From Halobacteria archaeon AArc-dxtr1 (GTDB taxonomy: Archaea; Halobacteriota; Halobacteria; Halobacteriales; Natrialbaceae): a stretch of 64,000 bases of DNA. The position numbers were made by a program, and so were the translations under genes. Positions 1 through 64,000 of the stretch are shown in pieces. Numbering within the stretch: position 1 is the stretch's first letter; every line of letters begins with the position of its first letter. The notes beneath the pieces were generated by a model. The model made no database searches. It worked only from the letters and a program-made list of their open reading frames with translations, and was not told the origin of the DNA. Location of the stretch: assembly GCA_025517425.1 (NCBI GenBank), contig JAOPJY010000005.1, positions 1-64,000 on the forward strand. Reading direction: 5' to 3'.

Positions 1-2708
1 TTAACCGTGTACTCCGTCATCGACTCGAACGTATCGTCGTGAGAGATGACGCAGAGCTGCTCGAACACGTCGAGCCGTTCCAGTTGCCGGACGAGATTAT
101 TCTTCTTCTCGCTGTCGAGGTTGGCAGTTGGTTCATCGAGGAAGGCGATGTCGAGCGGGCTAACCCGCTCCATGATCGCCAGTCGCACCGCCAGCGCAGC
201 GGCCATTTTCTCACCTCCCGAAAGGTTTCCGAACGGCTTGTGCTGACTGCCGTCCTGAACGACGATTTGGTAGGTCTCGTCCCATGTCAGGCTCTCACGA
301 CCGGTCCCCCGAAGCGTCTGGTAGATCTGGTTAGCGCGTTCGCCGATCCGACTGGCGATCAGTTCGCGCATCTTCGGTCCGGCGTCCCGAACGCCATTGC
401 GGACCGTCTTGGCGAACTTGATATCCCGCTCCAACTGCACGTGCGTCTCCTTCCACCGCTCCAGCTGCTCGGCAACTGTTTCGAGCCGCTGGAGTTCGCT
501 ACGGAGTTCGTCGAGAGTCTCCCGTGCCTCGTCAAGTCTCGTGTCGAGCTGTGTCTCGCGGCTATCGAGGCAGTCAACTCGGTCGTCCAGTTCGGCGTGC
601 CGATCGGCGTCGAACTCAGCCTTGACCCGCGTCAGTTCACTTTCGGCTGCTCTGCGTTCTCGTTCCGCGGCTTCGATGTCCTTGTATAGCTCGATAACCC
701 GTTCGAGACGGTCGTCCACGCGCTCGGCCTCCGCTTCATTCCGGACGTAGCGATCGTGTGCGTCCTCGGTCTCGTCTTTGATCTCCCGTTGCTCGGCAAT
801 CTGTTCGTTGAGGTCACCGAATTCCGTCGCCAGTCGTCGCTCCAGCCGGGCAGCTTCCCAGGAAGTCCGGTACAGCTCTTCACGGGCGTCCTCAATCTGA
901 TCAATCGCCTCGCGTTTGTTCTCGTACTCGAACTGAGCCCGTTCGTAGGCCTCATGATCGTCCTCGATTTCGTCCCGTTCGGCACAAAGCTCGTCCAACT
1001 GGTCCGCAAGTGGTTCTAGCTTAGCCCGCTCGTCAGTAAGGGACCCGCGTTCTGCCTCGAGTTCGTCGACGGCATCCTCCAACTCGGCGAGCCGATCTCG
1101 CGCCGCATCGAGCCCAGCGACTGCCTGCTGAGCCTTCTTCGCCGCGTCGAGCCCTGCCCGGACAGCCGGCAGTCGAGCCTCGGCAGCGGCAATCTCGGCT
1201 TCCGCCTCTGTGATTTGTTCCTCAATCGTCTCGACGATTCTGTCTCGGGTGTCGGCGTCCAGCGGCCGGTCGCAGGTCGGACAGGTTTCTCCCTCCTCGT
1301 GCTCGTGGTAACCGCCGTCGCTATCCCTGTCGAAATCAACAGCAATCAGACGATCACGCTGGTCTGTCAGGTCCTCTATTTCGGCCTGCCGTGTCTCGAT
1401 GGTCGCCTCCATATCGGCGCGCATCGAGTCGAGTTCTGGTGCCTCTTCGGCGAACGACCGTCTGTTCTCGAGTTCCGAAATGTGATCACGCTGCTCGGAA
1501 ACTTTCGCTTCGGCCTCGGGGAAATTCGTGTCGTCGATCTCCGTGATTCGTACGTCGATTTCCTCGATCCGCTCGGCTGCATCTCGTGCCTCCTCTATTT
1601 TCTGGTCAAGTTCCTCGTATCGCTCGTGGGACGCTTCAAGCTCGGCCATGCTGTCATCGGCCTCCCGCGCGGCCTCAGCTCGGTCATGAAGATCTTCGTA
1701 CTCACGCTTAGCCTCGCGGTAGCTATCGACGGCCTTCTCCAGTTCTGCTTCGAGATCATCACGCTCCGCTTCCCGCTCACGTAACTCCGAGAGTCGTTCG
1801 TCCGCCTCGCGGAACCGCCGGTGGGAGTCGGCAGTCTCATCGACGACTTTGGCAGCCATCCGGGCGTCTTGAAGATCAGTTCGGGCCGTATCGAGTTGCC
1901 CGAGATTCCCCTCGACCCGACTCTCGGCGCTCTCGATGGTTCGATCGAGTTCGTCCCGACGTTGTTTCAGATCGTCCAATTCCGAGAACTCCTCCTTCGC
2001 GTCAGCAAGCTTCGACCGGACCCCTTCGAGTTCGTCGCCGAGTTTCTCGACTTCCGTCTCCTGTTCGTCGACGGCCTCCCGCTGCTCTGGGAGATCCTCA
2101 ACGACCCCCTCGAGCCTGCTAATCCGCTCCTTTGTAGTCTGCTTGCGGGACTCCAGTTCATCGACTGGCTGTTTCAAGTTGTGTGTGCTCTGGGTACTCC
2201 ACGCCTGTTCGTAGACATCGATACCAAGTAGCGGATCGAACTGCTTTTTCCGTATCCCCTTCCTTGCCCGGAAGTCCGAGAGGAACTGCGTCTGTGGCAC
2301 TCCTATGCAGTTTTCCCAGAGTGTCGATAAATCGACGTCACCTTCACCGTCTAGCCCGAACGTTCTCCTGAGCCAGTCGACGACTTCTTCCTTCTTGCCG
2401 AGCTCAAGTTCCGCGTCGGCGGTCTCGTCGACTACGGAGTAGGTCCCACTCGTTCCCCTCTGGACCGTGTACGTCCGTCCGTCCATCTCGAATCTCACCC
2501 AGACTGTCCCCGATGATTCCCCCTCTCGGACGAACTCGTCTTGATTGTATGGTAGTGAGTCGAATAACGCCCACCCGACCGCCTCGGCAACAGTCGATTT
2601 ACCGGCCCCATTCTCACCGAGGATTGCCGTCACACCCTCGCCGAGTCCGACAGTTGTCTTGTCGTCGTAGCTCTTGATCCGTTCGAGCCGAACATCGGTC
2701 AACCGCAT
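1..2708 (-). CDS. rad50: Rad50/SbcC-like SMC-type ATPase (C-terminus cut by window edge)
   Basis: ABC-type ATPase of a Rad50-Mre11 (SbcCD) DNA-end processing complex. About 902 codons are visible on the minus strand; the frame is open to base 1, so only the last residues are missing. Seen: Walker A GENGAGKS at residues 31-38, long Glu/Arg-rich coiled coils, a zinc hook CPTC at residues 476-479 in the middle, the ABC signature LSGGE at about 829-833, Walker B FLDEP near 857 and the H-loop SHDD with His near 890. This is the full Rad50 order. The ATG at 2706-2708 overlaps the stop of the upstream nuclease gene by one base (TAATG), so the two are translationally coupled. The N-terminus (MRLTDVRLERIKSY) differs from the chromosomal haloarchaeal Rad50 I remember, so it may be a plasmid-type paralogue. 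Confidence 0.93.
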   Translation of the reverse strand, partial: MRLTDVRLERIKSYDDKTTVGLGEGVTAILGENGAGKSTVAEAVGWALFDSLPYNQDEFVREGESSGTVWVRFEMDGRTYTVQRGTSGTYSVVDETADAELELGKKEEVVDWLRRTFGLDGEGDVDLSTLWENCIGVPQTQFLSDFRARKGIRKKQFDPLLGIDVYEQAWSTQSTHNLKQPVDELESRKQTTKERISRLEGVVEDLPEQREAVDEQETEVEKLGDELEGVRSKLADAKEEFSELDDLKQRRDELDRTIESAESRVEGNLGQLDTARTDLQDARMAAKVVDETADSHRRFREADERLSELREREAERDDLEAELEKAVDSYREAKREYEDLHDRAEAAREADDSMAELEASHERYEELDQKIEEARDAAERIEEIDVRITEIDDTNFPEAEAKVSEQRDHISELENRRSFAEEAPELDSMRADMEATIETRQAEIEDLTDQRDRLIAVDFDRDSDGGYHEHEEGETCPTCDRPLDADTRDRIVETIEEQITEAEAEIAAAEARLPAVRAGLDAAKKAQQAVAGLDAARDRLAELEDAVDELEAERGSLTDERAKLEPLADQLDELCAERDEIEDDHEAYERAQFEYENKREAIDQIEDAREELYRTSWEAARLERRLATEFGDLNEQIAEQREIKDETEDAHDRYVRNEAEAERVDDRLERVIELYKDIEAAERERRAAESELTRVKAEFDADRHAELDDRVDCLDSRETQLDTRLDEARETLDELRSELQRLETVAEQLERWKETHVQLERDIKFAKTVRNGVRDAGPKMRELIASRIGERANQIYQTLRGTGRESLTWDETYQIVVQDGSQHKPFGNLSGGEKMAAALAVRLAIMERVSPLDIAFLDEPTANLDSEKKNNLVRQLERLDVFEQLCVISHDDTFESMTEYTV

Positions 2709-4333
2709 TAGTCCTCACCTCTCTCAGCCGCCATTGGAGTGTCGGCTGTCACGTCCTCACCCTCGTGGTCGGGGTCGCCGTCCGTGTCCGAAGTGGTCGC
2801 CCGCTGGGCGGCCTCGACGGGGTCGACATTCTCACCCGCCTGGACAGCCGCGAACGTTTCCGCGTCAACCCCGCCCGCATCTGCCCGGTCCGCTACGTCG
2901 TCGAACTCGGGGTCGACGGCACCGACGCCATCCGCGAACACTTCCTGACGGCGCCGCTGGAGGTAGTCAGCGACTGACTCGCCACTCGCGCCTTCCTCGA
3001 TGACCAATTCCTTCGCGCGAGCTAGCACCTCCGCAGTCGCTTCCGGATCCTCGGCGTACGGGGTCTGCTCGGCGACAGTTGTGAACACTTCTCCTTCCAG
3101 TACCTCCGTCCTGAGCGTCCCCGTATCGGTGAACACGGCGTCTTCGTCCAGCCCTTCGACGAGGTCAAGGATCTCGGCCGTAGTGACACTCACCTTCGTC
3201 TGGACGTGGATCGGGTTGGTTGTGTCGACAATTTTAGACTCTAGGGCATCCACGTCGAGGTCGCGTCGATCGAATTCCAGATGACCTTGGATGCGGAAGT
3301 CAATCACTGGGGCACGCGGGGTTCCGTCGCTCGTCGCGTACTCCTCGGCTGAGCAGAAGTCCACCACGTCAGATTGTTCATCGGCGACCGCTTCGTCGAA
3401 CGCCTCGGCGAGATTGGCCCAGGACTCATAGCCGTCCACGTCCCAGTCGTACGAGTAGAACGGTCGTCGCTTGCTAGTGTGGTGGTGTGGCTCGATACTG
3501 TCCCGCTCGATGTCGGTCACGTAGTACCCGAGGTTCCAGCGTGCCTCCTGCGTGTCGTGAGCTTCGAGCGAGCCGGGATTGAAGAACCACGGTTCGTCGG
3601 CAGGCCCCTCGTACGGCTTGTGGATGTGCCCGAGCGCGAGGTAATCCACCAATCCCTCGAACTGCTGGAGCGTGGTGTATCGAACGGACGCACCGAGATC
3701 CGGGACCTCGTCGACGACACCAAAGTGCGCCATCAGCACAGTGTGTGCCGGCTCGCCGGCCCGGTTGTTCACCGCCTCAATGGCGGTGCGTGCCTGATCG
3801 AGTGCCGTATCGATGTACCCGCCCCGATACTCCAATCCGAACACCCGGACAGGGGCATCAAAGGCCGGGACATCGAGATCGACGTATCCGGGAACCGTTC
3901 CGTCGACCCCGGTCCCCACATTTTCCTCTGCAGATGCCAGGGAGGGGAAGAGGTCTTCGACGGGCCGTTCGCCGCCACTAACGCCTTCGAAGTCCGGTTG
4001 GAGGAGTGTGATCACGTCGCGCTGGTGGAGGTACTCGAGCCACGTCATCGCTCGCCGATTGAGGTTCTGGTCGTGGTTCCCGGGCGAGACCAACACGGGG
4101 ATATCGTCAGGGACGACCTCGAAGGCCTTCTCAGCGCTTTCGAGGATACTCGGGCGCAGGTCTCGCGAGTGGAACAGGTCACCCGGGATGAGGATGGCGT
4201 CGACCTCGTGTTTATTGACGCCCTCTTGCAGTGTCTTCCGGAACGTGAGGAACATGTCGCCCTGTCGTTTTTTGACGTTGTACTGCCGGTGACCGAGGTG
4301 TACGTCGGCCGCGTGGAGTAAACGGTAATTCAT
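2708..4333 (-). CDS. mre11: Mre11/SbcD-like metallophosphoesterase nuclease
   Basis: Manganese-dependent nuclease partner of the Rad50-like ATPase downstream. The calcineurin-like metal ligands are all present: D10 and H12 (ADVHLGH), GD at 51-52, GNHD at 85-88, H203 (MAHFG) and GHIH at 235-238. The protein is 541 residues, longer than many archaeal Mre11 proteins; the extra length is an acidic C-terminal tail of about 100 residues that may bind the partner. The start ATG at 4331-4333 gives MNYRLLHAADVH, placing the first motif where the family has it. It is the first gene of a two-gene operon with a one-base stop/start overlap. The 379 bases before it hold no gene on this strand. Confidence 0.93.
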   Translation of the reverse strand: MNYRLLHAADVHLGHRQYNVKKRQGDMFLTFRKTLQEGVNKHEVDAILIPGDLFHSRDLRPSILESAEKAFEVVPDDIPVLVSPGNHDQNLNRRAMTWLEYLHQRDVITLLQPDFEGVSGGERPVEDLFPSLASAEENVGTGVDGTVPGYVDLDVPAFDAPVRVFGLEYRGGYIDTALDQARTAIEAVNNRAGEPAHTVLMAHFGVVDEVPDLGASVRYTTLQQFEGLVDYLALGHIHKPYEGPADEPWFFNPGSLEAHDTQEARWNLGYYVTDIERDSIEPHHHTSKRRPFYSYDWDVDGYESWANLAEAFDEAVADEQSDVVDFCSAEEYATSDGTPRAPVIDFRIQGHLEFDRRDLDVDALESKIVDTTNPIHVQTKVSVTTAEILDLVEGLDEDAVFTDTGTLRTEVLEGEVFTTVAEQTPYAEDPEATAEVLARAKELVIEEGASGESVADYLQRRRQEVFADGVGAVDPEFDDVADRADAGGVDAETFAAVQAGENVDPVEAAQRATTSDTDGDPDHEGEDVTADTPMAAERGED

Positions 4334-4712
4334 GATTGGATAATAGAGGCAGCGACTGGATCAGTCGGATCGTACGAAACTATCGAACTGCAACATAGGC
4401 TACCAGTTACAAGAGAGATACTTAATCCTCCTGTAACCAAAGTGAAAGTGAACGTTGTCAATTGGTACATAGTCTAAAGTTCGAATCTTGAATTGGTGTC
4501 AGAATAGACACTGGAGAATCAGATGTGTTTGCAGTCAACTTCGAAGCGGACTACGAGGCTGGGGACCTGATCATGACTGTTGAAAGAGCAGCCGAGTCCT
4601 GAAAATCGACTGCCGCGAGAAGAGGTTTTTCGAGCGCCGGCGATGGGTGCCGGCGCATCACGTAGTGACGCAGTGTGCAGTCGCGTGCGTCGGCAGACGA
4701 CGGTGAAAACCG
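4334..4712. other. Intergenic region before the small-gene cluster
   Basis: Divergent intergenic stretch between the Mre11-like gene (minus) and the first small plus-strand gene. It is AT-rich at 4380-4500, which probably holds the promoter of the nuclease gene, and carries the first copy of the T-run/hairpin element at 4626-4656. I see no convincing gene in it. Confidence 0.5.
4626..4656 (+). promoter_or_regulatory. T-run/hairpin leader element, copy A
   Basis: TTTTT at 4626-4630, CGA, then a perfect 8-bp stem GCGCCGGC (4634-4641) / GCCGGCGC (4649-4656) around the loop GATGGGT. It lies about 55 bases before the ATG at 4713. Five other copies in the window share the T-run and the loop but have different stems. 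Confidence 0.6.
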
Positions 4713-5204
4713 ATGCATATGGTCATTTACACCCTGATAGAGGAATCGACGCGAGACGACGCAGTGGCCACCGGCAAAGCAGTGTTCGATCGGCTGGTTG
4801 GAGCCGATCCGCACGCTGGCGCCGTATTCGACTACTTCGTCACGTTCGATCAAGAAGGCACGACGGTGGCAGGGAAAGCCCGTTGGGGCGACCTCCCAGT
4901 TGCAGCGCGCGTAGACTCTGACCAAGGCCAGGAACTCCTGGAGCGCGGTTGGGACGCGACGAAGAGCGAGTTCCAGCGGAATCTTAATCGAGTACAGGAG
5001 GCGCTCGACGAGCTTAGCGATGATGAGATAATGCGTGATGAGAACTTCGCCCGGCATGCCTTCCATCAAGTCGGTGCCTACGACGGTCCCTCGATTTTCC
5101 TGTACGACGAACACGGTTGCGGGATTCGCCACCGAGGCCAGCTGGATCGCATCGTCGACGAGAGTGACGACCTCTGGATCGTTCCGGCGGACGTCCACTT
5201 CTAA
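4713..5204 (+). CDS. Conserved haloarchaeal plasmid protein (DUF7995-like)
   Basis: 163 residues, acidic, no transmembrane segment. It resembles a haloarchaeal family I recall as DUF7995 (start MHMVIYTLIEESTRDDAV, end DDLWIVPADVHF); the function is unknown. ATG at 4713 is the first start in frame and sits 55 bases after the hairpin element. It is followed 12 bases later by a zinc-ribbon gene, probably in one transcript. A longer open frame on the opposite strand (4551-5513) was rejected because it matches no family and covers both genes. Confidence 0.75.
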   Translation: MHMVIYTLIEESTRDDAVATGKAVFDRLVGADPHAGAVFDYFVTFDQEGTTVAGKARWGDLPVAARVDSDQGQELLERGWDATKSEFQRNLNRVQEALDELSDDEIMRDENFARHAFHQVGAYDGPSIFLYDEHGCGIRHRGQLDRIVDESDDLWIVPADVHF

Positions 5205-5216
5205 AGAGCCCCAGAG

Positions 5217-5582
5217 ATGCCCCCAATCCCAAAATGGACCCGAGAGAGCCGAGTCCCGAGCCTCAAGTACCGGAATACCGAAACCAACGCCCGTGCAGTC
5301 CTCCATCGAGCACCCGACTCGTATGTTTACAAGTGGCGTGCGGTGATCCTTGTCGACGACTATCCAGTGTGGTCGCGGGGCGTCGAGACGAAGGAGGTCG
5401 ATGCACTTCGTGATGAACTCCGAAAACGTCCAAATCCCCGCCTCATATGTCCCGAATGCCTGAATGACAACATCGTTGTCGGCCAGAAGAGTGCTGACGG
5501 CGCCAAGGTACAACGGTGGTTCGAGTGTCGAGACTGCGGCTACGAAAGCCCCTCGGCAATCGTCTACGGCGCTGAACGCTGA
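5217..5582 (+). CDS. Small zinc-ribbon protein (DUF7568-like)
   Basis: 121 residues. The C-terminal half has two Cys pairs, CPEC near residue 78 and CRDC near residue 103, forming a zinc ribbon; the N-terminal half is a conserved block (KYRNTETNARAVLHRAPDSY) typical of a haloarchaeal plasmid family I recall as DUF7568. It probably binds nucleic acid or protein, which is inference. It follows the previous gene by 12 bases and is followed by the first spaced inverted repeat. Confidence 0.75.
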   Translation: MPPIPKWTRESRVPSLKYRNTETNARAVLHRAPDSYVYKWRAVILVDDYPVWSRGVETKEVDALRDELRKRPNPRLICPECLNDNIVVGQKSADGAKVQRWFECRDCGYESPSAIVYGAER

Positions 5583-5619
5583 GGATTTCTGTCCGAGTAC
5601 AGCGTCCAGCGATCACGCG

Positions 5620-5661
5620 TTAACCAACGTCTAGCCGACTGAGGTCGAAACTGTTGGTTAA
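5620..5661. repeat. Spaced inverted repeat TTAACCAAC/GTTGGTTAA, copy 1
   Basis: Left arm TTAACCAAC at 5620-5628 and right arm GTTGGTTAA at 5653-5661, separated by 24 bases. It is one of four such sites in the window (others at 15247, 38509, 50376); spacer sequences are unrelated. It lies between two plus-strand genes. The function is unknown. Confidence 0.8.
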
Positions 5662-5700
5662 TACATACAAGGCCCTCTGCAACTCAGCGACCGCAGCAAG

Positions 5701-5730
5701 TTTTTCGCCCCCTGAGGGGTGCGGGGGTGC
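5701..5730 (+). promoter_or_regulatory. T-run/hairpin leader element, copy B
   Basis: TTTTT at 5701-5705, CG, a C-rich arm, the loop-like TGAGGGGT and a G-rich arm ending near 5727. It lies 27 bases before the ATG at 5757. The stem is imperfect (CCCCC with GGGGG). Confidence 0.55.
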
Positions 5731-5756
5731 TCAAACGAGTACCTCCAAACAGACTA

Positions 5757-6161
5757 ATGAATAGAACCACCGACTCACAGTCGCTCCAACAAAGACATCA
5801 AAGAAGTGACTGCGATGTCGTCTACGTCGGCTACCGTCATCGAGGTCGCGCCATTGTCGAGAAACGGCCCGACCAGGAACTGCTCACACCCGATCGGAGT
5901 CTCGAACTGGCGAACCACAGCCTCTCAGGATTTGAATGGGGATATACGGGCAGTGGCCCGGCACAACTCGCGCTCGCCCTTCTGCTCGATCACACCGACG
6001 ATGCGGGGGTGGCACTTGCGGAGTACATGTCCTTCAAGACCGAGGTGGCGAGCCAGTTGGAGTGTACAGGAGCCGACGGCTGCTGGCGACTCACAGGGCA
6101 CGAGATCGACGCAACACTTCGCGAGACAATCCATGAACCGGTCGCACCGTCCGTCAACTAA
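5757..6161 (+). CDS. DUF6166-like haloarchaeal protein
   Basis: 134 residues from ATG 5757 (an in-frame GTG at 5727 lies inside the hairpin element and is not preferred). The core, DVVYVGYRHRGRAIVEKRPD followed by TPDRSLELANHSLSGFEWGY and GPAQLALALLLDHTDD, is a conserved plasmid family I recall as DUF6166; it probably folds as a small mixed alpha/beta domain. No catalytic motif is recognised. The next gene starts 19 bases downstream, so the two are probably co-transcribed. Confidence 0.75.
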   Translation: MNRTTDSQSLQQRHQRSDCDVVYVGYRHRGRAIVEKRPDQELLTPDRSLELANHSLSGFEWGYTGSGPAQLALALLLDHTDDAGVALAEYMSFKTEVASQLECTGADGCWRLTGHEIDATLRETIHEPVAPSVN

Positions 6162-6180
6162 CGACTACAGAGAGCAATCC

Positions 6181-6459
6181 ATGTCAAAACACACCCAGCA
6201 CCCTCGTACAAACGCAGAATCGACGCAAAGCAGTGATCGACAGGTACCAAGCGAGTACGTCGAACGGAGTGACGTCGGCGTCTCACTCACCGTGAAGCTC
6301 ACTCGCGGCACTGGGACCCGTGATCAGGACAAACTCACAGCCAAAGTAAAGGCGAAAACACTGGAAGAGGCCCGCGAGGACATGGAAGCCCTCCGCAAGT
6401 ACATCCACGATCTCGCCGAAGACGCTCGCCAGATCCAGCCAGCAGACCCACATAATTAG
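6181..6459 (+). CDS. Small haloarchaeal protein (DUF7389-like)
   Basis: 92 residues from ATG 6181 (MSKHTQHPRT). An N-terminal polar stretch is followed by VERSDVGVSLTVKLTRGTGT and an amphipathic, probably helical C-terminus (TLEEAREDMEALRKYI). I recall this block from a haloarchaeal plasmid family listed as DUF7389; its function is unknown. The frame is open far upstream, but the upstream part overlaps the previous gene and has no family resemblance, so the internal ATG was chosen. Confidence 0.7.
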   Translation: MSKHTQHPRTNAESTQSSDRQVPSEYVERSDVGVSLTVKLTRGTGTRDQDKLTAKVKAKTLEEAREDMEALRKYIHDLAEDARQIQPADPHN

Positions 6460-6499
6460 TAATCCTTTTGAGTGTTGCACAGAATTGTGTAACCATAGG

Positions 6500-7171
6500 A
6501 TGTACGAAGTGTGCGGTGAGAAGGAACTCAAGGTCATCCTCGCGCTCGACCCGGGCGATTCCATCTCGGGCGTCGCGCGGAAGATCGACGAGAACCGAGA
6601 GACAATCCGCCGCGTCGTGAACCGTATCGAGGAGGCGGGATACGTCGCGTACGATGATGGCCTCCAGCTCGTCGATCAGACAATCCGAGACGCCGGTCTC
6701 GAGTTCCTGACGGCATCAGCAGACATCTCACCACCGGCAATTTCAGAGGCGTATGTCCTCCCACAGTTCGCGGGGATGGAGTATGCTTACACTGCGATCG
6801 ATGCGGTCTACGTCTGGACCCGCGGTGGCTACCAAGTCGCTCGCGACCCAGAGGACTATCCGCTGTTCATCGCCGTCTACGAGTCCGATCTCGACGCCTG
6901 GATGGAGTTCTTCGATCGGTTCGGAATCCCGGCTGCGGAGGAGCGCCAGCCCGCTGAAGACCTCGATGGCGCCATCCAGGTCGTTCTGGAGCCGCGGTCA
7001 CAGATCGAGCCCCAGATGGTCGACGGACGGCCCGTAATCCCGCTTCAGGAAACCGTGACGTTCGCAAACGAGTACTACGCGACCTTCGAGTCGGCACTCG
7101 ACATGCTCGGTCGGATGTACGACGACGTCGAAACTGACGCGGCCTACCGGATGGAGCCAGCCAGAACATGA
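6500..7171 (+). CDS. Winged-helix regulator, putative antitoxin of an AbiE-like pair
   Basis: 223 residues from ATG 6500 (a TTG at 6485 is possible). The N-terminal 60 residues are a helix-turn-helix (SISGVARKIDENRETIRRVV, then a wing EEAGYVAYDDGLQL). The rest is acidic and of unknown fold. Its TGA overlaps the ATG of the nucleotidyltransferase gene by four bases (ATGA). A DNA-binding protein coupled to a nucleotidyltransferase matches the AbiEi/AbiEii type IV toxin-antitoxin arrangement, so it probably represses the operon and counters the toxin. A decayed copy of the same N-terminal domain lies at 38745-38960. Confidence 0.72.
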   Translation: MYEVCGEKELKVILALDPGDSISGVARKIDENRETIRRVVNRIEEAGYVAYDDGLQLVDQTIRDAGLEFLTASADISPPAISEAYVLPQFAGMEYAYTAIDAVYVWTRGGYQVARDPEDYPLFIAVYESDLDAWMEFFDRFGIPAAEERQPAEDLDGAIQVVLEPRSQIEPQMVDGRPVIPLQETVTFANEYYATFESALDMLGRMYDDVETDAAYRMEPART

Positions 7172-7863
7172 GTCAAGAAGACCGCAGTGAAGCACTCATC
7201 GAAGTGCTCGAAGAACTGGAGCAGTCTGATATCGGGTTCGTCCTCGTTGGTGGATACGCGATCAGTCAGTTCGAGACGCGGTTCTCGACCGATCTCGACA
7301 TAGTCATCGCCCCGGACGACTACGACGGAGTCGTTGCCTTTCTCGAAGCGCGCGGCTTCAAACGACAGGCTGATCTCGAAGTTCCCCCGGAAGAGACGAT
7401 CTATAATCGTGAAATCGAACTCTTCGAGCGCACCGAAGGGCTTCCTCACCCGGTCGGCGTAGACATCCTTGTGAACGGCCTCGGCTGCCGACAGACCGAA
7501 GCAGAGTGGTCGTTCGACTATCTTCGCGAGCACAGTTCCCCGACGACGATTTCAGGCGGGACCCAGTCGACAACGGCGCGAGCAGCTGACGGAGAAGTTC
7601 TCGTTGCCGCCAAGCTCCATAGTGGCCGAAAAACGGATCTCGCTGACGTCCTTGCTGCGATTCCTTTAATCGACCTTGACATAGTTGAGACGCATCTGCA
7701 TCGTGGAGATGCTGATGCCCTTCGTGAGCAGCTCAGTGACGCCCAAACGTTCATCGAAGAGGGTGGGTTAGATCACCGTTTCAAGAGTATGTTCGGTCAA
7801 TCCTCGGCCAACGCTGAGGACATCGAGACGCTCCTCGAGTTCCTCAGACGGCAACAGAAGTAA
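7168..7863 (+). CDS. Nucleotidyltransferase, putative AbiEii-like toxin
   Basis: 231 residues. The N-terminus has the nucleotidyltransferase signature GG(YA) near 28 followed by the metal-binding DLD near 43 (RFSTDLDIVI), with a third acidic residue likely in VGVDIL near 91. The C-terminal half is helical. This is the fold of AbiEii/MNT-type enzymes that modify RNA or proteins. It overlaps the regulator gene by four bases. Toxin function is inferred from the operon arrangement only; a stand-alone nucleotidyltransferase role is possible. Confidence 0.75.
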   Translation: MSQEDRSEALIEVLEELEQSDIGFVLVGGYAISQFETRFSTDLDIVIAPDDYDGVVAFLEARGFKRQADLEVPPEETIYNREIELFERTEGLPHPVGVDILVNGLGCRQTEAEWSFDYLREHSSPTTISGGTQSTTARAADGEVLVAAKLHSGRKTDLADVLAAIPLIDLDIVETHLHRGDADALREQLSDAQTFIEEGGLDHRFKSMFGQSSANAEDIETLLEFLRRQQK

Positions 7864-7985
7864 ACTGCACTCACCGCGACAGCAACAGCGACGATATTTG
7901 TGAGTGGACATCGCCGAAGTTGAGGCGGACAGGGAATGAGCATGTGCTGTTTGTCGTCGTCTTAATTGCGCGGAGGCGAACACCA

Positions 7986-8081
7986 GTGAGTGATTTTCCG
8001 GATCAATCTGAATCGGGTGGTCTGACACCGGAACAGCGTCTCGAGCCCCAAACACGCGCCTCATCAACGCCGGTATCGTGA
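7986..8081 (+). CDS. Possible 31-residue remnant or small ORF
   Basis: GTG at 7986 opens MSDFPDQSESGGLTPEQRLE and stops at 8079-8081. The start looks like a genuine haloarchaeal N-terminus (acidic, LTPEQR), but the frame stops after 31 codons, so it may be the stump of a larger gene. The rest of the 248-base gap 7864-8111 shows nothing I can name. Confidence 0.25.
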   Translation: MSDFPDQSESGGLTPEQRLEPQTRASSTPVS

Positions 8082-8111
8082 CAATTCACAAAGACCACGG
8101 CGTACGCGTAT

Positions 8112-10550
8112 TTAGTTGGTAGTTGCATCCTCAACTTGTTCAAGCGCAGCACGGAGAAGGCTGACCGCTGCTGGCCGATGAAGCGGCTCGTTCTGATTTC
8201 CACACTGGCTGCTCATCAAGCATGCGGGACAGCCAACGTCGCGCCCGCAGTCACAGCCATCAATGCGCTCAACAGTCCGCAGGGCGACCGCCTGGAAGTG
8301 TTCGTAGACACTGTGTGCGAACCCGACACCGCCCTCGATCGCATCATGAATGAACCACACCGGAGCTCCGACTTCGTGATGACGAAGCGTGGACAGTCCC
8401 CCCATGTCGCTGTTGTCTAACCGGAGTTCCAGCGGTGCCATCTTGATCATACCATGCTCGCCACCGTGGAGCCCACCAACTACAGTGTATTCTTCTTCAC
8501 CCATCGATGCGAACTCTGCGCCCTCATCCGGTTGAAGATAGGAGCTTCGCGGAATCTCGCGCAGCACTCGAGTAACGATCTCCTGGGGGAATGCGATCCA
8601 CATGAGCTGCGTGCGGAGGGAAATCGGATCAAGATCAATGGGAATCAGCGGTTCGACGACTTCACCAGTGTGCATGTCGATGACGTTGTAGGCAGTGTAA
8701 TTGATATGCACCGTTCCCATGCCGGCACAGAGTTGATAGCCGCCGTCTAGGTCATATGATCGCTCAACGTCCAAGTCGGTGATCTGTTTGTCATGGATCG
8801 CCTGGGTATAGTTCGTGGAATTCGAGCGTTCGACGGTGACGTACGGGTTGATGCGGTCCTCGACGACTTCCTGAACTTCGTACTGGTCCCCGTCATACAG
8901 CACCAACGCGCCGGGATGATACTCTCGGTACACACGCTCTTTGTCGAGGGGCTCCATGTCGATCTCTCCGTCCACCTGCCTCACATCGTATTGCTCGTCA
9001 GTGGTCGCGTACAGCGAAATTCCACTCTGTGGGCGGGCGGTCCCGTTGTACTGGGCACCCCGGTCCAGGTCTCCAACCATCTGCCCGGCAGCCTGCCACA
9101 TGTCGATCGCTCGTGCAAGCCGATCCCGTGGGCCGAACCACTCGGTGTCCGATTCAGTGAGGGGGCGTTCAGATGCGGCACAGAGGATGTGCTTAGCGTA
9201 CACCGGGTTATTCGAGAGATCGATGACGGCATCCTCCACGTTCTCTTCAAGCACGTAGTCGGGATTGTTTAGAATATACTGGTCGATGGCGTCTGATTGG
9301 GGAACAAACACGGACAGTGAGTCGGTTGTACCCCGGCCCGCACGGCCGATACGCTGCCAGAATGATTGCCGGGTGCCGGGATAGCCAGCGAGTACTGTCG
9401 CATCCATTGACCCGATATCGATTCCCAGTTCCAGCGCACTGGTCGAGATTACCCCGTCAACCTGACCACCGTTCAACTGATTCTCAACGGCGCGTCGCTT
9501 TTGTTTGCTGAGCCCAGCGTGGTACGGTGCGACGTCGATATATTTCCCATCTGGATGGTCCCGGGCGGCTTCGATGGCGCGCTTGACGCCAATCTCCGTG
9601 CCTTGGCGCGAGTCGGTGAACATCAGCGTCTGGACATCATTTTTCGCCAAGTGCACCAAAGCACCTGCAGCTTCATCATCTGCGTTCTCTCGCATTGAGG
9701 GGAGAATCTCGTCCTCATCCAACTCGCTGACTAACTCGTCCGTCTCCTGGATCGGAGGCTGCCAGAAACCGATCTCTCGACGGCCGTGAGGACTACCATC
9801 CTCGTCGATAACTTGGAACTCGGCCCCGGTCAGATGCTCGGAGTGTTCCCGAGGGTTACCGATCGTAGCAGTTGAACAAACCAGCTGCGGATCAGAACCG
9901 TAGTGATCGAGCAGGCGTCGGAGCCGACGAATAACCCATGCAACGTGCATCCCGTGAACTCCGGTATAGGTGTGACACTCGTCGATAGCCATGAGTTCAC
10001 AGTTCTGGAAGACGTCACGCCACTTCATGTGGGAGTCGAGATACTGGTTGATGCCTGCGAAGTTCGAAATAACAACATCGACGCGGTCTCTGATGAGTTT
10101 CTTCCGATCCTGCTTCGTATCGCCATCGTAGGTTTCAGCGATAGCGTCGATATCAAGCTGGTTGAACAGGTCGTTGACTGCTCGTTCTTGATCCGCGCTC
10201 AGTGCTTTCGTCGGATACAGGAAAAGGGCGCGAGCGTCCGGGTTTTGAATCTTCAGGAGACAGAAATAGATCGTGTAGATCCAGGTTTTCCCCGAAGCGG
10301 TGGAGGTCGCGACGGTCGCATTATTGCCCGCTTGCAGCTCTCGAATCGCCTCAGCCTGATGGCTGTAGAGGTCATTTTCAAGGTGGTCTGCAAGCCCATC
10401 CGGTAACACGTCTGTAGCTGGGACTGTGTTTGCTGCTCGTGGTGGGTCCGCTATTGTGTCGACGAGTTGCCCCTTGTAGTTGGGGAAGGTCTCTTCGAGT
10501 GTTTCGATATTCAGGACTGCGTCAAGCGACGGAGTTGGGTTTTGGCTCAT
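8112..10550 (-). CDS. mrfA: DEAD/DEAH-box helicase with DUF1998 zinc domain (MrfA-like)
   Basis: 812 residues. Superfamily 2 helicase: Q-like region LYSHQAEAIR, Walker A TSTASGKT at 82-89, DECH box at 190-193, motif III STATIGNP, and conserved helicase C-terminal motifs (DSRQGTEIGVKRA, ALELGIDIG, IGRAGRG). The C-terminus is a DUF1998-type zinc module with Cys at 766, 768, 774, 777 and 783 (CDCGRDVGCPAC). This order matches Bacillus MrfA (YprA) and the Hrq1 family, which act in repair of mitomycin-type lesions. It starts three bases after the exonuclease gene ends, the same helicase-exonuclease pairing as mrfAB. A defence role is possible, since DUF1998 helicases also occur in defence systems. 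Confidence 0.88.
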   Translation of the reverse strand: MSQNPTPSLDAVLNIETLEETFPNYKGQLVDTIADPPRAANTVPATDVLPDGLADHLENDLYSHQAEAIRELQAGNNATVATSTASGKTWIYTIYFCLLKIQNPDARALFLYPTKALSADQERAVNDLFNQLDIDAIAETYDGDTKQDRKKLIRDRVDVVISNFAGINQYLDSHMKWRDVFQNCELMAIDECHTYTGVHGMHVAWVIRRLRRLLDHYGSDPQLVCSTATIGNPREHSEHLTGAEFQVIDEDGSPHGRREIGFWQPPIQETDELVSELDEDEILPSMRENADDEAAGALVHLAKNDVQTLMFTDSRQGTEIGVKRAIEAARDHPDGKYIDVAPYHAGLSKQKRRAVENQLNGGQVDGVISTSALELGIDIGSMDATVLAGYPGTRQSFWQRIGRAGRGTTDSLSVFVPQSDAIDQYILNNPDYVLEENVEDAVIDLSNNPVYAKHILCAASERPLTESDTEWFGPRDRLARAIDMWQAAGQMVGDLDRGAQYNGTARPQSGISLYATTDEQYDVRQVDGEIDMEPLDKERVYREYHPGALVLYDGDQYEVQEVVEDRINPYVTVERSNSTNYTQAIHDKQITDLDVERSYDLDGGYQLCAGMGTVHINYTAYNVIDMHTGEVVEPLIPIDLDPISLRTQLMWIAFPQEIVTRVLREIPRSSYLQPDEGAEFASMGEEEYTVVGGLHGGEHGMIKMAPLELRLDNSDMGGLSTLRHHEVGAPVWFIHDAIEGGVGFAHSVYEHFQAVALRTVERIDGCDCGRDVGCPACLMSSQCGNQNEPLHRPAAVSLLRAALEQVEDATTN

Positions 10551-10553
10551 GAA

Positions 10554-11987
10554 TTAGAAATCGCTAAGGGTTCCTTGGGACGTGGAGTTCCTATTCGACG
10601 AACGAGTTCCGCTACTGTTTGAGGTCATTCGGTTGGTCGAATCATTGATTTTGTGATAAATGTGCGCTAACGCCCGGACATCGTCTTCGCAGTATCGTTT
10701 GTGTCGCTCCCAATCTAACTCGGTAGCCGGGCAGGGGTTTGCAGCATAGCGTTGGAACAATCGGGCGACTTCAGCACCAGTCAGACCGGTATCGAGTGGT
10801 TCCCAGCCGAGCGCCTCCGCGACATCCTCCAGTTTATTCGTCAACCCAGGTAGTGTCGCGTTGTTCTCTCTAACCGCCCAATCGTAGAGATCGAACCGGT
10901 ACGTACTTTCCCAGAAGTCGAGGTATCTGGGGCAATGGTCCGCGATATGTTCGTTGATCACGGGGAAATCAAAGTTCCAGCCGTTGTAGGCCACAATAGG
11001 CTGATCTCGCCCGAATTCAGCGAGCCACGACAGAAATGCTTCAAGCGCCACCTCTGGTTTTGATGGATCAGTCTCGATGAACGGCATGTATCGGTCGTTC
11101 TGGGCTGGAAGGTAGACACCGATGAGCCAGACAATTGTGGGATTGAGTCCATCGGTTTCGATATCAATAAAAATCGGGTCGCTCTTTGGCAGGCTTGCGC
11201 CCGGTGCCTTCCGCACCTCGCCTTGCTCGATCACCTGTGCGGATTCGATGGCCGTCCGGGCAGTTGCTTGGCCCAACCCGGAGAGTTTCGAGATCTCGTG
11301 GACCGACGATGTCGAGAGGTCTTGCCGTGAGTGAATGCCTGCCTGGTAGAGCGTCTCTACCCGTGATTCACCGATCTGGTCGACGGCTTGCAGCCCGAAT
11401 TGCTCCAGCTTTCTGGTTTTCCCGCCGACAACGCCGTCGGGTTGGAGTTCGAAGTGTGCGAGACCGGCATGGATGGTTCCTTGCTGTTTATTCGCTCCAG
11501 GCATAACGCCCTGGACATCAACGCTCTGCCACTCCGCACGATATTCCGGATTTGCTTCAATCGTGAGGTGTGTGAATTCGCCTACGGCATCATGCTCAGC
11601 GAGCACCGCCCGGTACTCTGTAAGGCCGTCAAGTCGCGCCTCTAAATCGATGAGGTCGACGGAAACAGCGAGCTGATCCGAGAGGAGGAATATCTCTGAA
11701 CACCCTTTCTTTGGGTTCGTATTTTGAATGACGGTCTCGAGATCTCCGGGGGTAGAAATCCAGACCAACTGGGTGTCATTTGTTCTTGCTATTTCGAGCG
11801 GTTTGCCGGAGTTGAGCGGTTGGGTCATCACCCGTACAGAGTCCCCGAGTTCAGCCCTTAGGAACGGCTCGTGGATTCGGTGAGGGGTGAAGACGACATC
11901 GGAATCGAAGTAGCGGACGATATCTTGGAGCTGGTTCCCTCTACAGCGCTGCATTGTCACCTCCGGCAAGACCGTCAACCCGATCAT
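10554..11987 (-). CDS. mrfB: RNase H-fold exonuclease (MrfB/YprB-like)
   Basis: 477 residues. The N-terminal half is unassigned with a helix-hairpin-helix region at about 200-250 (two repeats around LGQATARTAIE). The C-terminal half is a DEDD-type exonuclease: DIETDG at 275-280, YNGWNFDFPVI near 335 and YCEDDVRALAHIY near 445. This corresponds to YprB/MrfB, the 3'-5' exonuclease that works with MrfA. The start is set by a four-base ATGA overlap with a 31-codon ORF upstream; a second ATG 11 codons in is also possible. Role in lesion excision is inferred from the paired helicase. Confidence 0.85.
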   Translation of the reverse strand: MIGLTVLPEVTMQRCRGNQLQDIVRYFDSDVVFTPHRIHEPFLRAELGDSVRVMTQPLNSGKPLEIARTNDTQLVWISTPGDLETVIQNTNPKKGCSEIFLLSDQLAVSVDLIDLEARLDGLTEYRAVLAEHDAVGEFTHLTIEANPEYRAEWQSVDVQGVMPGANKQQGTIHAGLAHFELQPDGVVGGKTRKLEQFGLQAVDQIGESRVETLYQAGIHSRQDLSTSSVHEISKLSGLGQATARTAIESAQVIEQGEVRKAPGASLPKSDPIFIDIETDGLNPTIVWLIGVYLPAQNDRYMPFIETDPSKPEVALEAFLSWLAEFGRDQPIVAYNGWNFDFPVINEHIADHCPRYLDFWESTYRFDLYDWAVRENNATLPGLTNKLEDVAEALGWEPLDTGLTGAEVARLFQRYAANPCPATELDWERHKRYCEDDVRALAHIYHKINDSTNRMTSNSSGTRSSNRNSTSQGTLSDF

Positions 11988-12079
11988 GATTTGCCACCGG
12001 ATCGACTGTTCCGCACGGTTCTCGTCCGTGGTAGTTCTGGGTTCGGCTGCGCGTCAAGTTCGATGATAAGCTTGTCCAT
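11984..12079 (-). CDS. 31-residue ORF coupling the nuclease and exonuclease genes
   Basis: ATG at 12077-12079, 31 codons (MDKLIIELDAQPNPELPRTR...), stop overlapping the exonuclease ATG by four bases; it begins eight bases after the stop of the Cas4-like gene. Perfect fit into the operon suggests it is translated, possibly to couple translation. It could also be a short accessory peptide. No family is recognised. Confidence 0.4.
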   Translation of the reverse strand: MDKLIIELDAQPNPELPRTRTVRNSRSGGKS

Positions 12080-12086
12080 GAATAGG

Positions 12087-12926
12087 TTACCCCCGTTCTT
12101 CTCCTTGGGCCAGCGCGAGGTCACACCCAGAGCGGAAGCGACAGCTAACACACTTCTTCCAGTGATTGGCACCGGACGGCTCGCCGCCGTCACGCCAAAA
12201 GGCTGCATATGCACGGAGTTGCCTACCCTGCTGAATGTCCCGTTCGTAAGCAAGCGTATGTTGGCGGATGTTCGGGTGGAGTGTTGACTTCTCGTTGAGT
12301 TTGACCGCAATATCGTCGCCGTCTTCGGCTGCGAGCAGGAGTTGTGCTCTGCTCACCTCGACGGCGTTGAATTTGGACTGCGGGTATTTGAGATAGCGGG
12401 TAGAGAGGTCTGAGACATCGAATCCAATTCGATCTAGTAGGTTTCCGTGACACCATAAGAGGAATCTCTCATTCGGGAAGAGCTGGTCAAGATACCGGTC
12501 TTTGGTTACGCCACGAACGAGCGTCAGTTGAACCGGTTGACTATCTACGAACCGAAGAAAGGTCGGCCGCCCCACCAAAATCATGTTCACGATCTCATGA
12601 GCGAGTGGGAAGTAGATCAATGAGACATCGCCTGCCTGAATATCGTCCCAGGCGTCCGCGAGTGTGTACTCATTATCGGTGGTCCCCGTCGTTTCGATCA
12701 GTTCGTTATGTTGTTCCTGTGCACGGATAAGTCGCTCTGGGAGGGATTCCTCATTCGGGATTTCAGCACGCTCAAACTGTGCTTTCTGCTCGCAGTAGTG
12801 CTGGGTCTCCAGAGTGCTGAAGGGGATGATTCGCTCTCTGTCATCTTCCGATATTGACTCGAACAGCGCTAACTGGTGGCGAGCAATCTCGGTGAGTGGT
12901 GTCGAGTGCGTCCGGTCGCCAGCCAT
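12087..12926 (-). CDS. Cas4/AddB-like Fe-S protein with degenerate nuclease motifs
   Basis: 279 residues from ATG 12926 (MAGDRTHSTPL); longer versions to 13037 need an unlikely start. Seen: an N-terminal Cys in FSTLETQHYCEQKAQF and a C-terminal CVSCRFRSGC, the one-plus-three Cys pattern of the Cas4/AddB iron-sulphur cluster. The PD-(D/E)XK core looks damaged: where related haloarchaeal proteins, as I remember them, have GRPDFLRF and an ELKF strand, this one has GRPTFLRF and QLTLVRGV, so catalytic Asp, Glu and Lys seem replaced. It may be a structural DNA-end-binding subunit. It is the first gene of the operon with the MrfB- and MrfA-like genes. Confidence 0.7.
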   Translation of the reverse strand: MAGDRTHSTPLTEIARHQLALFESISEDDRERIIPFSTLETQHYCEQKAQFERAEIPNEESLPERLIRAQEQHNELIETTGTTDNEYTLADAWDDIQAGDVSLIYFPLAHEIVNMILVGRPTFLRFVDSQPVQLTLVRGVTKDRYLDQLFPNERFLLWCHGNLLDRIGFDVSDLSTRYLKYPQSKFNAVEVSRAQLLLAAEDGDDIAVKLNEKSTLHPNIRQHTLAYERDIQQGRQLRAYAAFWRDGGEPSGANHWKKCVSCRFRSGCDLALAQGEERG

Positions 12927-13150
12927 ATGACAAATTACTCCCGCATACCCCATAGGGTTCCCTATTTTCCAAAATCGGACGCAGTCTGTCGATTTGGGTA
13001 AAATTACCAACATTTCATTTAAGTACGAAGTCCTCAACTTGATCCCCTACAATCACACGCACAGTAATTGCATCAGTACCCCTCTTCGAACGTATCAAGC
13101 ATGGTTTGTAGGGTGGCACCCCACACCTGCCGCTGTTCCGCTACGAGTGG

Positions 13151-13176
13151 TTTTTCGCGCCCCCAGAGAGGCGAAG
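13151..13176 (+). promoter_or_regulatory. T-run/hairpin leader element, copy C (degenerate)
   Basis: TTTTT at 13151-13155 followed by CGCGCCCCC and GGCG after a purine loop (AGAGA). The stem is only about four base pairs. It lies 23 bases before the broken gene at 13199, so decay is consistent with loss of the gene it served. Confidence 0.4.
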
Positions 13177-13198
13177 GCTCTAAATCGAGTTCTCCAAG

Positions 13199-13622
13199 AT
13201 GGTGATTTTCCGTGAGTCAGTGACAGCGTGCGACTGGTGTCTCGACCGGGAAGATTCCAGCCGATATCGCAAACACACAGTCAGGGGTGGTAAATCCCAG
13301 CGAAGTGCCCGAAGAGATTGAATCGATCGCGGTTGGGATCGCCGGTGAACAGCCACCGACGAACCTACTCATCGCTTTTAAAGCGGCTCAGCAGTGGTAC
13401 ATCCACGGCAAGAACGAATCCGATCCCACGTTCCAGTAGACCATCGAATGGACACGGTACCTTGCGACTGACGTGCCCAGCGACGTCGAGCAGTTCGACG
13501 CATTTCTCGAATACCTCACCACGCTCGGCTTTGCGGAGAAGAAACAAGCCCTCCGCCAGATAGCACTGTTTTTTGCGCCCCGAAGGGGTGCGGCGCGATC
13601 TGAATCGGCGCAATTGCGATAA
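13199..13622 (+). pseudogene. Broken haloarchaeal small protein (frameshift plus nonsense codon)
   Basis: The first frame reads MVIFRESVTACDWCLDREDS (CxxC motif) to a stop at 13319. The second frame, from about 13270, continues with EEIESIAVGIAGEQPPTNLL and AAQQWYIHGKNESD, is interrupted by TAG at 13437-13439 between FQ and TIEW, then continues to TAA at 13620-13622. I recall these blocks as one continuous family in haloarchaeal plasmids, so this is one gene with a one-base frameshift near 13270-13310 and a point nonsense mutation. The original end was probably earlier than 13622. No function is known. Confidence 0.72.
13569..13597 (+). promoter_or_regulatory. T-run/hairpin leader element, copy D
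   Basis: A run of six T (13569-13574), arm GCGCCCC (13575-13581), loop GAAGGGGT, arm GCGGCGC to about 13596, pairing at six of seven positions. It lies 43 bases before the ArdC-like ATG at 13640. Confidence 0.6.
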
Positions 13623-13639
13623 TTCAAGTCCTGAAAACC

Positions 13640-14566
13640 ATGGCTACGAGTAGTGATTCGTCGGTCTCGTTCGAGGAGACCGACACCCGACACGACGAGA
13701 TGCACAGTACCATCGAAGAGTGGATCGACGACCTCGTCGACCGCGTCGACGATGCACAAGCAAGTGAGGAATTTCAGGAGTGGTTAGACATCCAGAGTCG
13801 CTTCCACGACTATTCGCACCGAAATACGCTCCTCATCAAACTGCAGTATCCAGAGGCAACGAAGGTTGCTGGCTACAACACATGGCGAAACGACTTCGAT
13901 CGGCATGTCCAGGAAGGCGAACAGGCCATCTGGATCTGGGCTCCGATCATCACCAAGCGATGTCCCGAGTGTGAGAATTCGCCCAGCTACCACGAGAAAA
14001 TCGGCTGTGAGTACAACGAGACGTCGCCGGATGAATGGTCGAAAGGACTCGTCGGGTTCAAACCAGCGCCAGTCTTCGACGTGTCCCAAACGGAAGGAGA
14101 GCCGCTTCCCGAACTGGAGACTGCAGCGATGGGCGACGCCGACGACCTGGTGCCAGCGCTCAAAGGGGCAGCTGATGAACTCGGTGTGAAGGTACGCATC
14201 GTCGATGCTGACGACTGGGACCATGGCGACGCGAAGGGGGTCTGTAAGTACCGGAGCCTACACGACCTCCAGCCAGTCGTCGAAGCGAGAGCCCGATCGA
14301 ACCTAGCAGACCTCGCCGTCACGTTGATTCACGAGTACGCCCACGCGCTGCTCCACTTCGATATCGAGAATGAACCCGAACGGGCAAAACGAGAAGTCGA
14401 AGCAGAAGCCGTCGCGTACATTTTCGGTCGGTATTTCGGACTCGACACGAGCGGATCTGCGTTCTATCTCGCTGCGTGGCAGGGCGATGACTCGGAGGTG
14501 ATTCAAGAGCGCCTCGGCCGAATCAGTTCCACCGCTCAGGAGATAATTGGGTCACTCGAGGAGTGA
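13640..14566 (+). CDS. ArdC-like antirestriction protein with zinc metallopeptidase motif
   Basis: 308 residues. The N-terminal region (SRFHDYSHRNTLLIKLQYPE, AGYNTWRNDF, EGEQAIWIWAP) is the ArdC ssDNA-binding domain, followed by a Cys-containing insert (CPEC near 110) and the conserved KPAPVFDVSQTEG strand. The C-terminal half is an ImmA/IrrE-type zincin with HEYAH at about 230-234 and a downstream acidic ligand in EVEAEAVAYIFG. Plasmid ArdC proteins bind incoming single-stranded DNA and protect it from restriction, fitting the conjugation operon at 51663-64000. It has its own hairpin leader and is followed by another hairpin and the SWIM gene. Confidence 0.88.
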   Translation: MATSSDSSVSFEETDTRHDEMHSTIEEWIDDLVDRVDDAQASEEFQEWLDIQSRFHDYSHRNTLLIKLQYPEATKVAGYNTWRNDFDRHVQEGEQAIWIWAPIITKRCPECENSPSYHEKIGCEYNETSPDEWSKGLVGFKPAPVFDVSQTEGEPLPELETAAMGDADDLVPALKGAADELGVKVRIVDADDWDHGDAKGVCKYRSLHDLQPVVEARARSNLADLAVTLIHEYAHALLHFDIENEPERAKREVEAEAVAYIFGRYFGLDTSGSAFYLAAWQGDDSEVIQERLGRISSTAQEIIGSLEE

Positions 14567-14635
14567 CGATTCCGACAACCTCTGAAGCAGTACTCACAGT
14601 CAGAGCTAATTGAGTTCCAAGTGCGGTATAAACGG

Positions 14636-14665
14636 TTTTTCACGCCGTCGAAGGGCGACGGCGTG
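14636..14665 (+). promoter_or_regulatory. T-run/hairpin leader element, copy E
   Basis: TTTTT at 14636-14640, then a perfect 10-bp stem CACGCCGTCG (14641-14650) / CGACGGCGTG (14656-14665) with loop AAGGG. A TATAAA-like box lies just before it (14627-14632). The next ATG is at 14698. Confidence 0.65.
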
Positions 14666-14697
14666 CGCGAACTCGTCACGTCGATTCAGCTGAAATC

Positions 14698-15237
14698 ATG
14701 ACCGAACGAACTGACATCGTCGAGATACAGAACGAAGACGAAACAGAACACGATGAGCGAGTGTATTCAACAGATGGTGGAGTTATAGCATCGACTCCAG
14801 CAGCTTCGACAACTGCTGAAGCTCTCCAGCAACCCCCTATTGGCGAAGACCCGTGTCAGGAGGAACTCGAGCCCCGCACAAAACGAGCTCGAACCGAAGA
14901 GATGGATGTCTCGTTGCTGCAGAAGGGAGGAATCTATGAGGTGCAAGCGGAGTCAGGAAACATCTACGAGGTCGACGTCGCGAGTAAGACGTGTACGTGT
15001 CCAGATTTCATGAAGCGGAATCCAAGCGGTGGGTGTAAACATCTACGGCGAACCGATCTCGAAATTCGGAGTGGGAACGTGCCTCGTCCCGATGGCCGTC
15101 TCCCGAAGACGATGGATGTGGTCGAACAACTTGCAGCGGAAATTCATGAGTTGGACCAAGAGATTGAAGAACGAGAGGATCGACGACAAGAACTCGAAGC
15201 CACGGCGGCGATTATGGAGGAGTTCTCGATCCAGTAG
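14698..15237 (+). CDS. SWIM zinc-finger protein
   Basis: 179 residues. An acidic, probably disordered N-terminus of about 70 residues is followed by a SWIM finger: CTCPDF near residue 99 and GGCKHL near 112, giving the CxC...CxH pattern, embedded in strands (GIYEVQAESGNIYEVDVASK). The C-terminus is a coiled coil of about 45 residues (EIHELDQEIEEREDRRQE). SWIM domains bind DNA or proteins; the exact role here is unknown. The gene sits between the ArdC-like gene and the second spaced inverted repeat. Confidence 0.85.
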   Translation: MTERTDIVEIQNEDETEHDERVYSTDGGVIASTPAASTTAEALQQPPIGEDPCQEELEPRTKRARTEEMDVSLLQKGGIYEVQAESGNIYEVDVASKTCTCPDFMKRNPSGGCKHLRRTDLEIRSGNVPRPDGRLPKTMDVVEQLAAEIHELDQEIEEREDRRQELEATAAIMEEFSIQ

Positions 15238-15246
15238 ATGAGAGAT

Positions 15247-15288
15247 TTAACCAACAGTTCTAAGATATCGGCCAACAATGTTGGTTAA
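15247..15288. repeat. Spaced inverted repeat TTAACCAAC/GTTGGTTAA, copy 2
   Basis: Arms at 15247-15255 and 15280-15288 with a 24-base spacer; the arms extend to 10 bp here (TTAACCAACA / TGTTGGTTAA). It lies between the SWIM gene and the next small gene, 14 bases before its ATG. Confidence 0.85.
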
Positions 15289-15302
15289 CGGAGCCGTGAC
15301 CC

Positions 15303-15626
15303 ATGTCATACTCTCCACCAGACCCACCTCGCGAAGTCCCACCTGACATCGCTTCGAAGCTCGAGGAACAATCTCCAGAGGTGCTTCGGCAAATCGCTCG
15401 ATTCGCCGAGGAGCTTGCCGAACATCGCGAGCGAGAAGCACGACTAGCTGAAAAAGAAGAGGATGAGGAGGTCGATGACCGCCCCGAAGACCTTCCAGAC
15501 GACGTCCCTGCAAAGGCGACGATCACGATAAAGGAAATCAATGACAATCGCTACTACTACTGGCAGTGGCGAGACGGAGAAAAAATCCGATCTCAATATA
15601 AAGGCCCCGTCAGTCCCGACGAGTAG
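15303..15626 (+). CDS. Small helical protein with C-terminal strand pair (DUF6788-like)
   Basis: 107 residues. The N-terminal half is a charged helix (EVLRQIARFAEELAEHRERE), then an acidic Pro-rich linker, then ITIKEINDNRYYYWQWRDGE and SQYKGPV, a block I remember from DUF6788-type proteins of mobile elements. The function is unknown. ATG 15303 lies 14 bases after the spaced inverted repeat, so that site could influence its expression. It is the last gene before the replication origin. Confidence 0.75.
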   Translation: MSYSPPDPPREVPPDIASKLEEQSPEVLRQIARFAEELAEHREREARLAEKEEDEEVDDRPEDLPDDVPAKATITIKEINDNRYYYWQWRDGEKIRSQYKGPVSPDE

Positions 15627-15682
15627 ACGAGATTGAACCAGAGCCGAAGGTTTGTTTCAGCACCATTGAACCCTCAGCAGAC

Positions 15683-15738
15683 GACACCCCCCAGAGTGTG
15701 AATGGGATCGGTTTACCGACACCCCTCAGTGTGAATGG
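15683..15738 (+). repeat. Two direct copies of a GACACCCC...GTGTGAATGG repeat
   Basis: GACACCCCCCAGAGTGTGAA at 15683-15702 (continuing TGG) and a near copy at 15718-15738 lacking two bases. They are spaced 35 bases start to start, just left of the Orc-box cluster, and may be further initiator or regulator sites. Confidence 0.5.
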
Positions 15739-15857
15739 TCTACCACCAGGGGTGCCGTGATTGAGAAGCTCTTAATACCAGAAGTCCCCGAACGGCAGGA
15801 GGTTTCTCCACGACGTCCTCATCGAGGAGACCGACGACGATTAAAAATCGTGAGATC

Positions 15858-16052
15858 CACCCCCCATTTTCGAGCTGTAAATCGGAGAGGGAGAGGAGAC
15901 AGCACATCAACATGCTATAGAACGTCGTATCTCTAAGGTCACCCACCCCCCGTTTTCGAGTAGTAACGAGACACCCCGACAAATGACATCCCCCATTTTC
16001 GAGCTGTAAGCATCACCCGGGCCGCGAACACCCCCCGTTTTCGAGTAGTAAG
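15858..16052 (+). repeat. Left origin repeat cluster (four Orc-box-like repeats)
   Basis: Four direct copies of a C-run followed by (A/G)TTTTCGAG(T/C)(A/T)GTAA at 15858-15881, 15944-15966, 15987-16010 and 16029-16052. The last ends 23 bases before the stop of orc1. The same unit recurs on the other side of the gene, so they are candidate Orc1 binding boxes. Of the 448-base gap 15627-16074, the remainder holds the GTGTGAATGG repeats and a short reading-frame end (NGRRFLHDVLIEETDDD, about 15790-15843) that may be a gene remnant. Confidence 0.8.
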
Positions 16053-16074
16053 TGCAGGGAGAATCTGAGCGAGA

Positions 16075-17559
16075 TTAGTTCTTGCTCCGGAACTGCTTCA
16101 GCCGTTCGCGGACAACCGCGCTGATAGTCGCCTCTTCGTGGGCTAGATCTTCGAACCGGGAATCCTCACGAATCGTCTCCATAATCGTTTCCGGGTCCTC
16201 GGAGAGGGAGAAATACATATGCACTCCTCTGCCTCGCCCCTTGCCTCGACGCTCGGAGTCCAATACCCCGTACGTACTCTGCTCTGTGACGTGATTTACG
16301 AACGTCTCGCGACTGTACTGATCCGAATCCATCGTATCAGCAATGAATTGGTACGTCTTGAACGTAGGTCCAGCAGGTATCCACTCAGGATGTTCTCTTG
16401 CGTAGTGGGCAGTAGCCGCCACAGCGTAGATGGAGAGTTTCTTTTGAGTGGATATCCCGCTGATATGGCGTAGTTTGCGATTTTCGGTGTATTTCTCCTG
16501 GGCTTCACGGACATCAGTCTCGGTAACAGTGTCAGCTCCACGCCGCTCGGCTAATTCGCCAGCCCATCTGAGGAGATCAATTGCTTTCCGTGCATCTCCA
16601 TGCGTTTGGGATCCGAACGCAGCAACAAGCGGAACGACGTCATCTGTGAGTGAGTCTGGCTTGAAGGCGTCTCGTCGGTTGTGGAGAATACTACGGAGTT
16701 GGTTCGCATCGTAATCGTCGAAGAAGATATCGTCAGGGTTGTAAGAACTCTGTGCGCGGCTGTTGAGGTCCTTCATGAAATCGGCGTAATTCGTGATAGT
16801 CGTGAGTGAGATCGGCCCATCAAAATCGGCGAGTTTTCGAGCCCGTGAAAGCTGGTAGATGAGAGAATTGTACTCTGCTTCCTGATACGGTCCCTCGAGC
16901 ATATCGATTTCATCGAGAATGAAGATGACACCGTCGTAGTACTCGCGCATCAGTTCGTACAGTCGCTCCAGCTTCTGATCCGTTGAGACTCCGGTTTGGG
17001 GAACACCAGGATCAACGCCGAGATCGTCGGCAGCAGCTTTAACTAACCGATAGACAGCCCGATCTGCAGTCTTCGGCCCCTCGCAATTGATTGAAATGAC
17101 CCCGAAGGTCTTGCCTTGAGATTCACACAGTTCGACGATCTGTTTGCAGACTGCATGAATGATGAGCGACTTCCCAGTTCCAGAGGGACCACTCAGAAGC
17201 ATATCTGGGATGCCTTCGTTCTGGAGCACGGGTTTCAGATTGTCGACGACACGGCCCAGTTGGTCATCACGACCGACGATACGATCCTCGTCGATGATGG
17301 TATCTGATCGAACGAGGTCTTTGTTCGCGAAGACCCCCCCAGACGACTCAGTTTGTAGTCGATCCCGGATTGAGATGCCACCACCGTTTGTTGCCTCTTG
17401 AGAAGAATCGGCGAGTTCCGAGCTATCCTCAAACGTCGACTGTGACGTATCTATCTCCTCACCCATCGACTCGGGATTATCAGGAGCAGCAGAGGAGGAT
17501 TTGCGATCCTTTTCACCTTCTGGATGATTCGAACCTGCTCTACGTCCCTTTCGTCCCAT
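16075..17559 (-). CDS. orc1: Orc1/Cdc6 replication initiator
   Basis: 494 residues. AAA+ ATPase of the archaeal Orc1/Cdc6 family: Walker A GPSGTGKS at 124-131, Walker B FILDEIDML near 213-221, sensor 1 (SLTTITNY) near 255, and the C-terminal winged helix that binds origin boxes. About 60 polar N-terminal residues precede the ATPase core, so a later start cannot be excluded; ATG 17559 is the first. The gene is embedded in repeats: four copies after its stop and six or more before its start. It initiates replication at the adjacent origin, and repeats near its promoter suggest autoregulation. Confidence 0.93.
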   Translation of the reverse strand: MGRKGRRAGSNHPEGEKDRKSSSAAPDNPESMGEEIDTSQSTFEDSSELADSSQEATNGGGISIRDRLQTESSGGVFANKDLVRSDTIIDEDRIVGRDDQLGRVVDNLKPVLQNEGIPDMLLSGPSGTGKSLIIHAVCKQIVELCESQGKTFGVISINCEGPKTADRAVYRLVKAAADDLGVDPGVPQTGVSTDQKLERLYELMREYYDGVIFILDEIDMLEGPYQEAEYNSLIYQLSRARKLADFDGPISLTTITNYADFMKDLNSRAQSSYNPDDIFFDDYDANQLRSILHNRRDAFKPDSLTDDVVPLVAAFGSQTHGDARKAIDLLRWAGELAERRGADTVTETDVREAQEKYTENRKLRHISGISTQKKLSIYAVAATAHYAREHPEWIPAGPTFKTYQFIADTMDSDQYSRETFVNHVTEQSTYGVLDSERRGKGRGRGVHMYFSLSEDPETIMETIREDSRFEDLAHEEATISAVVRERLKQFRSKN

Positions 17560-17689
17560 TATGAACCCCCTCGAACTCTGGGTATAAAAATGTGGACCCT
17601 TGTGGAGTTGTAACCGGATGAAAACAGGCTATCTAACAACTACAGCCGTGTATTCCCGAAACGAGTCAGATACCGTCTTCGGCATCTAA

Positions 17690-17952
17690 CACCCTCCGTT
17701 TTCGAGTTGTAAGGGATCGCCAGGAATCTCTATCGTCGAACTCCCTCGATGACCCAGACCCCCTGTTTTCGAGTTGTAAGACTTCGAGGAGCGTCATCAC
17801 ACCTGGTTCGATTCTCCCACCCACCCCATTTTCGAGTTGTAAGTAACAGTGAGTCGCACAGAGTATAGAAACAAATCAGTATCGTCTGAATTTTGCGAAT
17901 GATGCTTAGGGTGAAACGGTGTATCCCACACCCTCCGTTTTCGAGTAGTAAG
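17690..17952 (+). repeat. Right origin repeat cluster (four Orc-box-like repeats)
   Basis: Copies at 17690-17713, 17757-17780, 17821-17843 and 17929-17952, all in the same orientation as the left cluster; conserved core TTTTCGAGTWGTAAG preceded by CACCC or longer C runs. The first lies about 130 bases before the orc1 start codon, so these repeats share the region with its promoter. Confidence 0.8.
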
Positions 17953-18066
17953 CGCCAGAATTGTCGTGAAAGGGCAACGCTCGTAGGAGCAGTTCACGAA
18001 TGAGAGTAATACCGGTTTACAAATACGATGGTTGGTGAAGTTCGTGTGGTGTACTCGATCATTCTA

Positions 18067-18457
18067 CCCCCTCCCCCCTTTTTCGAGTTGTAAGTCGCCG
18101 GGTACAGACCACTCCAGACGCCATGGAGTGAGAATGGAATTCACAAAATAGGACGTAGAGGTGATGAAACGTGGTAATTCCCGGGATCGGAACCATGTGC
18201 GAAATTAGGGAAATCTCTATACCTAGAGATTTTAATCTTTTAACTGAGATAGAAGAATCCTTTCTTTTGTCTCTAATACGGATATGGTTAGATAACGCTC
18301 AATATAAACTTTCGCATTCCTAGTTGTAAGTTATAGAAGGGGATGTTCAGGTCTTCTATCGCGTGTATATGCCATAATCGGCTGTTTTGCAGTCCCTCTT
18401 CCTGTTCACCCCCTCCCCGTCGTCACGAGTTTACAACTCGAAAAAGGGGGGAGGGGG
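18067..18457. other. Candidate replication origin core: inverted Orc boxes around an AT-rich segment
   Basis: An unusually long box (CCCCCTCCCCCC, TTTTT, CGAGTTGTAA) at 18067-18092 is repeated in the opposite orientation at 18431-18457. Between them, about 18190-18350 is the most AT-rich stretch near the initiator, containing a 9-bp hairpin AAATCTCTA/TAGAGATTT at 18211-18232 and a degenerate box (TAGTTGTAAG) at 18321-18330. Paired inverted boxes flanking an AT-rich unwinding segment beside orc1/cdc6 is the standard haloarchaeal origin layout. The gap 17560-18422 contains no gene that I see. Confidence 0.75.
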
Positions 18458-18895
18458 TTCGTAAGGCCCAGTCCGTGATACCGACTACACATGTTCCATT
18501 GAGCTCACGTCGGATGTCGTTCTGATTCCAGTCAAGGGGAAACAGTATGCTCTCGATCGCTCTGACGGGCTCCGTCTCGTAGTATGATGGATCGTACGAA
18601 TCAATCTCTTCGTGGGCCAGCGCACCCCGCTCTTGCGAGGCCTTCTCGTCGTCGACGACCACGTACTCGATGTCCTGTCTTGGATGGACAGCGAGGTCTT
18701 GATCGTGGGCTCGTTTCAGCGCCGCACGTTCTGCGTGTTCTGGCTGTAACCTTCGAGTGGTTTGGAGACACGATTCCGTTCGACGAGTTCCTTGACTGGC
18801 ACTGTTCCAGCGTGGAGTCGTCTGATGGCGTCCTGGAGACAGTCGAGCACTGCTTCCGGCGACCGGGTCGCATCGAACCGTTCGGGACAGGACCG
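18423..18895 (-). pseudogene. C-terminal remnant of a family B DNA polymerase
   Basis: Minus-strand reading gives CPERFDATRSPEAVLDCLQD, then ELVERNRVSKPLEGYSQNTQ, a frameshift near 18718-18735, and AALKRAHDQDLAVHPRQDIE with YVVVDDEKASQERGALAHEE and EIDSYDPSYYETEPVRAIES. These are the thumb and C-terminal blocks of archaeal PolB (SKPLEEY, GQDVEYVVVDD, DSYDADFY in family members as I remember them). Only the last 150 or so codons remain, without the exonuclease or catalytic parts, and its end runs into an Orc box. It is a truncated, frameshifted relic of a plasmid polB. Confidence 0.75.
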
Positions 18896-19129
18896 CTAAA
18901 CGTCCTCGATGAACGGCGGGGTTGATCGCTGCCGGACTTCGATCCCTCTAATCTTGAAATCGTCTTTGCCAGCGACTTTCCCGACGTACTTCGTAAACGC
19001 GCCGGCGTCGTCATCGAAGAGAGCGACGATTTCGCCGTGTCGCCCGTGGAACCGGTTGTAGTCCGGATCCGTCTCATCAGGTATATCGATTCGGACACGG
19101 TTACCCTCCTCGAACTGATGGTCCGTCAT
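18896..19129 (-). CDS. Small KOW/SH3-like domain protein
   Basis: 77 residues from ATG 19129 (MTDHQFEEGNRVRIDIPDET). The sequence EEGNRVRIDIPDETDPDYNR and HGRHGEIVALFDDDAG is the beginning of a KOW/SH3-like beta barrel, as seen in RNA- or protein-binding domains. The ATG overlaps the stop of the upstream membrane protein gene by four bases, so the pair is coupled. Its stop lies directly at the edge of the polB remnant, so the gene may once have been longer. Confidence 0.6.
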   Translation of the reverse strand: MTDHQFEEGNRVRIDIPDETDPDYNRFHGRHGEIVALFDDDAGAFTKYVGKVAGKDDFKIRGIEVRQRSTPPFIEDV

Positions 19130-20850
19130 TCTCGCTCTCGAAGGTATTCCGTTCGTTTGTGGACCTCTTCCTCGAACTCGACGAGCCACTCCTCGAATGG
19201 CGTGTCTTCCTCTTCAGTGCTAAGGAACCGTTCAATGAATCCCTCATCTGTATCTGTCGACGACGGGTCAACGGTCCGGACCGAGATGTTTTGCCCCTCC
19301 GGCTGTTCGCCCGCCTTCAGGAGTTCGAATGCCCTATCGACGATGGCCGGATCGTAGTCCAGTCGGAGACGTCCGAGATTGTTCGTCCACATCCCGAGAC
19401 GGCCGTCCTCGAGCTGGTCAACGCGATACGCGAGCTGAATCGTCGTCATACTGCAGAGCGTTGCCAGATTGTCGATACCAGCATCAGCAGCGCACTGCGT
19501 GATCCGCTTCCAGCCGTCGTCGATTGACCCCTCCACAAACGGGTACTCCTCTTCCGAGACGCGATACCGCAGAACCGTCTCTGTGAAGCTGGCGTATTCA
19601 CGCCAACAGTGCCGGAGAGGTTCCGCTTCATCAGGAAGCGTCCACTTCCGTCCCTCAGTTGGGGAAATCCAATTGATGTTCTGATCTTGTACAGCGGGGC
19701 CGTACCGGTCGACAAGAGCTTCGAATATTTCGACGATTTCTCGGCTGTAGTAGTCTCCAACGACGTGGTGAGTCACGTTCGAATCCGGCCGGCGTCGCAA
19801 GAGGAGCTTCATTTGGAAATTCAGTGGATGGAAGACCGCTCGAAATGTCGAATTATCGGCGTCGCTTGCTGTGGCTTTCGTTAGTTCGAGCAGTGACTCT
19901 TTGACCGGACTTCGAAGGCGGTTTCCCTCCCATGTCAGGGGCGCCGCATCGAACGCGTCTCCGAGTCCCTCAGCAGTGTCCTTGGCGATGTCAGTAAAGC
20001 CGCGGTCGAGCCCGTCGACAGCGACCGCCTCGACATCGTCGACAGCATCCGAAATCAGATCGTATTGCTCGTGAGTGTATGCCTGCTCCAAGATCGGCGG
20101 GACATACTCCGTGAGAACCTCGGTCGAAACGGCCGATGCGTACTGGGCGGCGTCTTCCTCGGAGTGCTCACCCTCGAGGTACCCGAACGTCCGGGTGAGA
20201 ACCGTCCGAAGTCCGTCGATCCCTTGTTCTGCGGTTTGGTATTCGCCCAGCTCGATGGCTCGAGCAATCGTTCGGTACAGTGGCCGAATTGGATGTACCT
20301 CGATTTCGGTGAACGCCGTAGCCGTCGCTGGAAGGTATTCGTCCGGTGCGAGTTCCCGCTCAACCAACACCGAGATGAGATCGTCGGGAGAACTGCGCTG
20401 GATCATCAACTGGATGAATTGGTAGAGCGCAAACGTTGAGACGGCAGCAAGCGCAAATGCGATCCCGACGGCTGCGTTCATTAGGCGGCTGTTCTGTACC
20501 GGGAGCAGATATACGACGAGGAGGTTGAACGCGATGGCGCCAACGAAGAGCACGAACGTCGTGCGGAACAACGGCTCCTTGACGAACAGCGAGGTGAGGC
20601 GGGCTGAATACCGCGTTACAACGAGTTGCAGGGCGACGACGGTCACGGAGAATACGATTGCCAGAACTGAGGCTTCTGCCGTCGCCAAGGTGGTCAGCAA
20701 TGCTCTGATATTCTCGCTTTCGACAGCGGGGTTGAGGAGAGCAGCCAGCGTCGCGAACACCGCAGCCGTAGTTAGTGCAAGGAGGGCATATCGAACTATG
20801 AGAGGGTGAGCCCATGTCAGGAGCATTCCTCCCCAATTCCGATCATTCAT
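19126..20850 (-). CDS. DUF2254-like membrane protein
   Basis: 574 residues. Four hydrophobic segments in the first 150 residues (about 15-40, 55-80, 98-118, 125-148) with the block LATAEASVLAIVFSVTVVAL and VTRYSARL typical of DUF2254 membrane proteins. The remaining 420 residues are a soluble acidic domain without recognised motifs. Such proteins are predicted channels or sensors; the function is not known. It overlaps the KOW-like gene by four bases. The 206 bases upstream (20851-21056) are AT-rich and probably contain its promoter. Confidence 0.8.
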   Translation of the reverse strand: MNDRNWGGMLLTWAHPLIVRYALLALTTAAVFATLAALLNPAVESENIRALLTTLATAEASVLAIVFSVTVVALQLVVTRYSARLTSLFVKEPLFRTTFVLFVGAIAFNLLVVYLLPVQNSRLMNAAVGIAFALAAVSTFALYQFIQLMIQRSSPDDLISVLVERELAPDEYLPATATAFTEIEVHPIRPLYRTIARAIELGEYQTAEQGIDGLRTVLTRTFGYLEGEHSEEDAAQYASAVSTEVLTEYVPPILEQAYTHEQYDLISDAVDDVEAVAVDGLDRGFTDIAKDTAEGLGDAFDAAPLTWEGNRLRSPVKESLLELTKATASDADNSTFRAVFHPLNFQMKLLLRRRPDSNVTHHVVGDYYSREIVEIFEALVDRYGPAVQDQNINWISPTEGRKWTLPDEAEPLRHCWREYASFTETVLRYRVSEEEYPFVEGSIDDGWKRITQCAADAGIDNLATLCSMTTIQLAYRVDQLEDGRLGMWTNNLGRLRLDYDPAIVDRAFELLKAGEQPEGQNISVRTVDPSSTDTDEGFIERFLSTEEEDTPFEEWLVEFEEEVHKRTEYLRERE

Positions 20851-21056
20851 ACACTCGTTCTCATACAGGCTTCCTCACTACCCCTACATAATTCTGTAAT
20901 GTCTCGTACTCGCAATCCTATCAAAACAAATATAAAAATTGTTCCGAATAGTTTGGTAAGATCATCGCGTACTGTGAGCCCGAATTGTAATATTGAGCAA
21001 TCACTAAAGTACTATTGACCAACTAACGAACGAAGGAACGTACGCAGAGCTGATTT

Positions 21057-22535
21057 CTAATCACCAGAAACCATCTCGTCAACCCTGGAATCGATTACCG
21101 TTTGATTGACAGTCTGAATTGAGTCGTTGGGTGCGTCAAGTAACGCCGAATAGGCGATGATAACCTGCGCCAAGTACCAACGAACGTCTTTGAGATACGC
21201 TCGAGATTTATCCGGACCAGGGTGGTCTACAGACAACTCCTCCGAAAGACTCGTATCGTTGTGGACAATTCGATTTCGGATGTGCCGTACTCCTTCTAGG
21301 AACGATCGCACCTCATCGAGGTTGCAATCGTCCTGGTCACGGAGGAGAGCTGCAGCTCGGTTCGGAAGAGCTAAGGCTGGATCACCCCGGATCAGCGTGG
21401 TCTCGAATCCGAGAAAAGCATCCACGATCTGGTCTTCGGACGACGACCGCTCGTACATTCGGTTGAATCGAGTGAGACACCGATAGAGCGTATTAGCCAT
21501 CTCACCTTCCAACGTACAGTACGGCCCGATTTGCTGCCAATGCTCACGGAGAGCATCTTGTTCAGCTTCCGGGAGTTCGACCGGGTCACGATGAAAAGAT
21601 TTTCCGCGTTGCCGAAAATCTGGAATGATCACCCGATCGACGTCGACACTGATACCGCGATACGTCTTCCAAGAATCACGGAGGAGGTACCCCGGACCAA
21701 GCCCGGCGTAGTCTTTCGGAGCCCAAAGCCGGAGCGCTGTGACGACTTGCTTCGCGATTTCGGCTGCTTCGGAAAGCGCTTGGTTTCCAGTCCAGCTGAG
21801 GTCGAGGCCCGTATGCTCGGAGTTGTGTTTCGTGGGACGGTAGGTGACTTCGAACTCAACCTCGAGAGTCGTTGCCCACCCGAGTCGTTTCTGGGTTTGA
21901 TCCGGTCTAGTAATCATACCGGGCGTGCCGTACGTCTGCATCGCCGTCATCTCGAAGTCAGAGATCCGTGAGAGTAGTAGATCGTCGGTGAGGGACGCCA
22001 CATACTCGCCGTTATCGATCGAGTCATCGAGGGGTTCAAGCGTTAGCTGAAATCTATTTCTGAAATCGTTGGGTCGCAGAATCACTCGCGGGAGTGGGAA
22101 CACGACTCGGTGGAGGTGGGTACTCTCGTAGAGCGGAGCGAAGTGATCCTCGTAGGCGGTGTCAAATGCGTCTTCGTCGAACGTCACGGCGCCGGCGTAA
22201 TCTAGTGTGAGCTTCGCGAGTTTGAAGATGCGTTTGCGGTGGAGGCTTTGTTCGATGTCGTCGCGACGATGCGGACAAAATGAAAGTTCGTCGTCGATGA
22301 GTGACCCGGCTAGATCACTGAAATAGAAGTGTTTGAATCGGTTCGTGTCACGGACAATCTTCGAGGGCTGTTCGACGGTGTACTCGTATTTCCGGTCGCG
22401 AAACGTATTGGACTCGGTGATTGTCGTTGTGGGGTGTTGGTCGTAGGTATCCTTAGTGTAGTCCTGAACGTCCGCGACGAAAGACTCAACCGCGTCACGA
22501 ATATGTGGATACGCCTGTGCCGCCAGTGAAGCCAT
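21057..22535 (-). CDS. HEPN (ApeA-like) protein
   Basis: 492 residues. The first 330 residues are not recognised. The C-terminal region (DAFLGFETTLIRGDPALALP, then VRHIRNRIVHNDTSL) is a HEPN domain with the RNRIVH motif (R-x4-H, near residue 420) that forms the RNase active site in this superfamily. Similar ApeA-type proteins act as anti-phage ribonucleases. The gene stands alone with no obvious antitoxin. A second, unrelated HEPN protein lies at 33481-34848. Confidence 0.7.
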   Translation of the reverse strand: MASLAAQAYPHIRDAVESFVADVQDYTKDTYDQHPTTTITESNTFRDRKYEYTVEQPSKIVRDTNRFKHFYFSDLAGSLIDDELSFCPHRRDDIEQSLHRKRIFKLAKLTLDYAGAVTFDEDAFDTAYEDHFAPLYESTHLHRVVFPLPRVILRPNDFRNRFQLTLEPLDDSIDNGEYVASLTDDLLLSRISDFEMTAMQTYGTPGMITRPDQTQKRLGWATTLEVEFEVTYRPTKHNSEHTGLDLSWTGNQALSEAAEIAKQVVTALRLWAPKDYAGLGPGYLLRDSWKTYRGISVDVDRVIIPDFRQRGKSFHRDPVELPEAEQDALREHWQQIGPYCTLEGEMANTLYRCLTRFNRMYERSSSEDQIVDAFLGFETTLIRGDPALALPNRAAALLRDQDDCNLDEVRSFLEGVRHIRNRIVHNDTSLSEELSVDHPGPDKSRAYLKDVRWYLAQVIIAYSALLDAPNDSIQTVNQTVIDSRVDEMVSGD

Positions 22536-22603
22536 CTGATCTATGGGTGCGTAGTTGGTTCTTTGATGTAAATCTGCGGTTGACTTACCTGAAAGGTATA
22601 ATC

Positions 22604-22837
22604 CTAACTATCGAGTTCCTCCTCAGCAATTTCGAGTAGCTTCTGGAGTCGCCCGTTGAGTTCGTCTTCCAACTCGGTGTGGAGAGATTCGTCGTACATT
22701 CGTAGGGTGCGAAAAAGACCAATGGCGGCCAGCCAGTCGCGGAACTGATGTTTGTTCATATCTTCAACAGGCGTGTCTAATGCGGTAGAAGTTGAACCAG
22801 CCGCCCAAAGTTGGAGTAGATCTAAATCCCTTACCAT
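22604..22837 (-). pseudogene. Truncated paralogue of the zinc-ribbon protein at 50679
   Basis: 77 codons beginning MVRDLDLLQLWAAGSTSTAL. They align along their length with the C-terminal half of the 170-residue protein at 50679-51191 (MVNDLDLLHLWAARSNTDSL; both share FRDWLAAIG, LHTE and EELD). The zinc ribbon and the first half are missing, and the break lies three bases from the left end of the IS66 remnant, so the element or a deletion linked to it probably removed them. It may still be translated from the internal ATG. Confidence 0.7.
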
Positions 22838-22840
22838 CGC

Positions 22841-23470
22841 CGTACGTGTTTACCCCCAGAACGATTTCGCCACTCTCTCGTAAGTTGCTCCTGACCTGAT
22901 GGTATAGCAATGCAGACGACAGGGTGTTTTCCGAGGGACGGTCTCCCTGCCGGAGACCGTCCCGTGTCGTCTGCACTGGTTGAGGGGGAGTTGTGATGGT
23001 CACTGACGAGAAAGTGGAGCAATTGCTTGAGCGGATCACTGCTCTCCAGACTCGGCTGGAGATCGACTTGACACTGTGCGAGCGAGCAGAACTACAGCGT
23101 GTAGGACGGAGAGAGCTTGAATCGCTGATTGATAGCTCAGTTTACGACGGACCAGTGGCAGCACTCCTCGGAAAAATTGAAGGAGGGCTTGACCACTGGC
23201 TCACCTTTGTCGGTGAGCCAGCGGTCTCTCCAACGAACAACGCTGCCGAAAACGCGCTTCGTGAACCGATCGTCCTCCGGAAGCTCATCGGAACGCTTCG
23301 GAACGACCGGGGGTATGTTTGTTCACGAGACACTGCTGTCTCTGCTGGCTCCAAGTCGCCAGCAGGGACGCAATCCATACGATGAACTCAAGCGAGTCGC
23401 TCGGAACAACGAGATGATTTCACGGGCTCACGCCGTGCCAGCTGTTGCAACCTCGGGGTGAACACGTACG
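22841..23470 (+). mobile_element. Internally deleted IS66-family element
   Basis: The ends are inverted repeats: CGTACGTGTTTACCCC at 22841-22856 and GGGGTGAACACGTACG at 23455-23470 (15 of 16 positions match). Between them is only the last part of an IS66 transposase, while the family's elements are usually over 2 kb with three genes. No 8-bp target duplication is visible, so flanking DNA has been rearranged. Confidence 0.75.
22996..23461 (+). pseudogene. IS66 transposase C-terminal fragment, frameshifted
   Basis: The reading LEIDLTLCERAELQRVGRRE, then LLGKIEGGLDHWLTFVGEPA and PTNNAAENALREPIVLRKLI belongs to the IS66 TnpC core and ends the DDE domain. After GTLRNDRG the frame shifts near 23311 into FVHETLLSLLAPSRQQGRNP and NNEMISRAHAVPAV, the normal family end. 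The extra base and the missing 5' two thirds make it non-functional. Confidence 0.8.
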
Positions 23471-23622
23471 AGTGAGGTATCATCGTTGACCCAGTGTCGG
23501 GAGTAACTGGAATGCCGATGGGGGGGTTGCTATCGACATCTAATTAAGCGCTCGTTTGATTGCTGTTCAACCTATAACATAGTATGAAAGTTTTATCTCA
23601 ATAGATTCTATTGACAGTACAT

Positions 23623-25533
23623 ATGATGGAGACGCTTGAGGACTTTGTCTCAAAACTTAACGAGCGGGCGTTTCTTCCAGGCCTGCAGCGAGAGTTCGTC
23701 TGGGACGAAGAGCAGATTGCAATGCTGTTCGACTCATTCATCCGCGGGTACCCTGTCGGTCAGGTAACCCTATGGGATATCGATAGTGCTGAAGACAACT
23801 TCACCACGTACGAATTCATTCGTAAGTACATTGATGGCGATGGACGGGTACCTCGACGAGTTCGCGACCGTGACGCCCGACGCTATAACAAGCGCGTTGC
23901 AGTTGAGGATATTATCTGCGATTATCTCGTCATTGATGGGCAACAGCGGCTTAATTCGGCATATGTTGGCCTCTGTGGTTCGTTGTACACGTACTCGGGT
24001 GGGAGTGCCGGCAGCCGGGCAGACGAACGGTTCTGGAGCGAGAAATTTCTCTGTATCAACCTACTCGGCAGCCCCGAGTACCACGACGCCGATGGGCTAG
24101 GGCTCGCAGGAGACTATGAATTCGAATTCCGGGCGACGGATGCTCTAGATCCCGAAAGCGAGATCGGCTACGAAAAGATGTCAATGAGCGACGGTGACAT
24201 CCATCGTCTGTGGTTTCCCGTTCACGAATTCGTCACCGAGGGTGGCGCGGAACGGGAGACAAGCACGGTGGACCACGAAGTGGAACAACAGATTGAGAAC
24301 CTAGAACTGAGTGCAACGGGACCACAGAGGCGGGCGCTGCACCGCGTGGCGCAACGGGTCGTCACGAAATTCCGCCAAAATGTGCTGGGCTACGAACTTC
24401 CGAGTACGACGGTCAAGTACTCCTCTCAGGAGGTTCATACGATCTTCTCGCGTATCAACTTAGCCGGTGAGAGTCCCCAACCCTACCAGTACACCCAATC
24501 GTTGCTAGCCACCTACTGTCCGTACACTGAAGAAGATGCGTTCCATCCACGCGAGAAATTAAAATCACATATCGAAACACTGTCCGACCGTCATCCTGAT
24601 TTCGAGACGGAGATTACGAGACAGTTCCTCACCCGCTGCTTGATTTATCTGATTAACGAAGATCTCCTTCAGACTACGGTCGAAGCCTTCTCGAAAGACG
24701 AGGAGGTGAAGGACATGCGCAACAAGTGGATCGCCCCCGATGACATGGGGAACCCACACGGCCGCTTCGAAACGGCCATCGACAGAGGGTTTCAAACGGT
24801 CGGTAACGTAGGACTGGCGCCAAAGTCGATGCCGAGTATACTTCTCGTCGCCCTCCTGGCAAAATTCTACTATGAGAATCCTGACGCCGAAGTCAACGAA
24901 GCGAACGAACGAGCTGCATTCCTCTTTGTTGCCAAGTCCCAGCTGCTCAATGCGTTAACCGGCTCACAAGCCCGATCTATGGCCCAATCACTGTCTGACC
25001 TTCGGCCGGAAGACGGCTTTGAGACCTTCCCAGGTGACCAATTGCTTGATGATCTTGACCTCCACCTCACCGCCGAACACGTCGACAAAGCCGTCGAGAA
25101 CGCACGCTACGACAATGGGGCGAGCGAGGGTGATACGTTCACCCACAAAGGCGTCGCGGCAATCCTCGCGCTGCTTGATGAAGGGCACGCTGATCTTGAT
25201 ATTGAGCGGCTCAGCGTGGATCATATCTATCCGCAAGCATGTGCTGATGATATCCCAACGGTGGGTTCCGATAGTGACAGCGTCAAGATCCACCGCATTG
25301 GTAACCTTCAGCTCCTCGACGCTGCAGAGAACCGTCGGAAGGGCGATACACTCCCCGAAGAATGGCTCAGCGGACTTGGTGAGGCCGAAGCGGATCACTA
25401 TCGCATTGTGAATCGCTACCCCGAGGGCATCACCCCGACGCTAGAAAACTACCAAAAATTCGTCGAGCGACGAGAATCTGCGATGAAAGAGGCGCTCAAG
25501 GAGAAATACGCCGCGTCGGCGGTCGAACCGTAG
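23623..25533 (+). CDS. GmrSD-like DUF262/DUF1524 type IV restriction enzyme
   Basis: 636 residues from ATG 23623. DUF262 N-terminal domain with LQREFVWDEEQIAMLFDSFI and YPVGQVTLWD, and the nucleotide-binding DGQQRL near residue 107; the middle is helical. The C-terminus is a DUF1524 HNH nuclease with VDHIYPQ near 533 and IGNLQLL/N-rich motif near 560 (IHRIGNLQLLDAAENRRKGD). GmrS and GmrD domains fused in one chain are typical of enzymes that cut modified DNA in an NTP-dependent way. A TTTTATCT box at 23590-23597 fits a leaderless promoter. Confidence 0.85.
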   Translation: MMETLEDFVSKLNERAFLPGLQREFVWDEEQIAMLFDSFIRGYPVGQVTLWDIDSAEDNFTTYEFIRKYIDGDGRVPRRVRDRDARRYNKRVAVEDIICDYLVIDGQQRLNSAYVGLCGSLYTYSGGSAGSRADERFWSEKFLCINLLGSPEYHDADGLGLAGDYEFEFRATDALDPESEIGYEKMSMSDGDIHRLWFPVHEFVTEGGAERETSTVDHEVEQQIENLELSATGPQRRALHRVAQRVVTKFRQNVLGYELPSTTVKYSSQEVHTIFSRINLAGESPQPYQYTQSLLATYCPYTEEDAFHPREKLKSHIETLSDRHPDFETEITRQFLTRCLIYLINEDLLQTTVEAFSKDEEVKDMRNKWIAPDDMGNPHGRFETAIDRGFQTVGNVGLAPKSMPSILLVALLAKFYYENPDAEVNEANERAAFLFVAKSQLLNALTGSQARSMAQSLSDLRPEDGFETFPGDQLLDDLDLHLTAEHVDKAVENARYDNGASEGDTFTHKGVAAILALLDEGHADLDIERLSVDHIYPQACADDIPTVGSDSDSVKIHRIGNLQLLDAAENRRKGDTLPEEWLSGLGEAEADHYRIVNRYPEGITPTLENYQKFVERRESAMKEALKEKYAASAVEP

Positions 25534-25629
25534 TCAGAGCTCTTTGTTGTTGGCCGAGTTTTGAGCGGAGAACACCGAAGAAAGAGTTGACTTCACCGTT
25601 AAGATGCCTGACGTCCTGAATACGATGTG

Positions 25630-28590
25630 CTATGCGTTCACGTTGCCATAGAGTGCTTCGGCTTGACGAACAATCGGCTCGATCAGCGGATCATAATCTC
25701 CATGTGAAAGTCCGTTCTTTCGAAGGAGGCCCTTCACGCGGATCTTTAGCTTAGCACGCATAGCTTTTCGATTGGTCCAGTCGATATTGACATTCTCTTT
25801 TAACATCTCGCAAAGTTCCGCTGCGATCTCCTGGAGTTGCTCGTCCGAGATTTCCGATTCGGTGTTCGTCGCGACAGCATCGTAAAATGCTAACTCCTCT
25901 TCCGTGAGCCCGAGGCGCTCCTTCCGTCGGTCCTCTTGTTGGAGATCATCGGCGTAACTTCTGAGTTCATCGATGACCTCCTCGGTCGTCAGGAACTGGT
26001 TATTGTACTCATTAAGCGTTTCCTCCATCTCTCCCTCGAAGGATTCGTACTTTGCGAGATTCTGCTGTTTCCGTGTTGATATCTCGTTCCGAAGCAAGGA
26101 TTCCAGCATCTTCGCTTGGAGCTCCGGTTCTTCGACGCGATCAACGTCAGAGAGGAACTCGTCGCTGACGATCGGCTTCTCTGATTTCCATTCGTCGAAG
26201 CCCGCGATCGACACGACATCGTCAGCCGTCACCCCTTCGGCAATGAGTTTCTTCATCGCAGAATCGACTTCCTCGTTCGTCCGCGAACCGTCGACCTCCA
26301 ATGACCGAAGACTATCGCGGACTGCCTCGAAGAAGAGCATATCCGACCGAATCTCACCGGCGGCGTTATGCGGTGTCACGAGGCTAAATGCACGCTTCAG
26401 CTCAGCAACGGCCTGCATGAATTCTTCTTTTTTCTCCTCTGTTTCGAGTACCTCACTCTCGGCTCGATGGATCAATCGGGGTAACTCTGCGTCACTAAGG
26501 GTTTGCCATCCCTCGTAATCCACTTTCGTGAGGAAACGGGTTACTCGATGGTATTTTTGCCACATCACTTCGACGGCAGTTTCGAGATCAACCATCGCCA
26601 TTTCCTGAATATCGGCCGTGTATTTGTCCAGGGCTTGGCGTAGGTTTTCAGCGATTCCGATATAGTCGACGATTAGTCCACCGGGCTTATCCTTGTAGAC
26701 CCGGTTCACGCGGCCGATTGTTTGTAGGAGGTTATGGTTCTTCATCGGCCGGTCAATATAGAGCGTGTGAAGTGGTGGGCAGTCGAACCCTGTCGTCCAT
26801 TTGTCACAGACGACAATAATTTTCAACGGGTCGTCCGGATCTTTGAACCGGCGTTTGAGTTCACCTTCTCTCGTGGGGTCGTCGATATACTCCTCGGGCT
26901 CCGAGATCACAACACCGACTTCTGGCGCATCGGGCTGCTCCTCGATGTAGCGTTTGTACTTGACAGCGGCCTTCCGGCTGATAGCGACAACCATCGCATC
27001 CCCTTCGATTTCACGGTCGTTGTAGTGGGTGACGATGTCGTCAGCAATCTTCTTGAGGCGGTCATCAGCGTTTTCGATAATACGCCGGAGGTTCGTCCAC
27101 TTCTCGACTAGTTCGTTCTCGAGTTCCTCTGACCCGCTATCGAGGAGTTCACGAACCGAGTCCGTGATCGCTTCCTTGTTGAGTTGCAGTTTCGCAAAGC
27201 GAGATTCATAGTAGATCGGAACGGTGGAGCCATCCTTTTCGGAGCGGTCGATAGTATACTGGCTAACGTATTGTCCAAATGTTGCCCGAGTGGCTTTGTC
27301 TCCGTCGTGAATCGGTGTCGCAGTAAAGCCGATAAACGATGCATTCGGGAGGGCATCTCGCAGGTTCAGCCCTAAACTCTCCGTCTGTGATCGATGTGCC
27401 TCGTCGGCCATCACGATGATGTCCTCGCGTTCGTTTATTGTGGGGTGGTCTCGCTCGTTATCACCAGTCTGGAACTTCTGAACGGTAGTGAAGACGAGCC
27501 CACCGCTTTCCCGGCTGAGTTCGTCTCGAAGGTCGTCGATACTGTCTGCCCAGCTTACGTTGTAGCCGGCGTCACTGAACGTGTGAACGATCTGCTCATC
27601 TAGTTCGTTCCGGTCAGTAACGACGACGAACGTCGGATTCCCAAACGCGTCGCTACGGCGGATCTTCCGTACGAAGTAGACCATTGAGAGTGACTTACCC
27701 GAGCCCTGAGTATGCCAGTAAACACCGATACGACCGAGTTCACTCCCTATCGAATTTTTGGCACTCTCGACAGCCTCACGGACGCCGTAGAACTGGTGGT
27801 AGCCAGTCAGCATCTTCACCAGCTGCCCGTCTTTTTCACTGAAGACGACGAAATTTTCAATCAAATCCAACAGGCGTTCCTTTTCAAATACGCCGCGGAG
27901 GAGCACTTCCTGTTCCGGGAGGTCAGGTGCGTGACCCTCTTCCTGGATGTACCGCCACGGTCGGAACCACTGCCAGCCCGCATTGAGACAGCCGACGCGG
28001 GCTTCGTTCATGTCTGTCAACCCGATGACTTCGTTATATCGGAGGAGAGGAGGGATATCGTTCCGGTAGCGGTTGTTGACCTGTTCATAGGCGTTCTCCA
28101 GCGTTGCCTTCGGATCTGTGGGGCTCTTGAACTCGAGGACACCGATAGGGAGACCGTTGACGAAGACGACCATGTCGGGGCGACGACTCGGCTTATCGCC
28201 GACCTGAACAGTGAACTGAGTGGTGACAAGCCAGTCATTGTTCTCGGGCGTATCGAAATCGATAGGCTCGACGAATCGGCCGACTTGCTCGCCGTTCTGT
28301 TCGTATTCCACTTGAACACCGTCAACCAGATGTTTGTGGAGGCGTCGATTGTCTTCGAGCAAATTGGGGGACTGTGTTCTGATAAGCTGTTGAAAAGCTT
28401 CTTCTCGTGCTTTCTCGGGAATCTCTGGATTAATTACTTGGATACGTTCTTTGAGTCGATCTCGAAGAACGACATCGGAGGTAGAGGTCCGTTCAGAGCT
28501 CAGATCAGACGCAGATATGTAGTCGTAGCCGAGATCCTGAAAAATTTCGATAGCTGGCTTCTCGGCGAGACCTTGTTCATTAAGCGCCAT
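25630..28590 (-). CDS. hsdR: Type I restriction enzyme R subunit
   Basis: 986 residues. Nuclease domain PD-(D/E)XK with RRPD (D139) and LEFK (E153, K155); helicase motor with Walker A GSGKS at 296-300, DEAH at 396-399, TATPI near 426, and motif VI (TIGRVNRVY) near 630. The C-terminal third is the helical HsdM-contact region. It is the last gene of hsdM-hsdS-hsdR, starting 35 bases after hsdS. It translocates and cleaves unmethylated foreign DNA once HsdM-HsdS has recognised a site. Confidence 0.95.
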   Translation of the reverse strand: MALNEQGLAEKPAIEIFQDLGYDYISASDLSSERTSTSDVVLRDRLKERIQVINPEIPEKAREEAFQQLIRTQSPNLLEDNRRLHKHLVDGVQVEYEQNGEQVGRFVEPIDFDTPENNDWLVTTQFTVQVGDKPSRRPDMVVFVNGLPIGVLEFKSPTDPKATLENAYEQVNNRYRNDIPPLLRYNEVIGLTDMNEARVGCLNAGWQWFRPWRYIQEEGHAPDLPEQEVLLRGVFEKERLLDLIENFVVFSEKDGQLVKMLTGYHQFYGVREAVESAKNSIGSELGRIGVYWHTQGSGKSLSMVYFVRKIRRSDAFGNPTFVVVTDRNELDEQIVHTFSDAGYNVSWADSIDDLRDELSRESGGLVFTTVQKFQTGDNERDHPTINEREDIIVMADEAHRSQTESLGLNLRDALPNASFIGFTATPIHDGDKATRATFGQYVSQYTIDRSEKDGSTVPIYYESRFAKLQLNKEAITDSVRELLDSGSEELENELVEKWTNLRRIIENADDRLKKIADDIVTHYNDREIEGDAMVVAISRKAAVKYKRYIEEQPDAPEVGVVISEPEEYIDDPTREGELKRRFKDPDDPLKIIVVCDKWTTGFDCPPLHTLYIDRPMKNHNLLQTIGRVNRVYKDKPGGLIVDYIGIAENLRQALDKYTADIQEMAMVDLETAVEVMWQKYHRVTRFLTKVDYEGWQTLSDAELPRLIHRAESEVLETEEKKEEFMQAVAELKRAFSLVTPHNAAGEIRSDMLFFEAVRDSLRSLEVDGSRTNEEVDSAMKKLIAEGVTADDVVSIAGFDEWKSEKPIVSDEFLSDVDRVEEPELQAKMLESLLRNEISTRKQQNLAKYESFEGEMEETLNEYNNQFLTTEEVIDELRSYADDLQQEDRRKERLGLTEEELAFYDAVATNTESEISDEQLQEIAAELCEMLKENVNIDWTNRKAMRAKLKIRVKGLLRKNGLSHGDYDPLIEPIVRQAEALYGNVNA

Positions 28591-28625
28591 TTAGTCTGTC
28601 GGACGGAGTACAGAACCTTGTGTCT

Positions 28626-29855
28626 TTATGCGTCAAGTCTGATTTCACCGGTCATCAGCTTTGGTAGAAGCATATCGCGCAAATCTGCCAAAGAATCGTT
28701 TTCACGCTCATTGTGCCAAATCTGCTTATGCATTGGCCGTACCGTCTCAGTAAACTCATTTAGCCTCTTTTTAGAAGGTACTGGAATTTCGATTGAATTC
28801 AAATTCCTTTGGGATAACTTTGGTTGGGCAGATCCAGTGATGTAGGGGTCTATTTTTATTTTGGAGAGTGCCCAGCGGATGTATTCCGTTGATACAGTTC
28901 CCTTGCCCTGAAGAACATGGGCATGATTACTAGGCCAAAATTTCTTATTTAAGAACTGTATATATGGATACCCTTTATCAGTTTTCACACTGTGCCCATC
29001 TTCCGCAACTAGTATATATTTACCATCAAATTTGAAGTCGTCAATTTGATCAAGTGGTCCCGTTGCTCCATAATATGGATGTTTTCCTGGCCTTTCATCA
29101 CGTTCTGCCTGAGAAAGAGGAACTCGTTCACTATCGTAATTCTCTGTGATTTCTCCCAACTTTTCTATCTCGTAATCCTCTAGCTCGTCCCTATTTCCAC
29201 GTATATATTCAACTGCACCTTCAAATTCATTGTTGAATATCGTGTCACAAGTTTCATGAAGTAATTCGCTCATTTTATTATTGCACTCAATCTTGCTATC
29301 GAAAGAGTCTAGAACATCTACGATTCTTTCTTGTTCTGCCTTCGGTGGAACCTGTATTTCTATATTGTCAAATATATCTGTAGGGACTCTCTGTCGGCCA
29401 GACGATCCAGTCATACGTTTAATAGCAAATTGTCGGATAGTTGGTCTCCTAGCAGTATAATACACAAATTTTGGAATAGTTGCCTCTGTTGATGACATTA
29501 CCAGAAACTCAGTAGATCCAGTTGCCGCTTCCCCATCTTCAAGTAAATCAACATAGGCCGTTTTTCCGTTCTCTAGACATGGCGTTATACGTGCAAAGAG
29601 AGTGTCTCCATTCTGAAATCGAGGCTTAGAATACTTATATTCTTTTTTTGTTGTTGCCTGTACTTTCCGAACATTTTCTCCAAGTTGCCTCATTCCGACA
29701 TGAGTCTGTTCAACTCCTTTTTCGAGGCTTGGATAATTATTTATTTGTATGATATCTGAGAATGTCTTCTTTTCCCAATCCTCTTTCAACCTTTTGTGGT
29801 CTTTTTCCTGGCCACTATTTCCGTCAAACTCAGAGAGGTCAAATTGTTCGCTCAA
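28626..29855 (-). CDS. hsdS: Type I restriction specificity subunit
   Basis: 409 residues: two target recognition domains each followed by a helical spacer (PPKAEQERIVDVLDSFDSKI near 185 and PSKKRLNEF near 365). The base composition is clearly AT-richer than the neighbours, as is common for exchanged specificity genes. The start is TTG at 29855: it overlaps the hsdM stop by four bases (TTGA) and has a strong Shine-Dalgarno GGAGG eight or so bases upstream (29863-29867), whereas no ATG is available near the N-terminus. Recognition sequence cannot be predicted. Confidence 0.92.
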   Translation of the reverse strand: MSEQFDLSEFDGNSGQEKDHKRLKEDWEKKTFSDIIQINNYPSLEKGVEQTHVGMRQLGENVRKVQATTKKEYKYSKPRFQNGDTLFARITPCLENGKTAYVDLLEDGEAATGSTEFLVMSSTEATIPKFVYYTARRPTIRQFAIKRMTGSSGRQRVPTDIFDNIEIQVPPKAEQERIVDVLDSFDSKIECNNKMSELLHETCDTIFNNEFEGAVEYIRGNRDELEDYEIEKLGEITENYDSERVPLSQAERDERPGKHPYYGATGPLDQIDDFKFDGKYILVAEDGHSVKTDKGYPYIQFLNKKFWPSNHAHVLQGKGTVSTEYIRWALSKIKIDPYITGSAQPKLSQRNLNSIEIPVPSKKRLNEFTETVRPMHKQIWHNERENDSLADLRDMLLPKLMTGEIRLDA

Positions 29856-31432
29856 AATCCAACCTCCTGGAGGTTTTCCTCTATTTTTTCTTGGAGCTCA
29901 TTTGATCGTTGGAACTGTTCTCGGAGCTCCGCAGAAACCTCTTCCATTTGGACTTCAAACGGAACATCACTGACTTCCTCGTGATTAACACCAACATAGC
30001 GCCCGGGAGTCACCGCATATTCCTGCTCAGCGATCTCCTCCGTAGTAACGGCTTTACAGTAACCTGTTTCGTCTGCATAATCACCGACGTCGTCTTCTCC
30101 ACGATAGCTACGTACTGTGTCTGAGATTCTCCCAATATGATCCTCAGTTAAGATATTAGTTGTCCGATCAATGGACTTGTACAGATCGCGAGCGTCTATA
30201 AATAAGGTCTCGTTGCTACGGTCTCGGTACTGATCAGAGTCCTTGCCTTTGCTCAGAATCCAAAGGCAAACAGGAATTTGGGTGGTATAGAAGAGATCTT
30301 GTGGTAGAGAGATGATTGCATCTAAAAGATCATCTTCAATAATTTCCTCGCGAATGTCTCCCTCTGTTCCTTGAATTGACATTGACCCGTTCGCCATTAC
30401 AGTCCCAGCCATGCCATCTTCATCGAGATGATAAAGCATGTGCTGCATGAACGCGAAATTCGCGTTGTTTGACGGAGGCATCCCGTAATCGAATCGCGGA
30501 TCCTCATCAGAGACAGTCTGTTTCCCCCATTCGCTCATATTGAACGGCGGATTTGTGATGATCTTGTCTGCCATCACTCGTCCACCGTCGAGGTTTGAGA
30601 ACTGGTCGTTCCGTATACTATCCCCTAATTGAATATTCCCGTCGATACCCCGAAGATAGAGATTCATCTTACAGATATTGAAAGTCGCCTCGTTGACTTC
30701 CTGGCCGTAGATGGAAATATTGCTATCGTCGCCACCCTTCCGCTGGAGGAATTTATGGCTCTGAACGAACATCCCCCCGGAGCCACAGAATGGGTCAAAG
30801 ATCCGCCCCTCGAACGGTTCTAGAATCTCGACGAGTAACTCGACGACGTGCTTCGGTGTGTAGAACTCGCCGCCGCGGTGCCCTTCCTGGCGAGCAAACT
30901 CCTTGATGAAGTACTCATAGACCCGCCCGAAGACGTCCTCATCTTCTGTATCTCCGCCGTTCCCGAGGTCAAGTTCGGAGAAATCGTTGAGAAGCCCCTC
31001 AAGTGTGTCCTGCGGTATTCGGGAGTACCGCTTGGGGAGCATCCCATCAAGTCGGTCTTGGTTCTCGTTCTCCAGTGCTCGCATCGCATCGTCGATCTGG
31101 GAGCCGATGTTGGGGTCCGTTGCGTTCTTCCTAAGGAGTTCCCAGCGCGATTCTTCGGGAACGTAAAAAACGTTCTTCTCGTGGTACGCGTCTTTGTCCT
31201 CGAGGATGAATTGGCGCTCTTCGTCATCCTCAGCATAGTACATTGTCCCCTCTTCATTGGTGAGTTCGTGCAGCTCGGCACGCCGCTGCTCGAACGCATC
31301 TGACATATATCTCAGAAAAAGCAGACCGAGGACGATGTGCTTGTACTCCGCAGATTCAACCGGGCCACGAAGCCCCTCTGCAGACTGCCAGAGGCTTTCC
31401 TCGAATTCCCCGTCGTCGCCGTTAATGCTCAC
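29852..31432 (-). CDS. hsdM: Type I restriction modification methyltransferase
   Basis: 526 residues from GTG 31432 (an upstream TTG at 31462 would extend it by ten codons). N-terminal helical HsdM domain (EESLWQSAEGLRGPVESAEY, LGLLFLRYMSD), then the N6-adenine methyltransferase with SAM motif DPFCGSGGMF near 205 and NPPFNMSEW near 290. GTG is preferred because the TATA-like TTTATGTAAATAT at about 31466-31478 (minus strand) would start transcription near 31446. First gene of the type I operon. Confidence 0.92.
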   Translation of the reverse strand: MSINGDDGEFEESLWQSAEGLRGPVESAEYKHIVLGLLFLRYMSDAFEQRRAELHELTNEEGTMYYAEDDEERQFILEDKDAYHEKNVFYVPEESRWELLRKNATDPNIGSQIDDAMRALENENQDRLDGMLPKRYSRIPQDTLEGLLNDFSELDLGNGGDTEDEDVFGRVYEYFIKEFARQEGHRGGEFYTPKHVVELLVEILEPFEGRIFDPFCGSGGMFVQSHKFLQRKGGDDSNISIYGQEVNEATFNICKMNLYLRGIDGNIQLGDSIRNDQFSNLDGGRVMADKIITNPPFNMSEWGKQTVSDEDPRFDYGMPPSNNANFAFMQHMLYHLDEDGMAGTVMANGSMSIQGTEGDIREEIIEDDLLDAIISLPQDLFYTTQIPVCLWILSKGKDSDQYRDRSNETLFIDARDLYKSIDRTTNILTEDHIGRISDTVRSYRGEDDVGDYADETGYCKAVTTEEIAEQEYAVTPGRYVGVNHEEVSDVPFEVQMEEVSAELREQFQRSNELQEKIEENLQEVGF

Positions 31433-31463
31433 ATGATAACCTGCGCAATTGACCCACTTCAAT

Positions 31464-31482
31464 ATTTACATAAAAACCCGGG
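31464..31482 (-). promoter_or_regulatory. Probable promoter of the hsd operon
   Basis: On the minus strand the sequence TTTTTATGTAAATATTG is an archaeal TATA-type box about 35 bases before the GTG at 31432, suggesting a short leader. It sits in the 54-base gap before the end of the first TBP gene. Confidence 0.45.
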
Positions 31483-31486
31483 TCGC

Positions 31487-32035
31487 TCAGATATCATCGA
31501 TAACCGAGAGTTCCCCTCGAAGGTGCTGTATCGATTTGTTGGCTTCGTTACGGTCAGAGGTTCCACCGATAATCACCTTTCCGCTGGCGAAGATCAGGAG
31601 AGTAACTTCGAATTGAGTAGGCCGATAAATGAGCCCTGGAAACTGCTCTGGTTCGTATTCTGTTTTTTCCAACCCCAGTGCAATCACGAGGACCTCTAAG
31701 TTCACCTCACGGTCGAGATCTTCCATGAATACCGCTGTTGCCTGCTTGAACTCGCACTTGGGTATGTCCATCCCTATCTCTTGGAGAACCTCTCGAAACT
31801 TCTCCGCAGCGGTATGAAGCAGTTCTTCTGTTGGAGCACCCCGGACTTGGAACGTCCCTGTTCTGTAGATTGTGTACGCTGGGCCGCCTTCTTTTAGCCG
31901 CACGGTGACCATTGCTGTCGTGTGGAAATTCGGTTCGACGGAGACGTCTAGATGGTTTTCGAGTTCAGTGACAAGGACTTCCAGATCTATCTCACGACCG
32001 AGCGAACCACTCCCCATTGTGCTCACTATTTCCAT
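31487..32035 (-). CDS. tbp: TATA-binding protein, divergent copy 1
   Basis: 182 residues with the two-fold TBP repeat: a first half ending in YTIYRTGTFQVRGAPTEE and a second with YEPEQFPGLIYRPTQFEVTL and LIFASGKVIIGGT. Haloarchaea carry several TBPs, often on plasmids, that pair with different TFBs and select promoters. The first repeat is unusual (HTTAMVTVRLKEGGPAYTIY in place of the canonical FPGLVYR-like strand), so its DNA-binding face may be altered. It is transcribed away from a second TBP gene, 127 bases separating the starts. Confidence 0.88.
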   Translation of the reverse strand: MEIVSTMGSGSLGREIDLEVLVTELENHLDVSVEPNFHTTAMVTVRLKEGGPAYTIYRTGTFQVRGAPTEELLHTAAEKFREVLQEIGMDIPKCEFKQATAVFMEDLDREVNLEVLVIALGLEKTEYEPEQFPGLIYRPTQFEVTLLIFASGKVIIGGTSDRNEANKSIQHLRGELSVIDDI

Positions 32036-32077
32036 TACACGCTCCCGTTGGTTGTCGATACATGCCAGCCGACACCG

Positions 32078-32131
32078 AATATAAATTCTCGTTCCCGACT
32101 CCGAAGAGCGGCTATCGGAAGGCTATAACTG
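32078..32131. promoter_or_regulatory. Divergent promoter region of the two TBP genes
   Basis: AATATAAATT at 32079-32088 reads as TATA box for the minus gene (about 45 bases before ATG 32035), and CTATAACT at 32123-32130 serves the plus gene (about 33 bases before ATG 32163). Each gene thus seems to have its own box. Confidence 0.5.
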
Positions 32132-32162
32132 AAGACGCCGAATTGTTCTCCATAGAGTGTCT

Positions 32163-32711
32163 ATGGTACAGATCGTCAACGTCGTCGCTTCTGGGTCGCT
32201 GAATGTGGAACTAGATCTGAAAGCAATTGCGACGGAGTTAGACGACGTTGTCGATTACGACCCAGACAAATATCCTGGTGCGTACTTCAGATTAGATGAT
32301 GTTACATCACTTATCACTCTCTATCGGACAGGCAAGTACATCATTACTGGTGCAGATTCTGAGGATGACGCGTCAGTTATCCGTGCGAGATTTTTGGAGC
32401 TGCTTGCAGAGACGGGAATACTCGATACACCAGATGATGACTGGTTTTCACTCCAGAACTTCGTCTGCACTGCTGACCTCGACCGATCGCTCAACCTGAA
32501 TGCGCTCGCAATCGGCCTCGGTCTTGAACGGACTGAATACGAACCTGAGCAGTTCCCGGGCTTGATTTTCCGCCCACCCGATGCACCGTGTGTCGTATTG
32601 CTGTTCGCTTCCGGGAAAATCGTCCTCACTGGGTGTCCAGATCTTGAAACGGCCGAAACGACGTTTAAGAACGTGAAGTCACAGATCCGCAGCTTGTTTC
32701 CTTCCGAATAG
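32163..32711 (+). CDS. tbp: TATA-binding protein, divergent copy 2
   Basis: 183 residues from ATG 32163 (a GTG two codons earlier is possible). Two TBP repeats: YDPDKYPGAYFRLDDVTSLI followed by TLYRTGKYIITGADSE, and YEPEQFPGLIFRPPDAPCVV with LLFASGKIVLTGC. The second repeat is nearly identical to that of copy 1, while the first repeats differ strongly. Together they look like a duplicated gene whose first halves diverged. Position inside the defence island suggests control of an accessory regulon, which is inference. Confidence 0.9.
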   Translation: MVQIVNVVASGSLNVELDLKAIATELDDVVDYDPDKYPGAYFRLDDVTSLITLYRTGKYIITGADSEDDASVIRARFLELLAETGILDTPDDDWFSLQNFVCTADLDRSLNLNALAIGLGLERTEYEPEQFPGLIFRPPDAPCVVLLFASGKIVLTGCPDLETAETTFKNVKSQIRSLFPSE

Positions 32712-32748
32712 TCCCGATACATCTACACTGAGTCTTCACTTCTGAGGA

Positions 32749-32776
32749 ATTTTTATGGCCCCTGATGGGTGCGGGA
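32749..32776 (+). promoter_or_regulatory. T-run/hairpin leader element, copy F
   Basis: TTTTT at about 32749-32754, ATGGCCCC, loop TGATGGGT, then GCGGGACC. The stem pairs with one bulge. It lies about 25 bases before the ATG at 32801. It is 18 kb from the other five copies. Confidence 0.5.
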
Positions 32777-32800
32777 CCAATAGTCCTGTAGATTTCAATA

Positions 32801-33427
32801 ATGGGACATAGAGCACTCATTGCGTACGAACGGCCGAATGGGAAGTACAACATTCATTACAGCCACAACGGTGGACTCCACTTACGATTAAAGTGCGAAC
32901 TCACGCCTGAAACACCCTTTGGAGAAGAATCGGGTTCAGATGACGTCCACGAATATTTTGCGGAACTACTAGATATGGAAAACGGAACTAACCTTGACTC
33001 GAATCTGTCATTTGACAACCTCTCTCGAACTGCGGTAGAACTCGACCCACTCGCGTGCAACGTTCCCTTTGAGGATCTCCTGATGGCTCATCTTGACTTT
33101 CTACACTACGAAGCACTCTATGTTGTCAATCCAGACTTCGATATCTCTGCATACCGAACTCTATGGTTTGGACTCGAATACGACTGTGAATCAATCACCG
33201 AAAGTCAGAGCGTCGGCAATGGCGCGCTCCGAACAGTCCGTTGGCATGACGGCAAACCAATTAATGATGGCTACATTCAGGGCGAATTCGGGGCGTTGAA
33301 ATCGATTGTCGGTGACTTGATTGATCGTGATGTGTTCTCCGTTACAGAGGCTACAGAGTATATGACTGAAAAATTGGCTCAGTGGACTGTCGAGCATGAA
33401 GATCTAATCTTTCAAATCCCCGAATAA
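32801..33427 (+). CDS. DUF6735-like haloarchaeal protein
   Basis: 208 residues. The N-terminus MGHRALIAYERPNGKYNIHY with SHNGGLHLRLKCELTPETPF is a block I remember from a haloarchaeal family listed as DUF6735. The fold and function are unknown; there is no transmembrane segment or recognised active site. It carries the same hairpin leader as the plasmid genes at 4713-14698, so it may be regulated with them. Its end is 53 bases from the converging HEPN gene. Confidence 0.72.
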   Translation: MGHRALIAYERPNGKYNIHYSHNGGLHLRLKCELTPETPFGEESGSDDVHEYFAELLDMENGTNLDSNLSFDNLSRTAVELDPLACNVPFEDLLMAHLDFLHYEALYVVNPDFDISAYRTLWFGLEYDCESITESQSVGNGALRTVRWHDGKPINDGYIQGEFGALKSIVGDLIDRDVFSVTEATEYMTEKLAQWTVEHEDLIFQIPE

Positions 33428-33480
33428 CAATCCTTCCACCAGCGATCCTAATACGTTTCTATCGTCATGCGATGACTCAA

Positions 33481-34848
33481 TTAATCTGAGTATTGCTTGA
33501 TCCGCTGTACGTCTTCAAACGAAGCCCGCTCTTTGCGCCACCGCCGAGCCCCTTCCAGTTCCTCGAGAGAATCCTCTAACTTAGAGTAGTCTTCTTTGTG
33601 ACTAAATTCCTTCTGGTTTAAACTACCTGTCTCATGGAGTCCATAGTCTAACACACCAATAATCTCATTTTTTGTGTAATTATCTTCCCGTAATCCTAAC
33701 ATTTCATTGAGGGAGTGATATAACATCTGCCGAAGTAAAATAACGTCTCGATCATAGACTGGTGACTCAATCCCGCTATGGACGATATCATTCCGTTTGT
33801 CAGCTAAACTCTCTAGAACAGACATCAGAATCGTGAGATTGAACGAGTCGTGGACTAGAGGAAGACTACGTTCGAGTGCATTTTTTGAGCTGTCACCGCG
33901 GTCGTGGAACGTAATCTCCTCAATACCACGCCAATAGTAGAGAAAAGCACTTTCGTTTCGTTCAGCCGTTAGCCCCGCTTGGAGTGCTCGGAACCCCCGA
34001 CTTAACTCACCATCGCATGGTTCTCCGACTCCAGCGGGTGGAAACCGTCGAATTCGCTTGAAATCAGCATTAAATCCCCGTGGTAACCTGAACCCTGTAC
34101 TTGAGAGAGTAACTTGAGTCTCCTGGAAGGTATCATACTCTCCCTCTTTGAATAGTAGATACACTGGTGGGCGGCTGATCGCATCCGGTGGTGTCCGTGT
34201 AAGCGACCGCAATTCATCCATCGTATCCTTCTCTAATTGCCAATCTACGGCGGTGAAATTGAGTTTTCCGAGAATGATGTCTAAATCCCGTTGTAGCATT
34301 GAGTGAGCTAGCGCTGCCTCTCTTGCCTCTATTTCGAAGACGTAGAACGTGTGTTGTCGAGTACTGAGTACCGTCTCAGAATCTTCTTGGAGGATCTCTG
34401 GAACTGTGGATGTCGATTCGATGTCCGCGCTTTGAGCTGCCTCTACGGCAGTCTCCCACTTCTCACTCTTTATCTTTCGAATTATGGTTCTATTGGCTTC
34501 GATTGTTTCTGGCGGACTCTCACTACGCCCTGCACGCATATTCAGCGGAAAGAGAATCCGAAACTGGTATTGGTCACTCGAGTTGGATAACCGTCCGAAC
34601 TCGCGCTGAAAGGCAGCAAATTCGTCATCTTCGTATTGGGCCCGACTGAGAGCTTGATCTACGACGTCCGCAATGTGTCGTTCTTCGACAGTCTCGTCTT
34701 GCTTCGGCGATTGTTTTTCAGCACAAATCCGTCGTACAAAGAGGGCGTATTCGTCAGCCCCGGTACTCACCATTGGCTCATCGTCTTCAGGTAATAACTC
34801 CACGGCCCGCTTTACGCAGTCTGAAAGAGAGAGTTCTTCAGCCCCCAT
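33481..34848 (-). CDS. HEPN-domain protein coupled to a DNA methyltransferase
   Basis: 455 residues. The first 290 residues are not recognised. The C-terminal part (LVHDSFNLTILMSVLESLAD, KRNDIVHSGIESP) is a HEPN-like helical domain with RNDIVH (R-x4-H) at about 349-354, the usual RNase site. It starts inside the stop of the methyltransferase gene (TGATG, one-base overlap), so the two are made together. This suggests a restriction-like system whose effector may be an RNase instead of a DNA nuclease; the alternative is an unrelated rider gene. Confidence 0.72.
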   Translation of the reverse strand: MGAEELSLSDCVKRAVELLPEDDEPMVSTGADEYALFVRRICAEKQSPKQDETVEERHIADVVDQALSRAQYEDDEFAAFQREFGRLSNSSDQYQFRILFPLNMRAGRSESPPETIEANRTIIRKIKSEKWETAVEAAQSADIESTSTVPEILQEDSETVLSTRQHTFYVFEIEAREAALAHSMLQRDLDIILGKLNFTAVDWQLEKDTMDELRSLTRTPPDAISRPPVYLLFKEGEYDTFQETQVTLSSTGFRLPRGFNADFKRIRRFPPAGVGEPCDGELSRGFRALQAGLTAERNESAFLYYWRGIEEITFHDRGDSSKNALERSLPLVHDSFNLTILMSVLESLADKRNDIVHSGIESPVYDRDVILLRQMLYHSLNEMLGLREDNYTKNEIIGVLDYGLHETGSLNQKEFSHKEDYSKLEDSLEELEGARRWRKERASFEDVQRIKQYSD

Positions 34849-37800
34849 CAGAAATCACCCCGGAACTGCTCGAATTGACGGATTACCGTATCAAAGTATT
34901 CTTCATCGAGGATGCGTGGGTTTCGTACTCGAGGTAGAGATTCAAGAACCGACCACACTGCCTCTGGATCTTCGAACCCATACGCGTGGAACACGACCGC
35001 ATCAATACTTGCCTGTGCATCTGCCCGCGTTTCAACGTCCTCAATCACGTTGATATTGAGCTCAGCACGAACCGGCTGGAAGTGCTCTCCGTAGCAATTG
35101 AGCCGAGCAGCGGGCTTCCAAATGGCCTCTCCGATATCACTCTCGACAGGTGGTTTTGGCGCTTGGGATTCTGTAACTAGGTAATTCGAGAGGTGCGTCT
35201 CAATTTTTGATCGGAGTAGATAATCGAAGGGGGTGCTATTGAGTATTCCAAGTAAACAGAAGAGCTCCTTCAGATTGTACCGTGGCTCAAAGAGTGCTGG
35301 TTTCGTCGCAGCATCGGGTTGTGGCCCTGGGTCCTGCCAGGTGTATGGATGGACCGTGTGAATCGTGTTAACGTTGAGAACATTCGGTGGGAGGACGGCA
35401 GCAATTACTGTTCGCTCATTAGACGATGTCGCAATATCCCGATATGCAATTCGATACTCTTCATAAGGCATCGGGACATCTGTGACTGGAATCGTCTCTC
35501 CGTCCTCGAAAGTGATCATATCTCTGTCTCTGTTTACGGGATATCGTTGGGTCAGTCCTCGAATCTCTCGATTTCGAATTTTGCTTTTAGCGCTTGCTCG
35601 GTCATCCCCTTCGTTGACTCCCCAGTACTTCGGAGAATCAATGTCGAAATAGGTTGAATCGTATGTATATTGGTAGATATTTCGCCCTCGATAAACTGGA
35701 TAATCACCCGGCTCTTCAAGCAGAGTCTCGCTCTGGCGCGTTTGGTGGATGCCTCGGGAAGGAGCGAACTCCCATCCATTTTCAGAGTCAAGGCGCTGAT
35801 GCTGGACAATAGTCTCATACGCTTCAACATCGTCTTGTGTTTCTACTGGTGGAAATGCCAGTAGTGACGGTGAATATGCGTCGAGCAGATTTCGGGGCAC
35901 TACCGGAAACGATGACTCCTCTTCAGAGAGGACCTTAAGAGAAGTTTGGCGGAACTTCGATCGAAATGCATCTGTTGTACCAGAATTATTGAATTGAATT
36001 AGACCGAACTCATACCGTCTGTGGATATCTGGAAAAATCTCATGATTTTCAAACCCAATTATCTGCTGCAGTTCCTTCTCTTCAACGAGCGATCGACGAG
36101 TCGATTTAAAGGAATGCTCTCGGAATAGTGCCCCTGGAGTCAACATCGAAACAATTGCGGTTGGTGCCGCAATTTCCATTGCCCGTTCGATAAAGAGCCC
36201 GCTTAGATTCAGCTTCCGATTGCCTCCGAATTCATACGTGTGTTCGAAATATATTCGCTGCTGATCGATGCTCCCCCTTTCGCCTTCCGTTGAACCATCA
36301 AGTTCCTCTGTAATGCGCCCTGCAGACGAACTTCCCTGAGTACCACTATCAACTTCTTGAAGAGTCTGCCACGGTGGATTACTGATGACTGCATCGAATC
36401 CCCCATCGGCCATGATATTAGGAAATCCGACCCACCAGTGAAACGGTGTTATTTCATCCGCTATCCGAACAGTATGAGATTCTTCTTCTAGGAAGGATGC
36501 AAACTGTTCTGAAAGTGCCTCTGTTAGTTCGTTGTTGAACTCAGTAGCTCTGTCTTTGATGCTGTTCCTTATTTCCGCTATATCTCCCCGAACAGCCTGC
36601 CGATATTCCCAAACTAGATCTCGATACTCTTCATCCAAGTTGGAGAACGTTGATAGATTAATCTGAGTGCTATCAGGCCGCCTATTTGGTCTATCTACAA
36701 ATCCAATCAAGCTGTTCCCATTAAAGAAATTTAGCCCTGTATGGTATTCTATTGCACGAAGTTCGTGGAGTGGTTCGTCACTATCACTGTCAAAAACGGA
36801 TAGTTGCAGTCGAAACCGTGTTAGTTCGATAGCTTCCGGATTCAAATCAACTCCAAACAAATTTCGACGGGTCGCGAGTAGGCGGGTAAACTGTGCACGC
36901 TCACTAGCAGTATCGAATGCCGGTAATTCAGCCTGAGCGTCTATTTGGGCAAGAGATAGGTGTTGGAGGCATTCTGTGTAAACGTCCGATAGGTAGGCTT
37001 GTGCCTCTTGGATGAAGGAGCCACTGCCCACTGCTGGATCTATAATGCGAAACTTGGGTAGAACTTCAAAATACAACTGGTTGATAGCGTCCAGATGTGG
37101 ATCCTGTTCAGAATCATCTGGATCCGATTCGAAGAGTTGATCGAGTGATTCATATTCTACATCCGCCTCTCGATTGAGGTTCTTAAGAAGTGAATCACGA
37201 AGTGTGTTAATGACGAGAGAATGTCGGAGCTGATCTGGGGTGTGATATGCTCCAGTATGTTGTTTATTAATAAAGCGCTCAAGCGCGTGTCCGATGACAC
37301 GCGGTGTCACGCTTGTCGTATGCCGGATATCGTAAGAGCTGCCAACTTGCCAGTTCCAATCTGCCAAGAATTTGAGGATGTTAGAGAACAACTTATTTGC
37401 TTCAGGAGTTGACGCTGGGGGCCTCACCTGATCGGCAGCTTCGCTAGGCGTCTCTTCGAAAAGGAAGGTTTGCAGATATGGACGTAGATCACTACGAGCT
37501 CCTTCTGGAATATCGCCGTCAAAAAGGGGTGAGTAGAACTCCTCGTAAACATTTTGTCTTGCCACAGACGCTGGTCCCTGCTGTTGTTCCAGATAGGTCT
37601 CCGGTAATACGCCGGTGTGCTGGAGCAGGTAAAGATAGACGAGGCGATTGATGAGCCGTTGCCCGTAGCGACGACGCGCTTGCACACTGACGTCGGGGTC
37701 TGCGTCAATTGCTTCAGCTACGGTATCTACCAGCTCTTGATAACGGGCTGCAAAACTCTCAATAATATATTCATCATCAAACATTTCGGAAAGAGAGCTA

Positions 37801-38204
37801 GAGTCATAGCCATCGATTTGGTTTAATCGCTCTACCAGCCGTCGAGATGTTCTAGCTTCTGTATCCAAATCCGATTTCTCAAATCCAAGGTGAACTATTG
37901 TGGTCTGACCGAGCCCTGTTGTGGCGACTGGTTTTGAGTATAGGTCAAATCTTCCAGTATTCCATGTGGCCACTACAATGAGATCAAACTGCTCAGTGAG
38001 GTCGTCTATCGAGAGTACTGATTCGGGTGATTGACTCTCCTCAACACCCATAATGCAAGCTGTGGCGTCTCCGGTAAACGCAAGTTCAACCTTCTCGTCG
38101 GAGCGATCGACTAGCTCCAATCCACGGCCAACTAATGAATCTGCAATCGCATCTAGTGAATTCCAGGCCCGAATATCTGCTGCTGAAATCTGTTCCGTAA
38201 CCAC
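34848..38204 (-). CDS. Large adenine-specific DNA methyltransferase (Eco57I/type IIG-like)
   Basis: 1118 residues, GTG start at 38204. An N-terminal region of about 150 residues with alternating strands (DLIVVATWNTGRFDLYSKPV) could be a nuclease-like or sensing domain; no intact PD-(D/E)XK is obvious. Then a helical domain, HTGAYHTPDQL near 325, SAM motif DPAVGSGSF near 388, catalytic NPPW near 607, and a C-terminal target recognition region (NIYQYTYDSTYFDID, LGILNSTPFDYLLRSK). The order resembles Eco57I-type and BREX PglX enzymes. It is AT-richer than the backbone and translationally coupled to the HEPN gene downstream. Confidence 0.85.
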   Translation of the reverse strand: MVTEQISAADIRAWNSLDAIADSLVGRGLELVDRSDEKVELAFTGDATACIMGVEESQSPESVLSIDDLTEQFDLIVVATWNTGRFDLYSKPVATTGLGQTTIVHLGFEKSDLDTEARTSRRLVERLNQIDGYDSSSLSEMFDDEYIIESFAARYQELVDTVAEAIDADPDVSVQARRRYGQRLINRLVYLYLLQHTGVLPETYLEQQQGPASVARQNVYEEFYSPLFDGDIPEGARSDLRPYLQTFLFEETPSEAADQVRPPASTPEANKLFSNILKFLADWNWQVGSSYDIRHTTSVTPRVIGHALERFINKQHTGAYHTPDQLRHSLVINTLRDSLLKNLNREADVEYESLDQLFESDPDDSEQDPHLDAINQLYFEVLPKFRIIDPAVGSGSFIQEAQAYLSDVYTECLQHLSLAQIDAQAELPAFDTASERAQFTRLLATRRNLFGVDLNPEAIELTRFRLQLSVFDSDSDEPLHELRAIEYHTGLNFFNGNSLIGFVDRPNRRPDSTQINLSTFSNLDEEYRDLVWEYRQAVRGDIAEIRNSIKDRATEFNNELTEALSEQFASFLEEESHTVRIADEITPFHWWVGFPNIMADGGFDAVISNPPWQTLQEVDSGTQGSSSAGRITEELDGSTEGERGSIDQQRIYFEHTYEFGGNRKLNLSGLFIERAMEIAAPTAIVSMLTPGALFREHSFKSTRRSLVEEKELQQIIGFENHEIFPDIHRRYEFGLIQFNNSGTTDAFRSKFRQTSLKVLSEEESSFPVVPRNLLDAYSPSLLAFPPVETQDDVEAYETIVQHQRLDSENGWEFAPSRGIHQTRQSETLLEEPGDYPVYRGRNIYQYTYDSTYFDIDSPKYWGVNEGDDRASAKSKIRNREIRGLTQRYPVNRDRDMITFEDGETIPVTDVPMPYEEYRIAYRDIATSSNERTVIAAVLPPNVLNVNTIHTVHPYTWQDPGPQPDAATKPALFEPRYNLKELFCLLGILNSTPFDYLLRSKIETHLSNYLVTESQAPKPPVESDIGEAIWKPAARLNCYGEHFQPVRAELNINVIEDVETRADAQASIDAVVFHAYGFEDPEAVWSVLESLPRVRNPRILDEEYFDTVIRQFEQFRGDF

Positions 38205-38508
38205 GATATCTGACTATTACGGCCGATTGGTATCAAATTTCCGCCAACCTCCGATTCTTACACATTCTAAATTGGATGCTAGCTGGTGACAGTAAGAAGT
38301 TCTTATGATCGCCATTGGGTTACTGGGGGACAAGGAAATATTGGACTGCATCAAAGAGTTGGTTTAACATATGGCGTGAGCTCTTGGTGCCCTAGAACGG
38401 CGAGAACTGTATAACGAGGATTACATACTTTCCAGCCGAGTGTTCGTGATCGGCTTCTTGATCGCGGCTAGGAATTATGCCCTCGAACTGTATGGTTCGC
38501 GGTAGAAA
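38205..38508. other. Gene-free stretch before the partition region
   Basis: No gene is visible here. The part next to 38204 probably contains the promoter of the methyltransferase gene; the rest shows no repeat or frame that I can name. Confidence 0.4.
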
Positions 38509-38548
38509 TTAACCAACAAAACAGATGACTTCACGAGATGTTGGTTAA
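38509..38548. repeat. Spaced inverted repeat TTAACCAAC/GTTGGTTAA, copy 3
   Basis: Arms at 38509-38517 and 38540-38548 with a 22-base spacer; arms extend to 10 bp (TTAACCAACA / TGTTGGTTAA). It lies in the 1.1-kb region upstream of parA. Confidence 0.85.
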
Positions 38549-38744
38549 TAGCTGCGCTGCCACCAGTTTATCGCCCAAAGCTCGTTTTCTCGCTACAAAG
38601 GAGTGTGAATCTCTCCAAACTGATCTCTTTTATGACCGCTAGAACGTATTTAGTGATCGCCTTTGGCCAGTTCCTTTAGTATTGATGAGTACGCCACTCC
38701 GATTGCTGAAACTCATGGCTGCACCCACTCGCTTTATCCATAAT

Positions 38745-38960
38745 CGATGCCAATATCGAGGTCTTCGTACGTCCGGTTGAGCATAGCGAGTGGTGTACTA
38801 GTTTGCGCGCTGCGTCGTGCACGCGATCGCCTACTGACCGCGAGGCCATCGTCGTAGCGAACGTATCCTGCTTCTTCGAGCTTGTTGACTGCCTACCTGA
38901 CCGTTTCGTAGTGTGTACGGAGGTGCTGCGCGACGCAGCGGGTGGAGTCACCACTTCCGA
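38745..38960 (-). pseudogene. Decayed copy of the winged-helix regulator domain
   Basis: Minus-strand reading gives SGDSTRCVAQHLRTHYETVR, an in-frame TAG at 38893-38895, then AVNKLEEAGYVRYDDGLAVS. This matches the N-terminal helix-turn-helix of the regulator at 6500 (PGDSISGVARKIDENRETIR and VVNRIEEAGYVAYDDGLQLV). Afterwards the frame shifts and decays. It has no nucleotidyltransferase partner left. Confidence 0.6.
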
Positions 38961-39000
38961 AAGCTGAGATTGACCAGTGGCATACCGGAACGTCGACTCG

Positions 39001-39289
39001 TTGGACAGAAACGAACGCACCGAGAAAAATGAACAAAACGAATGAAACGAACACACCGGGAAACGAGTTTAGTGAATCTCACGGCTGACTTGCTCTTCCT
39101 CACAAGAAACGAATGAAACGAGCGTAACGGCCGCATTGATTAAAACGAATGAGTTTCGTTCAGTGAGAATAACGAACGGTGGGATTTAACAGGGTGGTAT
39201 TCCTTTCATCGAGCGAAACACTCGCACCGAACGCACCGACCATAACGAGCGAAACGAACAAAACGAACTCACCACAAGGCACGAACGAT
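39001..39289 (+). repeat. AACGA-rich repeat array upstream of parA (candidate centromere)
   Basis: About a dozen AACGA pentamers, often as AAACGAAC or AAACGAATG, lie irregularly between 39001 and 39289, including two GAACGCACCGA blocks. Some are close to inverted (GAATGAGTTTCGTTC near 39144). Similar motifs continue inside the partner gene at 40150-40290. Position before parA suggests partition-complex binding sites or operators. Confidence 0.55.
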
Positions 39290-40108
39290 ATGAGCGACAC
39301 GAACACTTCACGAATCACCGTAGCGAATCAGAAAGGTGGTGCGGGGAAAACAACGGACGTCATCCACACTGGCGGCGCACTTGCCGCGCGAGGACACGAC
39401 GTACTCCTCGTCGATATCGACTATCACGGTGGACTTACATGCTCGCTTGGCTACAGCGATCTGTATTACAACACCGACCGAACCACGCTATTTGATGTGC
39501 TGGACTTCGATCAGATGGAGTCGGTGAACGACATCACCGTCGAGCACGAGGAATTCGATATTCTCCCCGCCAGTGAGAAGCTCGCTAACAATAAGAACAT
39601 CCAGACGTTGCTCGAAGCGCCCAAGAGTCGAGAGCGTCTAGGAATGACTCTCGACGAACTCGACAAGGACTACGACTACATCGTCGTCGACACTCCTCCG
39701 TCGCTCAATGTTCTCACCGATAATGCTCTCGTCGCGACGGGCAACGTTATCATCCCAGTACTCCCTGAGAAGCTCAACGCCAATAGTCTCCAGATTTTCG
39801 CGAAACAGCTCCAGTCCCTCGAACCAGCCTACGGAGACGTCAACCGCCTCGCGATCGTGTGCAACCGGGTCGAGCAGAACGCCGAACACCGGAGAACGAT
39901 CGAGGAAATTGAATCTGCCTACTCGTTGCCTCTCTTCGAGATCCCGAAGCGGACCGACCTCTCACAATCGATTGGTGAAGGCGTGTCAATCTTCGGCTTC
40001 AGCAAGGAGAACAAGCGGGTCGAAGACGCCCGCTCGCTATTCAACGACATCGCTGACCTGCTTGACGAGACCTTTGAGAAAACCCCGCCGACGGAGGTTG
40101 AAGCATGA
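39290..40108 (+). CDS. parA: ParA-type partition ATPase
   Basis: 272 residues from ATG 39290 (MSDTNTSRITVANQKGGAGK); an open frame upstream to 39179 is encoded by the AACGA repeats and was not used. Deviant Walker A KGGAGKTT at about 14-21, Walker A' VDIDYHGGLT near 45 (the usual D-x-Q position reads YHG), Walker B VDTPPSLNVL near 126. ParA ATPases position plasmids through dynamic nucleoid binding. It overlaps the small partner gene by four bases (ATGA). Confidence 0.92.
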   Translation: MSDTNTSRITVANQKGGAGKTTDVIHTGGALAARGHDVLLVDIDYHGGLTCSLGYSDLYYNTDRTTLFDVLDFDQMESVNDITVEHEEFDILPASEKLANNKNIQTLLEAPKSRERLGMTLDELDKDYDYIVVDTPPSLNVLTDNALVATGNVIIPVLPEKLNANSLQIFAKQLQSLEPAYGDVNRLAIVCNRVEQNAEHRRTIEEIESAYSLPLFEIPKRTDLSQSIGEGVSIFGFSKENKRVEDARSLFNDIADLLDETFEKTPPTEVEA

Positions 40109-40506
40109 GCGATGATTGGGGAAGCGCCTCGGGTATCGAGGGTAACTACGATGACGACGAGGAGGCGGAGGAAACGAACGAGACGAGCGAAGTGACCAAG
40201 ACGACTGAAACCGGTTCATCGACTGTAACACAGGAAACGAGTTCACCGAACAAAACGAAGGAAACGAACAAAACGAACATTAAAGATGAGTGGAACGGCC
40301 GGACCATCTACATCCCGGATGGTATCCTCGACGACCTGGAGGACACGTACCTCGAATCCCAGCTAAAACTTCGGAAAGCAGGTCGTAACGAATTCAAGAA
40401 GAACCGGCATTTTTACCCCCTACTCGTCCAGTTCGGCCTCGAAGCGCTCTCAGATGCCGACGCCGACGAAATCCAGGATCGGCTCTCCGACATCGCCGAC
40501 GAGTAA
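40105..40506 (+). CDS. Small ParA partner, putative centromere-binding protein
   Basis: 133 residues. The N-terminal 60 residues are a low-complexity Thr/Glu/Asn/Lys stretch (EETNETSEVTKTTE) encoded by AACGA-type repeats; the C-terminal 70 residues (NGRTIYIPDGILDDLEDTYL, then a charged helix with NRHFYPLLVQFGLEAL) look like a ribbon-helix-helix or similar DNA-binding fold. It is coupled to parA by a four-base overlap, the place where ParB-like or RHH adaptor genes sit. Binding to the AACGA repeats is inferred. Confidence 0.75.
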   Translation: MSDDWGSASGIEGNYDDDEEAEETNETSEVTKTTETGSSTVTQETSSPNKTKETNKTNIKDEWNGRTIYIPDGILDDLEDTYLESQLKLRKAGRNEFKKNRHFYPLLVQFGLEALSDADADEIQDRLSDIADE

Positions 40507-40593
40507 CTCTCGACAGACCGATGAACCACCCTGTTGCTGGCTCTCTCACTGACTGTACTGGGGACTGTTATCCAGTAAGGGAGCGATAGAGTA

Positions 40594-41874
40594 TCACGAA
40601 TCGAAGAGCCTGACCAGGTCATCACGCATTTCATCCCGTCGATGGCGACGTCGCTCCGGCTTCGCGAGGTAGTTATCGAGGACAACCTCGGCTGATTTCG
40701 ATCCCTGCTCTTCCGCGATATCCTCGAACCGCTCAGCCACCCGTTTGACCGCCGCCCCATACGCCGTGTACCAGTATCGACGCCCCATCTTCGGCGTCGG
40801 CGCTGTCCCGTCGACGGTAACCCCTGCTTCCTCAGCGAGATCGCGGAAGTGCCGTCGGGCGGTCTCCGTTGATATATGACCGGATTTCGACGAGGATGAT
40901 GGCAGTAGGTAGCCGTTCCAGTCGTCACTGTGCTCGTCGTGGAGATCGTCGATCCGCGACTCGAGTTCCTCGACGCCGACCAGCAACGCGACCGTTCCTG
41001 GTCCGTTTTTGCGGTCATCCTCACCAAAGTCGATGTACGGGTCCGGCCCCTCGGGGTCGTCCTCAGCGGGTGTGAGCGTGAGTTGGCGTGTATGAAGGCC
41101 ACAGATTTCGCTCGGCCGCAGTCCCCACCCGCAGACGCCAACGACGAGAAGGCGGTCAGCCGGCGTCTCGGCGGTCTGGTAGAGCGATTGAATCTGGTTG
41201 GCGTCGAGGGAAGGATTATCCCAGTCGGGTGCTGAATCCCACCCAAATCGACGTTCCAGCCGCGTCGTCGGGTCGTAGTCAGCTCTCCCGAAGTCGACGC
41301 GGTGCTGGTAGAACTGCCGGACCTCTTGGACGTACTTTCGTCGCGACGCGTGCGTGTTCAGCGTCTCGTCGAGCCGTCGGAGGACGTCGAATGTGTCCGC
41401 GACCCGGTTTTTTTCCTCGGAACTTCCCTGTTCAGACTGGAGTGGTGAGAGCAGATCGGCGGTGTCGTTCACCTGCTGGTAGGTCTCGATGTAGCGGCGA
41501 AGGACCGAGCGCCGGGTCGCGACCGTTGATTCGGCACGCCCCTGTCGGTCCCAGAGCTCACGTAGGTAGGATTCGAGTGCTTGGCGTGTATCCTGATCGT
41601 CGACGAACGCGAAGGGGCTCTTATCTTCGTCGTCGTTTGGTGGAACCCCGATCTCGGCGTAGAAGTCCCCGGGTGAGAGGTCGAAGTTCCGGGTGAGATG
41701 TGCGATGAAGCCCCGATAGTGGTCACTGAGCCACGCGTAGGTCGGTGTCTCGCAGTCGGGGTCGAGTCCATCTGCCCGCATCTCTTGGACGATTTCCTCC
41801 TGGTAGAAGGTCTCGCAGTCCTCGAGATCCATCGTGCTGTAGCGTGGTGAGTCGGTGGTAGTTTCTGTGGACAT
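40594..41874 (-). CDS. Tyrosine recombinase/integrase
   Basis: 426 residues from ATG 41874 (MSTETTTDSPRYSTMDLEDC); an upstream extension to 42015 lacks family features. An N-terminal SAM-like DNA-binding domain (RAESTVATRRSVLRRYIETY) is followed by the catalytic domain: Arg in CGWGLRPSEICGLH near 295, the box PKMGRRYWYTAYG near 380 (the usual His reads Lys or Gly) and Tyr in VVLDNYLAKPE near 410. It could resolve plasmid multimers or integrate the element. A candidate site lies 165 bases upstream of the start. Confidence 0.85.
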   Translation of the reverse strand: MSTETTTDSPRYSTMDLEDCETFYQEEIVQEMRADGLDPDCETPTYAWLSDHYRGFIAHLTRNFDLSPGDFYAEIGVPPNDDEDKSPFAFVDDQDTRQALESYLRELWDRQGRAESTVATRRSVLRRYIETYQQVNDTADLLSPLQSEQGSSEEKNRVADTFDVLRRLDETLNTHASRRKYVQEVRQFYQHRVDFGRADYDPTTRLERRFGWDSAPDWDNPSLDANQIQSLYQTAETPADRLLVVGVCGWGLRPSEICGLHTRQLTLTPAEDDPEGPDPYIDFGEDDRKNGPGTVALLVGVEELESRIDDLHDEHSDDWNGYLLPSSSSKSGHISTETARRHFRDLAEEAGVTVDGTAPTPKMGRRYWYTAYGAAVKRVAERFEDIAEEQGSKSAEVVLDNYLAKPERRRHRRDEMRDDLVRLFDS

Positions 41875-42038
41875 GGGTGATTGCGGTCCTGACGGGGCGC
41901 TGAATCGAATGTTGTAGTGTCCGCGTTTCTCAGTTGGACGAGTGAAACCGCGATGGGGAACGCGACTCGCTGCGTGCACCCCTGATTCTAAGCCGGGTGT
42001 TCTCAGTGGATACACCGTTACTCCTTATCCACTTATAC

Positions 42039-42084
42039 TTTGTGTGGTGTTGTTTTCCAGTCCAGAAAACCACAACAACACAAA
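42039..42084. other. Candidate recombinase core site
   Basis: Imperfect inverted arms TTTGTGTGGTGTTGTTTTC (42039-42057) and GAAAACCACAACAACACAAA (42065-42084) flank a 7-base centre CAGTCCA. Inverted arms around a 6-8 base spacer is the form of tyrosine recombinase core sites, and the recombinase gene begins 165 bases away. It could instead be a transcription terminator or operator. Confidence 0.35.
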
Positions 42085-42227
42085 ATTCCTGACTCTGATG
42101 CTCTCAGGGAATAAACTCTATGCCACTATACTATTTTTCTCGTTGAGCGTTGCGAATACTCCCATATCTGTGCACGAGATCTCCGCTAATCTGGGTCTAC
42201 ATCTAGATTTCGAACACAAATAGGACA

Positions 42228-42264
42228 CTCACAACTGCCACTCATTTGTCGAGTGGCAGTTGTG
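42228..42264 (-). terminator. Strong hairpin after the transposase gene
   Basis: A perfect 14-bp stem CACAACTGCCACTC (42230-42243) / GAGTGGCAGTTGTG (42251-42264) with a 7-base loop lies 72 bases after the transposase stop. It could end transposase transcription or block read-through from outside; no long T-run follows. Confidence 0.5.
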
Positions 42265-42335
42265 TGAGGAATTCTGAAGAAAGTTGGTCGTTTGGACAGC
42301 GATGCCTCTCACAAGGGGCAGACACGGAGTGGGTT

Positions 42336-44090
42336 TCACAGCAATTCAATCAACCTCCGATTGAGAAAGCCACGAAACCGCGGGGCCGTGACCCGCGGTT
42401 TCGTGCGGAACTCGACGATATCGAGTACTGTCTGAACGAGGAAGTCTACCAGCAGCCACATATCGTACAACAGGACGGCGAAGCCGAAGTGGAACAACCG
42501 CACTGAGAAGTTCCTCGAAGTCGTCCACGGTGCGAACTCTTTGATGCTGCTGTAGGCGTTTTCGATTCCGCCCCGCCGGGTATATCGTTTGATCTTCTTG
42601 CGAGTCTGGCGACGATCGAGACCAATCTCGTCGTTCACGGCGAGATTGGTCAGGAATACCTGGCACTCATCACGATCCTCGTCCGGTGGCAGTCCAACCA
42701 ACGTCGTCTCTGCCCTGCTATTGGTTACTCCATTTTTCACTGGACCGTGCATTGCGTGCTCTTCTTTCACCATGACTTCGTCGCCCATTCGCGCGATGAA
42801 CCGCTTGACGCGGTCATCGCGCTTGGCTGGAATCACATAGAAGAGGTTCCGCTCCTCAAGCGCCGATACGACGTCTGTCGCGTGGAACCACCGATCTGCA
42901 TAGACTCGCCACACGCTAAGACGAGCTCGGTTTTCGACGATGTCCACGAGCCGGCGGACGATCCCGCCGGCTCGGTGAGACTTGTCTTCGCCAGGATACG
43001 CTTCAGGATCGTGATTATCGGCGTTCCCGACTGGGACCATCGCGACCGCGAACTGAACGTTGTCCCCGACAACGTTCGCAGTCGCGAACTTGTGACACCA
43101 GTCGTACTCCTTATCTTCGGGCGCTCCTTGCACTCGAACCAGTTCCTCGCGCTCACCCGAGTAGGCGACGTAGGTCATATCGATCGCGAGCATGATCGGC
43201 CGCTCGAACTCAACAGATGGCTTGGCCCGCGTCAAGACGCGGGTCAAGCCGTGATTGACCATCTCCGCAATCTCCGACGGTTCGAGGTCTTTAATCGCCG
43301 TTAACAGGGTTTCTCCAGTCGGTCCATCCTCGAAGAACGGATCGCCGAGGTCAGGATCAGGATTAACCTGATCGCCGTAGGTCTCGGCACCGCCGTTGGC
43401 GGCGGTGCCTGTGATCCCGAGTAACGTCTCTAACCGCAGCAATTCCTCGTCGTCGTAGATAGATCCGCTTGGACGGTCAAAGTCGAACGCTGGGAACACG
43501 ACGGTTGTGAGTTCGTTGAGGAGTTCGCGAGTTTTTCCTCGAATGAGTCGGTTGACCGTACGCTTCGAGGAGCCCGCGGGCTCCTCGCAAGCGTCCTCTG
43601 TGTATGGCGAACCGATCGGACTGCCTCGCCTAGCGGCAAGTGTCCGAATTTGGCGTACACACACCGCGATCGTCGTCTGTAACCCTTGGAAACGGCTTTG
43701 TCGCGCACGCGTGATCGTGCTTCGATCAGGGATATCAGTCGGATCAAATCCAAGCGCAATGGCGACCGACGAATCGGTAGTAAGCGTCCGATGCACGGCA
43801 GCATCGGACGCGTCCTCGAGTTCACGGAGGAGAACCGTCCGAAGCATTGGTTCGAACGGCTTGGACTCGTGCCACTCTGGGTATGCGTCGTCTCGTGTGT
43901 AGGAACTGAGATCGAGATGAGAGACGAGATCAACCGCAGAGGCCGTCTCGTCGACGACCTCTGCGGCCTGCTTGGTCAACGGATGCCAACCGCCTGAGAG
44001 GGAATCGTTATTTTGGAGGCGCTCATCAACGGATCGTGGGTCGCGGCTGTCTTCAGCAGCCGCGACCCAATCTGACCGATTTGTGACCAC
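42336..44090 (-). CDS. DDE transposase of the insertion sequence
   Basis: 584 residues, GTG start at 44090. A helical N-terminal DNA-binding region (RSTITRARQSRFQGLQTTIA near 120) precedes the DDE catalytic core: DMTYVAYSGERE near 300, YADRWFHATDVVSALEERNL near 400 and the Y-x2-R-x3-E-like box YTRRGGIENAYSSIKEF near 520. A hydrophobic C-terminal segment (LFHFGFAVLLYDMWLLVDF) is typical of IS4-like haloarchaeal transposases. The gene is intact and its ends are intact, so the element may be active. Its coding sequence contains an exceptional series of long palindromes. Confidence 0.85.
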   Translation of the reverse strand: MVTNRSDWVAAAEDSRDPRSVDERLQNNDSLSGGWHPLTKQAAEVVDETASAVDLVSHLDLSSYTRDDAYPEWHESKPFEPMLRTVLLRELEDASDAAVHRTLTTDSSVAIALGFDPTDIPDRSTITRARQSRFQGLQTTIAVCVRQIRTLAARRGSPIGSPYTEDACEEPAGSSKRTVNRLIRGKTRELLNELTTVVFPAFDFDRPSGSIYDDEELLRLETLLGITGTAANGGAETYGDQVNPDPDLGDPFFEDGPTGETLLTAIKDLEPSEIAEMVNHGLTRVLTRAKPSVEFERPIMLAIDMTYVAYSGEREELVRVQGAPEDKEYDWCHKFATANVVGDNVQFAVAMVPVGNADNHDPEAYPGEDKSHRAGGIVRRLVDIVENRARLSVWRVYADRWFHATDVVSALEERNLFYVIPAKRDDRVKRFIARMGDEVMVKEEHAMHGPVKNGVTNSRAETTLVGLPPDEDRDECQVFLTNLAVNDEIGLDRRQTRKKIKRYTRRGGIENAYSSIKEFAPWTTSRNFSVRLFHFGFAVLLYDMWLLVDFLVQTVLDIVEFRTKPRVTAPRFRGFLNRRLIELL

Positions 44091-44120
44091 TCGGGGGACT
44101 GTTCGTCCCCCATCGGTCAG
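42371..44120. repeat. Series of long palindromes within the transposase gene
   Basis: Stems (left/right): 42371-42384/42392-42405 (14 bp); 42620-42630/42641-42651 (11); 42947-42957/42964-42974 (11); 43055-43064/43068-43077 (10); 43219-43233/43236-43250 (15, one mismatch); 43386-43395/43400-43409 (10); 43566-43576/43577-43587 (11, no loop); 43784-43794/43801-43811 (11); 43934-43942/43958-43966 (9); 44037-44049/44057-44069 (13); 44072-44080/44112-44120 (9) enclosing 44093-44099/44105-44111 (7). All others are perfect. None share sequence. Confidence 0.85.
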
Positions 44121-44265
44121 TGTATCGATGTATCCCGTGCACAGATTCTGTCGTTCGCAACGCTACTCTCGTAGTCAGTTGTGAATGACGCCGGAAGCGT
44201 TCACGAGATCTCCCAGTTACTGCGAGTTTACAGATCTCCGAGTAGATCTACCAGTGCCCGATGAG

Positions 44266-45231
44266 CTAAACCCCTGCTGGCAGTTCCGATTCTATCTCAT
44301 CAATTGTTTTATATTCTCGGTCAGTATTTATTACCCCTATCTCTAGGTATCCGATTCGTTGAGCAACCGCGACAGCTAGTTCTCCATCAACAATGCGATA
44401 CTCACCAGACGGACGTAGCTCTACGATTGGAGCGGGAATAGGTGGATAGCCCTTTTCACCGAGATCGGTGAGAAATGCCCTAAATTGGAGGTCAGGTATG
44501 TTTGGGTCTTCAATATATACTGGGGGGATCGACATGTTCGTAGATTTTCCATCTCGGACGGGTAGGAAGGCGATAGCAGGTTTCTTTTCGGAATTAGATG
44601 CGATAATTTGCTCGAAGACTTGTCTAAATTCACAAAATTCGGGGTAGTCGCTGGTCGGATGTGCAAGTTCCTCGAACTTCTCATAGTCCGCCTGAGAATA
44701 GGGTAACTGATTCATCATCCACTTCTTCCGCTCGAACATCGTCCAGTCCCCATCACAACTGTGTGGATTCGGATGATGAACGGCTGCGATACAAAGATCA
44801 CGTTCAGTATATTCAGGTAGTGAATTGTATTGTTGTCCTTTGTTTAGGACCGTCTGAATGTTCTCCACCAGGGTCTCCCAGAAGTCATCTGGGTGTTCTC
44901 GATACTCGATGTGTGTTGCCTCGTGAATTAGCAGGAGCAGGTTGACCTCTGATGAGACTGCTCTCCACTTCTCAATGCTAATTAGTAAATGAAGATCATC
45001 GATTCCAGAGTCTAAGCCACCGTACAGAGCACCAGCACGTTTCCCTTCCTTGTCCGTCCCTTCCTCTTCTTCTATCTGGATTTCAGAAAAAAATTTGACG
45101 TGGATGTTATCAGAGGTGGAATCATCAATCCACCGGCAATCCGGGTAGCAGAGTTCAACGACCTCATAGAATGCATGATATATTTTTTCTTGTTCTGGGG
45201 AAGTCGGGGGGTGTGTTTTATCATACGGCAT
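44266..45231 (-). CDS. Zinc metallopeptidase with C-terminal ParB-like segment
   Basis: 321 residues. HEATHIEYREH at 103-113 fits HExxHxxxxxH, the three-His zinc site of WLM/metzincin-type peptidases, followed by FWE. The N-terminal part (NIHVKFFSEIQ, GALYGGLDSGIDDLHLLISI) supplies the strands of such a domain. The C-terminal 50 residues (IPAPIVELRPSGEYRIVDGE, LAVAVAQRIGYLEIGVI) resemble a ParB/Srx-like fold as used in sensing or NTP binding. It is divergent from the giant ATPase gene, 217 bases between starts, suggesting a regulatory or defence partner. Confidence 0.72.
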   Translation of the reverse strand: MPYDKTHPPTSPEQEKIYHAFYEVVELCYPDCRWIDDSTSDNIHVKFFSEIQIEEEEGTDKEGKRAGALYGGLDSGIDDLHLLISIEKWRAVSSEVNLLLLIHEATHIEYREHPDDFWETLVENIQTVLNKGQQYNSLPEYTERDLCIAAVHHPNPHSCDGDWTMFERKKWMMNQLPYSQADYEKFEELAHPTSDYPEFCEFRQVFEQIIASNSEKKPAIAFLPVRDGKSTNMSIPPVYIEDPNIPDLQFRAFLTDLGEKGYPPIPAPIVELRPSGEYRIVDGELAVAVAQRIGYLEIGVINTDREYKTIDEIESELPAGV

Positions 45232-45414
45232 ATGGTTACTGTGATACTGTTCATCTATCGGATAAGTGCTTTTGGGAGATTCCTAACATGACTCAGACTG
45301 AAAGTACTAAATGAAGGTCGTGAATGTTCCATGTCGTTCGCAGCTACAGTTGCTCCTATTGTTCTGATTTGCCGAGCAAAAAAAAATGTTAGACCCCAAT
45401 CCGCGATAGTAGGG

Positions 45415-45428
45415 GGGTTTAAAAATCG
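45415..45428 (+). promoter_or_regulatory. Probable promoter of the sacsin-like gene
   Basis: GGGGTTTAAAAATCG at 45414-45428 is a TATA-type box about 25 bases before the ATG at 45449, consistent with a leaderless transcript. Confidence 0.5.
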
Positions 45429-45448
45429 AGAGTACATTGACAGGTACA

Positions 45449-48400
45449 ATGAGCAGTACGACGGAAAAGTGGGAGTTCGAAAATGCCCCTCCAGAATCCA
45501 AGGAAGTGGCCCAAGAGATTCTCGAACGGGTTCAGGAACGCCAACAGCATCTGAAAGCGGAGACGCCGACGGACCAACAGCAGAAGCTACGGCGGATGAG
45601 TGATGAGATCTTGAAGAATCTTGATGATGCCTCCCAAGTCGTCCCTGAACTCCTCCAGAATGCTGATGACGTCGGTGGTGAATGTACTGCAGCCACACTT
45701 CGCCTCACGGAGGAGGAGTTCAACATCGAGAATCACAAGGAGCCGATGACGGCTGACCAAGTCGCCGCACTCGGCGAGTTTACAGCAAGTACGAAGCACG
45801 ACCTCTCGTATATTGGCCACTTCGGAATTGGATTCAAGACGATTTTCAGCGTCACCGACAATCCACAAATTGAGACAGGCTATTTCGCGTTCCAGTATGA
45901 CAGGGATGACCCGGAACTGCCTCAAAAACAACCCGGTGACGACCTCCCGTTCGAGGGAACCAAGGTTCGACTTCCGTTCAAACCGGACCTCCCAGATACA
46001 CGCAGGAAGGCACTCAAATCAAAGCTGGAATCGATCGAACGGTTACTCCCATTCCTGAACAATCTAGAAACGATTCGTGTCGAGGTTGAGGGGGAGACGA
46101 CTACTTACGAACGCAGGGAGACCCAGAAGAACGTCCACGAGGTACGGAAATCCTCACCAAATAGTGATGAGTCTTCGAGTATCGATCGGTATCGGCTGTT
46201 TACTACCGTTTTAGACTCCGATAAGGAGACACTCGAGATGATCGCCAAGGAACGTGATTTTGAAACGGCGGATCTCAACGACCGATCCATTGAACTTACA
46301 GTGTCTATCGCGATCCCTGTCGACGAGTCAGGAAGACCGATATCCCATTCTGATAGCCGACTCTTCTGTTATTTCCCCGCGAGTCAAACGACTGGATTGC
46401 CGTTCGATGTGCAGGCGGATTTCCTCTTGAAGTCTAACCGCCAACAGATTCGGCCGGGACATCCACTGAATGACCGATTCCTGAGAGCTGCAGGCGAGAT
46501 ACTCGACACTGCAATTACCACGTTCCATGCCGAACAGGTCGCCTCAGAGACGATCCTCGAACTTATTCCGGACCCAAATCCGGCGCAAGATCGCCCTGCA
46601 TATCTCACTCCGCTTCTTGACCATGCCTACACGCAGATAGAGGGGCAGGCAATCGTCCCGAATGAGTCGGGGGACCTCTTTCAGCCAAAAGAGATCGTCA
46701 TTCTACCGGAGGCACTACGGTCGGTACTTCCGTTACAGGAGTTCGCGAATGCATATGGGGATGTCGACGCTCATCCGACTCCCGACCTAGGTAACGAGAT
46801 TTACGACCGACTCTGTGCTCTCGATGGGACGACAGACCTCTCTGTTGCCGAGACGCTCGAACAACTTCAGGATATGGTCGTCCTCGATGACCTAACAATT
46901 CCAGAGATTATCAAATTGCTAGGGGCAATCGAGGAATATCTTAGTGGGAATTCGTTTTCGAGATATCCGTCTACCGAGGAGAGAAAGGAAATCAAGCGCA
47001 TCGAGTCAGCACTCCGATCACTTGCAATCTTCCCGTTCCAAGGTGGAGATGAACCGGGTGTCCGGGAAGCACTAACGGATGTTGGAGACAACATCTACCT
47101 TCCAGCGCAACAGAACGAATCTGCATACGAACCATTCTATGAGGATCTTGACCTACTGAGTGGCGAGTTCGTAGCGGAGTTGGAATCGACCCAGACGGTC
47201 TCTAAATCCACAGCCGGACGTGCAAAGGATCTCCTTTCGGAGCGGTTGGGAATCGATTCCCTCCAACACAGGGATATTGTACGTAATGTCATCAATGAGG
47301 CATACTCGGAGCCAGAAGCCCACCGAAATGAGCTTCTGGATGACTATCTCAGATACATCAAGAAACGATCCGGAACCCTAACCGAGATCGCAAAGATTCA
47401 GCTCAGAACAGAGGATGGCGAATACGCACGACCAGAGGACCTCTATCTCCCCTCGGAGTATAACGAAGGCCGTTACGATTCAAGTCTTGTCTTAGGCACG
47501 CTCACCTCTAAAACACCGGTAACGCCCTCGTATATCGATGGTGACGACACCGGCGGTGGCGTGGATGGCGGTGAACAATCTTGGCGTGAGTTTCTTGCAG
47601 AACTTGGTGTCCAAGACTGCATTCACGTCCATAAGAACCCTAAACACTGCAATAGAGTTACCTTTGATTCTGAGGAGGAGATCCAGGATTTCCTCGACGA
47701 GCATGACGATGAGGGCACAGCTATTCGAATCGATACCGATCTAGCGCCCTACAATGGCCGAGGATGCAGTTGGATGAAACGAGAGAATGCCCAGCATGGA
47801 CTCGTCGACTACGCCTTGGACGAGGAGGTTACACAAGCGTTCAGAGACGCAACCGAGACAAACACTGGATTTGGTCGGGAGTTCGCCCGAATGCTCGATA
47901 CGTACTGGGAAGACACCTACAGCGATTGCTTCTATCGCGACTACTGCTATTCTATTCCAAATAACGGGTATGAGGTAAAAACTGAGGACAGTGCATGCCC
48001 GACGACGTTTGGGCAGCTACTTCGATCCGTCTCATGGCTTCCGGGAGGCGATGGAGAACTCCATCGACCAGCTCATCTATTTCAACGGAATTCTGTCACC
48101 GAGGAGGCTGACGTGACTCACATTGCCGAAGTAATCGAATCTGTTTCGGCGGATCTTCTCAATACACTTGGAGTTCGTGATGATGTCGGCATTACGGAGC
48201 ACCAAATCGGTATTGAAAGACTGGTCGAGTCTCGCAAGGAACGTGATGCCGACGAATTGAACCGGGAGATTCGCTCCCACCTGCACTCGCTTGCGAAGCA
48301 GATCAAGACCGCACCCGAAGGAAAGCGAAACGAGGTAATTGATCGTCTTCGAGAGTGCGCATTTATCTACATCCCAAATGCCGATCCTGCGTTCCGAACA

Positions 48401-50284
48401 CCCGCTGAGGTCACATGGAGTGGGGACTTAGGCGACTATGTCGTCCCGATTAAAGACGAGTATCGAGGATTCCAGGACCTCTTCGTCGACATTTTCGATA
48501 TCGGAATTGACCCTGCACTGGAAACGTATATCGAGTTTCTCGCACAGGCAGATGACGACGCGTGGAGCACCGTCGAAGAGGCATGGCGATCTATCGTGAA
48601 TCAAGTCGCTCACAACGAGTCAATAGACCGCGAGCTAGACGACATCGCCAATGAGCTTGCTGCAGCCGATGCACTTCCGAATGCTAACGAGGAACTTGTC
48701 CAGTACGACGACATTGAATTCGTTGCGCGAGGACCAGGGTTTACAGAAATGCTACCGAATAAAATCGCGGCAAAAGTAGTCTTCCCGTGGTATGACGCTC
48801 GATACAGCCGTGGGAAAGCTATCAATCGGTTAGTGGCGGTTCTCGATGCTGAACCACTTGAGACAGCTCTGACACAGGAGGTCGCATATCCGGAATACGA
48901 AATCGGTGGTGAGTGCCTATATAACGAATTTAAGGAGTCTCTCGATGTTGGCTACAGCGTTCTAGAATCCAGGGAACAAGGAGCCGCAGCGGATCTACTC
49001 GCATCGACTTCCATGTACACGGTTCAACGTCCATCACGTGTTGCATGTAATTACTATCTCAATGGGCGGCGAGCAGTCTCAAATCACGAAGAAACGATTT
49101 TCATCGATGAAGATGCCGAGCATGTGCTCCTTGCGAACGAGGACGTCGCACAGCTCGATCTCATCGATTCGCTGGCCGCCTCTCTCGACCTCACTGGTGC
49201 CGACAAAAATCGGTATACTCAGTTATCCAAGGGGGCGATCGGTAAACCAGAAGGACTCATCGAAGCCTATCTCGACGGAGAAGCGATTCAACATTCTTCG
49301 ATTGTGGATGATTATCCAGCACTCTCTCAGAGTCATAGCTCCCCCCAAACTACGCCTGATGAGAACAGTGTGAAGGATACGCAGAATGCCAACCAGAATG
49401 ATGGAGATAATTCAGAAGCCGGAACAAGCAATGATAGACAAGGTTCTGAGCCACAACCAACCAGTTCTCTGAACCAATCCAAGAAGCCGAGTTCGACAAA
49501 CGATCGAGCAACTGGTTCGGGACTGTCTTCCAGTTTGCCGGAATCACATTCCTCCACGAACGGAAGAACAGGAGAAAAGAGGTCGTCTCTGCGCCAGTCT
49601 CAGGGAGCGGACTCGACTTCATCTCAGACTGAACGAGACGGGAATCCATCGTCATCGGGTGACTCAACTCGTACAAAACAAGCCCATACAAGTAATTCGA
49701 AGAACAAGCCCAGAAACCACCGAAAAACCACGGCAAAGGCAAAACAGAACGGATCCCATGGCGGGTGGCCCGGTGGAGGTGGGGGACAAGCCAACGAAAT
49801 TGGAGATGAGGGTGAGGCCTTTGCGATGACTCATTTGAAAAGGGTCATTACGGACTATTTCGACTCCGAACCAACAGTCGACGAATCATCGTCCGTCATC
49901 AAACTCTCAGGCAAGTACGATTGCGAGCGATGTAACGTCAAGATTCGTGATGTATCGCGCGAGCGCGGGCGTGGCTATGATATTCACGTTGGTGGTGCTG
50001 CTCTTGTCTGGAATGGGGACACTCTCGCAGTAGAATCAATTGGCGACGGCTTAGAGGCTTGTATCGAAGTGAAGGCAACGAAACGACAGGACCGCCAGTT
50101 TGGAATGACAAGGCATGAGCATCAGGTCGCCCAGAAAGAGCATGGCAATTATTTCGTCGTTCGAGTCATCAATGCGCTGGATGATCCAAGCGTCACAACG
50201 GTTTTCGATGATATTCCGGAAGTTGAAGAGGCTGAGGGCGAGCGGCTAACTGTTGTTCCCTCCAGATTCATCGTCAAGTTCTGA
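45449..50284 (+). CDS. Giant sacsin-like GHKL ATPase with C-terminal DUF3883 domain
   Basis: 1611 residues from ATG 45449. The N-terminus is a GHKL/Hsp90-type ATPase as in sacsin: ELLQNADD near 68 (N box), ALGEFTASTKHDLSYIGHFG and GIGFKTIFSVTD near 125 (G box). A long middle of about 1150 residues has no named domain. A Ser/Asn/Gln-rich disordered linker (about 1290-1440) leads to a Gly-rich hinge and a DUF3883-type domain with CIEVKATKRQDRQFGMTRHE near 1540, a PD-(D/E)XK-like nuclease pattern (E-x-K) often found in restriction-type proteins. Likely an NTP-dependent defence protein acting with the divergent metallopeptidase; this is inference. Confidence 0.85.
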   Translation: MSSTTEKWEFENAPPESKEVAQEILERVQERQQHLKAETPTDQQQKLRRMSDEILKNLDDASQVVPELLQNADDVGGECTAATLRLTEEEFNIENHKEPMTADQVAALGEFTASTKHDLSYIGHFGIGFKTIFSVTDNPQIETGYFAFQYDRDDPELPQKQPGDDLPFEGTKVRLPFKPDLPDTRRKALKSKLESIERLLPFLNNLETIRVEVEGETTTYERRETQKNVHEVRKSSPNSDESSSIDRYRLFTTVLDSDKETLEMIAKERDFETADLNDRSIELTVSIAIPVDESGRPISHSDSRLFCYFPASQTTGLPFDVQADFLLKSNRQQIRPGHPLNDRFLRAAGEILDTAITTFHAEQVASETILELIPDPNPAQDRPAYLTPLLDHAYTQIEGQAIVPNESGDLFQPKEIVILPEALRSVLPLQEFANAYGDVDAHPTPDLGNEIYDRLCALDGTTDLSVAETLEQLQDMVVLDDLTIPEIIKLLGAIEEYLSGNSFSRYPSTEERKEIKRIESALRSLAIFPFQGGDEPGVREALTDVGDNIYLPAQQNESAYEPFYEDLDLLSGEFVAELESTQTVSKSTAGRAKDLLSERLGIDSLQHRDIVRNVINEAYSEPEAHRNELLDDYLRYIKKRSGTLTEIAKIQLRTEDGEYARPEDLYLPSEYNEGRYDSSLVLGTLTSKTPVTPSYIDGDDTGGGVDGGEQSWREFLAELGVQDCIHVHKNPKHCNRVTFDSEEEIQDFLDEHDDEGTAIRIDTDLAPYNGRGCSWMKRENAQHGLVDYALDEEVTQAFRDATETNTGFGREFARMLDTYWEDTYSDCFYRDYCYSIPNNGYEVKTEDSACPTTFGQLLRSVSWLPGGDGELHRPAHLFQRNSVTEEADVTHIAEVIESVSADLLNTLGVRDDVGITEHQIGIERLVESRKERDADELNREIRSHLHSLAKQIKTAPEGKRNEVIDRLRECAFIYIPNADPAFRTPAEVTWSGDLGDYVVPIKDEYRGFQDLFVDIFDIGIDPALETYIEFLAQADDDAWSTVEEAWRSIVNQVAHNESIDRELDDIANELAAADALPNANEELVQYDDIEFVARGPGFTEMLPNKIAAKVVFPWYDARYSRGKAINRLVAVLDAEPLETALTQEVAYPEYEIGGECLYNEFKESLDVGYSVLESREQGAAADLLASTSMYTVQRPSRVACNYYLNGRRAVSNHEETIFIDEDAEHVLLANEDVAQLDLIDSLAASLDLTGADKNRYTQLSKGAIGKPEGLIEAYLDGEAIQHSSIVDDYPALSQSHSSPQTTPDENSVKDTQNANQNDGDNSEAGTSNDRQGSEPQPTSSLNQSKKPSSTNDRATGSGLSSSLPESHSSTNGRTGEKRSSLRQSQGADSTSSQTERDGNPSSSGDSTRTKQAHTSNSKNKPRNHRKTTAKAKQNGSHGGWPGGGGGQANEIGDEGEAFAMTHLKRVITDYFDSEPTVDESSSVIKLSGKYDCERCNVKIRDVSRERGRGYDIHVGGAALVWNGDTLAVESIGDGLEACIEVKATKRQDRQFGMTRHEHQVAQKEHGNYFVVRVINALDDPSVTTVFDDIPEVEEAEGERLTVVPSRFIVKF

Positions 50285-50375
50285 AGCCACCCCATTCCCG
50301 GTAAACTACTGGCCTATGGCCGTTCCGGTGCGAATCTTTGAATCGAACAGCCAAATCAATGTTAAAGGCAAAGGG

Positions 50376-50416
50376 TTAACCAACAGAGGATGGTAGGTGC
50401 CCTTAGCGTTGGTTAA
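50376..50416. repeat. Spaced inverted repeat TTAACCAAC/GTTGGTTAA, copy 4
   Basis: Arms at 50376-50384 and 50408-50416 with a 23-base spacer. It lies between the ends of the sacsin-like gene and a small membrane-protein gene on the other strand. Confidence 0.85.
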
Positions 50417-50471
50417 TGATATTATTTTGAATGAAAGTCAGCTGATCAATCGCAGCTTTCGATTGATCTCG

Positions 50472-50639
50472 TCACAGGAATACAGCCGCCATGAATTGCA
50501 CTGTGAATCCGATCCAGAGGAGCACCAGCCCAACAACTGGTAAGAACCATTCACGCTCAAACTCCCAAAGTCGCTGTTCCGATGATTTGAGCGATTTAGG
50601 TTCGATTGGCTCATCGTTTAGATAGAATGTTGTCATGCC
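50472..50639 (-). CDS. Small single-pass membrane protein
   Basis: 55 residues from ATG 50639 (MTTFYLNDEPIEPKSLKSSE); an ATG at 50663 would add eight residues. A charged amphipathic segment (EQRLWEFEREW) is followed by one hydrophobic helix (FLPVVGLVLLWIGFTVQFMA) reaching the C-terminus. A GGGGGG run just before the ATG could be a ribosome-binding site. Divergent from the zinc-ribbon gene. The function is unknown and the call rests on the helix and the position. Confidence 0.5.
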   Translation of the reverse strand, partial: GMTTFYLNDEPIEPKSLKSSEQRLWEFEREWFLPVVGLVLLWIGFTVQFMAAVFL

Positions 50640-50678
50640 CCCCATTCGGCTTATAGCATTCATATTGTAGCTCACAGT

Positions 50679-51191
50679 ATGCCCTACTGCCCGAATTGTG
50701 GTAGCCAAGTCAAGGCGGTCCACCATTACTGCGGATCCTGTGGACAGGTGCTGTCCGAGATTGCAGAGTCAGAGAGCGATCCACCGATGGCGGTCGATAG
50801 GGAAGGATTCCTGTCACTGCGATCGCTCTCATACGTCAATGAGCTACTGAAGGGAGAGCGAGAACTTGATCATGATTCTGTGTCCTACACGCAGTTATCC
50901 CGAGAGGTGAGTGCTGCGTTTGCGGATTTCGCTCGTCTTGCAATGGTCAATGATCTCGATCTGCTTCATCTCTGGGCAGCCAGATCGAACACGGATTCGT
51001 TGAGTATGTCCGTCGACAACATGAACAGCAATCAGTTCCGAGACTGGCTCGCTGCGATTGGGTTAGGGCGAACTCTTCAGATGTACGATGACGCACTCCA
51101 CACTGAGTTTGAGGATGAGTTCAACGACCGACTGCAGAAACTGATCGACTTTGTGAATGAAGAACTCGACGAAGAGGATATTTCTGAATAG
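50679..51191 (+). CDS. Zinc-ribbon protein, intact copy of the fragment at 22604
   Basis: 170 residues. N-terminal zinc ribbon CPNCGSQVKAVHHYCGSCGQ (Cys 4, 7, 18, 21) followed by a helical domain ending in LHTEFEDEFNDRLQKLIDFV. The C-terminal 80 residues match the truncated copy at 22604-22837. Zinc ribbons of this type usually bind proteins or nucleic acids; the function is unknown. A TTATAG box about 28 bases before ATG 50679 suggests a leaderless transcript. Confidence 0.75.
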   Translation: MPYCPNCGSQVKAVHHYCGSCGQVLSEIAESESDPPMAVDREGFLSLRSLSYVNELLKGERELDHDSVSYTQLSREVSAAFADFARLAMVNDLDLLHLWAARSNTDSLSMSVDNMNSNQFRDWLAAIGLGRTLQMYDDALHTEFEDEFNDRLQKLIDFVNEELDEEDISE

Positions 51192-51662
51192 GAAGCTACA
51201 GCTGTCTGGCTGTCCATATCCCTCGGCCAGAGCGGTTTTGAGATCAAAGCTGGCCCGCTGAGGACCTCTATCAAATATTGAGGCGATCATCAGTATCCAG
51301 ATCGATGGGATTAGTCCGGATAGTCCGATCTTAGTATCCATTCCGGAGTTTCAAAGTGCGTTGCATCATTTGAACTCGAATTTCATATGAGAACATGACT
51401 TTCATTACTCCCTGTATATTTAAACAGGGATAGAAGAATGTCTTCTAAAACAATTTATTTCTAGAAACATTTAAGAAATACAGAAGATATATGCCCTATC
51501 CCGACAGGCTAGCGTTTGGTAATAAATGAGCGACTCGAGGAACCGAAATCGAAAATTCTCACGAACAGGTTGCAGTCGATACAATCCGTTGAACAGTGGC
51601 TTCACCGCAAATCCGGACAGCGAGATGGCCCGATACAGATCTAGTAGAGGTCTGCTCTCCCA
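51192..51662. other. Gap before the transfer operon
   Basis: 471 bases without a gene I can support. It includes an AT-rich TATTTAAA segment near 51416 and a stretch ATAGAAGAAT (about 51429-51438) that also occurs in the origin region (about 18247-18256). The promoter of the 12-kb transfer operon should lie here; the exact box is not clear. Confidence 0.4.
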
Positions 51663-52073
51663 ATGACGACAAGAGATCGTCCTACTGGTGAACAACAGAA
51701 TTCCATTGCCCTTCGACAGCGAGTGGTACGTAGCGGATTCGCTTCGTTCCTTATCCTTTCACTTGTCGCTGTAGACCCCGTTTTGGCTCAAGACAGCGTC
51801 GTGTGTGACGCTGAAGGCTTGCCAGATATGATCTCTGGATTCTTCCAGATTACCACTGCGCTCGGAATTATGGGATTGGTTGTGGTATGGCAGGCTGATT
51901 CACTCGTCGAGATGTTCACGATGAACATCGAGCAGAAAAAGAGCCTCAAACAGCACAAGCGGACGGCGATGAAGTCTGCAGTTATCCTCGTGATCCTCGG
52001 ACCGCTGTATACGGTTGCTGGATCGGCGATGGGGCTTCCACTCGCTGAGTGTGTCGACCTCGTCCCGTGGTAA
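51663..52073 (+). CDS. Small membrane protein, first gene of the transfer operon
   Basis: 136 residues: a signal-type hydrophobic segment (FASFLILSLVAVDPVLAQ) ending in a likely cleavage site after AQ near residue 43, then two transmembrane helices (about 60-82 and 106-125) separated by a basic loop (EQKKSLKQHKRT). This layout resembles VirB2/TrbC-type pilin precursors or small T4SS membrane subunits, but the sequence is not diagnostic. It is followed 41 bases later by the surface-protein gene. Confidence 0.6.
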   Translation: MTTRDRPTGEQQNSIALRQRVVRSGFASFLILSLVAVDPVLAQDSVVCDAEGLPDMISGFFQITTALGIMGLVVVWQADSLVEMFTMNIEQKKSLKQHKRTAMKSAVILVILGPLYTVAGSAMGLPLAECVDLVPW

Positions 52074-52114
52074 CTCAACGCTACACTCTGGATCGTCTCT
52101 GATTCACTCCGCTC

Positions 52115-53812
52115 GTGCATCACATTCGTCCTCACATGGTTGCGGTGCTCGCTCTCGTTGCCGTCACGCTCGCGTTTGCAGGGGTGACTGCCGTGAGTGC
52201 CGATTCTCCACCACGACCGGGCACTGACGACAGTGAGTTAGACGTTAACGAGACGGCGACGCTCTGGTCGAAAGCTCCGAATGAGTGTCTCAGTGATGCC
52301 GAGTACGAGGAACGATACGATGAGCAGCGAACGGCCATGCAGGTACTCGGCAACTGCACGGATATCACGTTCAAAGAACCCCCAGATACTGCTGAACGCT
52401 GGACGGCATACGATTACGAGTCACTCGAGGGTGGCAGTACAGAAACCTCGATCTATCCCACACATGCAGAACTCTCGGATTCTGTCCTCATCGCCGATGC
52501 CCATGCGACGACGTTCTCGATCCAGCCGTCGACGAGAACACACATAGACGAAAATAGGACCGTTCACTACATCGCACCGGAAGGCGAACTCAGTGGATTC
52601 GTCGATTATCGCGTTCGCCTCGACAGCAACTCGTCGATCCAGAACCACGAAATCGACGAAGTCCGCCTCTTACACGATGGCGACGTGGTCGAGACCACAG
52701 GAGGGACACACACTCCGACATTCGAATATGCGTTCGATCGTGGTGGCCCGGCAACACTCACACTCGAGGCGGATATCAGCGCTCGAGTCGAACGCGATCG
52801 TGGCAACGAGACGGAGGTCATCACCGACCAGGTGACCGTCTCTCAGGACCTCGATGTGGAGGTTTACGATCTGCGGGCGTCGATCTACCACGCATCGTAT
52901 CCAAACGGCGACAGCGGTGTTGCCATCTATCAGACCCAGCCGTGGCATGGGTACACGCTTTCGGATGATGGTGAGGCGAACGTCCGTGGTGTGTGGCGAT
53001 ACTACACGGCTCGAGACACCAACTGGGACGATCTCATACACTCAAGCCGGGATGGCCAAGAGACGACACACTCCGACGCTCTACCCGTATACGTCCACGC
53101 GTATCCATCCGAGCTAGGCCCGCGTTCAGAACCCATCCGCGATGGTCCCAACATTCTCGAGGTCTGGGGGTCAGAGAGTACGTCTCCAGAACCCTCGATT
53201 CACGAGAACGTCGACATCGACGTCGTCTCCGAGTCCTATACCCGTTCTTCCGGTCTTGCTCTCCGGTACGATGGCATCGATCGAGATGCTATCAGGGTCG
53301 ACGGGATTGTTCGCGGTGTCTCAGCAGAAATCATTGAACCCGATGGAGGGTCGGAACGAGAGATACGCGAGAGTGACCTCTCTGTCGAAATCATCGAATC
53401 GAATGCGACTGCAGTAACGTTGCAGATCGAGCTTCGTGATGCTGAGACGGGGGCGCCGATCATGCTCGAGAGTCCGTTCGACAATCCTCGATTCTCACTG
53501 ATTGGCGCTGCTTCGCGTGAGGGCTACATCACAATCGGCGATCAGGTGGTGCGGACGAACGCAGCTGGCATCGCAGAGATAACTGTTCACCAGCCGGGCA
53601 TCTACACCGCAGAGTACCATCCCGGTTCGTGGCGCTCGCACAATCCAGCCTATATCGGTGATACAGTCACAGAAACGTGGCATCCGTTAGCCACCCCAAC
53701 AGGCTGGTTCACACTGTTAGTCGATCTTATCCGGTATGCGATTCCCTTTGCTGTCGCACTGTACGCAGCGAAGCGGATCGGCTCTTTCTTGAAAATGAGA
53801 GATACGTTATGA
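52115..53812 (+). CDS. Large exported surface protein with C-terminal membrane anchor
   Basis: 565 residues from GTG 52115; ATG 52136 is the alternative but would remove the positive N-region of the signal peptide. A signal peptide (about 8-28, ending VSADS) is followed by a 480-residue extracellular region rich in Asp/Glu/Thr and beta strands, with several N-glycosylation sequons, then a transmembrane helix (LLVDLIRYAIPFAVALYAAK) near 535-555 and a short basic tail. No known domain is recognised. The gene overlaps the lipoprotein gene by four bases. It may be an adhesin or a cell-contact protein for mating. Confidence 0.65.
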   Translation: MHHIRPHMVAVLALVAVTLAFAGVTAVSADSPPRPGTDDSELDVNETATLWSKAPNECLSDAEYEERYDEQRTAMQVLGNCTDITFKEPPDTAERWTAYDYESLEGGSTETSIYPTHAELSDSVLIADAHATTFSIQPSTRTHIDENRTVHYIAPEGELSGFVDYRVRLDSNSSIQNHEIDEVRLLHDGDVVETTGGTHTPTFEYAFDRGGPATLTLEADISARVERDRGNETEVITDQVTVSQDLDVEVYDLRASIYHASYPNGDSGVAIYQTQPWHGYTLSDDGEANVRGVWRYYTARDTNWDDLIHSSRDGQETTHSDALPVYVHAYPSELGPRSEPIRDGPNILEVWGSESTSPEPSIHENVDIDVVSESYTRSSGLALRYDGIDRDAIRVDGIVRGVSAEIIEPDGGSEREIRESDLSVEIIESNATAVTLQIELRDAETGAPIMLESPFDNPRFSLIGAASREGYITIGDQVVRTNAAGIAEITVHQPGIYTAEYHPGSWRSHNPAYIGDTVTETWHPLATPTGWFTLLVDLIRYAIPFAVALYAAKRIGSFLKMRDTL

Positions 53813-54645
53813 CAATTCAACAGACACCACTCGATAGACGCACCGTTCTCGGAAGCATACTCGTCGGGATCACTACTGGACTTGCTGGTTGTTCTGCGTT
53901 GAGTCCTTCTGATGACGACCCATCGACAGACACCGGTGGAGACATTCTCCAGAGCGTTGCGGTCGAAGGGGTCGAGTTAGTGATTGACCTCGAGCGAGAC
54001 GCGATCGACCAACTCAACGTCGTCGCCCCCTCTGGTGAGCTATTTGCCAAGCGAACGATTGAATCAGGGGTGTCTCACACGACCATCGAGGTTGGAACGG
54101 ACTATCCACCAGGAGAGTACGAACTCCTCGGTCTCAACGACGACGAGACAGTCGAGACAACGACAGTTACTCTCGAGCCTGATCTCGAGTTAACGGAGCT
54201 CCGGTTGGCCAGAGAGTATCCCGAGGAGATGTACGAGGGTGCGAGTGACTCGAGTACGGAAGCAGAGGCGATACTTTCTGTGACGAATCGGGGAACTGGA
54301 CCAACCGCAGCTACCGCGCTTCGGTTCGAAGGTGATGTCCCGTTCCCGACACACGAGAGCTACGATGAGGCTGGAGAGAGTGGTATCTACGATCCGGAGA
54401 GCGACTTTGGAGCGGATGCAGAGTCAATAGCTCTCCCTGCAGGGGAGACAGTCCTGATCTACAGCAACACGCGACCCTTTTCGCCAGCGGGTACACGATC
54501 GAAATGCGATTCGGTTGGACAGGACGGTCAGTTCACTGTCCGCCTCTCTACAAGCCATGCCATAGGTCTCACTCTTGACTACGTTATCCACTATCTCGGT
54601 TCCTCTCCCGATGATTGTGGGATCAAAATTGAGAGGTCCTCGTAA
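53809..54645 (+). CDS. Tat-exported lipoprotein
   Basis: 278 residues from ATG 53809 (MTIQQTPLDRRTVLG). Twin-arginine signal RRTVLGSILVGITTGLAGC with a lipobox LAGC (Cys near 28), so it is exported folded and lipid-anchored, a common haloarchaeal arrangement. The mature part is acidic and strand-rich (SDSSTEAEAILSVTNRGTG), like haloarchaeal extracellular domains. It is coupled to the preceding (ATGA) and following (TAATG) genes. The function is unknown, probably part of the cell-surface side of the transfer apparatus. Confidence 0.75.
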   Translation: MTIQQTPLDRRTVLGSILVGITTGLAGCSALSPSDDDPSTDTGGDILQSVAVEGVELVIDLERDAIDQLNVVAPSGELFAKRTIESGVSHTTIEVGTDYPPGEYELLGLNDDETVETTTVTLEPDLELTELRLAREYPEEMYEGASDSSTEAEAILSVTNRGTGPTAATALRFEGDVPFPTHESYDEAGESGIYDPESDFGADAESIALPAGETVLIYSNTRPFSPAGTRSKCDSVGQDGQFTVRLSTSHAIGLTLDYVIHYLGSSPDDCGIKIERSS

Positions 54646-55787
54646 TGTCGTGGTCACTTTCTGATATCGGGATCAAGTGGTTCGAAGACGCGGTTGACAA
54701 GCTCATCGAATGGTTTCAGGAGGGATTGACAGATGGCTATGAGGCCGTCACGGCACAGGTTTTCGGCACGCCAACACCGGAGACGGATGGCGCCTTCGTG
54801 TTTGGTCAACCGTCGAACACACCGTGGGAAGAGATTCACAGTAATCTCGTTGCTGGGGAAATCATGCTCGTTTCCCTGTTGTTGCTCGTGATGTGTGTCC
54901 AGGGCAGGCATACGATCCGGATCTTCAATATCGGCAGTGCGTACGAGACGCGAAAGACGAAGCGCAGTGCCTGGACAGGTGCGTTCCTGATTGTAACGTG
55001 GTACTGGGTCGCTGTGTTAGCGCTCTATCTCGTCGACGGCTTCACCATTGCCCTTCTCCCAGACGTCTCGACGGTAACCGATACAATGGTCGACTTGCTT
55101 TATTTGACTGTTTCCAACCCAGCGCTTGCTCTCTTCCTCACTGGAGTTGGAGCTGTCGCCATGTGGATCTTGCAGGCGCTGTTCTTCCTTCGGGAGATTC
55201 TGTTGTACATTTTGATCTATGCGATGCCAATCGGTATCGCATTGGCCTATGGGAATCTCCCCGTCGTCTCTCACATCGCCCGCACGGTCTGTATGAAGTT
55301 CGTGCCGCTTGCGATCATGCCGCTTCCGGTGGCGCTGCTGTTCAAAGGGTATGAACTCCTGTTCAGTGAGGGGACGGACTCGGCGCTCGTTCCGGATAGT
55401 TCGTTCCTGAGCTACCTCATCGCGGTTACGCTGCCACTCCTTTCGATCCTCATCGTCTGGAAGCTGTTCAAGTATGCCAGCCCGATGACGACGAAGATCA
55501 TCGGAGCGACGACCAAGGGCGCAGTAACAGCTGGCGCAGCCGTTGGGGCCGGTGTTGTTGCAGGCCCTGCTGCAGCAGCCACGACTGCGGCGTGGGGACC
55601 GAAAGCGGCTGCTGGCTATACGGCTGCGTCGAAGATGCGCCAAGGCGGTGGCTCATCCCAACAGTCTGGAAACTCGAGCGGCGGCAGCGGAGGACGAACC
55701 GACCACGATAACGTTGCGACAGACGCGTACGGCCAGGAAGGCGTCCCGGCGTACCGTCGAACTGAGAACGATCCGGGGTACTACTGA
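54645..55787 (+). CDS. Polytopic membrane protein, VirB6/TrbL-like
   Basis: 380 residues. About seven hydrophobic helices between residues 75 and 290 (e.g. IMLVSLLLLVMCVQ, GAFLIVTWYWVAVLALYLVD, FLREILLYILIYAMPIGIAL) and then an Ala/Gly-rich, Ser-rich tail. Both features and the place before the ATPase genes fit the VirB6/TrbL channel family of conjugative type IV secretion. Similarity by sequence is not evident, so this is by position and topology. Confidence 0.68.
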   Translation: MSWSLSDIGIKWFEDAVDKLIEWFQEGLTDGYEAVTAQVFGTPTPETDGAFVFGQPSNTPWEEIHSNLVAGEIMLVSLLLLVMCVQGRHTIRIFNIGSAYETRKTKRSAWTGAFLIVTWYWVAVLALYLVDGFTIALLPDVSTVTDTMVDLLYLTVSNPALALFLTGVGAVAMWILQALFFLREILLYILIYAMPIGIALAYGNLPVVSHIARTVCMKFVPLAIMPLPVALLFKGYELLFSEGTDSALVPDSSFLSYLIAVTLPLLSILIVWKLFKYASPMTTKIIGATTKGAVTAGAAVGAGVVAGPAAAATTAAWGPKAAAGYTAASKMRQGGGSSQQSGNSSGGSGGRTDHDNVATDAYGQEGVPAYRRTENDPGYY

Positions 55788-56888
55788 ATGACACGAGATC
55801 ACGATGCAGCGGGCCGTCGAATCATGGACGAACTGGGTGAAGAGAGTCGCATACCGATCCTGAACATCGGGGAGGGAGACGTCTACGTGCTTCTCGGCTT
55901 CCCGATTGCCGGTCTCCTCTTTGGTGGCCTCACGGGACTCGATGGTGCGATCTTACCGTTCGTCCTACTTGGTGTCGTCCTTGGTGGATCGATCGTCTAC
56001 GCGTCACCCAACCATCTCCCGGCATCGACGTGGCTGGGTGACGTCTATCGCCACTACTGCAAGCGGCCTCGGTTCACCTACAGTACGGAGACCACAGCAG
56101 AGTCCACTGAAACGAGTACCGAAGGCGGACTCGTGAGCTACACGCCGTTCAAACCGGACGAGCGAACACAGGATCTCACGAACATCAGGCGAGCGTGGCC
56201 TGGTGCCGGGGCAATTGAGCGTTCGGATGGCGCGATGGAAGCCTATCTCGAGATCGATCCCGGGAACATGGACTTCGCGATGTCCGGTGACTGGGCACAG
56301 ATCCAGCAACTTGGCGAGGAGTTCGCGAACAAGGAACTCGACTTTACGCTCAAATTCCACGCCACGACTCGGTCGTTCCCAGTCGAGAAGCTGATCGAGC
56401 GAATCGATGGGCGGCTCACTGACAGTGATGTCAAGCAGAACCCGATTTTCAAAGAGCTACTTGAGGAGTATCGCGAGCAACGTCCGCGAGACCTCGAGGG
56501 GACTCAACAGGTACGGTATTTCATCGGCGTCGAAGTCGATCCCTTCGAGGTCTACGATCGGTATCAGGACGAACAGTCGCCCGCTGAAAAACTCACCTCG
56601 TTTCCGGTGGTCGGTTTCCTGTTCAACCCGTTCGTGACCCGTCGCAACGACATGACCGACGCGGAGATCCGGGCGGCCATGTTCGAGAAACTCGAGAACC
56701 GCTGTCACGGTCTCCAGACGGAGTTCATCCAGAAGGCAGCAGGCTGGTCGGCTCATCGACTGACGACGGTCGAACTGTTCGTTCTCTCGATGGACTTCTG
56801 GAACGGCGAGGAACACGAGTATGGAGATGGAGCCGATGCGATCCGTGATCGTCCGGTCGTCGATCATCAACGGAGGGTCGATCAATGA
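55788..56888 (+). CDS. T4SS membrane/ATPase-accessory protein (VirB3/VirB4 N-terminal-like)
   Basis: 366 residues. Two transmembrane helices near 30-70 (VYVLLGFPIAGLLFGGLTGL, AILPFVLLGVVLGGSIVYAS) are followed by a soluble domain (NMDFAMSGDWAQIQQLGEEF, QVRYFIGVEVDPFEVY) like the N-terminal half of VirB4/TraC-type ATPases, but no P-loop is present. It overlaps the VirB4 gene by four bases, so the two probably form one functional unit, with the membrane part split from the ATPase. Confidence 0.68.
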   Translation: MTRDHDAAGRRIMDELGEESRIPILNIGEGDVYVLLGFPIAGLLFGGLTGLDGAILPFVLLGVVLGGSIVYASPNHLPASTWLGDVYRHYCKRPRFTYSTETTAESTETSTEGGLVSYTPFKPDERTQDLTNIRRAWPGAGAIERSDGAMEAYLEIDPGNMDFAMSGDWAQIQQLGEEFANKELDFTLKFHATTRSFPVEKLIERIDGRLTDSDVKQNPIFKELLEEYREQRPRDLEGTQQVRYFIGVEVDPFEVYDRYQDEQSPAEKLTSFPVVGFLFNPFVTRRNDMTDAEIRAAMFEKLENRCHGLQTEFIQKAAGWSAHRLTTVELFVLSMDFWNGEEHEYGDGADAIRDRPVVDHQRRVDQ

Positions 56889-59023
56889 TCGAGGCACTCC
56901 CTGATCCAGGGACACAGGCTGGGCTTGCCCTCTACATCGGTGCAACGGCATTGCTCACACTTCTCGTGAAGTGGGGATGGGATCGTTGGCGAGCTGAAGA
57001 CGTCGAAGAAGTCGAACTTGCAGATCTCCTCGAGGAGACGACCGTCGAAGACGGCCTCGAAGAGGGTCAGATCCTCGACCACATCGCCGAACACCATCAA
57101 CACGTCGTGGCGCCGGCGGCGATCGAGTGGGATACACGTACCGCTCGCGTCGGCGATCAGTGGACGTCCACGCTTTACGTCGCGGATTATCCGGATTACC
57201 CGAAAGACGGCTATCTGACCGAACTCTTCGAGCTCACGGACGTTGAGTTCGATCTGACGGTCCATATCACTCCGAAGAGCCAGCAACAAGCTCGAGACGA
57301 ACTCCAGCGAGTGGCCGACGACCTTCAGGCCGATGCTGACCTCGAGAGTACTGTTCGCGGGAGCTATCTTCAGGAGCGAGCCAACGAGGCGCTCTCGACG
57401 TACAAGAGCGTCGAGAACGGGAGTCGGGTGTTCGAGCAAGGCATGTTCATCACTGTTCGAGCGGAGTCACGTGACGAACTTCGTGACGCCGTCCGGACGG
57501 TTCGGAGCCGGCTTCGTGAACAACCCGCTGGGCTCTCGCCGAAGACAGCAATTTGCAAACAAGACCTCGCCATCCAGGCTGCAGCCCCAATCGGTCCCAA
57601 CCCGTTTGACCGGGAGGCCACAGCACTCGGTGGTGCGGTCGGTGCGTTGCTCGCGTCGCCACACAACGCCACGATCCTTGAGGACGGCGGCGTCGAGTTC
57701 GGCGTTCACTGGAAGAACCAGAGTCCGGTCGTCATCGATCCGTTCGCTCGAGAGAACGGCTATGCGATGTTCACGATCGGTGACCCAGGCTCTGGGAAAT
57801 CGTTCGGCTCGAAGCAGAACTTCATCCGCTCGATCGAACAAAGTGAGGATCGTATTGGAATCATCCTCGAGCCGCTGAACAACTGGGCCGGTGTCGCTGA
57901 AGCCCTCGGTGGTGAGCGAATCACGATCGGCGGGGAGATGGGTCTGAACCCACTTGAAATCAAGCCGACTCCCGAGCGTGTGCAGCGGGCGATGGGCAAG
58001 GACGCCAGTCCGTATCGTGAAAAGCTCGATAGCGTGATGAGCTTCCTCTCGAACTATTTCGCGCTCCGAGGAATCACACTTGGTGACCGCCGGACAACGT
58101 TGGAGACCGCGATCGAGCGTGCCTATTCACGCAACGGGATCACCGACGATATCGCGACTCATCACAACGAGAGCCCGACGATGCGGGATGTCCTCGATAT
58201 CCTCGAGGAGATGGTCGAGACACCGACGGAGTATGTCGTACGGACGGATGAGGAAGCGACGAAGATTGGCGAAGACGCGACGTGGCTTATCGATCAGCTG
58301 CGACCGTTCGCAGAAGACGGCCGGTACGAGAATCTAGGCCGAGAGACCGAATTCGATATCCGCGACGAGAAGGTGATCTATCTCGACCTCGCCCAGCAGG
58401 AGGGCAGTCTCGGTGGGAGCACGAGTCTCATCATGCAGTTGCTGATCTCGTTAGTCTACGAGCGCGCAAAGGAGACGGACAAAGAGGTCGTCTTCGTCAT
58501 CGACGAGGCACGCTACATCATGCAGGATGCGGCGAGTCTCGAGTACCTCGAGATTGTCTTCCGACATCATCGTCACCACAACCTCTCGATCCGACTCGTT
58601 ACCCAGACTGTCGACGAGTTCTTCCAGCATCCAGAGTCCGAGGCGATCATCGACCAATGTGCGATCAAGCAGTTCCACCATCTCGATGGAATGGACCGCG
58701 AATGGGCCAACGAGTTTGGCCTCAATTCGGCACAGATGCGCTTCGTCCAGGAAGCTGTTCCCGGCAATGACCGGACGGGCTATTCGGAGGCGCTCGTCGG
58801 CGTCGACGGTGAGTGGCGGGGAATCGAAGTTCGAGCGATGGAAGACGAGACGGCAGTGATCGACTTCGATCCAAAATCCCAGTCACAGGCTGAGTTGCCA
58901 GGCCGTTCAGCAGACACACCTACAGGGCGATCTATGAATACTGATCCAGCAACCTCACACCAAATATCAACTCCACCACAGACTGATGGCGGTGAGCACG
59001 GAGGTGAGTCGGATTATGAGTAA
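56885..59023 (+). CDS. virB4: VirB4/TrbE-like secretion ATPase
   Basis: 712 residues. One N-terminal transmembrane helix (LALYIGATALLTLLVKWGWD), a VirB4-type N-terminal domain (about 40-290, LTVHITPKSQQQARDELQRV), then the P-loop GDPGSGKSFG near 299, Walker B VVFVIDEARYI near 535 and LSIRLVTQTVDEF near 565. The C-terminus is low-complexity. VirB4 powers the assembly and substrate transfer of conjugative type IV systems. It overlaps both neighbours. Confidence 0.88.
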   Translation: MIEALPDPGTQAGLALYIGATALLTLLVKWGWDRWRAEDVEEVELADLLEETTVEDGLEEGQILDHIAEHHQHVVAPAAIEWDTRTARVGDQWTSTLYVADYPDYPKDGYLTELFELTDVEFDLTVHITPKSQQQARDELQRVADDLQADADLESTVRGSYLQERANEALSTYKSVENGSRVFEQGMFITVRAESRDELRDAVRTVRSRLREQPAGLSPKTAICKQDLAIQAAAPIGPNPFDREATALGGAVGALLASPHNATILEDGGVEFGVHWKNQSPVVIDPFARENGYAMFTIGDPGSGKSFGSKQNFIRSIEQSEDRIGIILEPLNNWAGVAEALGGERITIGGEMGLNPLEIKPTPERVQRAMGKDASPYREKLDSVMSFLSNYFALRGITLGDRRTTLETAIERAYSRNGITDDIATHHNESPTMRDVLDILEEMVETPTEYVVRTDEEATKIGEDATWLIDQLRPFAEDGRYENLGRETEFDIRDEKVIYLDLAQQEGSLGGSTSLIMQLLISLVYERAKETDKEVVFVIDEARYIMQDAASLEYLEIVFRHHRHHNLSIRLVTQTVDEFFQHPESEAIIDQCAIKQFHHLDGMDREWANEFGLNSAQMRFVQEAVPGNDRTGYSEALVGVDGEWRGIEVRAMEDETAVIDFDPKSQSQAELPGRSADTPTGRSMNTDPATSHQISTPPQTDGGEHGGESDYE

Positions 59024-62000
59024 CGACGAGTATCTAAAAGTAACGCCAACGTCGGGATCACTCCGCCGGTCGGATATTCCAGCCACCCTTGAGAGCCTTC
59101 ATAAGCTGTCGAACCCAGCGGCAGAGAGTTTCTGGAGCCGGCTGAGTCCCAGAGTGGACACAGCTCCACCGACGTTCGAATTCCTCGCTGCCTCTGCAGG
59201 TCCTGATGAACCAGTAGAGTTCTACTATGGGGTCAACCAGGAAGAACACCTCAACACACTTGAAAAGCGCCTCCAATCGATTTACCCGACCACGTTCACC
59301 GTGGCGCGAACAGAACTCGATCTTGAGCCGATGCTCGGATTGCAGACGGAAGTCTCGAACGAAGATACCTCCGAACAAGCGGAGCAGGAGATTTCGGACG
59401 GCGAACGTTCGGCTGATCTGGCCGAGTCCAACTTGGAAGAGATCGATGAGAATGATGGAGGCGATGAACGGATAGAGCACACACCGTTTGGTGTCGAATG
59501 GCTCGGTAAAGCCGGACGCAAAACTGACTGGATGACGACGATCACGCCGTTTGTGATCGACGAGCCCGATGAAGAGTACGAGTCAGAGCGCCCACCACTG
59601 TCTGCCGTTGTCGAAGTACTCCATGAGATGACGGTGCCGACCGTCTATCAAATTCTCTGGCAACGCAAACCCGACTGGCGAGACGACGCTGAAATCCGCC
59701 AGTCGAATCTCAAAGAGGGGCGCGATACGTGGTCAGAAGAGTTCATTGGCTCATGGTTTGAGCCTGTAGACGCTGATCCTGCCGATCGGGAACTGTCTCG
59801 GGAGACAGAAGACCGGATTCAGCGGATCGACAGCAAACACCCGCGGCGAACGTTTACGGTCAATGCACGGGCGGTTGCGATGGCCCGACCAGATGAGACC
59901 GATATTCGGGCGGAACTCGACCAGTTGAAGGCTTCGTTGGATCCGCTTGATGGCCCGTTCTACGAACTCTCCGGTCGGCGCGTTCGAGAGAAAGGATCCC
60001 TCGATCGGCAGAAAGCCAAACGAGCGCAGCGCCATCTCAAACGAGTTCTCACTGCCGAAATCGTCACTGGGGGCCGGAAAAAGCGGTTAGATCTTGTGTT
60101 CAATGCAGATGAACTCGCGAATTTGGTCGTTGTTCCAAGCGGTGACGATTTGACGGTCGAGGGCTCTCGTGGAGCGCGTTCAGAACAGCGCAGTCGCAAT
60201 CCACTGCCACGACCGAATCCCGATTTGATGGCACAGTTCCGTGAGGGGATGGCGATCGGGTATGCACTTGATGAAAATAGTACCATCCAACCAGACCCGA
60301 TACGGATTCCGCCAAATATCTTAACCAGACACTACGGCAGGTTTGCATCAACTGGGGCCGGAAAGTCGAAAGCCATCATCAATGATGCGCTGTCTCTCAG
60401 AGAGACGACAGGTGGACCGGTTATTATCGTGGATCCGAAAGGCGACGGGATGTGTGCGAACTATCTTCGCTGTCACTACGAACGGTTCAGCGGATTGGAC
60501 AATACCTATCAGTTCTGCGTTCCCGAAACCCTCCCCGCTTTCTCTTTCTTCGATATCCGTTCGACACTTGAAGCGGGGTGGAGGCGAGAGGATGCAATCC
60601 AAGACAAGGTCGATCACTTCCACGACATCATGCGGATGGTCATGGGCCGCAAACAGTACGAACAGGCGTTCGTCGCCAACGAAATCCTCAGCTATCTCAT
60701 CAAGGCGCTCTTCGACGAGGAATACGGTAGTGACGCTTTCGGCCTCGATGATCTCTTTGCGGCTGCACTTCAGATGCAACGCGAGCGGACAGTCCCTCCT
60801 GTCGCTGCCGAGAACCAAAATGTCGAGGAGTCGCTTACGCGCCACTTCGAGAAAGATGACCGTCAATTCCAGGTGTCGATGGACGCCGTCGGGAATCGTC
60901 TGGATAAACTCAGAGAAGATGCGCACCTGCGACGTATCTTCAGTCACGTTCCGGAACAGGGTGATGACGGCGAATACGTCGACAACCGATTTGACTTCCG
61001 CGAGTTCCTCGACGAAGATGCCACGATCTTGTTCGACTTGGGTGATCTCCGTCCGGAGGCTCAGCGAGCAATTACACTCCTCCTGTTGAGTAACCTCTGG
61101 GATGCGGTGCGGGTGCGTCGGCGTGATGGAAAGACAGACTACGAGAATCTCACCAACCTCATCATCGAGGAGGCAGCCCCCGTCGCCTCAACGAAACTCG
61201 TTTCGGAGCAACTGCTTCCCCAAGGTCGGTCGTTCGGTCTGAGCATGGGACTGGTGATGCAGTTCCCCGGCCAGGTCAGGAATCGAAGCGAGCGTGCCTA
61301 CTACGAGGTCCTCAACAACGTCAAAACGAAGCTCATCGGGAACATCTCCATCGAGCGTGACCTCGCCGAGTCGCTGGCCCACGAAGACTTGAGTCCGACT
61401 GATCTCCGAAATCGAATCAACACGCTCCCCAGTGGAGAGTGGATCGCGCAACTCCCGAGCCCGTCATTCGGGGAGACGGGTCCAGCCCCATTCTCGGTGA
61501 AGCCACTTCCGATAGCAGCCGGCCATCCAGAGAGCGACGAGCCGCTCTCTGTCGAACAAGAGGGCCACTTCGAGACCGTGGCCCTTCCCCGGCTGTCGGA
61601 GCGTACACAGACCCAGTACGGACTTGCTGAGACCTCTAGCGAATCAGAGGCCGGAGACACCGAGGGATGGGGAAGTAGACCGAAGGAAGAACGGTCGACA
61701 TCCACAGAATCGGCTAACCCTGTGGACACGACGCAGTCGTCGTTCATCGGACAGGCAACCAGTGGTTCAGTAGCCGACGACGAGGGAGAGAACAAAGCGG
61801 ACTCCACCAACTTACTGTTTGGAAATCCCGAGTCAACTGCGTCAGAAGAGCCAACCGGTGAAGAGGAGGAGACAGCTGTCGACAAGAACGGATCATCGCC
61901 ATTACAGTCGCCAGTACAGGCTGGTGGTGTAACCGTCCCAGATGACGAGCTTCGACGACGCGGACTCACTCATGACGACGTCCGATTCCTGACTCGCATC

Positions 62001-62651
62001 CTCGACGTGATGAATGGTGATGCCCCGGACCACACGCTCTTGGATTCGATGAGTGCGTTCAAGAACGACTTTGACGACCTGGACGTGCAACGGCTCGTCG
62101 ATCAGGACCTGCTGGAGGAAGGACGAGCATGCGGTCGGAAGTACTATACCGTTCTCCCAGCAGGGCGCGAACTGCTCGGCCAGAAGCTCAAGGTCGGCCC
62201 TGGTCAGGGAGATATCGGTGAGAAGACGCCGCACAAGGTCGGTGTGAAGCTGCTCGAATTGTGGTTAGAAGCCCGCGACGATGTCGAGAAGGTCGAATCT
62301 TACTACGAGTACGATGAGGAGACGGTGTTCGACGTTGCCGGTCTCGATGCTGACGGAGAACTCGTGTGGGTCGGTGAAGCCGAACTCGCGAGTAATAATA
62401 AACACGCCCCAGTCGACGACTACGACAAACAGAGTCGGGTAGACGCAAACGTTGTCTGGGCGTTCAACAGACGCGAGACCGCCGTCGAGGTATTAGACCA
62501 TCTCGCAGAGGCCGACCGAATCGAAAGCAGTGTGAGCGGCCGTGCAGCCCGATCGTTCTCCGACATTCGAGAGGCCGTTGAATCGTTCGACGCAGCTGGG
62601 CTGACGACGATTCGGAGCTTCAACAAGCTCGATCAGGAGTTCAACACATGA
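59019..62651 (+). CDS. VirD4/TraD-like coupling ATPase with extra C-terminal domains
   Basis: 1210 residues from ATG 59019, five bases inside the preceding gene's end. An N-terminal region of about 400 residues (acidic insert near 110-150), then RecA-type ATPase: Walker A FASTGAGKSKA near 447, GPVIIVDPKGDGMC near 470, Walker B NLIIEEAAP near 713 and LGLVMQFPGQVRN near 745. A long acidic Ser/Thr-rich linker (about 860-960) leads to a winged-helix-like domain and a nuclease-like or PD-(D/E)XK-like end (EAELASNNKHAPVDDYDKQS). Its place fits the coupling protein that recruits the transferred DNA. Confidence 0.82.
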   Translation, partial: SNDEYLKVTPTSGSLRRSDIPATLESLHKLSNPAAESFWSRLSPRVDTAPPTFEFLAASAGPDEPVEFYYGVNQEEHLNTLEKRLQSIYPTTFTVARTELDLEPMLGLQTEVSNEDTSEQAEQEISDGERSADLAESNLEEIDENDGGDERIEHTPFGVEWLGKAGRKTDWMTTITPFVIDEPDEEYESERPPLSAVVEVLHEMTVPTVYQILWQRKPDWRDDAEIRQSNLKEGRDTWSEEFIGSWFEPVDADPADRELSRETEDRIQRIDSKHPRRTFTVNARAVAMARPDETDIRAELDQLKASLDPLDGPFYELSGRRVREKGSLDRQKAKRAQRHLKRVLTAEIVTGGRKKRLDLVFNADELANLVVVPSGDDLTVEGSRGARSEQRSRNPLPRPNPDLMAQFREGMAIGYALDENSTIQPDPIRIPPNILTRHYGRFASTGAGKSKAIINDALSLRETTGGPVIIVDPKGDGMCANYLRCHYERFSGLDNTYQFCVPETLPAFSFFDIRSTLEAGWRREDAIQDKVDHFHDIMRMVMGRKQYEQAFVANEILSYLIKALFDEEYGSDAFGLDDLFAAALQMQRERTVPPVAAENQNVEESLTRHFEKDDRQFQVSMDAVGNRLDKLREDAHLRRIFSHVPEQGDDGEYVDNRFDFREFLDEDATILFDLGDLRPEAQRAITLLLLSNLWDAVRVRRRDGKTDYENLTNLIIEEAAPVASTKLVSEQLLPQGRSFGLSMGLVMQFPGQVRNRSERAYYEVLNNVKTKLIGNISIERDLAESLAHEDLSPTDLRNRINTLPSGEWIAQLPSPSFGETGPAPFSVKPLPIAAGHPESDEPLSVEQEGHFETVALPRLSERTQTQYGLAETSSESEAGDTEGWGSRPKEERSTSTESANPVDTTQSSFIGQATSGSVADDEGENKADSTNLLFGNPESTASEEPTGEEEETAVDKNGSSPLQSPVQAGGVTVPDDELRRRGLTHDDVRFLTRILDVMNGDAPDHTLLDSMSAFKNDFDDLDVQRLVDQDLLEEGRACGRKYYTVLPAGRELLGQKLKVGPGQGDIGEKTPHKVGVKLLELWLEARDDVEKVESYYEYDEETVFDVAGLDADGELVWVGEAELASNNKHAPVDDYDKQSRVDANVVWAFNRRETAVEVLDHLAEADRIESSVSGRAARSFSDIREAVESFDAAGLTTIRSFNKLDQEFNT

Positions 62652-63532
62652 CGTGGCGCCAGGCGACTCGCGAGGAGATCTACAGGTACTACACCGAGGA
62701 GTTCCCCTCGTACCGTGACGAACTCCCGTCGTTCATTACAGCGAAGGGGCCGAAACAGTACGCGCTTGCGTTTCGGGAACCCCACCCGGTCCGGAAAGAT
62801 GGAGTCCCAGACAAGGACTTCATCCGACGAGATACGTGGCAGACGAACATCTCAGGTGAGCGGACCACGGCTGCGTTCCACGACTTCGACGACGTCCTCG
62901 AGTTCATCCGCCACCCTGCACGAAACGATCCACTCGGTCGGAGTGACTTCGCGCTCGCAGATCCCGACTTGCTCGACAAACCGGGCCCATGTCCTGATGC
63001 GGTCTACTACGCCCTCGATCACTGGGAACGGCCATGGGTGCTCCTCGTCGATATCGACTCGAAAACGATAGCACGAGAGCGAGCAACGCAAGCAGTATCG
63101 GACGAGAATGTTTCAGAGGATAGCGAGGCACTGCTCGATGCCGCGGGAATTCTCGAAGCAGACCCAGCAGGCTACCCGTATTCTTTCGAGGATATCGAAC
63201 GGGCCATCGAGTACGGCTTCGAGGTGCGAGAGATCTTCGAGGACGACTTTAACGCCGAGGAGACACTGGTGGTGTACAGCGGCCAGGGCGTTCACGTCTA
63301 TCTCCTCGATACTGATCCTTCTCATCGGTACGATGCCAAGAGTCGAGAAGTGCTGAACGATCTTTTGCAAGACACCTACGAGATACCCATCGACCCAGTG
63401 GTAACCGCCGACCGCCGTCGGGTTGCCCGGCTCCCCTACTCGTTGCACGCTGATGTCTGCAGTATCGTCACGCCGGTCGAGAGCCCGAACTTCGACGTTC
63501 GGTCTGCGACACCGGAGGTGCTCCAAGAATGA
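62648..63532 (+). CDS. Archaeo-eukaryotic primase (PriS-like)
   Basis: 294 residues. Primase fold motifs: VLLVDIDSKT (DxD metal site) near 135, YSGQGVHVYLLD near 211 (the Ser-Gly-x-Gly-x-His box) and DRRRVARLPYSLHADVCSIV near 255-275 (basic and His motif). This is the catalytic small subunit type found in archaeal PriS and in plasmid/viral AEPs. It overlaps the coupling protein gene and the next gene by four bases each, so it is made with the transfer apparatus and may prime the strand after transfer or in plasmid replication. Confidence 0.85.
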   Translation: MTWRQATREEIYRYYTEEFPSYRDELPSFITAKGPKQYALAFREPHPVRKDGVPDKDFIRRDTWQTNISGERTTAAFHDFDDVLEFIRHPARNDPLGRSDFALADPDLLDKPGPCPDAVYYALDHWERPWVLLVDIDSKTIARERATQAVSDENVSEDSEALLDAAGILEADPAGYPYSFEDIERAIEYGFEVREIFEDDFNAEETLVVYSGQGVHVYLLDTDPSHRYDAKSREVLNDLLQDTYEIPIDPVVTADRRRVARLPYSLHADVCSIVTPVESPNFDVRSATPEVLQE

Positions 63533-64000
63533 GCCGGTCGACGCCTGTCAAGGACGAGCGTGCCGCCTATCGCGTTGCGACGCTCCCGCTCGAATACGGC
63601 ACAACCCGCATCAACCAGCTGTTCACGCGGGGCTACAATCGATACATCGTCGACGGGGAAAACCAACCAGTCGATCTGTTAAACGACCTCGAGCGGTTCG
63701 GGACAGCGGCGTTCAAGGAAGACGTCAGGGCCAATGCCGCAGAAGAGCCCTTTGTCGATGAACCGGGAACACTCGCCGTGCTCGCGACGTTGAGTGCGAT
63801 CTGCGTCAAGACACACCCGAAGTTCGAGCACGCGCCGCCGCGAAAGGTGCAGGTCCTCTACGATATTCGCGAACTGTACGTCAACAACCTCGCCTCCCTC
63901 CTTCGAGAGTTCGGTGATGGGAGTCTTCAACAGAATATCGCAGAGGTGCTGTACGCGAAAGCCCCCGGAGAGGATGGTCCACACCCCGGCCGTGTTTGTA
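63529..64000 (+). CDS. Unknown protein coupled to the primase (cut by window edge)
   Basis: 157 codons visible, open to the right edge. Sequence MSRSTPVKDERAAYRVATLP and LATLSAICVKTHPKFEHAPP; Cys-poor, mixed charge, likely helical (VLYDIRELYVNNLASLLREF). I do not recognise the family. The ATGA overlap with the primase gene suggests a partner, for example a large-subunit-like or DNA-binding protein; this is inference. Confidence 0.7.
   Translation, partial: MSRSTPVKDERAAYRVATLPLEYGTTRINQLFTRGYNRYIVDGENQPVDLLNDLERFGTAAFKEDVRANAAEEPFVDEPGTLAVLATLSAICVKTHPKFEHAPPRKVQVLYDIRELYVNNLASLLREFGDGSLQQNIAEVLYAKAPGEDGPHPGRVC

Follow-up and report, generated by a model that had tools for sequence, protein, structure and literature searches.

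The window, by which we mean the whole stretch of 64,000 nucleotides of Halobacteria archaeon AArc-dxtr1 that was analysed, contains a complete insertion sequence (Table 1). Its transposase matches PF01609 above the cut-off, and the element combines this DDE domain with terminal inverted repeats and a target-site duplication, as DDE insertion sequences do. The duplication is 6 bp long in the window element and 6-7 bp in the other copies, as against direct repeats of 4-5 bp in the ISH3 family (PMC2266710), so that the repeats do not place the element in ISH3. The profile of that family, NF033541, scored 90.7 bits over residues 254-548, under its cut-off of 225 bits, and the IS1182 family profile NF033551 reached 27 bits over the N-terminal part only, under a cut-off of 270 bits. 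In a pairwise comparison, ISH7A is 24% identical to the window transposase over 588 aa (E 2e-27) and, judged by this similarity, the window transposase is a distant homolog of ISH7A.

Several observations concern the surroundings of the element and of its copies. In Natribaculum breve, three W-type copies (loci L001, L002 and L003, ~2415-2440) lie 11 bp past the end of a related element of the 72% type, and the bases between them and the end of this relative differ; the arrangement suggests repeated insertion beside the terminal repeat of the relative. In locus L004 (4143-5595), a W-type copy is broken by a palindrome-rich element with marginal similarity to Mutator/IS256. The insertion sites of seven copies did not look palindromic by eye, and targeting of palindromes by the transposase was hence rejected. 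Outside the element, an 18-bp imperfect inverted repeat (window 42039-42084) is found between it and a tyrosine integrase-like gene, and a nearby reading frame (window 45437-50284) encodes a 1615-aa protein whose N-terminus, judged by eye, appears to be an HSP90-like ATPase; the gene is a candidate for a role in defence or of the chaperone type.

Table 1. Features of the insertion sequence and hairpin stems in and around its transposase gene (positions in the window)
Feature	Position	Strand	Basis
Complete 2023-bp insertion sequence carrying terminal inverted repeats	42144-44166	-	Boundaries against Natribaculum breve copies, 94% identical
Insertion-sequence ends, ..GCGTTGCGAA / TTCGCAACGCTAC	42144-44166	-	Comparison with N. 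breve copies
Target-site duplication TCTCGT, left copy	42138-42143	.	Read off sequence
Target-site duplication TCTCGT, right copy	44167-44172	.	Read off sequence
Terminal inverted repeat, left, outer part, GCGTTGCGAA	42147-42156	+	
Terminal inverted repeat, right, outer part	44154-44163	-	
Terminal inverted repeat, inner part, ATCTGTGCACGAGAT	42166-42180	+	93% match to 44132-44146
Terminal inverted repeat, right, inner part	44132-44146	-	Partner of 42166-42180
Transposase gene, 584 aa, 1755 bp, DUF772 + DDE_Tnp_1, GTG start	42336-44090	-	Domain scan
Stem 7 bp, loop 5, immediately 5' of start codon	44093-44111	-	
Stem 13 bp, loop 7	44037-44069	-	
Perfect 9-bp stem, 14 bp if one mismatch is allowed; loop 5	43934-43966	-	
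Stem 11 bp, loop 6; in 22/22 clade-A genes covering the site	43784-43811	-	
Palindrome, stem 11 bp, loop 0	43566-43587	-	
Stem 10 bp, loop 4; perfect in 24/24 clade-A genes	43386-43409	-	
Stem 8 bp, loop 2; reaches 15 bp (43219-43250) if one mismatch is allowed	43226-43243	-	
Stem 10 bp, loop 3	43055-43077	-	
Stem 11 bp, loop 6; clade A shows compensatory pairs here	42947-42974	-	
Stem 9 bp, loop 14 enclosing another 4-bp stem	42791-42822	-	
Stem 11 bp, loop 10; reaches 15 bp, loop 2, if one mismatch is allowed	42620-42651	-	
Stem 14 bp, loop 7, close to gene end	42371-42405	-	
Stem 14 bp, loop 7, noncoding, 3' of stop codon; identical in N. breve copies	42230-42264	-	

The preliminary description of this DNA had reported at least eleven different palindromes in the transposase gene and an additional 14-bp stem beyond it, and had considered the series non-random. 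All of this held. The array was found in place, as was the stem past the stop codon: with loops of 0-15 bases, the gene contains 10 perfect stems of 9 bp or more that do not overlap, or 11 when the minimum is set at 8 bp, and they are not copies of one repeat. In-frame inserts of the kind known from Rickettsia, which are copies of one palindromic repeat, were rejected because the stems differ and most align without indels. As a control we permuted synonymous codons within the gene, which keeps the protein, the codon usage and the GC content (60 shuffles). Stems of at least 9 bp, of which the gene has 10, came to a mean of 0.12 and a maximum of 1 in the shuffles, while the 8 stems of at least 10 bp compare with a mean of 0.05; outside the element, a 464-kb sample of the same genome yields 0.09 such stems per 1755 nt. 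The gene therefore shows the excess over codon-shuffled controls that is looked for in a selected coding structure. Furthermore, stem centres are fairly evenly placed, the coefficient of variation of the gaps averaging 0.45 across families versus 0.67 for random placement.

To place the array in its family, 59 homologs were collected and a tree was built. Arrays occur in two non-sister clades, A (which includes the window gene; 68-100% identity) and B (~38% identity to the window gene). In both, every member carries 6-13 stems that reach 8 bp or more, including 4-9 that reach 10 bp or more, where ~0.6 is expected. In the remaining clades the count at 8 bp or more is 0 or 1, though some of them (42-48% identity) are nearer to clade A than clade B is. 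The alignment columns that hold stems are mostly common within a clade and differ between A and B. As the two clades are not sisters either, at least two origins of arrays within the family are most likely. Stems also turn over within clade A, where one site is found in three registers across three subclades. A search of viral contigs for relatives found none.

The rationale of our test for selection is that synonymous sites in the arms should diverge less than those elsewhere if pairing matters. We compared third positions of codons that are fourfold degenerate and agree in their first two bases, pairwise and binned by protein identity. Among clade-A pairs at 90-99.5% identity, 7 of 917 stem sites differ (0.8%), versus 644 of 4078 outside (15.8%); at 75-90% the figures are 104/1406 (7.4%) and 2755/5796 (47.5%), and at 60-75% they are 843/6361 (13.3%) and 12395/21702 (57.1%). 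Loops of clade A resemble the sites outside, with 12%, 36% and 50% divergence in the same three bins. In clade B the stems diverge by 21% and the outside sites by 43% at 75-90% identity, whereas the contrast is absent from the closest pairs, which are few (13/267 in stems, 65/1146 outside). The reduction of synonymous divergence in stems is thus clear for clade A and, for clade B, in its more distant pairs.

Changes on both sides of a pair that keep Watson-Crick pairing tell the same story of constraint. Clade A has 22 such pairs in 72 cells, where shuffled columns give a mean of 26 cells and a maximum of 35, and clade B has 15 pairs in 34 cells (shuffled mean 14, maximum 22); in clade B the pair count equals the shuffle maximum, and the cell count is stronger but inflated by related sequences. 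When one arm was slid along the other, pairing fell from ~84% to 20-32%, so that compensatory changes stand out against both shuffled and slid controls. Moreover, pairs that join two fourfold third positions, and would hence be free to drift together under arm-to-arm correction, are conserved too, with ~13% divergence per site versus 57% outside. Taken together, the low fourfold divergence, the excess of compensatory changes and the conservation of these freely varying pairs show that pairing itself is selected, and that purifying selection at synonymous sites maintains an array of short, near-perfect hairpins. The expectation that relatives would retain the stems through paired changes was borne out by the alignments, with the addition that the arms are very low in synonymous divergence, and the related claim that codons had been shaped to make the palindromes is supported by these two results and by the shuffles.

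We then looked at how widely such arrays are distributed, with sampling that is uneven and follows sequence matches, reading frames that were taken mechanically, and IS family names that, for unannotated loci, rest on Pfam or NCBIfam. About 100 of the 841 non-redundant reading frames in the fetched loci carry dense stems, and the palindrome-rich frames form 31 clusters at 50% identity. With each cluster represented by a single gene, most stems measure 9-13 bp, and a loop of 6 bases is the most frequent (35 of 136). Stem-bearing haloarchaeal types comprise DDE_Tnp_1 (IS4/ISH8, IS5), ISH3, IS66, IS630, IS240/IS6 and one marginal Mutator match, and IS110 genes are mixed, some having stems. Comparison of 20 unusual stem-dense frames with Pfam returned 16 transposases, one peptidase with three stems and three frames with no match, which are possibly antisense frames of transposases. 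In the organism's own genome, a type IV prepilin peptidase gene (L133 13335-14369) has three stems of at least 9 bp, the only non-transposase to do so among the frames checked.

On pNRC100 of Halobacterium salinarum, the ISH3B, ISH8, ISH27, ISH28, ISH11 and ISH10 transposases all bear stems, and ISH7A, ISH7B and the neighbouring genes have none. Over parts of pNRC100 (50-100 kb) and pNG500 (1-50 kb), transposases contain 55 stems of at least 8 bp versus 6.8 expected, and the other genes 12 versus 9.5 expected. Stems of 10 bp or more are almost absent from haloarchaeal TnpB genes (5 in 30 genes); the TnpB genes of loci L253-L282 have a mild excess of 8-bp stems (36 versus 8.8 expected) with no long ones, perhaps reflecting one conserved structure. 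ISH3 homologs carry 64 stems of at least 10 bp in 15 haloarchaeal genes versus 2 in 16 genes of other Halobacteriota, and in a small bacterial sample (three E. coli, two Salinibacter and three Rhizobium transposases) no stem of this length was seen. Repeated origin of such arrays is thus shown for the DDE transposase genes that haloarchaeal insertion sequences carry.

To distinguish whether the hairpins act as RNA or as DNA, we relied on the expectation that selection on the sense transcript alone would tolerate G-U pairs and not A-C mismatches. A loose count on the alignment, which includes the outer ends of stems, gave 112 G-U versus 115 A-C cells, and single-mismatch hairpins within single sequences gave 17 versus 24. 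A stricter count of unique interior events gave 34 versus 21, which leans towards G-U, but less than ordinary RNA helices would. The shift in local folding energy is equal for the sense and antisense strands, no known stable tetraloop is enriched among the loops, and these have no motif in common. An Rfam scan returned two sub-threshold matches and none at gathering score, so a known RNA family was rejected. Selection on the sense RNA only is not supported by the strand tests, which lean towards DNA or both RNAs but are near neutral overall.

Our leading guess, to which we give a probability of roughly 0.42, is that hairpins in the transcript damp expression of the transposase. Hairpins would form in the transposase mRNA from just 5' of the start codon to past the stop codon, slowing ribosomes and favouring mRNA processing or decay, so that less transposase would be made from an unchanged protein sequence. 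An over-active element would harm its host, and damped lineages would persist; RNA-binding factors such as SmAP1 might relieve the block. In H. salinarum, transposase mRNAs are abundant and 24 of 33 mobilome transcripts bind SmAP1, yet proteins are detected for 4 of the 33, three of them TnpB, and loss of SmAP1 lowers transposition of IS4 and ISH3 elements (PMC10134880). The transposases of Haloquadratum MITEs are supplied in trans, and these elements have only terminal bases in common with their parent, their interiors being unrelated (PMC3119063). Since MITEs move with terminal repeats only, interior palindromes are not needed in cis, and the suggestion that the palindromes serve transposition, in the sense of a required cis role, has become less likely. 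The alternative suggestion made at the outset, that they limit expression, is plausible.

The abundance of mRNA together with the scarcity of protein, the binding of SmAP1, the antisense RNAs known from Haloferax volcanii (below) and the movement of MITEs lacking these interiors are what makes us favour a role in expression. Damping is further supported by the stem excess, the low fourfold divergence, the compensatory changes, the independent clades and the restriction to transposase genes, and we also count in its favour that TnpB genes, the source of three of the four detected proteins, are without arrays. On the other hand, it is weakened by the lack of a clear sign of sense-RNA selection in wobble counts or folding energy, by the absence of an enriched stable tetraloop, and by stems that reach the 3' end of the gene and beyond, where a block to translation matters least. 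Published antisense RNAs and SmAP1 binding could, moreover, explain repression without any hairpin.

The main rival to damping, which we regard as rather unlikely, is that the hairpins act in DNA. They would form wherever repair, replication or strand invasion leaves DNA single-stranded, or would extrude as small cruciforms at the high salt of the cytoplasm, and would hinder RadA filaments or the pairing of dispersed copies, or else attract or repel a host DNA-processing enzyme; harmful recombination between copies would thereby be limited in the polyploid, recombination-rich haloarchaea. Near strand symmetry and near-perfect Watson-Crick pairing fit such a role, and so do the fairly even spacing and the lack of a common loop motif. 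The palindrome-free sister clade is present in one copy per genome in the 14 genomes tested (one has an extra distant match), as against up to 19 matches for clade A in a single genome. On the other side stand the many clade-A genomes with just one copy, and ISH7, which is present twice on pNRC100 without stems. Nor would action in DNA specially predict a concentration in transposase reading frames, and copies of ISH elements often recombine anyway.

Strand symmetry would equally be expected if the hairpins served pairing between sense and antisense RNAs, each transcript folding into mirror hairpins whose loops start or prevent pairing, after the models of IS10 RNA-IN/RNA-OUT and of plasmid copy-number control. 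The commonest loop size of 6 agrees with this. Antisense RNAs to transposases are indeed common in Haloferax volcanii and anticorrelated with the mRNA, rising under oxidative stress as the mRNAs fall, but those reported sit at the 5' UTR (PMC5892119), whereas the stems span the whole gene; we consider this explanation improbable.

Stems could also be made and maintained without selection by a mutational process, such as template switching or arm-to-arm correction of imperfect palindromes. Strand symmetry, the perfection of the stems and their gain and loss within clade A (alignment region 147-207) would follow from it. Yet under such a process pairs of fourfold sites should co-drift freely, and we observed 6 compensatory versus 107 one-sided changes in them, besides their low divergence; for pairs that can vary freely, neutral arm-to-arm correction is hence rejected. 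Such stems are, in addition, missing from other genes of these genomes, which leaves a mutational origin very improbable. Finally, GC-rich genes yield some stems by chance (mean 0.1-1 per gene), but chance, base composition or protein constraint is already refuted, to a negligible residue, by shuffles with the same protein and composition that reach ~1% of the observed count, by homologous proteins of similar GC that have no stems, and by the sample of the organism's own genome.

The proposed damping by transcript hairpins resembles the regulatory mRNA hairpins of IS10, IS50 and IS200, in which RNA structure limits transposase expression. These, however, have one or two 5' structures, whereas here some ten stems cover the whole frame in many families. 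Structure throughout the coding sequence, maintained at synonymous sites, is known from some RNA viruses as genome-scale ordered RNA structure (GORS), but there the genome is RNA, whereas the present case concerns archaeal DNA transposons and short, discrete hairpins that are near-perfect and rather regularly spaced. Palindromes in or near prokaryotic genes are also known from the palindromic elements of Rickettsia and from REP sequences, as copies of one sequence, unlike the stems described here, all of which differ and most of which are not insertions. IS200/IS605 elements carry subterminal hairpins and omega RNA, but at their ends or in a defined RNA, and TnpB genes are without internal arrays. 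As for the nearest relatives, ISH7 (ISNCY) and ISH3 have transposases distantly homologous to that of the window and ISH3 members also carry arrays; ISH7A and ISH7B do not, and the window transposase falls below the ISH3 cut-off. Among the open PubMed Central papers searched, none was found that describes palindrome arrays inside transposase genes.

Because the hairpin arrays are independent of family and, within our sample, specific to one host group, they fit no known system. This points to an unrecognised layer of control or protection written into codons. Tentatively, and with somewhat less than even odds, a host-specific force on the nucleic acid of DDE transposons may operate in haloarchaea, to which unrelated elements would have independently answered with dense hairpin arrays, a general 'hairpin code' by which an element would either escape a host system or be tamed. 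If damping at the RNA level is true, the principle would be a known one in variant form. The signal is strong and reproducible in elements that were sequenced decades ago, such as ISH8 and ISH27, and it offers a clean case of convergent evolution readable in synonymous sites. It also calls for caution, in that synonymous sites of haloarchaeal transposases are not neutral, and it makes testable how archaeal transposons are restrained or protect themselves.
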